NCBI GenBank assembly: GCA_021837305.1 | Contig: JAKBGV010000003.1 | Span: 1-64,000, forward strand | Length of the DNA: 64,000 nt | Source of the DNA: Actinomycetes bacterium | GTDB lineage: Bacteria > Actinomycetota > Acidimicrobiia > Acidimicrobiales > RAAP-2 | Direction: 5' to 3' | In this document: positions 1 through 64,000 of the stretch, one piece after another | How the letters are laid out: each line of letters starts with the position of its first letter | Position numbering within the stretch: the stretch's first letter is position 1 | The notes under the pieces: generated by a model | The model's database searches: none | Seen by the model: only the letters and a program-made list of their open reading frames with translations | Told to the model about the DNA's origin: nothing | Program-made: the position numbers and the translations under genes

Positions 1-568
1 CGACGTCCTGGGTGTCGAGGCAGACCGGCCACGCGTCGATGTCGGCGAAGCGCTTAAAGAGGAGAGCCTTTCCCTCCATCACGGGCAGGGCCGCTTCGGG
101 GCCGATGTTGCCCAGTCCGAGCACGGCTGATCCGTCGGTCACGACGGCCACCGTGTTGCGCTTGATGGTGAGGTTGCGCGCGAGGCTCTTGTCTTTGGCG
201 ATGGCGTTCGAGATGCGAGCGACGCCGGGGGTGTAGGCCATCGACAGGTCGTCGCGGGTCTTGAGCGAAATCTTGGGCTTGACCTCGATGGTGCCGCCGA
301 GGTGCATGAGGAACGTGCGGTCACTGATCGCGTGCACCGAGGCGCCCACGACCGCCTCGACGACCTGGCCGAGGACTGCGGCGTGCTCTTCGTTACTCGC
401 GTTGCAGGTCACGTCGACCACCATGTGGCCGTCGATGGGCTCGACGACGTCGAGGGCGGTCACGAGTCCACCGGCGTCGGCGACGGCGGTGGCGATGTCG
501 GGAATGGTCGACGCCGCGTCCAAGATGACGCGCATGGTGATCGAGTAGGAGGCACTTGGCATGCTCAT
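1..568 (-). CDS. NAD-dependent malic enzyme with N-terminal ACT domain (partial, runs off left edge)
   Basis: Manual reverse translation MSMPSASYSITMRVILDAASTIPDIATAVADAGGLVTALDVVEP...DRTFLMHLGGTIEVKPKISLKTRDDLSMAYTPGVARISNAIAKDKSLARNLTIKRNTVAVVTDGSAVLGLGNIGPEAALPVMEGKALLFKRFADIDAWPVCLDTQD; malic enzyme signature. Not in ORF track because open at the edge. Confidence 0.9.
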   Translation of the reverse strand, partial: MSMPSASYSITMRVILDAASTIPDIATAVADAGGLVTALDVVEPIDGHMVVDVTCNASNEEHAAVLGQVVEAVVGASVHAISDRTFLMHLGGTIEVKPKISLKTRDDLSMAYTPGVARISNAIAKDKSLARNLTIKRNTVAVVTDGSAVLGLGNIGPEAALPVMEGKALLFKRFADIDAWPVCLDTQDV

Positions 569-700
569 AGGGGGGTTCACGGCTTTCTCGCAGGATGGAC
601 TCGTTCGGTGCCGCCGAATGCGCCCGATGGCACCGGGAACCATGCTAGGTCGCCCGATGCGCGGTCCCATGTGACCGAAGACCGTTACTCCGGGGTAACG

Positions 701-1549
701 CTACGCCCCGATCACCCGGACTGGTCGACGGTACAGCGCGGGTCGCCGGAAGCGAGTGACCGCGATCTGCGCACGACGACGCGACACCTCATCGAGGTCG
801 AGGGTGGCGGTTACCACCTGGGGCTCGTCGCCCGATGACTCGGCGAGGACCGCACCCCACGGGTCGACGATCAGCGCGTGACCGTAGGTCGCGATGCCGT
901 CACTCGTCACGCCGGCCTGGGTCGCGGCGACGACGAAGGCGTGGTTCTCGATCGCGCGCGATCGGACGAGCACGTGCCAGTGGCTCTTACCCGTGCTCAC
1001 GTTGAAGGCGGCCGGGATGGCGAGCACGTCGGCGCCGTTCGCGGCCAGCGTCTGATAGAGCTCGGGGAACCGGACGTCAAAGCAGACCGAGAGCCCGACG
1101 CTGAAGCGCTTCAGTTTGGCGACCACGAGCTCCTCGCCGGCGCTCAGGTCGTCGGACTCGCGGTGGGTGATGGCGCCGGGGACGTCGACGTCAAAGAGGT
1201 GGGTCTTGCGATAGGTGGCGACGATCGATCCCGAGGAATCGAGCAGGACGCTCGTGTTAAAGGGCCGCTCGTCGTCGCGACGCTCGAGCATGCTGCCGAG
1301 GTGGAGATGGATCCGCCGACGCTTCGCGACCGCCGCCATGCGCGCCGTCGTGGGACCGGGGATGGACTCGGCCACCTCGGTAAAGCGCCGCGAGGGACCG
1401 AGGTAGTTGAAGTACTCGGGAACCTGGACGTACGTCGCCCCCTCGTCAGCCGCGTACTCGACCAGGGCGACCGCGGATTCGAGGTTCTGTTCGGGATTGG
1501 CGCCCGAATTCATCTGAATCGCGGCGACGGTCACCGTTCGAGCCTTCAC
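701..1549 (-). CDS. Carbon-nitrogen hydrolase (nitrilase superfamily)
   Basis: VAAIQMNSGANPEQNL, YRKTHLFDVD, SVGLSVCFDVRFPELY motifs (Glu-Lys-Cys triad context). Confidence 0.92.
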   Translation of the reverse strand: MKARTVTVAAIQMNSGANPEQNLESAVALVEYAADEGATYVQVPEYFNYLGPSRRFTEVAESIPGPTTARMAAVAKRRRIHLHLGSMLERRDDERPFNTSVLLDSSGSIVATYRKTHLFDVDVPGAITHRESDDLSAGEELVVAKLKRFSVGLSVCFDVRFPELYQTLAANGADVLAIPAAFNVSTGKSHWHVLVRSRAIENHAFVVAATQAGVTSDGIATYGHALIVDPWGAVLAESSGDEPQVVTATLDLDEVSRRRAQIAVTRFRRPALYRRPVRVIGA

Positions 1550-1593
1550 GACGCCTCCTGTCCTAGTGGCAATCTATCGGCGACGCGCACGAC

Positions 1594-3213
1594 CTACGTC
1601 GGGTCGGGGGGCGTGTGCGTGGCGACCCAGTCGCGAACCTCGTGTTTGCGGGTCTTGCCGGTCGCGGTCTTGGGCAGCTGGTCGGCGACGAGCACACGCT
1701 TGGGCACCTGGAAGCCCGCCAGGTGGTCCTTGGCGTAGGCGATGACCGACGCGGCGAGCACTGCGGGGTCGAGTGACCCGTCGGGCACCACGACGGCCCA
1801 GACGGCTTCGCCCCAGTGCTCGTCGGGCACGCCGACGATGACGCTCTCGGCGACACCGGGAGCGCTGCTGACGATTCGCTCGACGTCGACCGACGAGACG
1901 TTCTCGCCGCCCGTCTTGATGATGTCCTTCAGTCGGTCGCTGAACCAGACCACGCCGTTTGCGTCGAGGTGGCCAATGTCACCGCTGTGGAACCAGCCGT
2001 GGGCGAAGGCCGCTGTGTTGGCGTCAGGGTTGTTCCAGTAGCCGCTCGCGACGTGGGGACCGCGGTAGGCGATCTCACCGGTCTCGCCCACGGGCACCGC
2101 CCGCCCGTTGAGGTCGAGGCAGTCGGTGCGCACCGTCGGGACGGAGGGTCCCCACGACTCGGGCGCCGACGCGCGGTGCTCGGGCCACTGCAGCACCGTG
2201 GCGGGCACCACCTCGGTCTGACCCGATCCGAGGATGACGGCGGCGTTCGAGAAGGCGGCGTCCACCCGATCGAGCAGCTCACGGCTCATGGGGGCCATCG
2301 CGTAGACGGCGCGGCGCACCGAGGAGACGTCGCGCGGCGTACTCGCTTGCTCGTTGACGAGGGCGGCCCACATCATCGGCAGGAGCATCATGTGCGTGAC
2401 CCGGTTCGCCTCGACGGCGTCGAGGACTCCGGCGGGGGCAAAGGGCCCCGGCAGGACGACGGTCCCTCCGGTGACGAGCACGGGCAGACAGAGCGTGTTG
2501 AGCGCCGTGGTGTGAAAGAGGGGAAGCACGTTGAGCAGGGTCGACGGCTCCGATCCCCAGCGGTGCTCCATCATCAGGGCGTTGGTGAGAGTGGCGACGA
2601 GCACGCTCAGGTGACTGACGAGGACGCCCTTCGGCCGTGACGTGGTGCCCGAGGTGTAGAGACACTGGAGCGTGTCGCGATCCTCAACGAGCACGGCGAG
2701 GGGCGCAGCTTCGCCAACGGCGAGCTCGTCCCAGCGGAGGGTCGTGACGCGGGTGCTGGCGAGTGACGCGTCACCCACGACGATCACGGTGGTCACCGTG
2801 GCGAGTCCACCGAGTAGGCCATCGAGTACTGGCACGAAGGCGGCATCAACGACGACGACGGGTGACGCGGCGTCGGTGATGATCCACTCGATGTCCGAGG
2901 GTGCCAGTGTCACGTTGACCGGCATCGCCACGAGGGACGCCTTGGCGCACGCGAAGTACGTCGCGAGGAACCGCCACGAGTTGCCCATGAGCATGGTCAC
3001 GGGCGTCTGGCGCTCGTCGACGATTCGGTGCAGCGACGCAGCGAGCGCTTCGGCCGCACCGTCGAGTTGACGGTAGGTGACCGGTTCGCCGCGGTCGAGG
3101 ACCGCGACCCGGTCGGGGAACATGGCCGCCGAACGTCCGATAGCGTCGCCGACGCACGCGCGCGTGGCGAGGTTCACGTCGAGGGGGGAGAGTCCGGAGA
3201 GGTCTGGCTTCAC
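1594..3213 (-). CDS. AMP-binding acyl-CoA synthetase / long-chain fatty acid CoA ligase-like
   Basis: YTSGTTSRPKGVLVSH, GYWNNPDAN, WFHSGDIGHLD, DRLKDIIKTGGENVSS, PKTATGKTRKHEVRD. Confidence 0.93.
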   Translation of the reverse strand: MKPDLSGLSPLDVNLATRACVGDAIGRSAAMFPDRVAVLDRGEPVTYRQLDGAAEALAASLHRIVDERQTPVTMLMGNSWRFLATYFACAKASLVAMPVNVTLAPSDIEWIITDAASPVVVVDAAFVPVLDGLLGGLATVTTVIVVGDASLASTRVTTLRWDELAVGEAAPLAVLVEDRDTLQCLYTSGTTSRPKGVLVSHLSVLVATLTNALMMEHRWGSEPSTLLNVLPLFHTTALNTLCLPVLVTGGTVVLPGPFAPAGVLDAVEANRVTHMMLLPMMWAALVNEQASTPRDVSSVRRAVYAMAPMSRELLDRVDAAFSNAAVILGSGQTEVVPATVLQWPEHRASAPESWGPSVPTVRTDCLDLNGRAVPVGETGEIAYRGPHVASGYWNNPDANTAAFAHGWFHSGDIGHLDANGVVWFSDRLKDIIKTGGENVSSVDVERIVSSAPGVAESVIVGVPDEHWGEAVWAVVVPDGSLDPAVLAASVIAYAKDHLAGFQVPKRVLVADQLPKTATGKTRKHEVRDWVATHTPPDPT

Positions 3214-3241
3214 TCGAAGTCCTTTCGAGGTCGAAACTGCA

Positions 3242-4387
3242 CTACATCGGGTAGCCGTCGAGTCGGGCGAGCACCTTCAGCATCACCTCGTCGGCGCCAC
3301 CGCCGATCGAGGACAGACGCATGTCGCGGAAGAACCGGGCCGTCCAGGTCTCCTCCATGTAGCCCACGCCGCCGTGGAACTGCAGACAGAGGTCGGCCAC
3401 ATCACGCGCGAGTCGCCCGGCGGTCAGCTTCGCGACCGTCGCCGCCCGGGTGATGTCCTCGCCGGCCATCAGGTCGCTCGCGCACTGCAGGTTGTGACTG
3501 CGCAGGAGGTCCACACGCGCGGAGAGCTCAGTGAGGCGGTACGCGACGTACTGCCTCGTGGCCAGGGGCTCGCCGAACACGGTCCGCTCGAGCAGGTAGT
3601 CGCGGGTCCGCTCGAGCGCGTAACGGCACTGCCCGACGATCGAGTAGGCGGCGCTCATGCGCTCGACGACGAACTGTCGCATCTGCTGCTCGAATCCTCG
3701 TCCCGGTTCACCGATCGCGTTCTCGATGGGTACGCGCACGTCGTCAAGGACGAGTTCGGCGGTGTCCGAGGATCGATTGCCGAGCTTGTCGAGCTTGCGC
3801 GCGACGCTGAAGCCGGGCGTCGAGGTGGGCACGATGATCTGGGACATCCCGCGATAGCCACCCTCGTTCGAGGTCCGCGCGAGCAGGCAGACCCAGTCGG
3901 CCTGTGTGCCGTTGGTTATGTAGAGCTTGCGCCCGTTGATCACCCAATCGCCACCGTCGCGAACGGCCCGGGTGGTGATCGCGGCGACATCGCTGCCCGC
4001 GTCGGGCTCGGTGACCGCGATCGCCGCGACTGCCGTGCCCGCGATCGCGGGGGCGAGGAATCGTTGCTTCAACTCGTGTGAGCCGAACTGGGCGAGGGCT
4101 GGCGTAGCCATGCTGGTCTGGACGCCGATCGCCATGGCGACGCCGGCGGCGGTGATGCGGCCGTACTCCTCGCCGGCGATGAGCGAGAACAGGTGACTGG
4201 CCCCCTCGCCGCCGTAGGCCGGGTCGTACTCGAGACCGAGGAGTCCGTAGGACGCGAGCTTGGGGAAGAGGTCGTGGGCGGGGAAGATTCCCGAGCGCTC
4301 CCACTCGTCGACGTAGGGGTTGATCTCGCGTTCGACGACCGACCGGACGGTCGATCGGAAGGCTTCGTGCTCATTGGAGAAGCGCAC
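3242..4387 (-). CDS. Acyl-CoA dehydrogenase
   Basis: AVTEPDAGSDVAAITTRA, FFRDMRLSSIGGGADEVMLKVLAR. Confidence 0.93.
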   Translation of the reverse strand: MRFSNEHEAFRSTVRSVVEREINPYVDEWERSGIFPAHDLFPKLASYGLLGLEYDPAYGGEGASHLFSLIAGEEYGRITAAGVAMAIGVQTSMATPALAQFGSHELKQRFLAPAIAGTAVAAIAVTEPDAGSDVAAITTRAVRDGGDWVINGRKLYITNGTQADWVCLLARTSNEGGYRGMSQIIVPTSTPGFSVARKLDKLGNRSSDTAELVLDDVRVPIENAIGEPGRGFEQQMRQFVVERMSAAYSIVGQCRYALERTRDYLLERTVFGEPLATRQYVAYRLTELSARVDLLRSHNLQCASDLMAGEDITRAATVAKLTAGRLARDVADLCLQFHGGVGYMEETWTARFFRDMRLSSIGGGADEVMLKVLARLDGYPM

Positions 4388-4465
4388 GGCCGCAGCGTAG
4401 CAGTGGTGAATCGTGACGGCCGGGTCCGGTCTCGGGTGCCCACGGTCACGCCGCCGGGGTGTCGG

Positions 4466-4855
4466 TCAGTCGGAGTGGTGGTCGCCGACCTCGATGGGCG
4501 CAAGGGCGGCCATCTCGTCGTCGGTGAAGACCGACGAACGGATCAGGAAACGGACACCTTCGGGCGCCTCGAGCGAGAAGCCGCCACCGCGTCCGGGCAC
4601 GACGTCGACCAGTAGGTGCGTGTGGCTCCAGTACTCGAACTGGTCGGCGCCCATGTAGAACGGCGTTCCGGCCACCTCGCCGAGGTAGACGTCACGCTGG
4701 CCGATCCGAAACTCGTTGCGCGGATAGCACATCGGGCTCGAACCGTCACAGCAGCCCCCCGACTGGTGGAACAGCAGCGGTCCGTGCTGGTCCACCAGTC
4801 GGGCGACGAGTGCCGCCGCCTCGTCGGTGATGTCGACGCGACGAAGTTCGTTCAT
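4466..4855 (-). CDS. DUF779 domain-containing protein
   Basis: MNELRRVDITDEAAALVARLVDQHGPLLFHQSGGCCDGSSPMCYPRNEF...DVYLGEV; ORF track start (5077) trimmed to internal ATG because the upstream part overlaps the aldehyde dehydrogenase. Confidence 0.88.
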   Translation of the reverse strand: MNELRRVDITDEAAALVARLVDQHGPLLFHQSGGCCDGSSPMCYPRNEFRIGQRDVYLGEVAGTPFYMGADQFEYWSHTHLLVDVVPGRGGGFSLEAPEGVRFLIRSSVFTDDEMAALAPIEVGDHHSD

Positions 4856-4857
4856 GG

Positions 4858-6375
<1,518 letters not shown>

Positions 6376-6548
6376 GATCCCCCCAATTTCTTACCTGGCG
6401 CGTGCGCCGAACTTCGGTTGCGCGTCTCGCAACGGGCGAATGGTAGGGGCGCAGAGGTTGGGAAAAGGTTGGCGCCGACGCCCTATCACCGGCGCCGCTC
6501 GCGCGGTATCGTTCGCAGCAGGCGGGGTTCGTCGATGGGGGCTGGGAC

Positions 6549-7766
6549 GTGAATCGCGAATTGAAGGAGCGTCGAGGCGACGTCGAGGCGCTGTGGCGCT
6601 ACGTCGTGGGGGCGCACGGCTCGACGAGCGAGGCGCGCCCGGAGGTCTTCGCCTCCTGGCAACGATCGGCGCAAGCGGTGCCGGTGGACCTCGCGCTCGC
6701 GCCCATGGTGGACCCGGTGACGGCGACCGCCCAGTTCGCCGAGTCACGGCTGGGCCGCGCGAGCCGAGTCATCTTGGACGACTTGCGTGACGTCACCGCC
6801 GACGGCGACCTGGTCGCCGCACTCACCGACGAGACGGTGACTATTACCTGGCTCGCCGGAGGACGTCGAATGCGCCGTAACGCGGACGCCGTCAACTTCG
6901 CCCTCGGCGGATGTTGGAGTGAGGGGTCCGTGGGGACCAACGCACTGGCGCTCGCCCACGAGCTAGGTCGACCGGCGACGGTCTTCTCGGCCGAGCACTA
7001 CGCCCCGATGGTGCACGACTGGGTCTGCTATTCGGCCCCCATCATCGACCCGCTCGACGGCCGCTCGCTCGGCGTGATCGACGTGTCGTCGCTGTGGAGC
7101 AAGTTCAACCCCTCGTTGCTGACGATGGTTCGAGCCCTGGCGCGCAACGTCGAATACGAGCTGGCCCGCGACCCGATGGCGGCGGTGGTCGTGGACTCGC
7201 CCGAGTCCCGCGGTGACCTCGTGCTGCGCGTGCTCGGCTCGTCGTCGGTGTCCATGAACGGCCGACCCGTTCGGGTCAGCCCGAGGCAGCTCGAGCTGCT
7301 CGCGGTGCTCGCCATGCACGACGAGGGACTCACCCTGGATGAACTCACGGCCTTGGTCTACGGTGACCAACCGATCAGCGCCACGACGGTGAAGGCCGAG
7401 TTGTCACACTTGCGACAACTGGTCGGTGAGGTCATCGCGTCGCGGCCGTACCGGCTCACCGGACGCGTCGACGCCGATCACGTGCGGGTGCTGCGAGCCC
7501 TGGCGAGTGGAGACCTCAACGCCGCCGTGGATCTCTATCGGGGTTCGCTGCTCGTGACTTCCGAGAGCCCCGAAATCTCCTCGTGGCGCCACCAGATCGA
7601 CGTAGCCATCCGCAACGCGGTCACCCGGTCAAAGAACCCCGAACTGCTGTACCGGCTCAGTGCGTGCTGTCCCGACGACGACGACGTGGCGGAGCTCGCG
7701 CTCGCGCTGATGGCCCCCGACGACGTGCGTCGCGGTGTGGTCGCGGGACGTCGCGTCCGCTACTGA
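6549..7766 (+). CDS. GAF-domain transcriptional regulator (AcoR-like sensor part with winged-helix type C-terminal part, no AAA+ domain seen)
   Basis: GGCWSEGSVGTNALALAHELGRPATVFSAEHY...CYSAPIIDPLDGRSLGVIDVS; divergent to aldehyde dehydrogenase. Confidence 0.82.
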   Translation: MNRELKERRGDVEALWRYVVGAHGSTSEARPEVFASWQRSAQAVPVDLALAPMVDPVTATAQFAESRLGRASRVILDDLRDVTADGDLVAALTDETVTITWLAGGRRMRRNADAVNFALGGCWSEGSVGTNALALAHELGRPATVFSAEHYAPMVHDWVCYSAPIIDPLDGRSLGVIDVSSLWSKFNPSLLTMVRALARNVEYELARDPMAAVVVDSPESRGDLVLRVLGSSSVSMNGRPVRVSPRQLELLAVLAMHDEGLTLDELTALVYGDQPISATTVKAELSHLRQLVGEVIASRPYRLTGRVDADHVRVLRALASGDLNAAVDLYRGSLLVTSESPEISSWRHQIDVAIRNAVTRSKNPELLYRLSACCPDDDDVAELALALMAPDDVRRGVVAGRRVRY

Positions 7767-7838
7767 CGACAACGAACGTCCGCGGCGACCTGGCTAGCCT
7801 ACGTTCGGGGTGGGCTTTGTCAACGAAGGGTGGAAACC

Positions 7839-9074
7839 GTGCCGTACGCATTTTCTGATCGAGGTCTCGAGGTTCAAGAGTCGGTCCATCGATTCATCGA
7901 ACACGTCATCGAGCCGAACGAGCAGACGTACTACGACCAGTTAGAGGAGCTCGGGATCGACGGCTACCCCCCGATCCTCGACCGGTTCAAGTCCCAGGCG
8001 CTCGAGCGCGGGCTGTGGAACCTGTTCCTGCCACACCTCAACGCCGATAGCCCCGGGACGCCCCTGTCGAACCTCGACTACGCGCCGATCTCTGAACAGC
8101 TGGGTCGTTACTCGTTCGCCTCCGAGGCCATGAACTGCAACGCCCCCGATACGGGCAACATGGAGATCTTGAACCTCTACGGTTCCGAGCGAGTGAAGGC
8201 CGAGTGGCTGGCCCCGCTGCTCGCGGGCGAGATCCGCAGCGCTTTCTCCATGACCGAGCCCGACGTCGCGTCCTCGGACGCGACGAACATCGGACTGTCG
8301 ATCGAACGCGACGGTGACGAGTACGTGTTGAACGGGCGGAAGTGGTTCTCGAGCGGTGCGCGCTCACCGCGTTGCAAGGTGCTGATCGTGATGGGTAAGA
8401 CCGATCCGTCCGCCCCCCGCCATCGCCAGCAGTCGATGATCGTGGTGCCCCGCGACACCCCCGGTGTCGAGATCGGTGTCGAGCCCCACGTCTTTGGCTA
8501 CGACGAGCGCGGTGGGCACCCCGAGGTCATCTACCGCAACGTCCGCGTGCCGGTGGACTACCTGCTCGGCGAGGAGGGCGGCGGCTTCGCCATCGCCCAG
8601 GCCCGGCTCGGGCCGGGGCGGATCCACCACTGCATGCGCACCATCGGCGTCGCCGAGCGGGCGCTCGAGCTGATGGTGAGCCGCTCACTCGAGCGTCAGA
8701 CCTTCGGGACGAGCCTCGCCCACAAGGGACTGATCCAGGACTGGATCGCCGAGTCGCGCATCGAGATCGACATGGCGCGCGAATACGTGCTGCACACGGC
8801 GCACCTCATGGACACAGTCGGTAACAAGGGCGCAGCGGCCGAGATCGCTGGCATCAAGGTGGCGGTGCCGAACATGGCGCTCAAGGTCATTGATCGGGCG
8901 ATTCAGGTGCACGGCGCCGCGGGCGTGACCCAGTTCACGCCGCTCGCGCACATGTACGCGGGCATTCGCACGCTACGCATCGCCGACGGCCCCGACGAGG
9001 TCCACAAGATGACGATCGCGCGCCGAGAGATCCGCAAGCACAGCCGCGACTTCCACATCGGTCCAACCCAGTAA
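7839..9074 (+). CDS. Acyl-CoA dehydrogenase
   Basis: FSMTEPDVASSDATNIGLSIERDGDEYVLNGRKWFSSGA, RIADGPDEVHKMTIARREI; GTG start with GAAGGG upstream. Confidence 0.93.
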   Translation: MPYAFSDRGLEVQESVHRFIEHVIEPNEQTYYDQLEELGIDGYPPILDRFKSQALERGLWNLFLPHLNADSPGTPLSNLDYAPISEQLGRYSFASEAMNCNAPDTGNMEILNLYGSERVKAEWLAPLLAGEIRSAFSMTEPDVASSDATNIGLSIERDGDEYVLNGRKWFSSGARSPRCKVLIVMGKTDPSAPRHRQQSMIVVPRDTPGVEIGVEPHVFGYDERGGHPEVIYRNVRVPVDYLLGEEGGGFAIAQARLGPGRIHHCMRTIGVAERALELMVSRSLERQTFGTSLAHKGLIQDWIAESRIEIDMAREYVLHTAHLMDTVGNKGAAAEIAGIKVAVPNMALKVIDRAIQVHGAAGVTQFTPLAHMYAGIRTLRIADGPDEVHKMTIARREIRKHSRDFHIGPTQ

Positions 9075-9088
9075 CGCCGCTAACGCCG

Positions 9089-10390
9089 CTAACGCGCGCG
9101 TAGCACCTCGCCGATCGCGGCGGGCAAATCTGATGACCGGGCGTACCTCGACAGGCGAGAACCCGCCGCTCCGTGTACGTACGCGCCGAGGGCCGCTGCG
9201 TCGAAGGGTTCGTGGCCGCGCGCGATGCTCGCGCCCACGAGGCCCGCGAGCACGTCACCGGTGCCAGCGGTCGCGAGCGCACTGGTCCCGGACTGAATAA
9301 CGCGTACGCGACCGTCGGGACCTGCGACGACGGTGGTGGGTCCCTTCAACAGCACGACGCAGCCGCTCGCGCGCGCGAGGGTGCGCGCCGCGTCGAGTCG
9401 GTCAGCGGACGGACTCGATCCAACGAGCCGCTCGTACTCGCCGTCGTGGGGTGTGAGCACCCAGGGCTCGCCGCGTCGAACCGCGAGCACCGACTCGTCC
9501 AGGCCGTCGGCGTCGAGGACGACCGGGACGCGGACCTCGGCGAGGCGTGAGACGAGCCACGAGACCGCGTCACGACCGAGGCCGGGTCCGGCCACGACCG
9601 CGCGACTGCGCGTGTCGGGTGGGCCGTCGGTGCGAACCACTTCGCTCGCGATGGCGACGTGGCCCCCTAGCTCGCCACGGGTCGCGAGGCGGATCATCGA
9701 CGCACCGCCCGCGAGGGCCCCTCGGGTCACCAAATCGGCCGCACCCGGCATCATCGTGGAGCCGGCGATCACGTCCACGGCGTGGTGCCACTTGTGGTCG
9801 GTTCGGTTCCAGCGCACGAAGCCGGTGAGGTCGCTCGCCTCGAGCAGTCCGTCATCGTCGTCGCCCTCGATACCGAGGCTAAAGACGCGAAGTTCCCCGA
9901 CGTAGGCGGCGGCGTGCCCCGTGACGTGGGCGGGTTTGAGCGCACCGAGCGCGACGGTGACGTGCGCCTTCATCGGTTGGCCGAGCACTTCGCCGGTGTC
10001 GGCGTCGACGCCCGAGGGCAGGTCGGCCGCGACCACGATGGTCGTCGGGGGCACGTGGGGCGCGCGGTAGGGCCGCGAGCACCCGAGGCCGAAGGCCGCG
10101 TCGATGACGAGGTCAAAACCCCGCAGGGCCGACGGCTGTTCGGCGACCTCGATGACGGTCACGTGCGCGCCACGCCGGCGCAGCTGCTCGGCGGCGACGC
10201 GTCCGTCGGCTCCGTTGAGTCCCGGGCCGACCACGACCGCGACGCGCGCGCCGTAGGTGGAGCGCAGGTGTTCGCTCGCGACCAGCGCGATGGCCAGACC
10301 AGCGTCACGGACGAGGGCGTCGACCCCCCGGCGCGCCACCGCGCGCGCGTCGGCGCGTCGCATCGCGGTGGTGGAGAGGATCGGGATCAT
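9089..10390 (-). CDS. nnr: Bifunctional NAD(P)H-hydrate epimerase / ADP-dependent NAD(P)H-hydrate dehydratase
   Basis: N-terminal YjeF_N-like VVVGPGLNGADGRVAAEQL...DLPSGVDADTGE; C-terminal carbohydrate-kinase-like VLTPHDGEYERL, GTSALATAGTGDVLAGLVG. Confidence 0.92.
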   Translation of the reverse strand: MIPILSTTAMRRADARAVARRGVDALVRDAGLAIALVASEHLRSTYGARVAVVVGPGLNGADGRVAAEQLRRRGAHVTVIEVAEQPSALRGFDLVIDAAFGLGCSRPYRAPHVPPTTIVVAADLPSGVDADTGEVLGQPMKAHVTVALGALKPAHVTGHAAAYVGELRVFSLGIEGDDDDGLLEASDLTGFVRWNRTDHKWHHAVDVIAGSTMMPGAADLVTRGALAGGASMIRLATRGELGGHVAIASEVVRTDGPPDTRSRAVVAGPGLGRDAVSWLVSRLAEVRVPVVLDADGLDESVLAVRRGEPWVLTPHDGEYERLVGSSPSADRLDAARTLARASGCVVLLKGPTTVVAGPDGRVRVIQSGTSALATAGTGDVLAGLVGASIARGHEPFDAAALGAYVHGAAGSRLSRYARSSDLPAAIGEVLRAR

Positions 10391-10396
10391 GGTGGT

Positions 10397-10720
10397 TCAG
10401 TCGACGGGTTCGACGACGACTGCCGTGCCGTAGGCCAGTATCTCCTGGTAGGTGTTGGCCAACTCGTTCGAGTCGTAGCGCATCGCGAGCACCGCGTTCG
10501 CCCCGAGGGCCTGGGCGGCCTCGGACATGCGGTCGAGGGCCTCACCGCGGGACTGCTGGAGCTGTTGGGTGAGCCCGCGCAGCTCGCCGCCGCCGATCGC
10601 CTTCAAGGCGGCGCCGAGCTGGGCGCCGACGTTGCGGGTCCGCACCGTGAGCCCGTTCACCTCGCCGATCACCTTGGTGATCCGGTAACCGGGCAGGTCG
10701 TTCGTCGTGACAATGAGCAC
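10397..10720 (-). CDS. YbjQ / UPF0145 family heavy-metal-binding-domain protein
   Basis: VLIVTTNDLPGYRITKVIGEVNGLTVRTRNVGAQLGAALKAIGGGELRGLTQQLQQSRGEALDRM...ALGANAVLAMRYDS; internal GTG start chosen within the long ORF. Confidence 0.88.
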   Translation of the reverse strand: MLIVTTNDLPGYRITKVIGEVNGLTVRTRNVGAQLGAALKAIGGGELRGLTQQLQQSRGEALDRMSEAAQALGANAVLAMRYDSNELANTYQEILAYGTAVVVEPVD

Positions 10721-10783
10721 AGTGACCTCCTTTGCTGGCCATGGTACGCCTGTGCGTGTCACCCCGGGTGACCTCGCCCTATC

Positions 10784-11587
10784 GTGATGGCAGCGACCGA
10801 ATGGTGGAGGCGGAAGATGGACGCGATGAGTGAGGAACTGATGGGCGCGGGGCGGCTCGGCGAGCCGGGGACGTTGACGTGGTTGGGACACGCGACCGTG
10901 CTGATGGTCACGTCGACGGGGACGCGGGTGGTCTTTGACCCGTGGTTCGAGAACCCGAAGAGCCCGGTGTCGATGGACGGCGTCGGGTCGGTGGACGTGA
11001 TCGCGGTGACCCACGGTCACTTCGACCACATGGGCTCGGTCGTCCCCTTGGCGTTGGCCACGGGCGCCACAGTGGTGTGCGTGCCCGAGATGGCGGCCTA
11101 TTTCGCGACCCAGGGCCTGGCCAACGTCGTCGAGATGAACAAGGGCGGTACCGTGCGCGTCGCCGACATCGGTCTGACGATGGTCACCGCGGACCACTCC
11201 TGCGGCGTGGCGGCCGGCGACGGCCTCGCCAATATCTACGGCGGGAACCCGGTCGGATACATCGCCCACCTGCCCGAGGGCAGTGGCGGGCCCGTGTACG
11301 TCTCGGGAGACACCAACGTCTTCGGGGACATGGCGCTCATTCGCGAACTGTACGCGCCCGAGATCGCGCTGATGCCGATCGACGGCCACTACAACATGGG
11401 GCCGCGCGAGGCGGCGTACGCGGTGATGCTGCTCGGCGTCTCGAGGTTCACGCCGATCCACTTCGGAACGTTCCCTTTGCTGGCGGGCACACCCGAGGAG
11501 GTGGCACGGCACCTCGTGGACCGCGAGGCGACCGCGCGTGTCGTCTCAGTCGAGCCCGGCGGTTCGGTACCCCTCGCGCGTCAGTAG
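10784..11587 (+). CDS. Metal-dependent hydrolase, metallo-beta-lactamase fold (UPF0173-like)
   Basis: TWLGHATVLM, VTHGHFDHMGS, ADHSCGVAAGD, GDTNVFGDM. Confidence 0.9.
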   Translation: MMAATEWWRRKMDAMSEELMGAGRLGEPGTLTWLGHATVLMVTSTGTRVVFDPWFENPKSPVSMDGVGSVDVIAVTHGHFDHMGSVVPLALATGATVVCVPEMAAYFATQGLANVVEMNKGGTVRVADIGLTMVTADHSCGVAAGDGLANIYGGNPVGYIAHLPEGSGGPVYVSGDTNVFGDMALIRELYAPEIALMPIDGHYNMGPREAAYAVMLLGVSRFTPIHFGTFPLLAGTPEEVARHLVDREATARVVSVEPGGSVPLARQ

Positions 11588-11588
11588 A

Positions 11589-12254
11589 TCAGCCGAAGAA
11601 GCTGGCGCGCCAGTTCGCGGCGTAGGGCAAGACGGCGAACGCAGCGATCACGCCGAGGGTCAACGCCGCGGCGAGCGCCCACTGACGTGACGACGCGCCG
11701 TTCACCTGGCGTCGCGTGTAGGGGATGAAGTCTCGCGGTGCGAATCGAGCGGTCTCGACGAGGTGTCCGAGGACGTGAATGGCCATCGCGGCGAACCACA
11801 GGACGAACGACGCCCGGTGAATGGTGAACAGTTGTGGGCGCCACGAGGTGGGCGCACCGACGACCAGCCCGACACCCGACGCGAGTAACACCACCGTGAG
11901 TACCACGATGACGGGGCCGAGAATCCGTAGGAGCGGTGCGGGTGGGCCTTTACGCCGATACTCGCGGTGGCCCATGTAGTACCGGACCATCCGCCATGAG
12001 GTCGACGCGATCTTGAGTAGCACCGGCGGGATCAGTAGGACCCCGATGACGATGTGCGGGGTGAGCAGCGAACCGATGCTGACGATCGTGAGGCCCTCGA
12101 GGAAGAGCAGTACGAGCAGGAGCGCGCCCAACGAACTCGTCAGGCGGGTGTTCCCTTCGACGCCGGGGCGACGTGATCGACCGCGCACGCCACGTTCGGG
12201 GGTCGTGCGCGAGCGCTCGCGGGGCCGTGCGTGAAGGGGAGTTCGTCGTGCCAT
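11589..12254 (-). CDS. Multi-helix membrane protein, cytochrome b561-like
   Basis: Repeated hydrophobic segments with spaced His (IVIGVLLIPPVLLKIAS, FTIHRASFVLWFAAMAIHVLGHL); start placed at internal ATG 12254, uncertain. Confidence 0.6.
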   Translation of the reverse strand: MARRTPLHARPRERSRTTPERGVRGRSRRPGVEGNTRLTSSLGALLLVLLFLEGLTIVSIGSLLTPHIVIGVLLIPPVLLKIASTSWRMVRYYMGHREYRRKGPPAPLLRILGPVIVVLTVVLLASGVGLVVGAPTSWRPQLFTIHRASFVLWFAAMAIHVLGHLVETARFAPRDFIPYTRRQVNGASSRQWALAAALTLGVIAAFAVLPYAANWRASFFG

Positions 12255-12409
12255 GGTTGAGCGGTGCCTCGTGTCGTCGAGCATCGAAAACGTGCAACGC
12301 AACGCTACCAACGCCGTTGCTCGTGAACGACGCCACAACATAATGACTCGCTAAAAATCACTCGGCCCATCAGCTTTGTGCGGTGTGACCAGTCGGATAA
12401 GGTCGCCAC

Positions 12410-13306
12410 ATGATCCTCGAGCCGTCACGCACTGGCACCGTCGACTTCGGTCCCTACGAGACCTGGTACCGGGTCACGGGCGACCTCGAGGGGGGACAGG
12501 TCCCGCTCGTAGTCCTGCACGGTGGACCTGGAGCGGCGCACAATTACCTCCTCGAGATTGCCGGCCTCGCCTCGACTGGACGGCCGGTGATCCACTACGA
12601 CCAGCTCGGCTGCGGCAACTCGACCCACCTCAGGGACCGAGGGGCCGAGTTCTGGACGGTCGAACTCTTCCTCGAGGAGTTAACGAACCTGCTGGACAAA
12701 CTCGACGTGGGACCCCACCACCTGCTCGGCCAGTCATGGGGCGGCATGCTCGGCGCCGAGTACGCCGTCACGCGACCCTCCGGGCTCCGGTCACTGGTGA
12801 TCAGCAATTCGCCGGCCTCGATGGACCTCTGGGTCACCGAGGCGAACCGGCTCCGTCAGGACCTCCCCAGCGACGTGCGCAATGCCCTTGATTACCACGA
12901 GGCGAACGGTACGACCGATGACCCGGCGTACCTCGCGGCGACCCAGGTGTTCTACGACCGCCACGTCTGTCGCGTGGTGCCCAACCCGCCCGAGGTCGTC
13001 GCCACCATGACCCAACTCAACGAGGACCCCACCGTCTATCACACGATGAACGGTCCGAACGAGTTCTACTGCATCGGCAGCTTGCGCACGTGGTCGATCA
13101 TCGAACGGCTGGGCTCGATCGTCGCACCGACTTTGCTGATCTCGGGCCGACACGATGAGGCGACCCCGGCGACGGTCCAGCCATTCTTCGACCGTGTCGC
13201 CGACGTGCGCTGGACGGTCTTTGAGGATTCCAGTCACATGCCATTCGTCGAGGAACCCGAGCGCTACCTCGACGTGGTGGGCGCCTTCCTCGCCGAGCAC
13301 GAGTAG
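12410..13306 (+). CDS. Proline iminopeptidase-family alpha/beta hydrolase
   Basis: VVLHGGPGAAHNYLLEI, HLLGQSWGGMLGAEYA, SSHMPFVEEPERY. Confidence 0.9.
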   Translation: MILEPSRTGTVDFGPYETWYRVTGDLEGGQVPLVVLHGGPGAAHNYLLEIAGLASTGRPVIHYDQLGCGNSTHLRDRGAEFWTVELFLEELTNLLDKLDVGPHHLLGQSWGGMLGAEYAVTRPSGLRSLVISNSPASMDLWVTEANRLRQDLPSDVRNALDYHEANGTTDDPAYLAATQVFYDRHVCRVVPNPPEVVATMTQLNEDPTVYHTMNGPNEFYCIGSLRTWSIIERLGSIVAPTLLISGRHDEATPATVQPFFDRVADVRWTVFEDSSHMPFVEEPERYLDVVGAFLAEHE

Positions 13307-13308
13307 TC

Positions 13309-14220
13309 GTGGGACTGCTCGTCCTCGACAGCGTGCTCGTCGACCTGACGTTGCGCGTGGCGGAGCTCCCCGAGCTCGGTGGCGACGTACGCAGCTCCTG
13401 GTCGTCGTTGTCCACCGGCGGCGGCTTCAACGTACTCGCGGCCGCGTCGCGGCAGGGTTTGGACGCCCGGTACGGTGGACGACTCGGACGCGGTCCCTTC
13501 GCCGAGCTCGCGCGGGCGAGCCTGGAGGCGGAGGGGATTGCCCACGGACCATTGGAGGGCGATGACGACCTCGGTGTCTGCGTCGTCGTCGTCGACGCGC
13601 ACGGCGAACGGACCTTCATCACGGCGCCCGGCGCCGAGCTCGGACTTCGTGCCCCGTCACTCGCCGAGATTGATCTCGGATCAGGCGACTATCTCTATCT
13701 CTCCGGGTACAACCTCGCCCACCCGGAACTCGCGGCGGTCATCGCGCCGTGGGTGGGCACGATTCCCGACGAGGTCGTCGTGGCCTTCGACCCGGGCGCC
13801 CGGTTCAGCGACGCGGAGCCGGCCGTGCTCGACGACGTGCTCGAACGCACCGATTGGCTGCTCGCGAGCGCGAGCGAGTGCCGCGCGCTCGCGGGTGAAG
13901 CGGGGCTCGAGGCGGCGACGCGTGAGCTGCTCGAGCGGGTGCGTGCGGGCGTGGTCGTCCACGACGGGCCGGCCGGCTGTCTCGTCGGCGCCGACGGTGA
14001 GGTCACTCGGGTCGCGGGCTACGACGTGACGATTGTCGACACCAACGGGGCCGGGGACGCGCACAACGGCGTCTTCCTCGCGGGGCTAGCGACCGGGCTC
14101 GCGCCACGTGACGCGGCGCGGCGCGCCAACGCGGCGGCCGCGATCGCGATCGAGTCGTTCGGTCCCGCACAGGCCCCCACCCGCGAACGGCTCGACGCCT
14201 GGCTCGAAGCGAGGTCCTGA
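13309..14220 (+). CDS. PfkB-family carbohydrate kinase
   Basis: GGGFNVLAAASRQG, VTIVDTNGAGDAHNGVFLAGLA. Confidence 0.9.
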   Translation: MGLLVLDSVLVDLTLRVAELPELGGDVRSSWSSLSTGGGFNVLAAASRQGLDARYGGRLGRGPFAELARASLEAEGIAHGPLEGDDDLGVCVVVVDAHGERTFITAPGAELGLRAPSLAEIDLGSGDYLYLSGYNLAHPELAAVIAPWVGTIPDEVVVAFDPGARFSDAEPAVLDDVLERTDWLLASASECRALAGEAGLEAATRELLERVRAGVVVHDGPAGCLVGADGEVTRVAGYDVTIVDTNGAGDAHNGVFLAGLATGLAPRDAARRANAAAAIAIESFGPAQAPTRERLDAWLEARS

Positions 14221-14282
14221 AACGTGACTGGCCGGGCACGAAGCAACGCGGGCGCCACGGCGCTCGATTCGATGACGGAGGT

Positions 14283-14747
14283 GTGATGAAAGCGTTCCAG
14301 GACTACTACCCCGAGCACCTCGCCCACTGCTACGGCTGTGGGCGACTGAACGAGCACGGCTATCGACTGAAGACGGTGTGGGACGGTGACGAGAGCCTCA
14401 CGACCTTCACCCCCGCCGACTTCCACACCGCGATCCCCGGCTTCGTCTACGGCGGACTCTTGGCGTCGTTGATCGACTGTCACAGCACGGGTACGGCGGC
14501 CGCCGCCAAGTACCGCGACGAGGGTCGAGACATGGACTCGCTCCCGGCGTTACGCTTCGTCACCGGTTCGCTCTACGTTCGCTACGCGGCGGCGACCCCA
14601 CTCGGGCCGACGCTCCAGATCCGCGGCCGTGTGAGTGAGATCAAGGGCCGCAAGGTGACGATCGCCTCCACGCTGTGGGCGGGGGATGAGCCGACGGTGA
14701 CCGGCGAGGTCGTGGCCATCCAGATGCCCGACGACTTTGGCCAGTGA
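14283..14747 (+). CDS. PaaI-family thioesterase
   Basis: HLAHCYGCGRLNEHGYRLK, IPGFVYGGLLASLIDCHSTGTAA hot-dog fold motifs. Confidence 0.82.
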   Translation: MMKAFQDYYPEHLAHCYGCGRLNEHGYRLKTVWDGDESLTTFTPADFHTAIPGFVYGGLLASLIDCHSTGTAAAAKYRDEGRDMDSLPALRFVTGSLYVRYAAATPLGPTLQIRGRVSEIKGRKVTIASTLWAGDEPTVTGEVVAIQMPDDFGQ

Positions 14748-14808
14748 GTCGACCTCGAGACCGATAGGTCAAACCACTCGGTGGTGGTGACGCGGTGACG
14801 GGGCGGAA

Positions 14809-15267
14809 CTAGCGATAGGTCTCACCGAGCTCATCGCTCCACGACGGCGTCGAGAGTGTGCCGCGCGGGACGCTCCACTGGAACACCGGCTTGATGTCGA
14901 GTACGGGCGTGCCGTCGATGCCGTCGAGGCCACGCACGGTGAAGGACCGCTCAGCGAGGTTCTCGATCGGCAGGGTCGTCAACAGCAGCCGGTTCGGCCG
15001 GTCCTTGTTACGTTGGGCGAAGACGCCTACGTCGGGCCAGTCCGGGTTGCCCCGAGGACGCCGATGCCAGGGCGCCGGTGGCACGTCCTCAGCCCAGTCC
15101 GCGAAGAAGATGAGTTCGACGTGCGAGAACGCCTCGAGACCGCGCAACGCCTCGCTGGGGACGTCCGCCGCCAGTTCGACCGTGCTGAGCACGTCGTCCC
15201 AGTTGTCGTCGAGCGCTTCGCTCCGATCGTTGCGGATGTAGGCGATCGCCCGTACGGAGTAGTCCAT
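14809..15267 (-). CDS. TrmO/TsaA-like tRNA methyltransferase family protein
   Basis: AIAYIRNDR...LRGLEAFSHVELIFFAD...VFAQRNKDRPNRLLLTTL...GLDGIDGTPVLDIKPV. Confidence 0.78.
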   Translation of the reverse strand: MDYSVRAIAYIRNDRSEALDDNWDDVLSTVELAADVPSEALRGLEAFSHVELIFFADWAEDVPPAPWHRRPRGNPDWPDVGVFAQRNKDRPNRLLLTTLPIENLAERSFTVRGLDGIDGTPVLDIKPVFQWSVPRGTLSTPSWSDELGETYR

Positions 15268-15338
15268 CGCCCCAATCTAGCGAGCCATCCGGAGCGTCAA
15301 CGACGGCGAAGTAAGGTGATTGCCCGGAATGGGGAACG

Positions 15339-15935
15339 ATGGCTGAGCTGACCTTCACGTACGGCACGATGGCGGCTGGCAAGTCCACCCTCGCGCTACA
15401 GCTCTGCTGGCAACTGCGTCAGGGCCGCAGTGACGTCGCGCTGTGGACCTTCGGGGATCGCAGCGCGACGGGCATGGTGACTAGTCGGATCGGCATCGAG
15501 GCCGAGGCCGAGGCGGTGAACCCCGGCGCCGACCTGGGCGAGGCCGTTAAGAAACTGCTCGCGCGCAATGTGCGGATCCTCGTCATCGACGAGGTGCAGT
15601 TCGCCAGTGCCGAGCAGGTGGACGAGCTCGCGCGCCTAGTCGACGACCACGACGTTGACGTGCATGCCTTTGGCCTCTCGTCGGACTTCCTCTTGAACAT
15701 CTTCCCGGGTTCGGCGCGTCTCTTCGCGATCGCGGACTGGGCTCACGAACTACCACTCACGTCGTCGTGTTGGTGTGGTCGCCGGGGACGCTGCAACGCG
15801 CGGGTGGTCGGCGGTATGGTCGCGCGATCGGGCGACCAGTTCTACTACGGCGACGTGGCCTCGGGTGACGTGCACTACGAGGTGCTGTGTCGGACCCACT
15901 ACCGGCTGGGCCAGCTGGCGCCAGCGGCGAACTAG
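15339..15935 (+). CDS. tdk: Thymidine kinase
   Basis: TYGTMAAGKSTLALQ P-loop, VLVIDEVQF-type box (ILVIDEVQFAS), C-terminal CWCGRRGRC zinc ligands, YEVLCRTHY. Confidence 0.9.
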   Translation: MAELTFTYGTMAAGKSTLALQLCWQLRQGRSDVALWTFGDRSATGMVTSRIGIEAEAEAVNPGADLGEAVKKLLARNVRILVIDEVQFASAEQVDELARLVDDHDVDVHAFGLSSDFLLNIFPGSARLFAIADWAHELPLTSSCWCGRRGRCNARVVGGMVARSGDQFYYGDVASGDVHYEVLCRTHYRLGQLAPAAN

Positions 15936-16963
15936 AAGAAGGCCGCGCAGAGGTCGTAGAGATCGCGTGGCACGCGGCGTTGGCCCTCGGCCACGACGGT
16001 GAGTGGTTGGAGCTCGATACCCCCGCCACGAACGAGGGGAATTTTGCCGAAGTCACCTGCGACCACGGCCTCGTAGGCGGCCGCGCCGACGCGTGTCGCC
16101 CAGATACGGTCGTGCGCGGTCGGACTGCCACCGCGTTGGAGGTGACCGAGGACCGTGGTGCGGACTTCGAAGCCCCCGTGCTCGTCGATACGCGACGCGA
16201 CAAACTGACCGACCCCACGAGTGGCGAGGCGCACGCCGCGGACACCTTCGGTGGAGAGCTCGCCGAGTTCCGTGCCCCCGAGCGTGCGCAGGTTGACCCC
16301 TTCGGCTACCACCACGATGGAGAAGGCGTTGCCGGCGCTTCGCCGTTTGACGAGGTGCGCGACGATGTCGTCCATCGTCATCGGGAACTCGGGGATGACG
16401 ATCAGGTCGGCACCGCCGGCGAGGCCGCCGAGTGCCGCCACCCAGCCAGTCGCGCGTCCCATGGTCTCGACCACCATCACGCGGTGGTGCGAAGCCGCGG
16501 TCGTGTAGAGGCGGTCGAGGGACTCGGCCACGAGACTGATCGCCGTGTCAAAGCCAATGCAGTAGTCGGTGCCGAGCAGGTCATTGTCGAGTGTCTTGGG
16601 AACCCCGACGACCGGGGCGCCGCGGTCGGCCAGCCAATTGGAGATCCGCTGGGTGCCGTCGCCGCCGATGGCGACCAAGGCGTCGAGGTGCTCGCCGATG
16701 GTCGCAAGGACGGTGTCGCGACCCCCGGCGGGATTGTCCAAGTCGTAGCGCGCGGTGCCGAGGATGGTGCCGCCGAATCCGACGATGCCGCGGAAGTCAT
16801 CAACGCTGAGGCGGCGACCGGCGAAGGGCGTGGCGAGGCCGGACCAGCCGTTGGCGATGCCGATCACCTCGTGGCCGTCGCGTATCGCCATCAGCCCGAT
16901 CGCCCGGATCGCCGCATTCAGCCCCGGCGCGTCGCCACCGGCGGTCAGGACTCCAATGCGCAT
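15932..16963 (-). CDS. pfkA: 6-phosphofructokinase, actinobacterial group III type
   Basis: GVLTAGGDAPGLNAAIR, AIGGDGTQRI, GVPKTLDNDLLGTDYCIGFDTA, METMGRATGW, LGHLQRGGSPTAHDR. Confidence 0.92.
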   Translation of the reverse strand: MRIGVLTAGGDAPGLNAAIRAIGLMAIRDGHEVIGIANGWSGLATPFAGRRLSVDDFRGIVGFGGTILGTARYDLDNPAGGRDTVLATIGEHLDALVAIGGDGTQRISNWLADRGAPVVGVPKTLDNDLLGTDYCIGFDTAISLVAESLDRLYTTAASHHRVMVVETMGRATGWVAALGGLAGGADLIVIPEFPMTMDDIVAHLVKRRSAGNAFSIVVVAEGVNLRTLGGTELGELSTEGVRGVRLATRGVGQFVASRIDEHGGFEVRTTVLGHLQRGGSPTAHDRIWATRVGAAAYEAVVAGDFGKIPLVRGGGIELQPLTVVAEGQRRVPRDLYDLCAAFF

Positions 16964-17060
16964 GTCCCCTCAATCGCTCGTCGTCCCCGTCACTTTAGGC
17001 GACCGGGCGACCCGGACCTGATGACATCGCTACCCAGAAATGGCCCCGGCATTACGTCTC

Positions 17061-17082
17061 GTTCACCTGGCGTTCACCTGCG
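17061..17082 (+). promoter_or_regulatory. Candidate Pho box (PhoP/PhoB direct repeat units, 11-nt period)
   Basis: GTTCACCTGGC|GTTCACCTGCG, with a weaker third unit TTGTTTACGCT at 17083-17093; upstream of pstB. Confidence 0.8.
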
Positions 17083-17121
17083 TTGTTTACGCTCGTGGCA
17101 ACTCGTGAAGTGTGAGGGCAC

Positions 17122-17958
17122 ATGGAAGAAGTTGTCAGGCGTGACGTCGATACGAATCGGATCGCGTCAGTACTCACGGAGCTCGACCCCGATGCCAATC
17201 GGCCGGCGAACGTCATCGAGACTAACGGACTGAACCTGCACTTCGGGGCCAAGGCGATCCTCAACGGAGTTAACATGGCCTTTGCCCGCGGGACGATTAC
17301 CGCACTTATCGGACCCACCGGTTCGGGCAAGTCCACGTTCTTGCGCACGATCAATCGGATGAACGACCGGGTCTCGGGATTCCGTCACGAGGGTGATGTC
17401 CTGCTCGACGGACAGAGCATCTGGGCGCCGTCTCAGGACCTGCTCGCCATCCGGCGCCGTGTCGGCATGTTGTTCCAGCGGCCCAACCCGTTCCCGATGT
17501 CGATCAAGGACAACGTGGTGGCGGGCGTGAAGGCGCACGGCATCGCCAAGGGCAAGCAGCTCGACGTGGTCGCCGAGATCCGTCTACGCGAGGTCGGCCT
17601 GTGGGACGCGGTGAAGGACCGGCTCAACGAGTCGCCCTATCGTCTCTCGGGTGGTCAGCAGCAGTTGCTCTGCCTCGCCCGTGCACTTGCGGTGGGTCCC
17701 GAGGTCCTGTTGCTCGACGAGCCCACCTCTGCACTCGACCCGCTCTCGACGGAATCCGTCGAGAACTTGATGCGCACGCTGACCCCGGCGCTGACGTTGA
17801 TCGTGGTCACGCACAACCTCGGCCAGGCACGCCGGGTCTCGGACAACACCATGTTCTTCTATGAGGGTCGTCTGGTCGAGCACGGGCCGACGAGCCAGGT
17901 CTTCGACCACGCTCGTGATGCCGACACGGCGCGCTACGTGAACGGATTGATGGGTTAA
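17122..17958 (+). CDS. pstB: Phosphate ABC transporter ATP-binding protein
   Basis: IGPTGSGKSTFLRTINRMND, LSGGQQQLLCLARALAV, LLLDEPTSALDP. Confidence 0.94.
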   Translation: MEEVVRRDVDTNRIASVLTELDPDANRPANVIETNGLNLHFGAKAILNGVNMAFARGTITALIGPTGSGKSTFLRTINRMNDRVSGFRHEGDVLLDGQSIWAPSQDLLAIRRRVGMLFQRPNPFPMSIKDNVVAGVKAHGIAKGKQLDVVAEIRLREVGLWDAVKDRLNESPYRLSGGQQQLLCLARALAVGPEVLLLDEPTSALDPLSTESVENLMRTLTPALTLIVVTHNLGQARRVSDNTMFFYEGRLVEHGPTSQVFDHARDADTARYVNGLMG

Positions 17959-18066
17959 TCCCAACGTTTCGAAATTACGTAGAAATCAGTTTGCTCTCAC
18001 TGGCGAGACACGAACCGTTCACTTGCGCTGCGTACCGTGACTGCATCGCCTACTAGGAGGAATGTT

Positions 18067-19200
18067 GTGAAGTTGACTATTCGTACGAGCGTTCGGCTGG
18101 CGTCGACGTTCGCGATCGCGGGGTCGATCGCCGTGGCGGGCCTGACGAGCGTCGCGTCCGCCGGAACCAAGCACAAGGCCAAGGCCAAGCCGGTCACCAT
18201 GTTCACGGTGGAGAAGCCGAAGCCGGCGAACCTCTCCGAGACCGGGAGCACCCTGCTCTACCCACTCTGGAACCTCTGGGCCCCGGACTACCAGGCGGCC
18301 TACCCCAAGGTGACCATCAGCACCGCCGGAACTGGTTCGGGAACGGGCATCGCCGACGCGGCGAGCGGCACCGTGAACATCGGCTCGTCTGACGCCTACC
18401 TGTCGCCGACGACCCTCGCGAGCTCGCCCACGCTGCTGAACATCCCCCTCGCGATCTCCTACCAGGTGATCATGTACAACATCCCTGGTGTCACCGCGCA
18501 CCTCAAGCTGAACGGCAACGTGCTGGCCAAGATCTACCTGGGCAAGATCACCAACTGGAACGACCCGGCAATCACGTCGCTCAACCCCGGTGTGAATATC
18601 CCGTCATTGGGAATCGTGGCCCTGCACCGTTCCGACGGCAGCGGTGACACGTTCTTGTTCTCGCAGTACCTGGCACGCCAGGACGGGCACGACTGGGGTT
18701 CGACCAACTACGGTACGACGGTCACCTGGCCCGCGATCAAGAACTCGTTGGCCGAGCAGGGCAACGGTGGCATGGTCTCGGGTTGCTCGTCGACCCCGGG
18801 CTGCGTCGCCTACATCGGCGTGAGCTTCCTCACCCAGGGTCTCGGTGACGGCCTCGGCTACGCCCAGCTGAAGAACGGCGTGGGTCAGTACATGATGCCC
18901 ACTGCGAAGGCGGTCGCGACCGAGGCTACGGGGTACACGCGGATCACGCCGAGTAACGGCACGATCTCGATGATCAACGGCCACGTGAAGAACGGTTACC
19001 CGATCATCAACTACGAGTACGCCATCGTGAACAAGAAGCAGTCGAGCCCGGCGACGGCCCAGTCCGTTCGTTCGCTGCTCGAGTGGGCGATTAGCCCGAA
19101 GTTCGGTAACAGCAACCAGTACCTGAGCCAGGTCCGCTTCCTTGCGTTGCCCACTCGCGTGGCCGAGCAGTCCTTCAAGCAGATCCACAAGATCCGGTAG
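18067..19200 (+). CDS. pstS: Phosphate ABC transporter substrate-binding protein
   Basis: Signal-like N-terminus; [60 protein letters not shown]. Confidence 0.93.
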
Positions 19201-19225
19201 TTGGCGCAGGGTTGAGAGGAGCGTT

Positions 19226-20290
19226 TTGACAATCAACCCCGCAACCGTGGACCCGATCCGCCGAGACACATCGTCTCGGCGGATCGGGCGCTTCGTGCGC
19301 CGACACGAAGAGAATGTCTGGCGCGTGAGCGGACGTACGGCGTCACTCATCCCCGTCGCCGCCCTGTTGTTCGTCGTCGTCGTACTCGCGGTCAAGGCGT
19401 GGCCGGCGATCAAAGTGAACGGGTTCGGCTTCTTGACCAGCACCGCGTGGCTACCCGGCAACACTTACGGTGGCGTCGAACACGTCCACGGCGTGATGAT
19501 CCCCGCCGGCGCGCGCTACGGAGCCTGGCCGCTCATCGCGGGCACGTTGCAGACGTCGGCAATCGCCATCATCATCGCGCTGCCCATCTCTATCGGCACC
19601 GCTTTCGCCCTGACCGAGCGACTACCCCGATGGATCGCCCAACCGGTGGGGTTCTTCGTGGAGATCCTCGCGGGAATCCCAAGCGTGCTGATCGGACTGT
19701 GGGGCGTCTTGGTGCTGGGACCGTTCCTCGCCCACGACATCTACCCGATCGTGGCCAACAACGTGCCGAACGTGCCGGTATTGCGTTATTTCGCGGGATC
19801 CGTCGGGTACGGTGAGGGCCTGCTCACCTCCGGGCTCGTGTTGGGCCTCATGATCGTGCCCATCATCGCCTCGACGACCCGAGACCTGTTTCTCCAGGTG
19901 CCGCCCCTGCCCAAAGAGGGTGCCGAGGCGCTGGGTATGACCGACGCCGAGGTCGCACGCCGAGTGACGATTCCGTGGGTGCGTTCGGGCATCATCGGGG
20001 CCACGGTGCTCGGGCTCGGACGGGCGCTCGGTGAGACCATCGCGGTCGCGATGGTCTCGGGTTCGGTCCTCGGGGCGATCGCGCCGAACGTCTACGGGAC
20101 CATGACGACGATCGCCGCCACGATCGTGAGTCAACTGGACTCGGCCGCGACCGATGGGACGGGCTTCGCGGTCTCAACGCTCGCGGAAGCGGGGCTCCTG
20201 CTGGCGGTGATCTCGATCGTCGTCAATCTGCTCGCACGCTTCATCGTCGGGCGCTCGTCGCGCATGTCCGCGCCCGTGGGGCGGTCCTAG
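19226..20290 (+). CDS. pstC: Phosphate ABC transporter permease
   Basis: [62 protein letters not shown] start after GAGAGGAG. Confidence 0.93.
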
Positions 20291-20292
20291 CC

Positions 20293-21180
20293 ATGTCGAT
20301 CGTCACGACGGGGTACCCCAAGACCGGCTGGCGACGGGTCAAGTCCGCAGGGTTCCGGGTCTTTACCTGGGGATCACTGCTGTTCGTCGTCGGCCCGGCC
20401 CTGTGGCTCATCATCGGTGTCGTCGTGCGCGCGGTGCCGAACTGGCGCTGGAACGTCCTCACGACGATGTCCCAGGGCACCAGCGGTGGGCTCGCGAACG
20501 CCATCGTCGGCACGGCGGTGCTGATGCTGGGCGTGCTCGTGATCGCGGGCACGGTGGGAGTCCTGACGGGGATCCACCTGTCGGAGTTCGCGACCAGTCG
20601 TCGAGGACGGGCCAGTGGCGGCACCATGCGCGTCGCGGTCGACGTCCTCTCGGGCTTTCCCTCGATAGTGCTCGGGTACGTTGGCTACGTCGCACTGTGC
20701 GTCGGCCTGCACTGGGGCTTCTCCCTGTTGCCAGCCCTGATCATCTTGTCGATGATGGTCGTGCCCTATATCGCTAAGTCGACAGAGTCGGCGTTGCGTC
20801 AAGTACCGACGAACTACCGTGAGGGGGCCGAGGCGCTCGGCATGTCCACCGGGTACGCCCTGCGCAAGGTGGTCGTGAAGTCGGCCCTGCCCGGCATCGT
20901 GACGGGGCTCTTGATCGCACTCTCGATCGCTGGTGGCGAGACCGCACCGCTGCTCTACACCGCGGGCGTGACCAACAACCTGCCGACCTGGTCGATCCTG
21001 CACCACCCCATCGCCTACCTGACCTACTACGTCTGGACCGACTGGAACCAGCCCTCGGCCGAGGCGCACATCGTGTCTTTCGACGCGAGTCTGATCCTCG
21101 TGGTGATGGTACTCATGCTGCTCGTCGTGGCGCGGGTGATCGTCGCGCGGACCCAGCGCCACGCCGAAGGCGCGCGATAG
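20293..21180 (+). CDS. pstA: Phosphate ABC transporter permease
   Basis: [54 protein letters not shown]. Confidence 0.94.
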   Translation: MSIVTTGYPKTGWRRVKSAGFRVFTWGSLLFVVGPALWLIIGVVVRAVPNWRWNVLTTMSQGTSGGLANAIVGTAVLMLGVLVIAGTVGVLTGIHLSEFATSRRGRASGGTMRVAVDVLSGFPSIVLGYVGYVALCVGLHWGFSLLPALIILSMMVVPYIAKSTESALRQVPTNYREGAEALGMSTGYALRKVVVKSALPGIVTGLLIALSIAGGETAPLLYTAGVTNNLPTWSILHHPIAYLTYYVWTDWNQPSAEAHIVSFDASLILVVMVLMLLVVARVIVARTQRHAEGAR

Positions 21181-21232
21181 GACCACCGCTCACCGACGCG
21201 GTCACGCGGGGATTCGGCGGGCTACCCTCGAG

Positions 21233-22654
21233 ATGAGTCGAGACACGGGGGTGCACATGACGCGTGAACTGTTCCAGGAGTCGGCGAGTTCGCTGGCACG
21301 AATGATCCGAAGTGGCGAGACGACCGCCCGTGCGGTCGCCGAGGCCCACCTCGCGCGCATCGAGGCCGTGAACGATTCGGTCAACGCCGTCGTCGAGGTT
21401 CGCCCGAACGAGGTCCTGGCCGCCGCGGACGCCGCCGACGAGCAGCTCGCCGCCGGGCGTCCACTCGGACCCCTGCACGGCGTACCGTTCACCGTCAAGA
21501 CCAACATCGACGTGACGGGCTACGCCACCACCGAGGGGACCGCGGCGCTCGCCGACCGCGTGGCGCCGAGCGACTCGCCCACCGTTGAGCGCATGCGCGC
21601 GGCGGGAGGGGTGATGCTCGCGCGCACGAACATGCCCGACCTCGGGCTTCGTATCAACACCGAATCGTCGCTCTACGGGGCCGCGCACAACCCGTGGCGC
21701 CACGGCCACACGACAGGCGGCTCCTCGGGCGGGGAGGCCGCGTCGATCGCGGCGGGGATGAGCCCGATTGGACTCGGCAACGACATCGGTGGTTCGCTGC
21801 GCAATCCGGCCTACGCCTGCGGCATCGCGTCGATCAAGCCGTCTCGCGGGCGCGTGCCGATGGCTAACGTCACCGACCCCATCGAACGTCCCATCAACGC
21901 CCAACTCATGCTCGCCGAGGGTGTGCTCGCACGACACGTCGCTGACGTGCGACTCGGCTTGTCGGTCGTGATGGGTTCGCACCCGCGGGACCCCCAGTCG
22001 GTCGACGTGCCCCTCGGCGGTCGCCCAGTAGCACGCCGGGTCGCCCTCGTGCCCGAGCCGAGTGGGGGAGCGACGCACCCTGACGTGGCCGAGGGGGTTC
22101 GAGTCGCCGGACGCGCCCTCGAGGAGGCGGGCTACGAGGTTGACGAGGTCGAGCCACCGAAGCTCTTCGAGGCGTACCTGGCCTGGACCGAGCTCATGAT
22201 GACGAGTCTGAAGGTCGCCGCACCCCTCTTTGTGCCGCTCCTCGGCGATGACGGTCGGCGTTTCCTCGAGCTCACGACGGTGGAGTTCCCGGCGACCGAC
22301 GAGGCGCTCTACGCGATGCACCAGTCCCGATTCGCGGTCGAACGGGCCTGGCGCGAATTCATGGAGTCCTACCCCCTGATCGTCGGGCCGACCTGGACCC
22401 AGCCACCCTTCGAGCACGGTTTTGACATCATCGACCAGGAGTCGGCGATGGCCGTCTCGGAACTGTTCCGCTTCGTGCTGCCAGCGAACCTGATGGGCCT
22501 GCCGGCCGCGTGCGTGCCGACTGGCGTCGCCGGCGGGTTGCCGACGGGCGCGCAGATCATCGGCACCATGTTCCGTGACGACCTCTGCCTGGACGCCGCG
22601 GAGGCGGTGGAACGTGCGGTCGGTGTCCTGACCCCGATCGATCCGCGTCCGTGA
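21233..22654 (+). CDS. Amidase (amidase-signature family)
   Basis: GVPFTVKTNIDV, HTTGGSSGGEAASIAAGMSPIGLGNDIGGSLRNPA. Confidence 0.93.
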   Translation: MSRDTGVHMTRELFQESASSLARMIRSGETTARAVAEAHLARIEAVNDSVNAVVEVRPNEVLAAADAADEQLAAGRPLGPLHGVPFTVKTNIDVTGYATTEGTAALADRVAPSDSPTVERMRAAGGVMLARTNMPDLGLRINTESSLYGAAHNPWRHGHTTGGSSGGEAASIAAGMSPIGLGNDIGGSLRNPAYACGIASIKPSRGRVPMANVTDPIERPINAQLMLAEGVLARHVADVRLGLSVVMGSHPRDPQSVDVPLGGRPVARRVALVPEPSGGATHPDVAEGVRVAGRALEEAGYEVDEVEPPKLFEAYLAWTELMMTSLKVAAPLFVPLLGDDGRRFLELTTVEFPATDEALYAMHQSRFAVERAWREFMESYPLIVGPTWTQPPFEHGFDIIDQESAMAVSELFRFVLPANLMGLPAACVPTGVAGGLPTGAQIIGTMFRDDLCLDAAEAVERAVGVLTPIDPRP

Positions 22655-23100
22655 GCGTTGTCGTACGGGCGATCACGCGCGCCGAGGTCCCCGACGCGGT
22701 GGCGCTCATCGTCGAGGGGACGTTGGCCCCGGGTAGCGAACGGCCCGACGAGGTGGACGAGTACTGGCGCGCGGCGCTCGCGACGCGCGATCGCGGCGGC
22801 GAGGTCCTCGTCGCCGTCGACGGCGACGACGTGGTCGGGGTCTGTCAGGTTCTCATCTTTCCCCACTTCCAACACACCGGCGGCTGGTGTTGTGAGCTCG
22901 AGAGTGTCTACGTGCGCGGCGATCGACGGGGCGGGGGAATCGGTTCGGCGATGCTGGGCGCCGCGGAGTCGCTCGCGCGCGACGCCGGTTGCTACCGCAT
23001 ACAACTCACCAGTCGCAATCCTCGCCTCGCCGCCCACCGGTTCTACCGGGCGCTCGGCTACGAACAGATGAGCCAGGGCTTCAAGAAGACGCTGGGGTGA
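22651..23100 (+). CDS. GNAT-family N-acetyltransferase
   Basis: LESVYVRGDRRGGGIGSAMLGAAESLARDAGCYRIQLTS...AHRFYRALGYE. Confidence 0.88.
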   Translation: MSVVVRAITRAEVPDAVALIVEGTLAPGSERPDEVDEYWRAALATRDRGGEVLVAVDGDDVVGVCQVLIFPHFQHTGGWCCELESVYVRGDRRGGGIGSAMLGAAESLARDAGCYRIQLTSRNPRLAAHRFYRALGYEQMSQGFKKTLG

Positions 23101-23578
23101 CCTCGCGAAGCGAACCGTCGTCGACGTCAAAGACGAAGCCGCGCACGTCGGTGCCGTCCACGAAGGGGCTCGAACGAAGGGCGGCCACCGTCTCTCGGAC
23201 GTCGGCGTCGACGTCGCGGTAGGCACCCAGTCGAAAGGGCGGGCGAAAGCCGATGTCGGCGGTGATCGCGTCGGCCAGCTCCTCTTCGACGAATGACTCG
23301 AGGCCACAGCGGGTGTGGTGGATGACCATGATCGCCCGGGTGCCGAGCAGTCGCTGGCTGAGCAACAACGAACGAACGGCGTCGTCGGTCGCGAGTCCGC
23401 CGGCGTTACGGATCAGGTGCGCCTCGCCGAGCTCGAGGCCGAGGGTCCCGAACAGGTCGAGTCGTGAGTCCATGCAGGTCAACACGGCGAGGTGACGTTG
23501 GGGCTCGGTGGGTAGCACCTGGTGGCCGTGACGGGCGACGTAGGCGCGGTTGTTGGCGAGGAGCTCGTTGATAATCAC
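23081..23578 (-). CDS. Beta-class carbonic anhydrase-like protein
   Basis: VLTCMDSRLD, NAGGLATDDAVRSLLLSQ, VIHHTRCGLE; GTG start at 23578 (VIINELLANN). Confidence 0.88.
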   Translation of the reverse strand: MIINELLANNRAYVARHGHQVLPTEPQRHLAVLTCMDSRLDLFGTLGLELGEAHLIRNAGGLATDDAVRSLLLSQRLLGTRAIMVIHHTRCGLESFVEEELADAITADIGFRPPFRLGAYRDVDADVRETVAALRSSPFVDGTDVRGFVFDVDDGSLREVTPASS

Positions 23579-23623
23579 GCGGCCAGTGTAGGGAGACTCG
23601 CTACGCTCGACACGGAGGTGCAT

Positions 23624-23977
23624 ATGGAACACAACGACGAGGTGCGGGCCGAACTTCGCCAGCCGGCACTCGACCTGCGCGCGATGATTCCCGAGGTTCT
23701 GAAGGGCTATTCGGCGATGTCTCACGCGGCGATGGCCGACGGCGAGCTCTCAACCGGGTTCAAGGAGCTGTTGGCCCTGGTCGTGGCCATCACCCGTCAA
23801 TGCGACGGGTGCGTCGTCTCCCACGCCCGCGGCGCGGCGCGCTCGGGCGTGACCCGCCAGCAGGTCGCCGAGGCCGTCGGTGTGTCGATCATGATGAACG
23901 GCGGTCCGGGCACCGTCTGGGGCCCTCGCGCGCTGCGGTCCTTCGACGAGGCGGTCGAGGCTCGTCGAGCCGACTAA
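23624..23977 (+). CDS. Carboxymuconolactone decarboxylase/AhpD-family protein
   Basis: LLALVVAITRQCDGCVVSHARGAARSGVTRQQVAEAVGV (CxxC-x-H). Confidence 0.87.
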   Translation: MEHNDEVRAELRQPALDLRAMIPEVLKGYSAMSHAAMADGELSTGFKELLALVVAITRQCDGCVVSHARGAARSGVTRQQVAEAVGVSIMMNGGPGTVWGPRALRSFDEAVEARRAD

Positions 23978-25245
23978 TCGAACGTGAACGGCAGGTGTTT
24001 GATGCCGTTGACGAAGTTGGAGGCGAGCGGGTCCGGCGACGCCGTCGCGTGGATCGTCGGGTACTGACCCAGCAGTCGTCGCCACATCACCGTGATCTCG
24101 CGTCGCGCGAGGTGGGCACCGAGGCAGAAGTGCGGGCCGGGTGCGCCGAAGCCGAGGTGTGGGTTGGGCGTGCGACCGACGTCAAAGACGGCGGGGTCCG
24201 AAAAGACCGCCTCGTCGCGATTGGCGGAGTTGTAGAAGAGCAGCACCTTGTCCCCGGCTCGCAACTCGACCCCCGACAGCGTGAAGTCGCTCGCGAGCGT
24301 GCGTCGCATCCAGATCACGGGCGACGCCCACCGCACGATCTCGTCAGTCGCGGTCGCGGCGAGTCCCTCGAAGTCGTTCGCGAGGCGCTCTCGCTGGTCG
24401 GTGAAGCGAGTGAAGGCATCGAGCGCGTGTGCGATGGCGGTACGCGTCGTCTCGTTGCCTGCGGTGACCAACAGGACGAAGAAGGACGCGAGTTCCTGTT
24501 GGGTAAGTCGCTCGGATTCGATCTCGGCGTTGACCAGGGAACTGGTGATGTCGTCGACGGGGTGCTCGCGCCGATACGCGCCGAGCTCGTGCATCAGCCC
24601 GGTCAGCGTCGCCCCGGCGTCGAGGAAGGCGACGACGGGGTCGGTCCCCTCGGGAACGTACTCGGGGTCGCCCGCTGAGAGGATGACGTTGGAGCACCGA
24701 AGGACCGTGCCGTACTCACTGGCGGGGATGCCCATCATGGTCCCGATGATCGCGAGGGGGAAGGGGGCGGCGACGTCGGTGACGAAATCGCCCGTCCCGT
24801 GGTCAACGGCGTCGTCGACCACCTGCGTGGCGACGCGATCGATGGCGTCTTCGATCGCGCGCACGGTGCGGGGATTGAAAGCGTTGGCGACGATCCGTCG
24901 CAGGCGGGCGTGCTTGGGGTTGTCCGTGGAGATCATGCCCGAGAAGTACTCGACCATCTCGGGGGGTAGGTCGAGCTGGGACACGGCGCCGGGACCCGAC
25001 AGGAAGACCTCGGGATGTCGCGACACGGTCACGATGTCGTCGTAGCGGGTGAGCGCGTAGTAGCCCGGTCCAGGAGGGAACTCGAACGCCGTTCCCTCGA
25101 CGACCGGTTCGTCGAAGTGGGCGATCGGCTGCTCCGTGCGTAGCGTGGCGAACGCGGCTTCGCGCTCGGACCACGGACGGCGCCAGAACGCCATGTCCGA
25201 GAGGTCGATGTCCTCGAGCGGTGGGCCTATCGTGCTCATCGGCAC
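23974..25245 (-). CDS. Cytochrome P450
   Basis: VTAGNETTRTAIAHAL, FGAPGPHFCLGAHLARREITV heme-binding loop. Confidence 0.94.
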   Translation of the reverse strand: MPMSTIGPPLEDIDLSDMAFWRRPWSEREAAFATLRTEQPIAHFDEPVVEGTAFEFPPGPGYYALTRYDDIVTVSRHPEVFLSGPGAVSQLDLPPEMVEYFSGMISTDNPKHARLRRIVANAFNPRTVRAIEDAIDRVATQVVDDAVDHGTGDFVTDVAAPFPLAIIGTMMGIPASEYGTVLRCSNVILSAGDPEYVPEGTDPVVAFLDAGATLTGLMHELGAYRREHPVDDITSSLVNAEIESERLTQQELASFFVLLVTAGNETTRTAIAHALDAFTRFTDQRERLANDFEGLAATATDEIVRWASPVIWMRRTLASDFTLSGVELRAGDKVLLFYNSANRDEAVFSDPAVFDVGRTPNPHLGFGAPGPHFCLGAHLARREITVMWRRLLGQYPTIHATASPDPLASNFVNGIKHLPFTFD

Positions 25246-25300
25246 ATGGTATCGGGGGCCACGAGGTCACGACCGGCGCGCGGTCCGGCAGACTGGTCCA

Positions 25301-25633
25301 GTGGAAGAACTAACCGTCCAGGTCCGCCAAAGCCGTCTGAAGGCGCTCAACGCGCTCATCGACCTGATGCGTCCGGCCGTGCAGGCCGACGGCGGCGACC
25401 TTGTGCTCGTGCGAGCTGACGTCGAGACCGGCGTCGTCGAGGTACAACTCCAGGGCGCGTGCTCGAGCTGTGCGATCTCCTCAGACACCCTCCAGGGTGG
25501 CGTGACGCGGATCCTGACCGATCGCTTGGATTGGGTCACCGAGGTCCTCGGCGGGGTCGACGAGGCGATCGACCCCGAAGACTCCATGTCCCTCGGCACC
25601 GGCGGCTACGTTCCGCGGTACCGGGCCCTCTAG
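25301..25633 (+). CDS. NifU C-terminal-like Fe-S scaffold domain protein
   Basis: ALIDLMRPAVQADGGDLVLVRAD...VEVQLQGACSSCAISSDTLQGGVTRIL. Confidence 0.85.
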   Translation: MEELTVQVRQSRLKALNALIDLMRPAVQADGGDLVLVRADVETGVVEVQLQGACSSCAISSDTLQGGVTRILTDRLDWVTEVLGGVDEAIDPEDSMSLGTGGYVPRYRAL

Positions 25634-25708
25634 AACCCCCGGTCCTAGTTCGGGCTGTTGCTCGCGGGTGTGCGGGACTACGCTTCGCAGTGAGACCGGG
25701 AGGTGACC

Positions 25709-25966
25709 ATGGGTTTGATGGACAAGGTCAAGGAACAGGCGGCGGCGGCGGCGTCGGCGGCCAAGGACGTGGCGCAGAAGGGTCAGGCGAAAGTCGATGA
25801 ACTACAGGCCCGCCGAGCGGCTGACGGCGTGCTGCGCGACTTGGGGCTGACGGTGTACCTCACCAAAGTCGGACGTGGTTCGCCGAACGCCGAGAGCGAC
25901 ATCGACGGTTACGTGGAGACGATCCGCGAGTACGAGAACGAGCACGGTCCAATTCAGCCCGATTGA
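25709..25966 (+). CDS. Small helical hypothetical protein
   Basis: MGLMDKVKEQAAAAASAAKDVAQKGQAKVDELQARRAADGVLRDLGLTVYLTKVGRGS...; in-frame ATG with GGGAGGTGACC upstream. Confidence 0.7.
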   Translation: MGLMDKVKEQAAAAASAAKDVAQKGQAKVDELQARRAADGVLRDLGLTVYLTKVGRGSPNAESDIDGYVETIREYENEHGPIQPD

Positions 25967-26002
25967 CGATTAACGCCGTGAGGTCACGAGCGACGTTTGT
26001 GG

Positions 26003-26037
26003 CCGTATTATTTAGTTAGGTGAACTAATGGATACGG
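26003..26037. promoter_or_regulatory. Candidate MarR operator: 35-bp interrupted palindrome CCGTAT-TATT-TAGTTAGGTGAACTA-ATGG-ATACGG
   Basis: Core TTAGTT(26012-26017)-AGGTG-AACTAA(26023-26028) and outer arms CCGTAT/ATACGG share the same centre (26020); just upstream of a marR gene. Confidence 0.72.
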
Positions 26038-26065
26038 TGATGAACGATGGAAACGGTGACGAACG
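26028..26065 (+). repeat. 19-bp tandem duplication (17/19 identical) spanning the marR start codon
   Basis: ATGGATACGGTGATGAACG (26028-26046) followed by ATGGAAACGGTGACGAACG (26047-26065). Confidence 0.9.
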
Positions 26066-26472
26066 AAACCGCGACGCGGCTCCGGTACGCGATCACACGG
26101 CTGAACCGGCGGCTGCGCCAGTCGGCGTTGGGCGGCGTCTCGCCGGCCCAGGCGTCGCTGCTCGCAGTGGTGAGCCGACTCAAGCGTCCCTCGCTCGGTG
26201 ACCTCGCTACGGCCGAGCAGATCTCACCGCCGTCGGTGACCCGCCTCGTTCGCGACATGGAACGGCTCGGCCTGATCGAGCGGGTAGCCGATGACGTCGA
26301 CCGGCGTTGTACGCGCGTGACGATCACCGCGTCGGGTCGCCACGAGCTAGCGGCGATCCGCCGGCGTAAGGACGAATTCCTAGAGCGAGCCCTGGACGCA
26401 CTACCCGAGGCCGAACGTCGTCGCGCCGGCGAGTTGGCAACGCTGCTCGAGACCATCCTGGAGCAATCGTGA
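26047..26472 (+). CDS. MarR-family transcriptional regulator
   Basis: LGDLATAEQISPPSVTRLVRDMERLGLIERVADDVDRRCTRVTITASGRHEL. Confidence 0.9.
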   Translation: METVTNETATRLRYAITRLNRRLRQSALGGVSPAQASLLAVVSRLKRPSLGDLATAEQISPPSVTRLVRDMERLGLIERVADDVDRRCTRVTITASGRHELAAIRRRKDEFLERALDALPEAERRRAGELATLLETILEQS

Positions 26473-27716
26473 GCGCCGTCGCCACGTTCTCGTCGCGGAC
26501 GTTCGCGGCGTTGCGGGTCCGCAACTTCCGTCTCTACTTCATTGGCCAGTTGATCTCGACGTCGGGGACGTGGATGCAGTCCGTAGCCCAGGGATGGCTC
26601 TTGTTGCAGATAACGGGCTCATCAGTGGACCTCGGGATCGCGGTCGCCCTGCAATACGTCCCGATGTTGGTGCTCGGCTCGTACGGGGGTCTCGTCGCGG
26701 ACCGCCACGAGAAGCGCCGCATCCTCTACGCGACCCAGTCAGGGGCGGGCGTGCTCGCGTTGGTCCTGGGTGTGCTCGTCACGACTCATCACGTCAACGT
26801 CGCTTCCATCTACGTCATCGCGGCCCTGCTCGGCGTGGTCAACCTCTTCGACCTGCCCGCGCGCCAGTCCTTCGTCCAGGAGATGGTCGGGCGCGACCTC
26901 ATCGCCAACGCCGTGAGTCTCAACAGCGTCTTGATGAACTCGGGTCGGCTCATCGGGCCGTCGATCGCCGCGACGCTCATCGCCCTCGTCGGCACGGCGG
27001 CCTGTTTCTACGCCAACGCGGCGTCCTTCATCGCGGTCATCGTCGCCCTGGCGCTGATGCGGAGCGCGGACTTCATGACGATGAAGACCGTCGAACGCGA
27101 GAAGGGTCAGTTGCGACTCGGACTGCGCTACGTCATGGAGACGCCGCAACTACGTAACGTGATCATCGCCGTGGCGGTGGTCGGCACCTTCGCCTTCAAC
27201 TTCACCGTGACACTGCCCGTCTTCGCCCACGTGACGTTTCACCAGGAGAACGCGGCCAACTACGGCCTGTTGCTCGGGGCCATGGGGCTCGGTGCGGTGG
27301 TCGGCGGCCTCGTGATCGCCCATCGATCGAATCCCACCCCGCAGCTGCTAGCCGGTCTCGCACTCGGCTTCGGGCTGTTCATGACGTTGACGGCCTTCGC
27401 GCCGTCGATGCGACTAGCGGCGCTGGCGCTCGTGCCCACGGGGGCGTTCTCGATCGCGTTCATGTCCACGGCGAATTCGACCCTGCAGTTGAATTCGAGT
27501 CAGTCGATGCGCGGACGGGTCATGAGCCTGTACGGCGTCGCCTTCATGGGCGTGACACCAATCGGGGCACCGCTGATCGGACTGATCATCGCCCAGAGCG
27601 ACCCTCGCATGGGTCTCTTCACCGGCGCCGCGCTGACCCTGGTGACGGCCGTCGGGCTACTTGTGTCGCTACGCGGCGGTTTCGCCCGACGCCCGGTGGC
27701 CGAAGCACTCAGCTAG
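26469..27716 (+). CDS. MFS transporter
   Basis: FRLYFIGQLISTSGTWMQSVAQGWLLLQITGS; about 12 hydrophobic segments; 4-nt overlap with marR. Confidence 0.88.
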   Translation: MSAVATFSSRTFAALRVRNFRLYFIGQLISTSGTWMQSVAQGWLLLQITGSSVDLGIAVALQYVPMLVLGSYGGLVADRHEKRRILYATQSGAGVLALVLGVLVTTHHVNVASIYVIAALLGVVNLFDLPARQSFVQEMVGRDLIANAVSLNSVLMNSGRLIGPSIAATLIALVGTAACFYANAASFIAVIVALALMRSADFMTMKTVEREKGQLRLGLRYVMETPQLRNVIIAVAVVGTFAFNFTVTLPVFAHVTFHQENAANYGLLLGAMGLGAVVGGLVIAHRSNPTPQLLAGLALGFGLFMTLTAFAPSMRLAALALVPTGAFSIAFMSTANSTLQLNSSQSMRGRVMSLYGVAFMGVTPIGAPLIGLIIAQSDPRMGLFTGAALTLVTAVGLLVSLRGGFARRPVAEALS

Positions 27717-28935
27717 GCCGGGGCTCCTTGGGCAGGCCCAGGGCGCGCTCGCCGATGATGTTGCGCTGGATCTCGGCCGTGCCACCCCAGATGGTCTCGG
27801 AGCGCGAGAAGAAGAACGACGCCTGAAGGTCCGAGACGGGGTAGTCCGCGCGTCCCCGCCGCAGACCACCGGTGTCGGCGTTTGTGCCCTGGGTGCCCGT
27901 GAGGACCTGGCCACTCATGCCCAGCGCGTCAATGGCGAGTTCCATCATCTCGCGATGGGTCTCGGACCAGAACATCTTGTTGCACGCGCCAAGCAGGGCG
28001 GCGTCGTGGGTCCCGTTGAGCGCGTCGGTCAGCGATCGATACCCGTTAATCTCCATGATCTTGATCTTCGACCATGATCGCACCAGACGGTCACGCGTCA
28101 ACCGGTCGACGCGACGCGGCCGGTGCTGTGCCTCCTCCACGATCGCCTCCCACTCCTTCAGGAACCGTCGGTAACCGGTGGTGGACGACGAGCCGCGCTC
28201 GAAGCCGAGCGTGGTCATCGCGACCTTCCAGCCATTGTTCACACCACCCACGACGTTGCCGCGCGGGCACCGGGCGTTGGTGAAGAAGACCTCGTTGAAC
28301 TCGGCGGTGCCGTCAACCTGGGTGATCGGACGTACGTCCACGCCCGGCTGGTGCATCGGCACCAGCAGGTAGCTGATGCCCGCGTGCTGGGGCGCTGCGG
28401 GATCGGTGCGCGCGAGCAAGAAGACGTAGTCCGCGTGCTGGGCCTGGGTCGTCCAGACCTTCTGACCGTTGATCACCCACTCGTCACCGTCGAGGACCGC
28501 GCTGGTCTTGAGACTCGCGAGGTCCGAGCCCGAGTTGGGCTCGGAGAAGCCCTGGCACCACCCGATCGATCCGCGCAGGATGCCCGGGATGAACTCGCGC
28601 TTCTGCTCCTCGGTGCCCCACTGCAGGATCGTCGGACCCACCAGGGTGTCGCCGAAGAAGTCCGCGCGCATCGGTGCACCGGCTTTGGCGAATTCCTCGT
28701 TGAGTACCACCTGCTCGAGCAAGGAGAGGCCCTTGCCGCCGTACTCGGTTGGCCAGCCGGCACAGATCCAGCCACCTTCGAACAACTTCTCGGTCCAACG
28801 CTCGTTGAAGGCGGTGCGCTCAGCGCCCGAGAGTGAGAAGTCTGGCTCGAACCAGCCTTCGGGCAGGTTCGCTTCGAGCCAGTCGCGGATCTGGGCGCGG
28901 AAGGCCTCGGCTTCGGGGGGGTAGGTCAAGTCCAT
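27709..28935 (-). CDS. Acyl-CoA dehydrogenase
   Basis: GWCQGFSEPNSGSDLASLKTSA, RSETIWGGTAEIQRNIIGERALGLP. Confidence 0.94.
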   Translation of the reverse strand: MDLTYPPEAEAFRAQIRDWLEANLPEGWFEPDFSLSGAERTAFNERWTEKLFEGGWICAGWPTEYGGKGLSLLEQVVLNEEFAKAGAPMRADFFGDTLVGPTILQWGTEEQKREFIPGILRGSIGWCQGFSEPNSGSDLASLKTSAVLDGDEWVINGQKVWTTQAQHADYVFLLARTDPAAPQHAGISYLLVPMHQPGVDVRPITQVDGTAEFNEVFFTNARCPRGNVVGGVNNGWKVAMTTLGFERGSSSTTGYRRFLKEWEAIVEEAQHRPRRVDRLTRDRLVRSWSKIKIMEINGYRSLTDALNGTHDAALLGACNKMFWSETHREMMELAIDALGMSGQVLTGTQGTNADTGGLRRGRADYPVSDLQASFFFSRSETIWGGTAEIQRNIIGERALGLPKEPRPS

Positions 28936-29036
28936 ACCGGCAGCGTAGTCACGACGCTGTAGCGCGTGCTTGGGGCATTTGTGCTGATGGCGGAATTAGG
29001 CGAGAATGAGTCCTCGTCGAGACCGAAAGTTGGCCC

Positions 29037-30407
29037 GTGCCCCGTTCGATTCGTCAAACCATCGCCGAGACCAGGGCGTCCTGGGCCCGCTCGCGCGCGA
29101 TCACGCTGCCGCCGGCGATTCCAGCGCGTGCGCCACAGCCGGGCAAGCACCGCATCGCGTTCCTCGTCTACCGGGGCAACCCTCGTTGCGGTGGCCAGGG
29201 CGTCTACACGCGCCACCTCACCCGTGAGCTGGTGGCGTTGGGGCACAGTGTCGAGGTCTTCGCTGGTCCGCCGTGGCCCGAACTCGATGACGGGGTCGGG
29301 TTCACGCCGGTGCGTGGCCTGGACCTCTATCGCGACCCCGACCCCTTCCGCATCCCAGCCCCCTCGGAGTTCACCTCGCTCGCGGACCTGACCGAGTTCG
29401 CCGTGATGCTGAGCGCGGGGTTCGGCGAGCCGCTCGCCTTCTCACGTCGCATCCGACGCATCCTGAACGCTCGACGGGGGGACTTCGACCTCGTCCACGA
29501 CGACCAGTGCCTCGGCAGTGGGATCCTTGGCCTGCACCGCGACGGCTGGCCGTTACTCGAGACGCTCCATCACCCGATCACCGTCGACCGCACGATCGCC
29601 CTCGACCACGCCGAAACCCGGCTCGCACGGTCCACGACGCGGCGCTGGTTCGGATTCCTGCGCATGCAGGTGCGTGTCGCGCGACGGCTACCCGCCGTGC
29701 TGACGGTCTCACACAACTCCAAGGTGGACATCAACGCCCAGATGCACGTCCCCCTCGACCGGATGACCGTCGTACCGGTCGGTGTCGACCACACCGTCTT
29801 TCGTCCGTACGCGGACGTGGCCAAGCGCCCCGGTCGGCTCATGGTGACCTCCAGCAGCGACGTGCCCATGAAAGGACTTGTCCCGCTGCTCGAGGCGATC
29901 GCGAAGTTGCGCGTCGAGCGCGACATCGAACTGGTCGTGATCGGTCGCCCGCGACCCGGGGGGCGCGTCGCCCAGGCGCTCGAGCGACTGGGGTTGACCG
30001 ACATCGTGACGACGATATCTGGGGTGAGCGACGAGGAGCTGGCGCGACTCTACGGCGAGGCCGAGGTGGCGATCGTCCCGAGCCTCTACGAGGGGTTCTC
30101 GCTACCGGCGATCGAGGCGATGAGCTGTGGCGTACCGGTCGTGGCCACCACCGGCGGTGCCCTGCCCGAGGTGGTGGGGGTGAGCGGCGAGACGGGCGTG
30201 CTCGTCGAACCCAATGACCCTGAGGCCCTGCTCGTCGCGATCCGCTCGCTGCTCGACGACCCCGCGTTGCGCGAACGCCTCGGCACACGGGGCCGCGAGC
30301 GCGTGATGGAGCGCTTCACCTGGCAGGTCACCGCGCGAGGGACTGCGGCCTGTTACGACGCAATCCTCACCCACCGTCCCCTGCCCGACTCGATGCAGTT
30401 CGACTGA
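29037..30407 (+). CDS. Glycosyltransferase family 4-like (GT-B)
   Basis: NPRCGGQGVYTRHLTRELVALGHSVEVF, VPSLYEGFSLPAIEAMSCGVPVVATTGGALPEVVG. Confidence 0.92.
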   Translation: MPRSIRQTIAETRASWARSRAITLPPAIPARAPQPGKHRIAFLVYRGNPRCGGQGVYTRHLTRELVALGHSVEVFAGPPWPELDDGVGFTPVRGLDLYRDPDPFRIPAPSEFTSLADLTEFAVMLSAGFGEPLAFSRRIRRILNARRGDFDLVHDDQCLGSGILGLHRDGWPLLETLHHPITVDRTIALDHAETRLARSTTRRWFGFLRMQVRVARRLPAVLTVSHNSKVDINAQMHVPLDRMTVVPVGVDHTVFRPYADVAKRPGRLMVTSSSDVPMKGLVPLLEAIAKLRVERDIELVVIGRPRPGGRVAQALERLGLTDIVTTISGVSDEELARLYGEAEVAIVPSLYEGFSLPAIEAMSCGVPVVATTGGALPEVVGVSGETGVLVEPNDPEALLVAIRSLLDDPALRERLGTRGRERVMERFTWQVTARGTAACYDAILTHRPLPDSMQFD

Positions 30408-31126
30408 TGCTGACCGCTGATTACGACCGACTCGGGCTCGTCGCCGGCGAGCGACTCCTCGACTTGGGCTGCGGGTTCGGGCGTCACGCCTTCGAAGCCG
30501 CGCGCCGCGGCGCCGACGTCGTCGCCCTGGACGCCGGACGCGACGAGGTTGAAGGTGTCGTGGCGACCTTCGTGGCGATGATCGAGGCGGGTGAGCTGGT
30601 GGCGGGTGAGGTCCGCGCCGCCGCCGTCCAAGGTGACGCGTTACACCTCCCGTTTCCCGACGGGTCATTTGACCGCGTGATCTGCTCTGAGGTGCTCGAA
30701 CACATCGCCGACGACCGCGCGGCCATGGCCGAACTCGCGCGCGTGCTGCGACCCGGCGGGACGATGGCGATCACCGTGCCACGCTTCTTCCCCGAGCTCG
30801 TGAACTGGGCGCTGTCCGACGAGTACCACCTGGTCCCCGGCGGACACGTGCGTATCTATCGTCGATCGGTCATCGAGGACCGGTTGCGCGGGGTCGGGCT
30901 GCAGGTACGCGGTCACGGCTTCGCGCACGGGCTGCATAGCCCCTACTGGTGGTTGAAGTGCCTCGTGGGGACGACTAACGAGGAGAACCGCTTCGTGCGG
31001 GCCTACCACAAGTTGCTGGTCTGGGACATCGTGAAGCGCCCGGTGATCACGCGACTCGCCGAACGGGTGCTCGCCCCGGTGATGGGCAAGTCCGCCGTGT
31101 ACTACCTCGAAAAGCCGGCGTCGTGA
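30407..31126 (+). CDS. Class I SAM-dependent methyltransferase
   Basis: LLDLGCGFGRHAFEAARRGADVVALDAG, FDRVICSEVLEHIADDRAAMAELARVLRPGGTMAITVP; TGATG overlap with upstream gene. Confidence 0.9.
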   Translation: MLTADYDRLGLVAGERLLDLGCGFGRHAFEAARRGADVVALDAGRDEVEGVVATFVAMIEAGELVAGEVRAAAVQGDALHLPFPDGSFDRVICSEVLEHIADDRAAMAELARVLRPGGTMAITVPRFFPELVNWALSDEYHLVPGGHVRIYRRSVIEDRLRGVGLQVRGHGFAHGLHSPYWWLKCLVGTTNEENRFVRAYHKLLVWDIVKRPVITRLAERVLAPVMGKSAVYYLEKPAS

Positions 31127-32211
31127 CCATCCTCGCGAGCGAACTCGGCGGGGTCCCCGGACTCTTGAGCCCCGAGCAGGTCGCCGCGAGCGCGGACTTC
31201 CTCGCCGGGCTCCAGCGCCCGAATGGTCAGTTGCCCTGGTTCGACGGGGGCCACTGCGACCCCTGGAACCACGTCGAGGTGGCGATGGCCCTGACCGTGA
31301 CGGGTCGGCACGACGAGGCCCGCGCCGCGTACCGCTGGCTCGCCGCGACCCAGCTCGGTGACGGGAGCTGGTTCAACTACTACCGCGGCGAGGACGTCAC
31401 TGACGCGCGCCTGGACACCAACGTGTGCGCCTACGTCGCCACGGGCCTGTGCCACTACCTGCTCGCCACCGACGACGTCGACTTCGTCGCGGAGCTCTTT
31501 GACGTGGTGGAGCGGGCGATCGACTTCGTGCTGCGCTGGCGGCTCGACGACGGCACGATCCGGTGGTCGATCGACGCCGCGGGCCGACCCGAGGGCTACG
31601 CGTTGCTTACGGGGTCGTCGTCCATCTTCCACGCGTTGCGCTGCGCGATCACGCTCGGCGAGCGTCTCGGACGCGGCCGTCCGACCTGGGTTCGCGCGGC
31701 CGGGCAACTCGGTCACGCGGTGGCTCATCACCCGGGGGCCTTCGCCCCGAAGAACGAGTTCGCCATGGACTGGTACTACCCCGTGATCAGTGGCGCCCTG
31801 ACCGGCGAGGCCGGCGTAGCGCGCATCCGAGACGGGTGGGAACGCCACGTCATGAGCGACTACGGGGTGCGCTGCGTGTCGACCAACGACTGGGTGACCG
31901 CCGCCGAGACAGCCGAGTGCGTACTGGCCCTGGACGCGCTCGGACTCACGGGTGAAGCCCTTGAGCTCTTCGAGCAGACGAACCGTCACCGTCGAGACGA
32001 CGGGGCGTACTGGACGGGGCTCGCGTACCCCGGGGCCGTGACCTTCCCCGACCGCGAGGTGACGAGCTACACCGTCGCCGCGGTCCTGCTCGCCGCCGAC
32101 GCGCTGACATCGTCCTCGGGGGCGTCGGGGATGTTCCGACACGACTCGACCGTGCTGGCGCGCGTGGCTGACGTGGCCGAGGCGGGCTGTCCTCGCTCAG
32201 CGGGCGCGTAG
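31123..32211 (+). CDS. Alpha/alpha-toroid protein (prenyltransferase/terpene-cyclase-like or six-hairpin fold), function unknown
   Basis: FLAGLQRPNGQLPWFDGGHCDPWNHVEVAMALTVTG...AATQLGDGSWFNYYRGEDVTDARLDTNVCAYVATGL repeated helical hairpins; GTGA overlap with methyltransferase. Confidence 0.72.
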   Translation: MTILASELGGVPGLLSPEQVAASADFLAGLQRPNGQLPWFDGGHCDPWNHVEVAMALTVTGRHDEARAAYRWLAATQLGDGSWFNYYRGEDVTDARLDTNVCAYVATGLCHYLLATDDVDFVAELFDVVERAIDFVLRWRLDDGTIRWSIDAAGRPEGYALLTGSSSIFHALRCAITLGERLGRGRPTWVRAAGQLGHAVAHHPGAFAPKNEFAMDWYYPVISGALTGEAGVARIRDGWERHVMSDYGVRCVSTNDWVTAAETAECVLALDALGLTGEALELFEQTNRHRRDDGAYWTGLAYPGAVTFPDREVTSYTVAAVLLAADALTSSSGASGMFRHDSTVLARVADVAEAGCPRSAGA

Positions 32212-32823
32212 CACCCGCAGCGAGCCGACCGCGTCGAGTTCGACGAAACGGTCGGCGAGGGCGGCGCGGTAGATCTCGTAGGGTGGGCGACCGCCGTCGG
32301 CGGGGTCGGGGAAGACGTCGTGGATGAGCAGCCGACCGCCGGAGACGACCTTGGGCGTCCAGGCCTCGTAGTCGGCCCACGCGACGTCGTGACCGTGTCC
32401 GCCATCGATGAAGAGCAGGTCGAGTGGCTGGGCGAAGTGGGCCGCGACGACGTTCGAGGGTCCGACGAGTCCGATGACGGTTGCTTCGAGTTCGGCGGTG
32501 GCGATGGTGCGCTGCCAGAACGGCAACGTGTTGAGGCGGCCGTCGAACGGGTCGACGAGGGTGGGGTCGTGATGCGTCCAGCCGACCTGGTTCTCCTCAC
32601 TGCCCCGGTGGTGATCGAGCGAATAGAGCACGCTCGCACCGGCCGCGGCCGCCGCGCCGAGGTAGACGGCCGACTTGCCGCACCACGCGCCGACCTCGAG
32701 CCAGGTCCCGCCCGGGGCCTCGGTGGCGCGCTCGAGTCCGTGGCGCACGAGTGCGCGACCCTCGTCGGGTGGCATGAACCCCTTCACTGTCTCGGCCAAC
32801 GAGAGCCGTTCCTCGAAGTTCAC
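32197..32823 (-). CDS. Class I SAM-dependent methyltransferase
   Basis: TWLEVGAWCGKSAVYLGAAAAAGASVLYSLDHHRGSEEN...LDLLFIDGGHGHD. Confidence 0.85.
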   Translation of the reverse strand: MNFEERLSLAETVKGFMPPDEGRALVRHGLERATEAPGGTWLEVGAWCGKSAVYLGAAAAAGASVLYSLDHHRGSEENQVGWTHHDPTLVDPFDGRLNTLPFWQRTIATAELEATVIGLVGPSNVVAAHFAQPLDLLFIDGGHGHDVAWADYEAWTPKVVSGGRLLIHDVFPDPADGGRPPYEIYRAALADRFVELDAVGSLRVLRAR

Positions 32824-33410
32824 CGCAACGCCTCGACGAGCGTGTAGAGGCCGAGGACGGCGAAGATGCCGCCGCCGGCGAGGCGAATGAAGCGCAGGGG
32901 CACGACCCGCTGCAGGGCCCGTCCGCCGAAGGCGCCGAGGAACGAGACGGCGATCATCGCCAGGGACGAGGCGACGAAGACCTCGAAGGGTTGGTGCGTC
33001 TTGGCGCTGAGGTTGGCCGCCTGGATCTGGGTGAGGTCGCCGAACTCGCCGAGGAAGATCACGCTGAAGGCCGTGGTGACCTCTTTCCAGCGTGTCCCGA
33101 ACTGTTCGCGTGCACCCTCGCGTGCACCCTCGCGCTCCTCGACCTTCTCGGGGACGAACAGCAGGTAGGCCGCGCCGCCGAGGAACAGCGCCGCGACGAC
33201 GAACTCCTTGGGTTGCGCGGGCAGCAACGTCAAGGCGCTGCCCGCGGCGACGGCGATGCCCATCTGAACGACGAACCCGGCCGAGGCGCCCATCACGATG
33301 GACCAGGGCCGGGCTCGCGTGGACATCACGATGGTCGCGACCATCGTCTTGTCGGGCAGCTCCAACACGAACATGAGAACCATGATCCCGAGGAACGCGC
33401 CTATGGACAT
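32820..33410 (-). CDS. GDT1/TMEM165 (UPF0016) family membrane cation transporter
   Basis: Two signature motifs: ELPDKTMVATIVMS and LGEFGDLTQIQAANLS. Confidence 0.88.
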   Translation of the reverse strand: MSIGAFLGIMVLMFVLELPDKTMVATIVMSTRARPWSIVMGASAGFVVQMGIAVAAGSALTLLPAQPKEFVVAALFLGGAAYLLFVPEKVEEREGAREGAREQFGTRWKEVTTAFSVIFLGEFGDLTQIQAANLSAKTHQPFEVFVASSLAMIAVSFLGAFGGRALQRVVPLRFIRLAGGGIFAVLGLYTLVEALR

Positions 33411-33414
33411 GGCG

Positions 33415-35937
33415 CTAGAACTGCGTTCGGATCGCCGCGGCGAAGGTCAGGCCGATGCGCATGCGCTCGAGCTGTTGTTCAACGGTCGCGGGGTAGCCCC
33501 CGACCACCGGGTGGGCGTGGTGGAACGCCTCGACCTCGTCGGCGAGTGCCGGGTCGTTGATGAACGTCGGCACGCCCGACGCGAGACGGGCGTAGTGGCT
33601 CGGCGAGAACTGGGCCAGGGCGTCGTCCCAGCGGCTAGCGAGGTAGCGCCAGACCGCGGGACCGGTCTTCTCGTTGCGCATGAGGTGCGGCAAGACGAGG
33701 GGGGCGTCTTGGCTTCGGAACTCGCTGAAGCAGCGCTCCGCCACGTCGAGGGCGATCGACTCGTCACTGAACGCGCTGAGCGCGAAGAGGAATCGGATGG
33801 ACTCCTGGGGTGACGGCGCCTGGCGGTAGCGCTCGAGGAACGTGTCGTAGTCACCGGGCTGGTTCTGGTCAGCCACGATCCGCAGGATCACCGGCGCCAG
33901 GTCACCGTCTACGGGGCCGGCCTCAAAGCGCCGGCGGGCCTCGTCGCGGACGGCGTCGTCGTGGCAGATCGTGCCGAGCAGCCCGACCACGATCGCGCGC
34001 AGCTGGCTGGCAAGGGGCCCCTCGTCCGCCTGCCCGTCCCAACCGAGCCGTGCGAACTGGGGCTCGACGAGTCGGCGGACCTCGGCCTCGAGGGTCTCAC
34101 GCGCCGCCCCCTGCAGGGCGCGGTGGACCATGTCGATGGCGGCCGCGACGAAGCTCCACGTCGTCGGCTCATCCTGATCGCCCAGTCCCGAGGCGACGAC
34201 GGCGAAGTCGCGCCACGTGATCTGGCTCGCGAACAGGAGCGCCCACGCGTCGGCCACCACGGTCGCGCGCTCGAGCTCGTCGAGCTCGCCGCTCCGCGGC
34301 GCCAGTGCCGCCAACTCGGTCGAGCCGTACCGCGATCGGAAGAACCCCGAGCCGCCGGCGTTCACGACGACCGGTGCCGCGTCGCTCACCGTGATTGGCT
34401 CATCGCGCAGCAGGTGGTGCGATGCCTCGCCACCATCGAGTGAACGCGTCAGAACCGGCACGAGCCAGTGGTCGCCGATCGCCCCCTTGTGCGCGGGGTC
34501 TGCGAAGACGAAGGGCGACTGGCTGAGCTGGCCGTTGGCGAGGGTCACCATAGGGTGGCCCCCCTGGAGGATCCACGTGTCCATCATCTCGCGCACCGGA
34601 TGGCCCGACACGGTCTCGAGGGCGTCCCACAGGTCGCTCGTGACGGTATTGGCGTAGCTGTGCGTGGTCAGGTAGTGGCGGATGCCGTCGCGGAACGTCT
34701 GCTCACCGAGGTACTGCTCGAGCATCCGCAGCACCGAGCCACCCTTCTCGTAGGTGAGTGCGTCGAACATACCCTGGGTGTCGTCGGGGGAGATGACCTC
34801 GTACTCGATTGCGCGCGTGGTCGCCAGGCCATCGATGTGCATCGCGAGGTCGCGCATGACGGCCTGGTCGGTCCAGATGTGCCACTGCGGGCGGAAAGCG
34901 TTGGTGCAGATCAGTTGCATGAACGTGGCGAAGGCCTCGTTCAGCCAGATGCCCTCCCACCACTCCATCGTGACCAGGTCGCCGAACCACATGTGGGCGA
35001 TCTCGTGGTGCACGACCTCGGCGACGCGCTGAATCTCGGCGTTGGTGGCCCGCGCCGGGTCGACGAGTAGGGCGGTCTCTCGGTAGGTCACGCAGCCGAG
35101 GTTCTCCATCGCCCCGAAGGCGAAGTCGGGGATCGCGACCATGTCGAGCTTCTCACCGGGGTAGGGGATCGCGAAGTACTCGCCGAAGAAGCGCAGCGCG
35201 AAGGCGCCAGCCTCGAGGGCGAGGGCCGTGAGGTGCCCCTTGCCCACGGGGTAGACGACCCGTAACGGCACGCCGTCGACGTCGACGGCGTCGGTGAACT
35301 CGAACGGTCCCACCACGAAGGCGACGAGGTACGTGGACATGATCATGGTGGGGGCGAAGCGCACGGAGCGCTGGCCGTTACCGAGGTCGATGTTCTCGAT
35401 CTCGGGAGAGTTCGAGATCGCCGCGAGGTGACTCGGCACGGTCAGATTCACCTGGTAGGTGGCCTTGAAGGACGGCTCGTCCCAGCACGGGAAGGCCTGA
35501 CGGGCGTCGGAGTGCTCGAACTGCGTGGTCGCGATCGTGTGGGTGACGCCGGCGTCATCGGTGTAGGTGGAACGGTAGAAGCCCGAGAGCTGGTCGTTGA
35601 GCACGCCGGTGAAGGCGATCTCGATGGTCGCCGGGCCCACCGGGAGCGTCTCGTGGAAGGCGAAGGAGACCGTCTCGTAGGTGTGGTCAAAGGCCGGGAC
35701 GTCGGAGCGATGGCTGGTCCCCTGGCTCGTGAGCGTGGCCGCGCCGAGTTCGAGGTTCTTTGCGTGCATGGTCACGGTCTGGACCGGCTCGGCGACGTCG
35801 ACGTCGATCTCGACGCGCCCGACGAAGGTCGCCGCGTCGAGGTCGGGGGTCAGGAAGATCCGGTAGGCGTGGGGGACGACGGTGCGTGACAGGCGGAAGG
35901 GATTGGAGGAAGTCATAGTTGGAAACACTAGAGGCAA
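33415..35937 (-). CDS. pepN: M1-family aminopeptidase (aminopeptidase N)
   Basis: GAMEN motif, VVHHEIAHMWFGDLVTMEWWEGIWLNEAFAT (HExxH-x18-E). Confidence 0.95.
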   Translation of the reverse strand: MPLVFPTMTSSNPFRLSRTVVPHAYRIFLTPDLDAATFVGRVEIDVDVAEPVQTVTMHAKNLELGAATLTSQGTSHRSDVPAFDHTYETVSFAFHETLPVGPATIEIAFTGVLNDQLSGFYRSTYTDDAGVTHTIATTQFEHSDARQAFPCWDEPSFKATYQVNLTVPSHLAAISNSPEIENIDLGNGQRSVRFAPTMIMSTYLVAFVVGPFEFTDAVDVDGVPLRVVYPVGKGHLTALALEAGAFALRFFGEYFAIPYPGEKLDMVAIPDFAFGAMENLGCVTYRETALLVDPARATNAEIQRVAEVVHHEIAHMWFGDLVTMEWWEGIWLNEAFATFMQLICTNAFRPQWHIWTDQAVMRDLAMHIDGLATTRAIEYEVISPDDTQGMFDALTYEKGGSVLRMLEQYLGEQTFRDGIRHYLTTHSYANTVTSDLWDALETVSGHPVREMMDTWILQGGHPMVTLANGQLSQSPFVFADPAHKGAIGDHWLVPVLTRSLDGGEASHHLLRDEPITVSDAAPVVVNAGGSGFFRSRYGSTELAALAPRSGELDELERATVVADAWALLFASQITWRDFAVVASGLGDQDEPTTWSFVAAAIDMVHRALQGAARETLEAEVRRLVEPQFARLGWDGQADEGPLASQLRAIVVGLLGTICHDDAVRDEARRRFEAGPVDGDLAPVILRIVADQNQPGDYDTFLERYRQAPSPQESIRFLFALSAFSDESIALDVAERCFSEFRSQDAPLVLPHLMRNEKTGPAVWRYLASRWDDALAQFSPSHYARLASGVPTFINDPALADEVEAFHHAHPVVGGYPATVEQQLERMRIGLTFAAAIRTQF

Positions 35938-35955
35938 ATCTTCTACGCTCGCTAA

Positions 35956-36993
35956 GTGACAACTCCTCCGACACCCGTCTCACTTCGCGTCAAGCCGGGC
36001 CCGACGAGGCTCGCGGTGACGGGCATCGGTAACGCCATGCTCGACATCATCACGCGTGATTCGGCCGAGGTGTATCACGACTTGGGCCTGGTCAAGGCGT
36101 CGATGACGTTGATCGGCGAGGACCAGCTCGAGACGTTCTACGCCTCGATGGGCCCGACGATCCAGATGTCGGGCGGCTCGGTCGCCAACTCCATCGCTGG
36201 GATCGCGGCGCTCGGGGGGACCTGTGGCTACATCGGCAAGGTGGCCGACGACGAGTTCGGCGAGCGATTCACCCACGACCTACGCACGATGGGCGTGGAG
36301 TTGGACCTCGCGATCGCCTCACCCGACGAGGGCGCGACGGGTCGCTGTCACGTCTTCATCACCGACGACGCTCAACGCACGATGGCGACGTACCTCGGTG
36401 CCTCGAACCGGCTCCACGTGGCCGATATCAACGAACGGCTGATCGCTCGCTCCGAGATCACCTACATCGAGGGCTACCTCTATGACTTGCCACCGGCGAA
36501 GATGGCGATCCAGAAGGTGGTGGACTTCGCCCACCAGCACGATTCGATGGTGGCGCTGTCCCTGTCGGACATGTTCTGCGTGGAGCGCCATCGCCGGGAT
36601 TTCTTGGAACTGGTGACCAATCACGTCGACGTGCTGCTCGCCAATGAGGCCGAGATCCTGGCCCTGTTCCAGGTCGAGAGTCTCGAGCGCGCCTTCGAAG
36701 CCCTCGAAGAGCTCGGGGTGCTCGCGGTCGTGACCCGTGGACCGCTCGGCGCCGAGGTCTTGACCGCGTACGGGGTCGTCTCGGTCCCCGCGAGTGAGGT
36801 GGACGAGGTCGTCGATCAGAACGGCGCCGGTGACATGTTCGCCGCAGGCTTCCTCTACGGCCTCGCGCTCGGGGCCGACCCGGCCGAGGCGGCCGAGCTC
36901 GGGTCGCTCTGCGCGGGAGAGATCATCAAGCACCTGGGCGCCCGTCCCGAGACCGACCTCGAGGCGCTCGCGATCGAGGCCGGCCTGTTGTAG
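35956..36993 (+). CDS. PfkB-family sugar/adenosine kinase
   Basis: GIGNAMLDII, SGGSVANSIAGIAALGGTCGYIGKV, DQNGAGDMFAAGFLYGLA. Confidence 0.91.
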   Translation: MTTPPTPVSLRVKPGPTRLAVTGIGNAMLDIITRDSAEVYHDLGLVKASMTLIGEDQLETFYASMGPTIQMSGGSVANSIAGIAALGGTCGYIGKVADDEFGERFTHDLRTMGVELDLAIASPDEGATGRCHVFITDDAQRTMATYLGASNRLHVADINERLIARSEITYIEGYLYDLPPAKMAIQKVVDFAHQHDSMVALSLSDMFCVERHRRDFLELVTNHVDVLLANEAEILALFQVESLERAFEALEELGVLAVVTRGPLGAEVLTAYGVVSVPASEVDEVVDQNGAGDMFAAGFLYGLALGADPAEAAELGSLCAGEIIKHLGARPETDLEALAIEAGLL

Positions 36994-36994
36994 G

Positions 36995-37831
36995 TCAACG
37001 CCCCTCGGCGTCGAGTCGCGCGTCGAGTTCGACGGTGCGTCGAGTCTCCCAGCGCACCCACGCCACCGCGATGGGGATGCACGCGAGGAGCATGAGCGCG
37101 TCACCACCGATCCACATGATCGCCCCGCCCAACTGCACGTTCGCGAGCACCGACGCCGGCGTCGATCCGATCGGGGCGAGGGTCCGGTACGCCGAGAAGG
37201 GGTTGTGCGAGGACATGGCGAGGGCGAGACCCGTGAAAGTGTCCACGGGCACCGCGGCCATCACGAAGACGAGTCGAAGACCGGGGTGGATGGTCCGCCC
37301 GCGTTCGAGCCCGAAGGCGACGCGGAAGAAGAGGTACCCGACGACAAGGAATCCGAGGTGCTCGAACTGGTGAATCCACTCGTGGAGCAACATCTCGTTG
37401 AACAGGCCCGTCAGGTGCGACACGGGGATGAAGACGAAGTAGAGCGCGAAGGCGACGATGGGTTCGGTGATGAACGTCACGAGGCGACTGTCGAGCGCGG
37501 CGCGCAGGCGGGTCGACCCTGCGCGGTAGGCGAGGTCGAGGGGCGTGGCGAGCGCGAAGAGCGGACCGGCGATCATGATCAATGCCAGGTGTTGGACCAT
37601 GTGGTCGCTGAAGTACGCCCGGTCGTAGCGGCCGATGAACGACTCGGTCGCGATGAAGGTGACGACCAGGCCCAGCGCGAAGTAAAGACTCCGGCTGCGT
37701 GGCCAGTGCGGGGTCCGGTGCTGGCCCCAGGCGTAGAGCGCTGCTGCCAGCACCATGAGCGCGATAGCACCCGGTTCAAGCGCTAATTGAGTCGCGTCGC
37801 GCCAGTGGAAGGGTGTGATGGCGGACAACAC
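36995..37831 (-). CDS. Cytochrome c oxidase assembly factor CtaG-like (caa3 type)
   Basis: Multi-TM with YFSDHMVQHLALIMIAGPLFALATP, HEWIHQFEHLGFLVVGYLFF, MWIGGDALML. Confidence 0.86.
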   Translation of the reverse strand: MLSAITPFHWRDATQLALEPGAIALMVLAAALYAWGQHRTPHWPRSRSLYFALGLVVTFIATESFIGRYDRAYFSDHMVQHLALIMIAGPLFALATPLDLAYRAGSTRLRAALDSRLVTFITEPIVAFALYFVFIPVSHLTGLFNEMLLHEWIHQFEHLGFLVVGYLFFRVAFGLERGRTIHPGLRLVFVMAAVPVDTFTGLALAMSSHNPFSAYRTLAPIGSTPASVLANVQLGGAIMWIGGDALMLLACIPIAVAWVRWETRRTVELDARLDAEGR

Positions 37832-37879
37832 CCGTCCATCCTAGGATGTGGCGGCGGGGAGGCTCACTAGGATGGCGCG

Positions 37880-38251
37880 GTGAAGTCGAAGTGGTTGAGC
37901 GCGAAGGCCCTGATGCTGCACCTCGCACTCATCGCGTGGCTCGCGATGAGTGCGACTGCGGCGTGGTGGCAGGTCGGTCGAGCGGTCCAGGGTAATTCGC
38001 TCAGTTTCCTCTATTCGATCGAGTGGCCGGTCTTCGGCGTGCTCGGCGTGCTCGGCTGGTACGCGCTGCTCAACATCGACCGAGTCAGCGAGGATGACGA
38101 GTTGGAGCGACGGGCCTACGAGGAGAAGATGCGCGCCGAGGCCCGCCAGGCCCGCCAGCGCGACGCCGATGAAGACCCCGAACTCGCCGCGTACAACGAC
38201 CACCTCGAGCAACTGGCGGAACGGTCGAAGAAGAAACTCTGGGGTCACTAG
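37880..38251 (+). CDS. Small membrane protein with charged C-terminal helix, function unknown
   Basis: Two TM segments then ELERRAYEEKMRAEARQARQRDADEDPELAAYNDHLEQLAERSKKK. Confidence 0.75.
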   Translation: MKSKWLSAKALMLHLALIAWLAMSATAAWWQVGRAVQGNSLSFLYSIEWPVFGVLGVLGWYALLNIDRVSEDDELERRAYEEKMRAEARQARQRDADEDPELAAYNDHLEQLAERSKKKLWGH

Positions 38252-38577
38252 TGCAAGCGGCGTTTCGGCGGTACCGCCTGATGTCGTTCGTCACCGGGAC
38301 GACGCTCATCGTGCTGGTGCTGTTCTTGATCCTGCACACGGTCGACCTGTCGCTGTGGACACAGCTGAAGCCCGTCGTCACCGTCGTCGGCATCGGGCAC
38401 GGGGTGGTGCTCTATCCCATCTACCTGGTGCTCTGCTTCCAGTTCACGTTGAAGGCACGGTTACCCTTCGGGCTCCTCGTGCTGATGCTGCTCTCGGGCT
38501 TCGTCCCGGGGCTCGCCTTCTACATGGAGCATCGAGTCGCGTTGCGCACGGCTGAGTTGCGAGCGAACTCGATGTGA
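38251..38577 (+). CDS. DUF3817-like small integral membrane protein
   Basis: FRRYRLMSFVTGTTLIVLVLFLILHT...VVTVVGIGHGVVLYPIYLVLCFQFTLKARLPFG. Confidence 0.8.
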   Translation: MQAAFRRYRLMSFVTGTTLIVLVLFLILHTVDLSLWTQLKPVVTVVGIGHGVVLYPIYLVLCFQFTLKARLPFGLLVLMLLSGFVPGLAFYMEHRVALRTAELRANSM

Positions 38578-39425
38578 GCGACTGGCTCGAGCGGCGGGTG
38601 ATCGCCTTCGCCCACCAGGGTGGCTCCTTCGAAGGGCCCTCCTCGACGATTTTCGCCATCGAGCAGGCGGTCGCCACTGGTGCGACAGCGATCGAGCTCG
38701 ACGTGCACGCCACCGCCGATCGCCAGCTCGTGGTGTGCCACGACGAGACCGTCGACCGCACGACGAACGGGCACGGCGCAATCGCCGCGATGACCCTGTC
38801 AGAGCTGCGTGATCTCGACAACGCGTACTGGTTCGCTCCCGGCGAGACGGTGTCACCGGATCGAGTGGACGCGGACTACCCGTGGCGTGGCCGGGCCCCG
38901 GCGGACCGGCGCTTCGGCATCGCCACGCTCGAAGAGGTCGTGACCGCCGCACCGGGCGTGCTGCTCAACCTCGACATCAAGCAGTCGGCACCCGACGTCG
39001 ATGCCTACGAGGCGCTGCTCGCGCGCGAGATCGAGCGGCTCAACTGCGCGGGGCGCGTGATCGTCGCGTCGTTCCTCGATCACGCGATCGACGCGTTTCG
39101 ACGTGAGGCTCCCTCGGTCGCGACGTCAGCGGCGACCGAGGAGACGGCCTCGTTCTTCTTCTCGCGGCGTGAACGCCAGCCGGTCGTGCCGAGGGCCGTC
39201 GCCTTCCAGGTGCCCGAGACCTACGGCGATGTGACGGTCGTGGACGAGTCGTTCGTCGAGGCCGCGCACGCCGCGGGCGTGGCCGTCCACGTCTGGACGA
39301 TCAACGACCAGTCAGGGATGGATCGACTGCTCGACCTGGGGGTCGACGGGCTGGTGAGCGACCGTCCGTCGATGCTCGTCGAGACGATCGCTCGGCGGGG
39401 ACTGACGTGGGACGGTGCTCGCTAA
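38574..39425 (+). CDS. Glycerophosphodiester phosphodiesterase
   Basis: IAFAHQGGSFEGPSSTIFAIEQAVATGATAIELDVHATADRQLVVCHDETVDRTTNGHG. Confidence 0.92.
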   Translation: MSDWLERRVIAFAHQGGSFEGPSSTIFAIEQAVATGATAIELDVHATADRQLVVCHDETVDRTTNGHGAIAAMTLSELRDLDNAYWFAPGETVSPDRVDADYPWRGRAPADRRFGIATLEEVVTAAPGVLLNLDIKQSAPDVDAYEALLAREIERLNCAGRVIVASFLDHAIDAFRREAPSVATSAATEETASFFFSRRERQPVVPRAVAFQVPETYGDVTVVDESFVEAAHAAGVAVHVWTINDQSGMDRLLDLGVDGLVSDRPSMLVETIARRGLTWDGAR

Positions 39426-39505
39426 CCGCGGCCGCAGTTCGGCTTCTTGCCGTGGTTAGCCTTCTTCTTGGCGCGTAACTTGCGCTTCACGGTCCGCTTC
39501 GACAT
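39422..39505 (-). CDS. Ribosomal protein bL37-like (27 aa, very basic)
   Basis: Manual translation MSKRTVKRKLRAKKKANHGKKPNCGRG; resembles the mycobacterial bL37 pattern ending in ANHGKRPN. Below ORF-track length cutoff. Confidence 0.75.
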   Translation of the reverse strand: MSKRTVKRKLRAKKKANHGKKPNCGRG

Positions 39506-39558
39506 AGGGGACAATCGTAGTACGGACAGGGGCCCGGTAGCCAAACGGAGGCGGATCG

Positions 39559-40419
39559 ATGCAAGTACCAATGGGCGGTCCCGGTGAATTCGTGGTCGTC
39601 GCGACGCCGATTGGGAACCTCGAGGACCTGAGCCCGAGGGCGCGAGCGGTGTTGGCGAGCGCCGACGTCGTCTACTGCGAGGACACCCGGCGAACGCGGG
39701 TCCTCTTCAGCGCGTTCGGGCTCACCCCGCGCGGTCGACTGCGCTCGCTGCGTGAGCACAACGAGATGACCGAGAGTGTCGAGGTGGTCGAGCGGGTCAC
39801 TTCGGGGGCGGTCGTCGCGCTCGTGAGTGACGCCGGGACTCCCGGGATCAGCGACCCCGGGCGACGCGTCGTCGCCGCGGTGGCCGAAGCGGGCCTGCGG
39901 GTCACGACGACGCCGGGGCCGAGCGCGGTGGTGGCGGCGCTGTCGGTGAGCGGTCTGGACACCGAGCGCTTCGTGATGGAGGGTTTCGTGCCGCGTCGCG
40001 GTGGGGACCGTCGGACGCGATTCGCCCAGTGGGCCACCGAGGCGCGAACGATCGTCTTCTACGAGTCGCCCCAGCGCCTCGTGGCGACGTTGGGCGAGCT
40101 CGCCGAGCTGTTCGGCGACCGCCGGGTCGTGGTCGCCCGTGAGCTGACCAAGCTGCACGAGGAGCTCGTGCGCGGCCCGCTACGCGAGGTCGCCGGACGC
40201 TGGGCCGAGGGGGAGGTGCGCGGTGAAGTGGTCGTCGTCCTCGAGGGTGCCGCGCCCGCGGCGATCCCCGAAACCGCGGTTCGCGAGGCCCTCGAGCGCC
40301 GTCTCGGCGCGGGCGAGACCGTTCGCGATGCCGTCAGCGCCGTCGCTGACGAGTTGCGCGTGGCCCACCGGATCGCCTACGACGTGGCGTTGCGGATCCG
40401 TTCGGAGCGGGGTTCCTGA
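39559..40419 (+). CDS. rsmI: 16S rRNA (cytidine1402-2'-O)-methyltransferase
   Basis: VVATPIGNLEDLSPRARAVLASADVVYCEDTR, VALVSDAGTPGISDPG, FYESPQRLVATL. Confidence 0.95.
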   Translation: MQVPMGGPGEFVVVATPIGNLEDLSPRARAVLASADVVYCEDTRRTRVLFSAFGLTPRGRLRSLREHNEMTESVEVVERVTSGAVVALVSDAGTPGISDPGRRVVAAVAEAGLRVTTTPGPSAVVAALSVSGLDTERFVMEGFVPRRGGDRRTRFAQWATEARTIVFYESPQRLVATLGELAELFGDRRVVVARELTKLHEELVRGPLREVAGRWAEGEVRGEVVVVLEGAAPAAIPETAVREALERRLGAGETVRDAVSAVADELRVAHRIAYDVALRIRSERGS

Positions 40420-40436
40420 CTCGTTACGCTGGTCGG

Positions 40437-41969
40437 ATGGGTCGTTTCTACATCACCACGCCGATTTACTACGTGAATGACGCCCCGCACGTCGGTCACG
40501 CCTACACGACCCTCAATGCCGACGCGCTGGCGCGCTGGCACCGGTTGAACGGTGATGAGACGCTCTTCTTGACGGGAACCGACGAGCACGGTCAGAAAGT
40601 GGCGGACGCCGCCGCGAAACACGAGATGACCCCCCAGGCCTGGACCGACAGGACCTCAGCGCGGTTCCGAGAGGCTTGGGACGCGCTCGACGTCAGCTAC
40701 GACGACTTCATCCGCACTACCGAGCCTCGCCACTACGAGAGCGTCCAGAAGTTCCTCGGCGCCATCTACGAGAACGGCTATATCTACAAGGGCGTCTACC
40801 AGGGTCTCTACTGCGTGAGCTGTGAGGACTACTACACAGTCGAGGCGAGCGACCACGGGAACTGCCCGATCCACGGACGGCCTTTGACCGAGATGGAAGA
40901 GGAGAACTGGTTCTTTCGTCTTTCGGCCTTCGAGGACCAGTTGCTCGCCTACTACGACGCCCATCCCGAGTTCGTCACGCCCGAGACGAAGCGCAATGAG
41001 GCGTACTCCTTCATCAAGGGCGGACTGCGCGACATCTCTATAACGCGAACCTCGATCGCCTGGGGCGTGCCGGTGCCCTGGGACGAGCGCCACGTCTTCT
41101 ACGTCTGGTACGACGCGCTGATCAACTACCTCACGGCGATCGGCTACGGTCGCGACGACGACCGGGTCGCGACGTGGTGGCCGTCGTCGCATCACCTGAT
41201 CGGCAAGGAGATCATTCGGTTCCACTGCGTGTGGTGGCCCGCGATGTGCCTGGCGGCGGGCCTCGAACCACCGAGTCACGTCCAGGTTCACGGGTGGCTG
41301 CTCGTGGGCGGTCAGAAGCTCTCCAAGACGATGGCCGCCGAGGGTGGCGTCAAGCTCACCGACATCGCCCCGGTCACCTTGACCGAGGAGTTCGGCGTGG
41401 ACCCGTTGCGTTACTACCTGTTGCGCGAGACGGCGCTCGGCAACGACGGCGAGTTCTCCTACGAGGGCATCACGCATCGCTACAACACCGACCTTGCGAA
41501 CAACCTGGGCAACCTGGTGGCTCGGGTCGCGACCGTGGTCGGCTCGAAGTGCGGCGGTGTCGCGCCAGCCCCGGACCCGAACTCGGAGCTACGCGCGACC
41601 GCCGAGTCGTCGATTGAGGCCGCAGTCTCGGCCTGGGAGCACTTCGCGCCCAACGCCGCCCTCGAGGCGACCTGGGGACTCATCGGCGCGACCAACGCCT
41701 ACCTCGAACGGCACACACCGTGGAAGATGACCCCGGGGGAGCCCGTCGAGCGAGTGCTCGGTGACGCGATCGAGGTCATCAGGCTCGTCGCCGTCCTCGT
41801 GTCACCGGCGATGCCGGGCGTCGCCGCGGAACTGTGGCGTCGACTGGGGCTGACCGGCGCGCCGACCGACGAGCCGGCCCGCGAGAGCCTTCGTTGGGGG
41901 CGATACCCCGGGGGGATCGCCATCGAGAAGGGCGTGCCACTCTTCCCGCGGATCAACGAGGCGCGATGA
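40437..41969 (+). CDS. metG: Methionyl-tRNA synthetase
   Basis: YYVNDAPHVGHAYTTLNADALARW, GTDEHGQKV, GGQKLSKTMA. Confidence 0.96.
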   Translation: MGRFYITTPIYYVNDAPHVGHAYTTLNADALARWHRLNGDETLFLTGTDEHGQKVADAAAKHEMTPQAWTDRTSARFREAWDALDVSYDDFIRTTEPRHYESVQKFLGAIYENGYIYKGVYQGLYCVSCEDYYTVEASDHGNCPIHGRPLTEMEEENWFFRLSAFEDQLLAYYDAHPEFVTPETKRNEAYSFIKGGLRDISITRTSIAWGVPVPWDERHVFYVWYDALINYLTAIGYGRDDDRVATWWPSSHHLIGKEIIRFHCVWWPAMCLAAGLEPPSHVQVHGWLLVGGQKLSKTMAAEGGVKLTDIAPVTLTEEFGVDPLRYYLLRETALGNDGEFSYEGITHRYNTDLANNLGNLVARVATVVGSKCGGVAPAPDPNSELRATAESSIEAAVSAWEHFAPNAALEATWGLIGATNAYLERHTPWKMTPGEPVERVLGDAIEVIRLVAVLVSPAMPGVAAELWRRLGLTGAPTDEPARESLRWGRYPGGIAIEKGVPLFPRINEAR

Positions 41970-42754
41970 CCTACTGGACCGACGCGCACTGCCACCTCCA
42001 GGACCAGTTCATGGGCGAGGGCGGTGGCGAGGCGGTGCGAGCGACCCTCGACCGCGCGATCGCGGTCGGCGTGAACCGGGTCGTGGTGATCGGCACCGAC
42101 GCGGCTAACTCGGCCGAGGCGCTGGCCATGACCGTGCTCGACTCGCCAGTCGAGATCTACGCCGTGGTCGGTCTGCACCCCCACGATTCGACACAGAACC
42201 TCGCTGAAGTGGCCGCGCTCGCGCGTTCCAAGCACCCCAAGCTCGTCGGCATCGGTGAGACGGGTCTCGACTATTTCTACGAACACGCACCCCGCGTCGA
42301 TCAACGCCGGACCTTCGCTGAGCAGATCGCGCTGGCCCACGAGCTCGACCTCGCACTGGTGATCCACGCACGCGACGCGTTCGACGACCTGTTCGAGATA
42401 CTCAGTCGCGAGGGCGTGCCACCACGGACCGTGATCCACTGCTTCACCGGGAACTCCGAGGACGCCGCGGGTTGTCTCGAACTCGGCTGTGACATCTCGG
42501 TGGCCGGGGTCGTGACCTTCAAGAACGCCGACGCGTTGCGTGAGGCGGTGTGCACGGTGCCCCTCGAGCGACTGCACGTCGAGACCGACAGCCCCTTCCT
42601 CGCCCCGGTTCCCCACCGCGGACGACCCAACGAGCCGGCCCACGTCGCGGTCGTCGGCGAGTACGTCGCCGCGTTGCGAGGTGAAGAAAGTTCAGCGTTT
42701 CGTCGTCAGACGGCCGCGAACACGGCTCGACTCTTTCGGCTCCCCGCCCAATAA
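41966..42754 (+). CDS. TatD-family deoxyribonuclease
   Basis: TDAHCHLQD, IGETGLDYFYEHAP, VIHCFTGN, LHVETDSPFLAP. Confidence 0.93.
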   Translation: MTYWTDAHCHLQDQFMGEGGGEAVRATLDRAIAVGVNRVVVIGTDAANSAEALAMTVLDSPVEIYAVVGLHPHDSTQNLAEVAALARSKHPKLVGIGETGLDYFYEHAPRVDQRRTFAEQIALAHELDLALVIHARDAFDDLFEILSREGVPPRTVIHCFTGNSEDAAGCLELGCDISVAGVVTFKNADALREAVCTVPLERLHVETDSPFLAPVPHRGRPNEPAHVAVVGEYVAALRGEESSAFRRQTAANTARLFRLPAQ

Positions 42755-42892
42755 TCCTTATTGATCAGGTAGGAAGGTCATGGGGTCCGACGGGTTTGCC
42801 TTTCGGCCCCCGCTTGCCTAGCGTTGGGTCGGGCGCATCGACGGCCCGCAGTCCTGGCGGAGGGTGAACAACTGAGGACATCGAATCGTCGA

Positions 42893-44179
42893 GTGCGTCT
42901 GCGCTCGGCGTTGCTGATGACCGTGGTCGGCCTACTGGGCCTGCCGCCGGTCCTGTACGCGCATCCGGTTGCCGGGGCGGGTGTCAGCCACGCCCCCGTT
43001 CGGATGCCCGACGTGATCCACTTCGACCGGGTGACGACCTACGCGGCGATGGCTCGAGCAGGTCTGTACTTCCGGGTCAACGGACCCTCCGGTTGGAACG
43101 ACGTCGTCGCCGAGAACCCGAGGCCCGGGACACTCGTGCCGTGGCATTCGACGGTCGTGCTCGCGACGACGATCTCGAACGCCCCCCAGTCCGGGAACAC
43201 CGTGATGCCTGACGTGCTCTATCGCACCCGCGGAGAGGTCTTCGCGGCGATGACGCACGCGGGGCTCTACTTCACCACCCGCGGACCGGCGAACTGGACC
43301 ATCGTGGTCGCCCAGGACCCCCGTCCCGGCTCCAGGATCGCCGTTCACGCCTCGGTCGTCGTGGTCACGGCCCGCGTGGCCACCTCGTCGCCGTCGGGCA
43401 TCACGGTGATGCCCGACGTGACGCACCGCGCTCGTGGCGCGGCCTTCACCGCCATGGCCAAGGCGGGGTTGTACTTCACGGTCTCAGGGCCAGCCAACTG
43501 GAACGTCGTCACCGGTCAGCTCCCCGCACCCGGTACGCACGTGGCGTGGCACGCGACCGTGTCGCTCATCGTCGCACGCGTGAGCGCACCCACGACCACG
43601 ACAACGGTACGCGCGGCGGTGCGACTACGGATCCCGTCGCTCATCGGACGAACGCGTGCCACGGTCATCGCTCTGCTCGCGCGCATGGGTCTGCGGTTGC
43701 ACCCTCAGGGTCCGGGCAGCGCCGACGGCACCTGGACCAAGGTCGTCGCTCAGAGCCCAGCGCCGGGATCGGTGGTACGTCGCGGCAGCGTGGTCGTCGT
43801 GGACACGATGCGAACACCCCCGGCGAGCACGACCACGACCGGGGTGACGACGACGACGTCGCCGGGGGGCTCGACGACCTCGACCACCGTCACGACCACG
43901 ACGCAGCCCACGACGACCACGACGCGGCCCGTACCGTCGCGCACACGCATCGGCGTGGCGACCTGGTACGCCTACATACCGGGTCAGTGCGCGACGTGGT
44001 ATCTCCCACGGGGCACGCGCATCACGGTCGAGGACCTCGCGACCGGTCGAACGATCGCGTGCGTCGTGACCGACCGTCAGCAATACTCGCCCGGACGGGT
44101 CGTGGACCTGTCAGAGACCCAGTTCGCGGAGTTGACGCCGCTCTGGCGGGGTGTCGTCCGTGTCAAAGTCTCCTGGTGA
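42893..44179 (+). CDS. Exported protein: four PASTA repeats, Thr-rich linker, C-terminal RlpA-like double-psi beta-barrel
   Basis: VRLRSALLMTVVGLLGLPPVLYA signal-like segment; repeats xMPDVxxxxxxxAxxAMxxAGLYFxxxGPxxWxxVxxQxPxPGxxVxxHxxVxL; GVATWYAYIPGQCATWYLPRGTRITVEDLATGRTIACVVTDRQQYSPGRVVDLSETQF. Start uncertain (42824, 42872 or 42893). Confidence 0.88.
   Translation: MRLRSALLMTVVGLLGLPPVLYAHPVAGAGVSHAPVRMPDVIHFDRVTTYAAMARAGLYFRVNGPSGWNDVVAENPRPGTLVPWHSTVVLATTISNAPQSGNTVMPDVLYRTRGEVFAAMTHAGLYFTTRGPANWTIVVAQDPRPGSRIAVHASVVVVTARVATSSPSGITVMPDVTHRARGAAFTAMAKAGLYFTVSGPANWNVVTGQLPAPGTHVAWHATVSLIVARVSAPTTTTTVRAAVRLRIPSLIGRTRATVIALLARMGLRLHPQGPGSADGTWTKVVAQSPAPGSVVRRGSVVVVDTMRTPPASTTTTGVTTTTSPGGSTTSTTVTTTTQPTTTTTRPVPSRTRIGVATWYAYIPGQCATWYLPRGTRITVEDLATGRTIACVVTDRQQYSPGRVVDLSETQFAELTPLWRGVVRVKVSW
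42998..43805 (+). repeat. Four tandem PASTA-domain coding repeats
   Basis: Recurring PDV/PSL...GLYF/GLRL...(V)xxQxPxPGxxV pattern about every 190-200 nt. Confidence 0.88.
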
Positions 44180-44991
44180 CCCACTCGCGCACCACGATCC
44201 AGGCGTTGCTCGCTGAGCACGGGCTCGCGCCGTCGCGCGCGCTCGGCCAGAACTTCGTCGCCGACGCCAACACGGTTCGACGTATCGCCCGCCTGGCCGG
44301 GGTTGGACCCGGGGACGTCGTGGTCGAGATCGGCGCGGGACTCGGTTCACTAACGCTCGCCCTGGTCGAGACGGGTGCTGAGGTGCTCGCCATCGAGGTG
44401 GACCGTTACCTGATCCAACCGCTCCGATCGGTGGTCGATGGCCGCGGTGTCATCGTGCACCACCTCGACGCCCTCGAGGCGGATTTCTCAGCGATCACCG
44501 GCGGTCGACCCGCCGTCGTGGTGGCCAACCTGCCCTACAACGTGGCGACGCCACTCGTGCTTCGCATCCTCGAGACCCAGCCCACGATCACGCGGCTGCT
44601 CGTCATGGTCCAGCGCGAGGTGGGCGAGCGACTGGCCGCCTCAGCGGGCGACGAGGCGTACGGCGCGGTGTCGCTACGCGTCCAGTACTTCGCTGACGCC
44701 ACGGTCGTCGGGCGAGTTAGCCCCAACGTCTTTGTGCCCCGACCGAAAGTGGAGTCCGCGCTCGTGTCGGTCGTGCGTCGTGAGACCGTGCGGGTCGACC
44801 CGAGCGTGGTGAGCGAGACGGAACTCTTCTCGGTCATCCGCACGGCCTTCGGCCAACGGCGCAAGATGTTGCGGCGATCGTTAGCGGACTGGACCACCGA
44901 GGGCGTCTTCGAACGCGCGCACGTCGAGGAGACACGGCGACCCGAGGAATTGACCCTGGAGGAGTTCGCGCGTCTGGCGGCGTCGCGGTGA
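44176..44991 (+). CDS. rsmA: 16S rRNA dimethyladenosine transferase
   Basis: ALGQNFVADANTVRRIARLAGVGPGDVVVEIGAGLGSLTLAL, VVANLPYNVATPLVLRIL. Confidence 0.95.
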   Translation: MTHSRTTIQALLAEHGLAPSRALGQNFVADANTVRRIARLAGVGPGDVVVEIGAGLGSLTLALVETGAEVLAIEVDRYLIQPLRSVVDGRGVIVHHLDALEADFSAITGGRPAVVVANLPYNVATPLVLRILETQPTITRLLVMVQREVGERLAASAGDEAYGAVSLRVQYFADATVVGRVSPNVFVPRPKVESALVSVVRRETVRVDPSVVSETELFSVIRTAFGQRRKMLRRSLADWTTEGVFERAHVEETRRPEELTLEEFARLAASR

Positions 44992-45734
44992 TCGTCCTCG
45001 ACGCACCGGCGAAGCTCACCTGGTACCTCGAGGTCACGGGACGTCGCGCCAACGGGTACCACGAGCTGCGAAGCGAGATGACGACCCTCGCGCTCGGTGA
45101 CCAACTCACGCTTGACGAGACCGGTGACTACGTGCGGGTGGTCGACCATGTCGGTCGCCCAGTCCCCGAGGGCGACGACAACCTCGTCGCCGCCGCGCTC
45201 GCGCTCGTTGGACGACGAGCCGGTGTGGTGATCGACAAGTCGATCCCCGCGGGTGGTGGGCTCGGCGGGGGCAGTGCCGATGCGGCGGCAATCCTGCGCT
45301 GGGCCGGTGGGGTCGAGGCGTCGCGCGCACTTCACCTGGGCGGGGACGTCCCGTTCTGTCAGGTGGGCGGTCGAGCACTGGTCGAGGGTGTCGGTGAGCG
45401 GGTAAGCCCCCTGCCCTTCGAACGACGCACGGTGACGTTGTTCATCCCCGACTTCGGGGTTTCCACGCCGGAGTGCTACCGGGCCTACGACGAGCTCTAC
45501 GAGTCGGGTTGGCGCCCGACGGGTTCCAACCACCTCGAGGAGCCAGCTCGACGTGTCGAGCCGCGTCTGGCGACCGCGCTCGACTGGCTGCGGGCGAGGT
45601 TCGACGACGTGCGCCTGGCCGGTTCGGGTTCGACCATGTTCGTCGAGGGGTCGATCGGTGACGCACCGGACGTGAGCGGTCCCGCGATGCGACTACGCGT
45701 TGTTACGACCACCACGACGCCCGCAGGCGCGTAA
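44988..45734 (+). CDS. ispE: 4-diphosphocytidyl-2-C-methyl-D-erythritol kinase
   Basis: APAKLTWYLEVTGRRANGYHELRSEM, KSIPAGGGLGGGSADAAAILR. Confidence 0.93.
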   Translation: MIVLDAPAKLTWYLEVTGRRANGYHELRSEMTTLALGDQLTLDETGDYVRVVDHVGRPVPEGDDNLVAAALALVGRRAGVVIDKSIPAGGGLGGGSADAAAILRWAGGVEASRALHLGGDVPFCQVGGRALVEGVGERVSPLPFERRTVTLFIPDFGVSTPECYRAYDELYESGWRPTGSNHLEEPARRVEPRLATALDWLRARFDDVRLAGSGSTMFVEGSIGDAPDVSGPAMRLRVVTTTTTPAGA

Positions 45735-45739
45735 CTAGA

Positions 45740-45841
45740 TCACTTACCCGCGGCGCGGCGCTGGAAGCGTGTCCGCTTCAGCATCTTCTTGTGCTTCTTC
45801 TTGCGCATGCGCTTGCGGCGCTTTTTAATCAGAGATCCCAT
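45740..45841 (-). CDS. Ribosomal protein bS22-like / AURKAIP1-COX24 domain (33 aa)
   Basis: Manual translation MGSLIKKRRKRMRKKKHKKMLKRTRFQRRAAGK, matching the actinobacterial MGSVIKKRRKRMxKKKHRKxLxRTRxQRRxxGK pattern. Below ORF-track length cutoff. Confidence 0.9.
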   Translation of the reverse strand: MGSLIKKRRKRMRKKKHKKMLKRTRFQRRAAGK

Positions 45842-45886
45842 GGCCCGTAGAACACTACTAGGTCTGGGCGCACCCGTCGCGCGCGA

Positions 45887-46129
45887 TCAGTGGGGGTCGC
45901 TCACGCGTTCGATGCGAAGTGCCTGGCGAGGGCAGCCGCGAACCGCGTAGCGGGCGGACTCCAACGCGGCCAGGTTGGCCAGTGGGACCGGTTCGGTCAC
46001 GATCACCGGGTAGCCCCACTCGTCGACGTGCACGAGGTCCGGGGCCAACTCGGCGCAGTGCCCGAATCCGTCGCAGAGGATCGGGTTGACGAGCAGGACG
46101 AAACCTCCGACGCGTCGCCTCATTCCCAT
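45887..46129 (-). CDS. Small ferredoxin (3 Cys, 3Fe-4S type likely)
   Basis: NPILCDGFGHCAELAPDLVHVDEWGYPVI...YAVRGCPRQALRIE. Confidence 0.85.
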   Translation of the reverse strand: MGMRRRVGGFVLLVNPILCDGFGHCAELAPDLVHVDEWGYPVIVTEPVPLANLAALESARYAVRGCPRQALRIERVSDPH

Positions 46130-47400
46130 ATGAGCTCCTCTTCGCGCTCGAGGGTCGGCACGGCGCTGTAGTGGTGGTTCGACCGGCTCGCGGCGCAGGC
46201 GCGCCCGCGGACGTGGTCCTCGACGTGGTCGGCGAAGACCCGCAGGGCTGACCGGACGAGTCGCACGACGCCGTCGGGGTGGCGACAGGCACCCCGCCCC
46301 TCGATAGCCCCGCAGCGGTCCACGAGGCGGTCATAGGCGGCGCCGGCACCGGCGCTGTCTCCCGCGACCAGTCGCGCCAGGTCCTCGGCGATGGCGGGTA
46401 GGCCGAAGGCGCAGGGTCCACATTGGCGTGCGCTCTCGTTGGCCATCCAGCGCGCGATACGGAAGGTCTCGACGATCCCGCATCCCGTACGGGGTAGCAC
46501 GATGATTACTCCGGCGCCGACGCTGGACCCGAGGGGGGCCAGGGCATCCGCGCTGTAGGCGACGTCGAGGTGGCGCGCGTCGAGCCACGCGCCGCCGTAG
46601 CCGCCCATCAGCAGCGCCTGGGGGTCGGGGTCAGCGCCGGCGCGCTCGATGATGGTGCGCACCGGAACCCCGAGGGCGACCTCGAGGACGGTTGGTCGCG
46701 CGACCGCTCCACTGATCGACACCAACGCGGTGCCGGGACTCGTCGGGGTACCGAGGCGACGGAACCAGTCGCTGCCGTATCGGGCGATCAGCCCGACGTG
46801 GGCGCACGTCTCGGCGTTGTCGACGAGGGCCGGGGCGTGGCCGATGCGCAGCACGTGAGGGCGTCGCGGTCGGTACTGGGGGAGCGATTCGTTGTCGTCG
46901 AGCCAGTGGATCAGGGCTGATTCCTCGCCCGCCACGTAGCGCCACGGCGGGGTGTGCAGTTCGAAGTTGACCCCGCGGGCCGAGTGCCGGTCGCGCTCGT
47001 GCACGGCGCGCTGGAGATGGTTGACCATGATCGGGTCGTCGCGAGAGACGCACACCGCGACGTGGCGCGCTCCGATGATCCCCGCGAGGTACTGCGCACC
47101 GTCCAGGACCAGGTGGGGGTTTGCGCTGATCAGGGTGCGGTCCTTGTGGGCCGCGGGCTCGCCCTCCATTGCGTTGACGACCATGAACTTGGTATGGCCC
47201 CGTTGGTCACCGATCAGTCGGGCCTTGCGCGCGGTGGGGAACGCGGCGCCGCCACGTCCGGTCAGCCCGGAGGCCTCGAGCAGGTCGAGCGACGGCGCGG
47301 TGCGCGGCATCGGCCCGAACGCCTCGTCGTGTTGGGCCAGGGTGAGCGGACGTCCCGACGCCCCATGCAACACCCGCGGCAGCGAATCGGGGGCGATCAC
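46120..47400 (-). CDS. NuoF-like (complex I 51-kDa family) flavin/Fe-S oxidoreductase
   Basis: LTGRGGAAFPTARKARL, VVNAMEGEPAAHKDR, MGGYGGAWLD, NESARQCGPCAFGLPAI; GTG start at 47400 overlapping upstream stop. Confidence 0.88.
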   Translation of the reverse strand: MIAPDSLPRVLHGASGRPLTLAQHDEAFGPMPRTAPSLDLLEASGLTGRGGAAFPTARKARLIGDQRGHTKFMVVNAMEGEPAAHKDRTLISANPHLVLDGAQYLAGIIGARHVAVCVSRDDPIMVNHLQRAVHERDRHSARGVNFELHTPPWRYVAGEESALIHWLDDNESLPQYRPRRPHVLRIGHAPALVDNAETCAHVGLIARYGSDWFRRLGTPTSPGTALVSISGAVARPTVLEVALGVPVRTIIERAGADPDPQALLMGGYGGAWLDARHLDVAYSADALAPLGSSVGAGVIIVLPRTGCGIVETFRIARWMANESARQCGPCAFGLPAIAEDLARLVAGDSAGAGAAYDRLVDRCGAIEGRGACRHPDGVVRLVRSALRVFADHVEDHVRGRACAASRSNHHYSAVPTLEREEELIWE

Positions 47401-48098
47401 CGGTGCCGCCGTGGCTGTGGGCGACGGGGGAAGGGCGTGGCGTCGCGGGCCGACGACTCGACCGCGGGTCCGGGGGCCGGGCGCGTGGGCGCCCGATCGC
47501 GTTGGACACCGCGCGGCTCGGGCTCGACGCCGAGCGGGGAGAGTGCGGTCCGTCCAGCGGCGCGCGTCGGGCGCGCGACGAATCGCCACGCCGCGGCGCC
47601 GGCGACCGTGGCGAGGCAGGCGAGAACGATCACGAGTCCGACCCCGTGCCGGGCGTCGGTACCCGTGAGTAGTGCGTGCACGATAGCGATGGCGTAGGCG
47701 AGCCAACTGAACCAGTGGATGAAACGCCAGCTGGCGTTGGCGACGCGGGCCTTCAGCAGGCTCGAGACCCACACGGCCACCATGAGGTCCAGCGCGATCG
47801 CGCCCAGGGCGACCGGCAGCCGTTTGTAGGGTGAGACGAAGGGCACGACGACCGCGAGCGGGCCGGTGGCGACGAAACTGTCGGCGACGGTCGTGATGAT
47901 GTGGATCGCGAGAAAGACGATGGCGACCGACGCGATCGTGCGGTGCAGTTCATTGAGCTCGAAGCGACCAACGGTCGTGCCACCCACGCGGTTCGCGACC
48001 AGTGTGCCCAGCGAGACCACGAGCGTGAACAGGACCATGGTCACCAGGCCGGTAGCCCGGGTCGTGTACCACAGGTAGGGCGAAGTCAGGGCGATCAC
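47397..48098 (-). CDS. Ferric-reductase-like transmembrane (heme b) protein
   Basis: VIALTSPYLWYTTRATGLVTMVLFTLVVSLGTLVANR...NELHRTIASVAIVFLAIHIITTV...SWRFIHWFSWLAYAIAIVHALLTGTD with spaced His pairs. Confidence 0.85.
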   Translation of the reverse strand: MIALTSPYLWYTTRATGLVTMVLFTLVVSLGTLVANRVGGTTVGRFELNELHRTIASVAIVFLAIHIITTVADSFVATGPLAVVVPFVSPYKRLPVALGAIALDLMVAVWVSSLLKARVANASWRFIHWFSWLAYAIAIVHALLTGTDARHGVGLVIVLACLATVAGAAAWRFVARPTRAAGRTALSPLGVEPEPRGVQRDRAPTRPAPGPAVESSARDATPFPRRPQPRRHR

Positions 48099-48994
48099 AA
48101 CGACTCCTCCTCGACGGGCCAACCGCCGACGAACTCCACGGTACCGTCGCGACGCACGAGTCGTCCCGACCAGCCCGCCTGGGCGATCCGATACGGGGCG
48201 TCCTCGCCCCAGAGCAGGGCGGCGGTGGCGAAGGCGTTGGCGCTCACGCACCGGTCGGCCGCGACCGTGGCCGTGGCGTAGGGGCCGTCGGCGACGAGAC
48301 CCGTGCGCGGGTCGATGATGTGATTGACGAGTCGGTGTCCGACGCGCCAGACGCGCGTCGCGATGGAGGACGTCGCGACACCGCCACCGGTGACCCGCAC
48401 GCGCGGCTCGTCGCCGGTAATCGTCAGCCGGTCGGCGACGCCGATCACCCACGGGCCGTCGGGTCCGGTGCCTCGTACCGCGACGTCGCCGCCGATCTCC
48501 ACGACGACGCCACCGCGCGCGCCGACCTCGTCGGCGACGAGATCGGCGGCGAGGGCCTTGGCACTCGCACCGAGGTCGAGCTGGCAACCTGGGGCGAGGC
48601 GCACCGTGCGCGAGTGCCGATCGATGTCGAGCGCGGCGAGGCCCGGCGCGCGCTCGACGTCGGGCTCGATGAGGTCGGTCCGTTCGCGAACGAGGTCGTA
48701 GTCGCGGTCGTAGCCCCACGCGAGCAACGCCGTCAACACGGTCGGGTCGCACAGCCCATCGGTCGCCGCGTAGGCGAACTCGGCCGCGTCAAGCGCCTCG
48801 AGGAGAGTCGCCGACGCCGTCACGGTCTCGCCGGGCATCGCATTCAGGCGTGACAGTTCGCTGTCGGCGCGGAACCGGTTGCAGGCGGCGTCGATCTCGC
48901 CGATCACGCGCCAGAGGCACGTTGAGGCGAACGACGCGTCAGCGGGCCGCTCGGTGGTGAGGGTCCCCGTCAGGCCCCAGGTGGTGAACTGCAT
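48095..48994 (-). CDS. apbE: FAD:protein FMN transferase
   Basis: DAACNRFRADSELSRLNAMPGE, LDLGASAKALAADLVADEVGARGGVVVEIGGDVAVRGTGPDG, HRLVNHIIDPRTG. Confidence 0.93.
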   Translation of the reverse strand: MQFTTWGLTGTLTTERPADASFASTCLWRVIGEIDAACNRFRADSELSRLNAMPGETVTASATLLEALDAAEFAYAATDGLCDPTVLTALLAWGYDRDYDLVRERTDLIEPDVERAPGLAALDIDRHSRTVRLAPGCQLDLGASAKALAADLVADEVGARGGVVVEIGGDVAVRGTGPDGPWVIGVADRLTITGDEPRVRVTGGGVATSSIATRVWRVGHRLVNHIIDPRTGLVADGPYATATVAADRCVSANAFATAALLWGEDAPYRIAQAGWSGRLVRRDGTVEFVGGWPVEEESL

Positions 48995-48997
48995 CGA

Positions 48998-49300
48998 TCA
49001 GTAGCACACCGTAGAGCCCGATGGCGTGGTGTAGCAGGTCGTCGTGGTCGTCACGGGGGCGGTGGTCGGCGGCGTGTAGACCGTGCCGGGTGTCTGCGTC
49101 GCGGCCGACGACGGCTGGGTCGTCGTGGTGGAGGACGTGGTGGCCGGTCGTTGGGCGACCAGGGGCTTGGCCGTGCTCGCGGCGTAGGCGACGAAGGCAC
49201 CCGAGGCGACGCCCGAGCCGATGAGGACGGTCTGGGTCATCGTGCGGACCCGGGCGAAGCGGCGGTCACGTTGTTGAGGGGTGCGAGGGTAGGTGCGCAT
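48998..49300 (-). CDS. Small membrane-anchored Thr-rich protein
   Basis: One TM-like segment then ATTSSTTTTQPSSAATQTPGTVYTPPTTAPVTTTTTCYTTPSGSTVCY; 3 nt upstream of apbE. Confidence 0.7.
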   Translation of the reverse strand: MRTYPRTPQQRDRRFARVRTMTQTVLIGSGVASGAFVAYAASTAKPLVAQRPATTSSTTTTQPSSAATQTPGTVYTPPTTAPVTTTTTCYTTPSGSTVCY

Positions 49301-49322
49301 GGGGTTTTCCTTTAGAGGAAGT

Positions 49323-49357
49323 CTGACACTCGCCGCTAAGTGAGGTGGGAGCGTCAG
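49323..49357 (-). promoter_or_regulatory. Inverted repeat (9-bp arms, one G-U in RNA) between histidine kinase and small Thr-rich gene
   Basis: Minus strand CTGACGCTC-(17 nt)-GAGTGTCAG. Confidence 0.5.
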
Positions 49358-49375
49358 GTAAGAAACTCGTCAAAA

Positions 49376-50731
49376 TCAATCGGAGGCGTCGACCTCGGCG
49401 GTCGGCAGGACGATCGTGAAGCGCGCCCCGCCCAGCTCGGGGTCCTCGTCGACGCGCACGGTGCCGCGGAACTCGTCGACGACCTGGGCGACGATGGAGA
49501 GCCCGAGGCCCGATCCGGGCAGCGAACGGGCCGAGGCCGAGCGCCAGAACCGGTCAAAGACGTGGGGACGTTCGTGGGCGGCGATCCCGGGACCCGTGTC
49601 CGCGACGGTGACGACACCGTCGTTGGAACGCACCACGATACGACCACCCTCGGGCGTGAACTTGACGGCGTTGGTCAAGAGGTTACTGATCGCGCGCACG
49701 AGCCGGTCGCGTCGACCCACGACGACGGACTCGGTGACGTCCACGTCGATGGCGATGTCCTTGATCCGCGCGTAGGTGCGAGCGGTGTCCACGCACTCGT
49801 CCACGCACTCGTCGAGTCGCAGGCGTTCCACGCGACCCTCACTGCGGACGCCGCGTGACAACTCGCCGAGGTCGGTCACAAGCGCCGCGAGTTCGTCCAC
49901 CTGGGTCACCATGTCGTCGGTGAGCTGGCGAAGGTCGTCGGGAGCGAGCTCGTTAGCGCGTGAGAGCACCTGGGCGTTGGTTCGAAGGCTCGTGAGCGGC
50001 GTGCGCAGCTCGTGGCTGGCGTCGGCGACGAGCTGGCGCTGCAGGTCCTCGCTGGACTGGACCGAGTTCATCAACCGGTTGAAGACCCGTCGGAGCCGTC
50101 CGAGCTCGTCGGGCCCTCCCTCGTCGATGCGTCGTGAGGTGTCGCTCGTCTCAGCGACCTCCTCGATCTCGTTGGTGACCGCCTCGAGTGGGCGCAGTGC
50201 CGCGCGCGCGATGAGGAGTCCGAGTACGAGAGCGAGCAGCAGGCCACCCGCGGCGACCGCGAGCAGGGTGCTCGCCAGGTGGCGCAGCTCGCCGACCTGG
50301 CCACTGATGTTGACGACGAACAGCTCGGCCGAGGTGGTCGGGACCGTGCACAGGCCGGTCTGACAGGTGACCACCGACTTCGCGGGCAACGGGACGATGA
50401 GCTGGCGGTAGGACTCACCACCGAAGGTGACCGTGCGCAGCGTCTGGCCGGCGTGACCGCGCGCGATGGCGAGGATCGTCGCGTCGATGGGGACGTTCGA
50501 GGTGGGGATTGTCGTGCCGCTGGCCAGGACCAGCTCGAAGTAGGCCCCGGTTACACGACTCTCGTCGCCGACGGTGTGGGACGTGGGGGACTGCGCCGCC
50601 TGGATTAATGACTCGTCCACGGAGCGCAGCAGGGCGTCACGAGTGGTGAGGAACGACGCGAGACTGGCGAGGATGACGGCGATCGCCGCGACCCCGACCG
50701 TGGCGCTGATGACGCGGAAGCGGAAGGTCAC
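49376..50731 (-). CDS. Sensor histidine kinase (HAMP-HisKA-HATPase)
   Basis: [54 protein letters not shown]. Confidence 0.94.
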
Positions 50732-51444
50732 GAGGTCCGCAAGGCGTACCCAACCCCACGAATCGTCTGGATCAGGCGAGGTTCAGACGCCTCTTCGAGC
50801 TTGCGGCGCAGGTAGCCGATGTACACCGCGAGCGAGTTCGTACCCGAGTCGAAGTTGTAGCCCCAGACGAGGTCGAGGATCTGATCACGGGTGAGTACCT
50901 GGCGAGGGTGTTGGAGGAAGAGCTCCAGCAGGTCGAACTCGATCTTGGTCAGCTCGATGCGTCGGTCACCCCGGAAAACCTCACGGGTGTTGGGGTTGAG
51001 CGTGAGGTCCTCGAAACGCAGCACGCTCACCTCACCGTCGCTGACGCTGTGCCGGCGCAGCAGCGCCCGCAGCCGCGCGAGCAGTTCGGCCAGGTCGAAG
51101 GGCTTGACCAGGTAGTCGTCGGCGCCGACGTCCAAACCCGCGACCCGGTCGTTGACCGCGTCACGGGCGGTCAACATCAGTATCGGGGTCGCGTCGCCCG
51201 CCCGGCGGATGCGTCGACAGACCTCCAGGCCATCGATGTCGGGCAGTTGCAGGTCGAGCACGATGGCGTCGGGGGCTCGAAGCTGAATCGATTTGAGGGC
51301 CGAGCCACCGTCCTCGAACAGGCCGACCTCGTAGGTTTCCATGCGCAGCGCTCGCCCGAGCGCCGTCCTGATGGCGCCGTCGTCGTCGACAATCGCGATG
51401 TACGAACTGGGACTGGGGGCCGTCGTCACGTCGCCTTCTTTCAC
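50728..51444 (-). CDS. OmpR-family response regulator
   Basis: [60 protein letters not shown]-terminal winged helix. Confidence 0.95.
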
Positions 51445-51532
51445 CGGTAGGGCCAGGCTCTAGTGTGGCTGGTTGGTATTAACCGACTGCGTTGATTCGT
51501 TAAGAATTCACGAAGACTCGTTTGTACTGTAG

Positions 51533-51608
51533 TGGCGGGTAGTTCAATCGGCAGAACAGCGGACTTTGGATCCGAAGGTTGGAGGTTCGAGCCCTCCCCC
51601 GCCAGCCA
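51533..51608 (+). tRNA. tRNA-Gln (anticodon TTG), CCA encoded
   Basis: TGGCGGG acceptor / CCCGCCA, D-stem GTTC/GAAC, anticodon loop CTTTGGA, T-arm GGAGG-TTCGAGC-CCTCC, G discriminator then CCA. Confidence 0.95.
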
Positions 51609-51616
51609 CCGAGAAT

Positions 51617-52519
51617 TTAAGGCCGCGGGCAGAGCCGCTCGAGGAGCGCGGCCAACTCGAGCGGGGCGTCGCCCTGTATCGAGTGGCCGGCGTCGGCGAC
51701 GTGCACGACGGTCGCGTCGGGTCGACGGCGGCGCAGTTCGGACTCGTCCTCGTCGTCAACGACCGACCCCGACGCCATCCCACGGATCAGGGTGAGTGGA
51801 GCGCGAATCGCGCCGAGGAGGTCCCAGAGGTCGGCGGCGTCGGGCTCGCCGGCGTCAATCGACGGGTGCTGCTGGTGGCGCCAGACCCACGAGCCGTCGG
51901 GCCGCTGGATGGCGTTGTGCAAGATCCCGCGCCGCAGCGACGAGACCGATCGCGTCGGATTGAAGCGAACGGTGCGCTCGAGCAGTGAGTCGAAGTCGTC
52001 GAAGGTCTTCGGCCCGTTCACGAAGTCGGTGATGTGGTGCGCTTTGGTCGCGTTCACGCCAGGGGTGATGTCAATCAGTACCAAGGACGAGACGAGGTCG
52101 GGACGCGTAGCGGCGAGCACGATGGCGGTGAGCCCACCCAGGGACATGCCGACGATGGGCAACGGGGGTGTGGTCACCTGGGAGAGGGCCGTCGCGACAT
52201 CGTTCGCGTGACTGCGAAAGGCGGCGGACCCGGCGGGGCTGGCGTCGGAGTGGCCGTGACCGGGCAGGTCGATCGCCACGAGGGGCCGCTGCATCGCGAG
52301 GGCCACCGTGTCGAACGTGTGCGCGTTCTGTGCGCCACCGTGCACCAGGACGAGTTCGGGGGACGCGTCACCCCAGCGCAGCCCGCTCACCTGTCGCAGT
52401 CCGTCGACGGCGACGAAGAACCGCTGGACGGCCGGGATGGGAACCTCCAGGCCCCACTCCGCGAGGTTCTCGTGGAAGTACGCGAACTCGTTGTAGTCGT
52501 AGCTACCCACCACCGGCAT
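51617..52519 (-). CDS. Alpha/beta hydrolase
   Basis: LVHGGAQNAHTFDTVALAMQ, VAIDLPGHGHSDASP, IVGMSLGGLTAIVLAAT, DAGHSIQGDAP; internal ATG start (MPVVGSYDYNEF). Confidence 0.9.
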   Translation of the reverse strand: MPVVGSYDYNEFAYFHENLAEWGLEVPIPAVQRFFVAVDGLRQVSGLRWGDASPELVLVHGGAQNAHTFDTVALAMQRPLVAIDLPGHGHSDASPAGSAAFRSHANDVATALSQVTTPPLPIVGMSLGGLTAIVLAATRPDLVSSLVLIDITPGVNATKAHHITDFVNGPKTFDDFDSLLERTVRFNPTRSVSSLRRGILHNAIQRPDGSWVWRHQQHPSIDAGEPDAADLWDLLGAIRAPLTLIRGMASGSVVDDEDESELRRRRPDATVVHVADAGHSIQGDAPLELAALLERLCPRP

Positions 52520-52544
52520 CGTAGAAGACGCCGGTGGCGAGTAC

Positions 52545-52952
52545 CTACACCTCGGCTGACTCGGCGGCCGGTTGGACTTCGTCGCTCTGGGCCGCGCGCT
52601 GCTCGGCGACCTGGCGATGGACATCGGCCATGTCGACTTCCATGACCTTGCCGATGAGCTCTTCGAGGGCGCGCTCGGGCAGGGCCCCGGCCTCGGCATA
52701 GAGCACGACCTGTTCGCGGATGATCATCAGCGTCGGGATCGAGTAGATGTTGAACGCGGCGGCCAGCTGCTGCTCGACCTCGGTGTCGACCTTGGCGAAG
52801 ACGAGGTCGGGGTGCGCCTCGGAGGACTTCTCGAAGATCGGTGCGAACGTTCGGCACGGGCCACACCAGGCGGCCCAGAAATCGATCAAGACGACGTCAT
52901 TGGACGAGACGACCTCGTCGAATCGATCGGCGGTGAGTTGTACGGTCGCCAT
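52545..52952 (-). CDS. Thioredoxin
   Basis: VVLIDFWAAWCGPCRTFAPIFEKSSEAHPDLVFAKVDTE. Confidence 0.93.
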   Translation of the reverse strand: MATVQLTADRFDEVVSSNDVVLIDFWAAWCGPCRTFAPIFEKSSEAHPDLVFAKVDTEVEQQLAAAFNIYSIPTLMIIREQVVLYAEAGALPERALEELIGKVMEVDMADVHRQVAEQRAAQSDEVQPAAESAEV

Positions 52953-53071
52953 GGGTGCTCCTTCTGCGTCTCGGCTACGGGGACCAGTATACCCCCTGGG
53001 GTATGAGACCGTGTCGGCGGCGAGGCCGGGCCGACGCGCGACGCGGTGGCGTTGGTGCTAGAGAATAGGGC

Positions 53072-54160
53072 GTGGATCGACCTACCTGCGTCGTGGTGCT
53101 CGCGGCGGGCGAGGGGTCGCGGATGCGATCGGATCGACCCAAGCCGCTGCACGTGCTCAGTGGCCGTCCGCTCGCGTACTTCGTCATGGACGCCACCGAG
53201 TTGGACGGCGTTCGCGCGACGGTCGTCGTCGTCGGTCATCAGGCTCGCTGGGTGGAGAAGGTGCTCGGCGAGCGGCGAAGCGGGATACCGGTTCGCTTCG
53301 TGGAGCAGTTCGAGCAACTGGGCACCGGCCACGCGGTGTCCGTGGCAATGCCCACCGTCAGCGAGGTCGCCGGTGAGGACGACCTCGACGTCGTGATCGT
53401 GCCCAGTGACACGCCGCTACTTCGTCGCGAGACGATGGCCGACCTGGTCGAACGTCACCGCGAAAGCGGCGCCGCGATCACGGTGCTTTGCGCCAATCTG
53501 GTCGATCCCGCGGGCTACGGGCGCATCGTGCGAGCCCGCGACGGCTCCATCGAGCGCATCGTGGAGGAGCGTGACGCCTCGAGCGACGAACGCAGTCTCA
53601 CCGAGGTCAATACCGCGATCATGGTCGTTCGCGCGAGCCTGCTGGGCCCGGCACTCCGGCGGGTGGACCGTCGCAACGCCCAGCGCGAGTACTACCTGAC
53701 CGACGTGGTGTCGGTGCTGCACGACGCGGGGCACCTCACCAGTGCCGTCGTGCTCGAGGACCCCCTCGAGGCCTCGGGGGTGAACGACCGTGAACAGCTC
53801 GCGGCGGCCGAGTCGGTGATGCGCGAACGGATCAATCGACGTTGGCTGCGCAACGGCGTGACCATCTGGGACCCCGCGACGACCTACATCGACGCCGACG
53901 TCGAACTGGCGGCCGGTGTGTCACTCCTACCCGGCACGGTGCTGCGGGGGCGTACCGTTGTGGGCGCCGGCTCGTCGATCGGTCCCAACGCCCACGTGTC
54001 CGACGCGGTCATTGGCCGAGACGTGCGGCTGGGCACCGTGGACGTCGATCGGGCGGTCATCGGCGACTCGGCGACTGTGGGGCCCTTCAGCGCGCTCGGA
54101 CCGGGCAGCGAGGTCGCCGTCGGGGAGGTTGTCGCCGCGGGGACTCACCGGCCTTTCTGA
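53072..54160 (+). CDS. glmU: GlmU-like UDP-GlcNAc pyrophosphorylase with shortened C-terminal left-handed beta-helix
   Basis: VVLAAGEGSRMRSDRPKPLHVLSGRPLAYFV, EQLGTGHAV, VPSDTPLLR, NAQREYYLTDVV; only 362 aa, ends soon after VGPFSALGPGSEV. Confidence 0.88.
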   Translation: MDRPTCVVVLAAGEGSRMRSDRPKPLHVLSGRPLAYFVMDATELDGVRATVVVVGHQARWVEKVLGERRSGIPVRFVEQFEQLGTGHAVSVAMPTVSEVAGEDDLDVVIVPSDTPLLRRETMADLVERHRESGAAITVLCANLVDPAGYGRIVRARDGSIERIVEERDASSDERSLTEVNTAIMVVRASLLGPALRRVDRRNAQREYYLTDVVSVLHDAGHLTSAVVLEDPLEASGVNDREQLAAAESVMRERINRRWLRNGVTIWDPATTYIDADVELAAGVSLLPGTVLRGRTVVGAGSSIGPNAHVSDAVIGRDVRLGTVDVDRAVIGDSATVGPFSALGPGSEVAVGEVVAAGTHRPF

Positions 54161-54191
54161 ACGCGCCCGCGACACCTTGTACGCTGGGCCG

Positions 54192-55166
54192 GTGGAGTCG
54201 CTCGCGAAACGCCGCCTGGTAATCGTGACGGGACGCTGCCACCCCGCCCTCGCCAAGGACATCGCCGACCGATTGGGTGTGGAGCTGACCGAGGCCAACG
54301 TGCGCGAGTTCGCCAACGGCGAGATCCACTGCCGGTTCGACGAGTCAATTCGCGGCGCCCATGTCTTCATCGTCCAGACGCACTCCTCCCCGGTCAATGA
54401 CGCGGTGATGGAGCAACTCATCATGATCGACGCCGCCAAGCGGGCTTCGGCCAAGAGCATCACCGCCGTCATCCCGAACTACGGCTACGCCCGTCAGGAC
54501 CGCAAATCGGCCGGCCGAGAGCCGATCACGGCCAAACTGATCGCCGACATGCTCCAAACCGCGGGTGCCAATCGCGTGCTGTCCGTTGACTTCCACTCGG
54601 GCCAGATTCAGGGTTTCTTCGACATCCCGGTTGACCACCTGGTTGCGGCACCGGTACTCGAGGCCTACCTCAACGCGAACGCCGACCCCCACGACATGGT
54701 CGTGGTCGCACCCGACGCCGGACGAGTGAAGGTCGCCGAGCGCTACGCCCAGCACCTGGGCTGCGACCTCGCGCTGGTGCACAAGACGAGGCCCCGTGGA
54801 CTGGTCAACGTGGCCGAGGCTCGTCACATCGTCGGCGACGTGCGGGGCCGACACTGCGTCTTGATCGACGACATGATCGACACTGCGGGCACGATCGTCG
54901 CGGCCTGTGATCTACTGAAGACCCACGGGGCCGACGAGATCTGGGTGATGGCGACCCACGCCGTCTTCTCGCCGCCCGCTGTCGAGCGGCTGTTCAACGC
55001 CCCCGTGAGCCGCGTCATCGTCACTGACACCTTGCCGCTCGGCCCCGAACGCCGCTTTGAGAAGTTGGAGATCCTGTCGGTGGCGACGATCGTCGCCAAC
55101 GCGATCTCGGCCATCTTCGAGGATTCCTCGGTTTCGGACATCTTCGGCGGCGAGAACCTGCTCTGA
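54192..55166 (+). CDS. prs: Ribose-phosphate pyrophosphokinase
   Basis: FANGEIHCRFDESIRGAHVFIVQTHSSPVNDAVMEQLIMIDA, PNYGYARQDRK, CVLIDDMIDTAGTIVAA. Confidence 0.96.
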   Translation: MESLAKRRLVIVTGRCHPALAKDIADRLGVELTEANVREFANGEIHCRFDESIRGAHVFIVQTHSSPVNDAVMEQLIMIDAAKRASAKSITAVIPNYGYARQDRKSAGREPITAKLIADMLQTAGANRVLSVDFHSGQIQGFFDIPVDHLVAAPVLEAYLNANADPHDMVVVAPDAGRVKVAERYAQHLGCDLALVHKTRPRGLVNVAEARHIVGDVRGRHCVLIDDMIDTAGTIVAACDLLKTHGADEIWVMATHAVFSPPAVERLFNAPVSRVIVTDTLPLGPERRFEKLEILSVATIVANAISAIFEDSSVSDIFGGENLL

Positions 55167-55253
55167 TCCGGGTTCGCCACCCCGGCGCGCACGGACTAGA
55201 CTCTTCGTCCTGTGTGCCGCCCTCGTTCGGGCCGCAATTGGTTAGGAGTTCTC

Positions 55254-55841
55254 ATGTCGCAGGTCACCTTGAACGCATCGACGAGTCGCACGACTGGTTC
55301 GCGCACGTCGCGGCGCCTGCGCTCGGCCGGATCCATCCCCGGCGTCGTCTACGGCGTGGGCTCCGAGCCGCTCGCTGTGGCCGTCAACGCGAAGGAGTTC
55401 CGCACCGCCGTCTCGGGTGAGCAGGGCCTCAACACGCTGCTCGAGCTGGACGCCGACGGCCGCCGGTTCCTGGTGATGGCCCGTGAGATCCAGCGTCACC
55501 CGGTCCGTGGCACGGTCGCGCACGTCGACTTCCAGATCGTCGACCCGACGAAGCCGGTCGTCGCCGACGTGGCGCTGCACATCGTCGGTGACGCCGTTGA
55601 GGTGCGCCACGCGGACTGGGAGGTCGACCAGCAACTGTTCAGCCTCGAGCTTCGCACGCGCCCCGACCAGATCCCCACGCACATCGACGTGGACATCTCG
55701 GACTTGCGCGTCGGTGGGACCATTCGAGTCGCCGACCTCGTGCTGCCAGCGGGCGTCGAGCCGGTCGGCGACCCGGCGACAGCCGTAGTCGCAACCCACG
55801 CCGGTCGATCCGCGAAGGCCGGCGCCGTCGCGACGGAGTAG
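55254..55841 (+). CDS. rplY: 50S ribosomal protein L25 (CTC type)
   Basis: LRSAGSIPGVVYGVGSEPLAVAVNAKEF, REIQRHPVRGTVAHVDFQIVD. Confidence 0.93.
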   Translation: MSQVTLNASTSRTTGSRTSRRLRSAGSIPGVVYGVGSEPLAVAVNAKEFRTAVSGEQGLNTLLELDADGRRFLVMAREIQRHPVRGTVAHVDFQIVDPTKPVVADVALHIVGDAVEVRHADWEVDQQLFSLELRTRPDQIPTHIDVDISDLRVGGTIRVADLVLPAGVEPVGDPATAVVATHAGRSAKAGAVATE

Positions 55842-55845
55842 TCCC

Positions 55846-56459
55846 GTGTCGCTGCGGCGCTCGGTCGCCGCGACGCGTCACGGCAGTTCCAGCGCCTGGC
55901 TCATCGTTGGCCTCGCCAACCCCGGCGACGACTACGCGGGGAGCCGCCACAACGTGGGCGGTGACGCGGTGCGTCTCGTGGCGCAGCGTCGCGGGGGCCG
56001 TCTCACGCTCGAACGGCGTCAGCGAGCGACGTCGACCACGATTGAAACGGCCCAGGGCTTGGTCACCCTCGCGGTGCCGACGACGTTCATGAACGAATCG
56101 GGTGCCGCCCTGCCCCCTCTGCTGCGGCGCACCTCGATCGATGACCTGACCCGGTTGCTCGTCGTCCACGACGAGCTCGACCTCGAGCCCGGCCGACTCC
56201 AGCTCAAGTGCGGTGGCGGCCTCGCCGGGCACAACGGACTTCGTTCGATTGCCAAGACCCTCGGCTCCCAAGACTTCTGTCGGCTACGAATCGGTGTGGG
56301 CAAGCCGCCGCGCAAGGAGCAGGGGGCCGACCACGTCCTGCAGCGTCAGACCGGTGCTCGGCGCGCCGCGCTCGAGGCCGACGTCGAACGGGCCGCTGAC
56401 GCCATCGAGGTCCTGCTCGACGACGGATTCGACGAGGCCCAGCGGCGCGCGAATCGATC

Positions 56460-56463
<4 letters not shown>
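55846..56463 (+). CDS. pth: Peptidyl-tRNA hydrolase
   Basis: WLIVGLANPGDDYAGSRHNVGGDAV, PTTFMNESGAAL, VVHDELDLEPGRLQLKCGGGLAGHNGLRSI, CRLRIGVGKP. Confidence 0.94.
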
Positions 56464-59852
<3,389 letters not shown>

Positions 59853-59861
59853 GCTGTCTGG

Positions 59862-60944
59862 GTGCGTCGAATCACTGCCCTCTTCGTCATCGCCCTCATT
59901 CTCGCGGTCCTCGTCGGTCGCTCCAGCATCTCCTCGGGGGTGAGCGTCAACGGGTCGACCGTGTCCGGGGCCGAGGTTCGAGCCGAGTTGAGCGCCATCG
60001 CCTCGTCGCCGACGCTTCAGTGTTACCTGACCGCCATCGCCCCGGCGAGCTTCTCGGCCGGCGGTGGCTCATCGACGATGGCCGCGTCGGGGGTGGCCGC
60101 GTGGTCGAACCTGCGAATCGAGGGGATGGCGATCGACCAGTACGTGCGGAGTCGGTTGCACTACGCGCCGAGCTCGGACCTCGTCAAGGCCAAGGCGTCG
60201 CTCGAGTTCGAGATGTCCCAGGCCGCCGCGGCCAACTCACTCAGCTGCCCCGGGACCGCGGCCCAGGCGTTGGCGGCGATGACGCCATCGATGCGCGACG
60301 CCGAGGTCCTTGCCCAGGCGGAGTCGCTCTATCTCGTCAGTAAGTTGAACTCGACCATCCCGCTGACCCCGAGTGCGCTGCGGACCTACTTCGACGCGCA
60401 CCGTTCGAGTTACCAGACCATCTGCATCAGCGTCGCCGAGGTGCCCACGACCAACGTGACCGCCTTCGCCGCCGCCCAGGCGAAGGGCGCCTCGGTGGCT
60501 GCGCTCGCCAGGCAGTTCTCAATCGACCCCTCCTCACTGCACGGCGGCAAGTACGGCTGCTACGGTCCGACCTCGAACCTGTACGCGGCCGTGCGCGCGG
60601 ACTCCGCGACGACCCCGCTCAACACCTTCCCGAAGACCCCGTTGTCCACGACCAGCAACGGCGTGCCCTACGCGCTCTACATCGCGCCCACCAAGCGCAC
60701 TGCGACCCCGTTCACCCAGGCCGAGGCGGCCGTGCTCGCTGACGTTCGGAACCTGAACGCGAACCAGGCCAACACCGTGAAGAACGACATCCTCAGTCGT
60801 GCGGTGATCGCCGTGGATCCGGCGTTGGGTCGTTGGGCGTTCGGGGCTAACGGGCCGACGGTGTTCGCACCGGCGCTGCCGCCGACGGCCGACGTCACCG
60901 GCTCGACGACGTTGACCGCGCCGAGCGCGCTCAATTATCAGTGA
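59862..60944 (+). CDS. Exported SurA/PpiC-like peptidyl-prolyl isomerase family protein
   Basis: N-terminal hydrophobic signal; SVNGSTVSGAEVRAELSAI; parvulin-like AAAQAKGASVAALARQFSIDPSSLHGGKYGCYG. Confidence 0.78.
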   Translation: MRRITALFVIALILAVLVGRSSISSGVSVNGSTVSGAEVRAELSAIASSPTLQCYLTAIAPASFSAGGGSSTMAASGVAAWSNLRIEGMAIDQYVRSRLHYAPSSDLVKAKASLEFEMSQAAAANSLSCPGTAAQALAAMTPSMRDAEVLAQAESLYLVSKLNSTIPLTPSALRTYFDAHRSSYQTICISVAEVPTTNVTAFAAAQAKGASVAALARQFSIDPSSLHGGKYGCYGPTSNLYAAVRADSATTPLNTFPKTPLSTTSNGVPYALYIAPTKRTATPFTQAEAAVLADVRNLNANQANTVKNDILSRAVIAVDPALGRWAFGANGPTVFAPALPPTADVTGSTTLTAPSALNYQ

Positions 60945-62326
60945 GCGAACCGACGGTCCGCGTGGTCGGACTGGGGCCGGGCGACCGAGACCTGGTCACC
61001 GAGGGCGCGTGGCGCCTGATCAATGAGTCGCCGGTGGTGCGACTGCGTACCCGTCGGCACCCCGCCGCGGCCTCACTCGACTCGATCGTGAGCTACGACG
61101 ACTGGTACGACACGGCCGAGTCCTTCGACGAGCTCTATCGGGCCATCGCCGAGGACCTGGTGCGCTTGGCGATCGAGGCCGGCGAGGTCGTCTACGTCGT
61201 GCCGGGTTCGCCCGTGGTCGCCGAACGGACCGTCGAGCTGCTCTACGAACGGCCCGTACGAGTGGTCTGTGAGCCCGCCGTCTCGGTGATCGACCTCGCC
61301 TGCGGCGCCCTCGGCCGTGACCCGATGGCGGTGGGACTGCGCGTCGTCGACGCGCTCGGCTCCACGGAACCGCTCGTCGGGCCGGGACCCCTGCTCGTGC
61401 TCCAGACCTACTCGGCCCCGGTCCTCGCCTCAGTGGCCGACCGGCTCGGACCCGAGACGCCGGTCACGGTACTGCACCATCTCGGACTCGCCGACCAGGT
61501 CATCGAGGTCCGAGCGGCTCGCGAGTTGGCCGGATTCGCGGCGGATCACCTGACCTCACTCTGGGTGGACGAGTTGCGAAGCGCCGGGGCGGCGACCGAT
61601 GACCTGGTGTCGCTCACGCGCACGCTTCGTCGCGACTGTCCCTGGGACCAGGAGCAGACCCACGCGTCCTTGACTCGTCACCTGCTCGAGGAGGCCTACG
61701 AGGCACTCGACGCGCTCGAGAGCCTCGTGCGAGCCGAACCCGAGCCGACGCCCGCCGTCATCGCCCACGTCCAAGAGGAGCTCGGCGACCTGCTGTTCCA
61801 GATCGTCTTTCACGCCGAACTCGGTGACGAGCTCGACCGCTTCAATCTGGCCACGATCGTGGACGCGCTGCGCAGCAAACTCATCGGGCGCCACCCGCAC
61901 GTCTTCGCGGACGTCGAGGTGCGCGACGCCGACGACGTGGCCGCGCGCTGGGAAGTGATCAAGCAGGCCGAGAAGGGTCGGACCTCGGTGCTCGACGGGA
62001 TCGCGTGGCAGCTGCCCGCGCTCACCTTGTACACGAAACTGCTGCGCAAGGCCACCTCGGTGGGCGTGGCGCGCGACGTGCTCGGCCCGGGGGTCGACGC
62101 CGCCGCGCGAGCCCTGGCCGCGATCGATGCCGCGCCGGCGGTGTCTGACGCGAGCTCGAGTTCGGACGTCGATCCCGCCTGGGGCGACGCGATCGAAGCG
62201 CTGGCGCGGGCCGCGTACGGCGCCGGCGTCGACCTCGAGGGCGTGCTCCGTGACCGGGTACACCGCGTCGCCGAGCGCGTTCGTGCGACCGAGTCGTCAC
62301 CTGAGGGTCGCGAGGACACCAACTAG
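60941..62326 (+). CDS. mazG: Tetrapyrrole methylase-MazG fusion (nucleoside triphosphate pyrophosphohydrolase, YabN-like)
   Basis: N-terminal VVGLGPGDRDLVTEGAWRLI; C-terminal RRDCPWDQEQTHASLTRHLLEEAYEALDAL...EELGDLLFQIVFHAEL, KLIGRHPHVFADVEV. Confidence 0.93.
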   Translation: MSEPTVRVVGLGPGDRDLVTEGAWRLINESPVVRLRTRRHPAAASLDSIVSYDDWYDTAESFDELYRAIAEDLVRLAIEAGEVVYVVPGSPVVAERTVELLYERPVRVVCEPAVSVIDLACGALGRDPMAVGLRVVDALGSTEPLVGPGPLLVLQTYSAPVLASVADRLGPETPVTVLHHLGLADQVIEVRAARELAGFAADHLTSLWVDELRSAGAATDDLVSLTRTLRRDCPWDQEQTHASLTRHLLEEAYEALDALESLVRAEPEPTPAVIAHVQEELGDLLFQIVFHAELGDELDRFNLATIVDALRSKLIGRHPHVFADVEVRDADDVAARWEVIKQAEKGRTSVLDGIAWQLPALTLYTKLLRKATSVGVARDVLGPGVDAAARALAAIDAAPAVSDASSSSDVDPAWGDAIEALARAAYGAGVDLEGVLRDRVHRVAERVRATESSPEGREDTN

Positions 62327-62332
62327 CGTTGA

Positions 62333-64000
<1,668 letters not shown>

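Follow-up and report, generated by a model that had tools for sequence, protein, structure and literature searches.

The acetyltransferase half of GlmU has been lost in the Acidimicrobiales, and this state is fixed across the order. The window analyzed here, a stretch of 64,000 nucleotides from one member of the order (assembly GCA_021837305.1, contig JAKBGV010000003.1), carries one of the truncated glmU genes (Table 1). Taken as a whole, the best explanation, which we consider probable, is that GlmU works as a monofunctional pyrophosphorylase in these bacteria and that acetylation occurs in trans. According to this explanation, an ancestor of the Acidimicrobiales would have lost the acetyltransferase half, the remaining protein would convert GlcNAc-1-P and UTP into UDP-GlcNAc, and a separate, non-homologous enzyme would acetylate GlcN-6-P or GlcN-1-P, with an order-wide GNAT of ~145 aa, termed D in the following, as the best candidate.

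The identity of the window protein as a GlmU ortholog is established by its position in the GlmU tree and by the glmU-prs gene order, which is kept in most relatives, with full-length and truncated genes alike. In alignments with solved GlmU chains, the first ~350 residues pair with approximately the first 340 residues of proteins of 450-500 aa, while the family profile TIGR01173 is covered from position 3 to 336 of 452 with a score of 321.8 bits, i.e., below the family cut-off of 366.85. The C-terminal sequence reads ...VGPFSALGPGSEVAVGEVVAAGTHRPF and is followed by the stop codon. The protein stops before the acetyltransferase catalytic region, as the original prediction had it, and prs begins at exactly the distance that had been given. 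E. coli GlmU (456 aa) shares with the window protein the uridyltransferase domain and the first coils of the beta-helix but has in addition an acetyltransferase half with R333, K351, H363, Y366, N377, N386 and K392. A truncated E. coli chain of 331 aa (PDB 1FWY/1FXJ) aligns with window residues 5-340; as opposed to this chain, the truncation in the window is natural and order-wide. The sole tRNA gene found in the window by ARAGORN, tRNA-Gln (ttg), is located at 51533-51608 on the forward strand.

Table 1. Position of the truncated glmU gene, its parts and the downstream gene in the window.
Feature	Position	Strand	Remarks
glmU, truncated; predicted monofunctional GlcNAc-1-P uridyltransferase (UDP-GlcNAc pyrophosphorylase)	53072..54160	+	362 aa, GTG start
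N-terminal nucleotidyltransferase domain, aa 1-255	53072..53836	+	11/11 checked uridyltransferase residues present; border approximate, by homology
Left-handed beta-helix stub left over, aa 256-351	53837..54124	+	Hexapep match 295-321
Site equivalent to E. coli R333 (G343, 54098-54100) and new C-terminus	54098..54160	+	Full-length GlmU continues here into the acetyltransferase active site
prs, ribose-phosphate diphosphokinase	54192..55166	+	Start 31 nt past the glmU stop

Active-site residues were compared between 46 GlmU proteins from the order and ten from sister orders using the numbering of the E. coli enzyme, for which the roles of these residues are established. The uridyltransferase residues G14, R18, K25, Q76, G81, T82, D105, G140, E154, N169 and N227 are invariant in 46/46 order proteins, and all of them are present in the window protein, the N-terminal half of which had rightly been described as intact. 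On the other hand, position 333 is never Arg and position 351 never Lys in the order (46/46 lost), the region H363-S405 (H363, Y366, N377, N386, K392, S405) is essentially deleted, with stray aligned residues at 386-392 in one of the 46 proteins, and the NYDG motif, originally noted as missing from the window protein, occurs in none of them. All ten sister-order proteins retain R333, K351, H363, Y366, N377, N386 and K392 as well as NYDG or NFDG, one of them having F for Y387. The earlier statement that two Arg residues are replaced in the window protein is correct insofar as A341 and G343 are the counterparts of E. coli R331 and R333; however, R331 varies (S, H, Y, N) even among full-length sister-order relatives while R333 is invariant there (10/10), so that only the second Arg is informative. 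In GlmU from Staphylococcus aureus, E348 and H362 have been named as catalytic, and all three subunits of the trimer contribute to the acetyltransferase site of GlmU (PMC11947611). Since the uridyltransferase residues are all kept whereas those of the acetyltransferase are replaced or deleted, only pyrophosphorylase activity is predicted to remain, as had been proposed, and the pattern of residues argues strongly that no more than this half of the truncated protein can be active. That it does have pyrophosphorylase activity we infer from the same residues.

The truncation is common to all 46 order homologues and clearly exceeds what chance would produce: their length is 354-375 aa, whereas 19 full-length relatives belonging to other orders of the class have 456-505 aa. 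In 13 order genomes measured with their gene context, GlmU has 359-369 aa, and in nearly all of these and of the 19 full-length relatives prs is the next gene. A search of 60 relatives covered 25 families of the order, and a truncated GlmU or a fragment of one was recovered from 24 of them. In a sample of 148 genomes of the class, GlmU proteins above the TIGR01173 cut-off were present in 0/37 order genomes vs. 101/111 others. In the GlmU tree, the order forms one clade beside full-length lineages, and its members have a common short new C-terminus, often ...TG(P/A)FYT in families other than that of the window. We therefore have high confidence in a natural, order-wide monofunctional GlmU.

An assembly error, a frameshift or a pseudogene, in which case a C-terminal half would exist but be missing from the sequence, might be suspected because the source genome of the window is distributed over 105 contigs and 72.7% complete. 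This reading has a practically negligible probability, as an identical end point occurs in dozens of independent genomes, closed ones included, prs follows glmU directly, and dN/dS of glmU, in a comparison of the window species with its closest relative (88% identical), amounts to 0.138 for the whole gene and to 0.231 for the last 33 codons. The overall value shows that the truncated gene is under purifying selection. A second, full-length GlmU, which would have overturned the original prediction, was found neither in the assembly of the source genome nor in the 37 order genomes; a second match in the source genome (C28:69409-70392, 28% identity) is a distant nucleotidyltransferase. In a different, single-contig genome, G042, the GlmU profile match (C1:1283677-1284786, L043) crosses one TAG and reaches profile position 362, and the stretch past this stop may be a relic of the half that was lost.

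With regard to the remaining steps of the pathway, GlmM was found in 20/20 genomes checked, and inspection of the sequence showed that in the source genome and in genome G073 it is immediately followed by a GlmS N-terminus (MCGIIGVVG...). When the C-terminal half of E. coli GlmU was used as a query, counterparts were recovered from sister orders at E-values of 1e-37 to 1e-40, while 26 order genomes yielded no separate GlmU-type acetyltransferase domain but only generic hexapeptide matches (best 1e-9), and one of them, genome G130, no match at E<=10. A split-off or relocated C-terminal domain was thus not found in the genomes searched, and the separate hexapeptide-repeat acetyltransferase for which a search had been suggested did not materialize; the best candidate is a GNAT. 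As GlmS and GlmM are present and a GlmU-C domain was not found, the gap is confined to the acetylation step, for which a different enzyme or route must be responsible, in line with what had been proposed for the window.

Uptake of a ready-made product would be one such route. In Rickettsia, GlmU has likewise kept its uridyltransferase half and lacks the whole acetyltransferase domain, and import of GlcNAc-1-P from the host has been put forward as the explanation (PMC5615194). A comparable import or salvage of GlcNAc or GlcNAc-1-P, rendering the acetyltransferase dispensable, is very unlikely in the Acidimicrobiales: Rickettsia is obligately intracellular while the Acidimicrobiales include free-living autotrophs. 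The single-contig genome G073, taken as that of Acidimicrobium ferrooxidans ICP-T, carries a truncated GlmU, and this free-living strain is an autotroph that uses ferrous iron and CO2 for growth and possesses a meso-DAP murein (PMC3035218). An autotrophic, murein-making organism must produce UDP-GlcNAc de novo, so that salvage cannot explain the loss; the retention of GlmS and GlmM also speaks against it. N-Acetylation in trans by another enzyme hence is the reading that we regard as very probable.

GNAT proteins from six order and two sister-order genomes were inventoried with one Pfam model (PF00583) and clustered on the basis of reciprocal best hits. By this measure, two families (C and D) occurred in 6/6 order and 0/2 sister genomes, and D is the only family of the inventory that occurs in all six order genomes and is nearly absent from sister orders. 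Family C, resembling ArsN1/phosphinothricin acetyltransferase, is order-wide, yet it was recovered from 28 sister genomes at E<1e-60, some of them with full-length GlmU, and was rejected. Also rejected were the RimJ-like cluster E, present in 5/6 order genomes and not found in A. ferrooxidans, and a GNAT encoded in the window (22651-23100, forward strand) that has no order-wide orthologs in the inventory and reaches only 46 bits with the D profile. The latter protein has 149 aa, its gene overlaps the end of an amidase-like ORF, and in several genomes of the same family its spacing to glmU is comparable. A eukaryotic-type GNA1 was also discarded, as a yeast query, an approximate sequence, gave only weak GNAT matches and none in the well-assembled genomes G073 and G130.

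At E<1e-48, D was detected in 34/37 order genomes vs. 3/111 other genomes of the class, where four further, weaker matches (1e-18 to 1e-23) occur, and at E<=1e-30 in 26/27 order genomes vs. 6/271 others in a sample of the phylum; as the order is one clade, these counts lack phylogenetic independence. Among named GTDB contigs carrying D, most of those that give a group are labelled Acidimicrobiia, Acidimicrobiales, Acidimicrobiaceae, Ilumatobacteraceae or Microthrix, and a few have other labels. D was not found in the assemblies of the source genome of the window (72.7% complete) or of G177 and G199, both 96-99% complete. Its gene neighbors, judged by eye from sequence, are NUDIX-, GlnD- and HemQ-like, and no glm or murein genes adjoin it.

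The AlphaFold2 model of D (pLDDT 96) was compared with the PDB, and among several hundred GNATs the aminoglycoside 3-N-acetyltransferase AAC(3)-Ia was the best match (20% identity), followed by GNA1 from Trypanosoma brucei (3FB3, 27% identity). AAC(3)-Ia acetylates an amino group of an amino sugar and, unlike the order-wide D, is a resistance enzyme. Profile searches with D also reach other GNA1s. In GNA1, a Glu-Asp pair binds the 3-OH and 4-OH of the sugar, a Tyr stabilizes the thiolate and Lys136 binds the 6-phosphate. D, 27-30% identical to GNA1 from T. brucei (3FB3 and 3I3G, the latter named TbGNA1; PMC3413214) and Caenorhabditis elegans (4AG7), has the GNAT fold, the Glu-Asp pair and the Tyr in common with them: Glu78-Asp79, invariant in 12 and in 32 sequences, is the counterpart of Glu104-Asp105 of the C. 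elegans enzyme, and Tyr126, likewise invariant and aligned to the FYEKLGF stretch of the T. brucei enzyme, that of Tyr149. The phosphate-binding Lys136 and the active-site Cys141 of GNA1, however, are not matched, the corresponding residues in D being T110 and S115. R140, invariant in the order set, is found near the strand of the phosphate-binding Arg164 of GNA1, in a region where the alignment is uncertain. The predicted reaction of D is acetyl transfer from acetyl-CoA to an amino sugar, but D should not be called GNA1 and may work either like GNA1 or on GlcN-1-P. Since it is devoid of the phosphate-binding Lys, the role of D is put forward here as a hypothesis.

A sub-version of our explanation fixes the substrate. 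In analogy to eukaryotes, a GNAT would acetylate GlcN-6-P, GlmM or a related mutase would convert GlcNAc-6-P into GlcNAc-1-P, and the truncated GlmU would serve as UAP. The matches of D to GNA1 in profile and fold and the shared Glu-Asp pair and Tyr are in favor of this eukaryote-like sequence of reactions, while the lack of an equivalent of Lys136 for the 6-phosphate and the poor outcome with the yeast query in order genomes are not, and we lean slightly against it.

It is about equally balanced whether another enzyme, i.e., a GNAT common to sister orders or an acetyltransferase outside the GNAT superfamily, is responsible for acetylation, D then being merely an order-specific gene. The inventory was narrow, comprising PF00583 and six order genomes, so that it may have failed to capture another enzyme; D and the glm genes are not linked, and several genomes outside the order combine it with full-length GlmU. 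In genome G423, which also contains D, GlmU is present in two adjacent pieces (C21:872727-874036, L285 and L291; profile positions 11-285 and 288-450) with the appearance of a frameshift. In addition, the acetyltransferase region is truncated or internally deleted in GlmU proteins from two further families of the Actinomycetota, f59 (L268-L273, L277) and f80 (L274, L276, L286), in which no D homologue was found at E<=1e-30. Against such another enzyme stand the restriction of D within the inventory, the distribution of the order-wide family C, which sister genomes with full-length GlmU commonly possess, and genome G176, which unites D with an independent truncation.

G176 belongs to family f35 outside the order and is one of the three non-order genomes of the class with D. 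Its GlmU (C19:41594-42382, L261) consists of the nucleotidyltransferase domain only (248 aa), with prs 108 nt downstream. Five other members of f35 checked have full-length GlmU, and the G176 protein groups with them in the tree, which points to a separate loss. D from G176 groups with D proteins from f46 inside the diversity of the order, many forks being weak, and GlmU from f46 is full-length. On the basis of this tree, D was probably acquired by transfer, and the data are consistent with a transfer before the loss in GlmU. G176 is the best independent support for D and a single case; apart from this genome, it is mainly one clade that links D with truncation. We therefore propose D only tentatively as the acetylating enzyme. 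With the same reserve, we suggest a previously undescribed bacterial route to UDP-GlcNAc, in which D, a GNAT non-homologous to the beta-helix domain of GlmU, would catalyze acetylation and would have allowed two losses, one in the order and the other in G176 following transfer of D.

Truncated GlmU is already known from Rickettsia and from Chlorobaculum limnaeum, a free-living bacterium in which the C-terminus is absent as well (PMC7725333). This case differs from the order in having been reported for one species of another phylum, and the passage on it names no candidate enzyme. Together with f59 and f80, C. limnaeum indicates that loss of the acetyltransferase half is recurrent and that D is not a universal replacement. 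A literature search retrieved no paper on GlmU in Acidimicrobiia. What is new is the fixation across a free-living order, the recurrent loss elsewhere in the Actinomycetota and a candidate replacement. Murein cannot be made without UDP-GlcNAc synthesis, and the acetyltransferase site of GlmU is under study as a target for antibacterials, the premise being that bacteria depend on it. The existence of a free-living order and of several other actinobacterial lineages without this half of the protein implies a replacement in bacteria, and with a concrete candidate gene, D, and a natural experiment, G176, the open gap in the pathway becomes directly testable.
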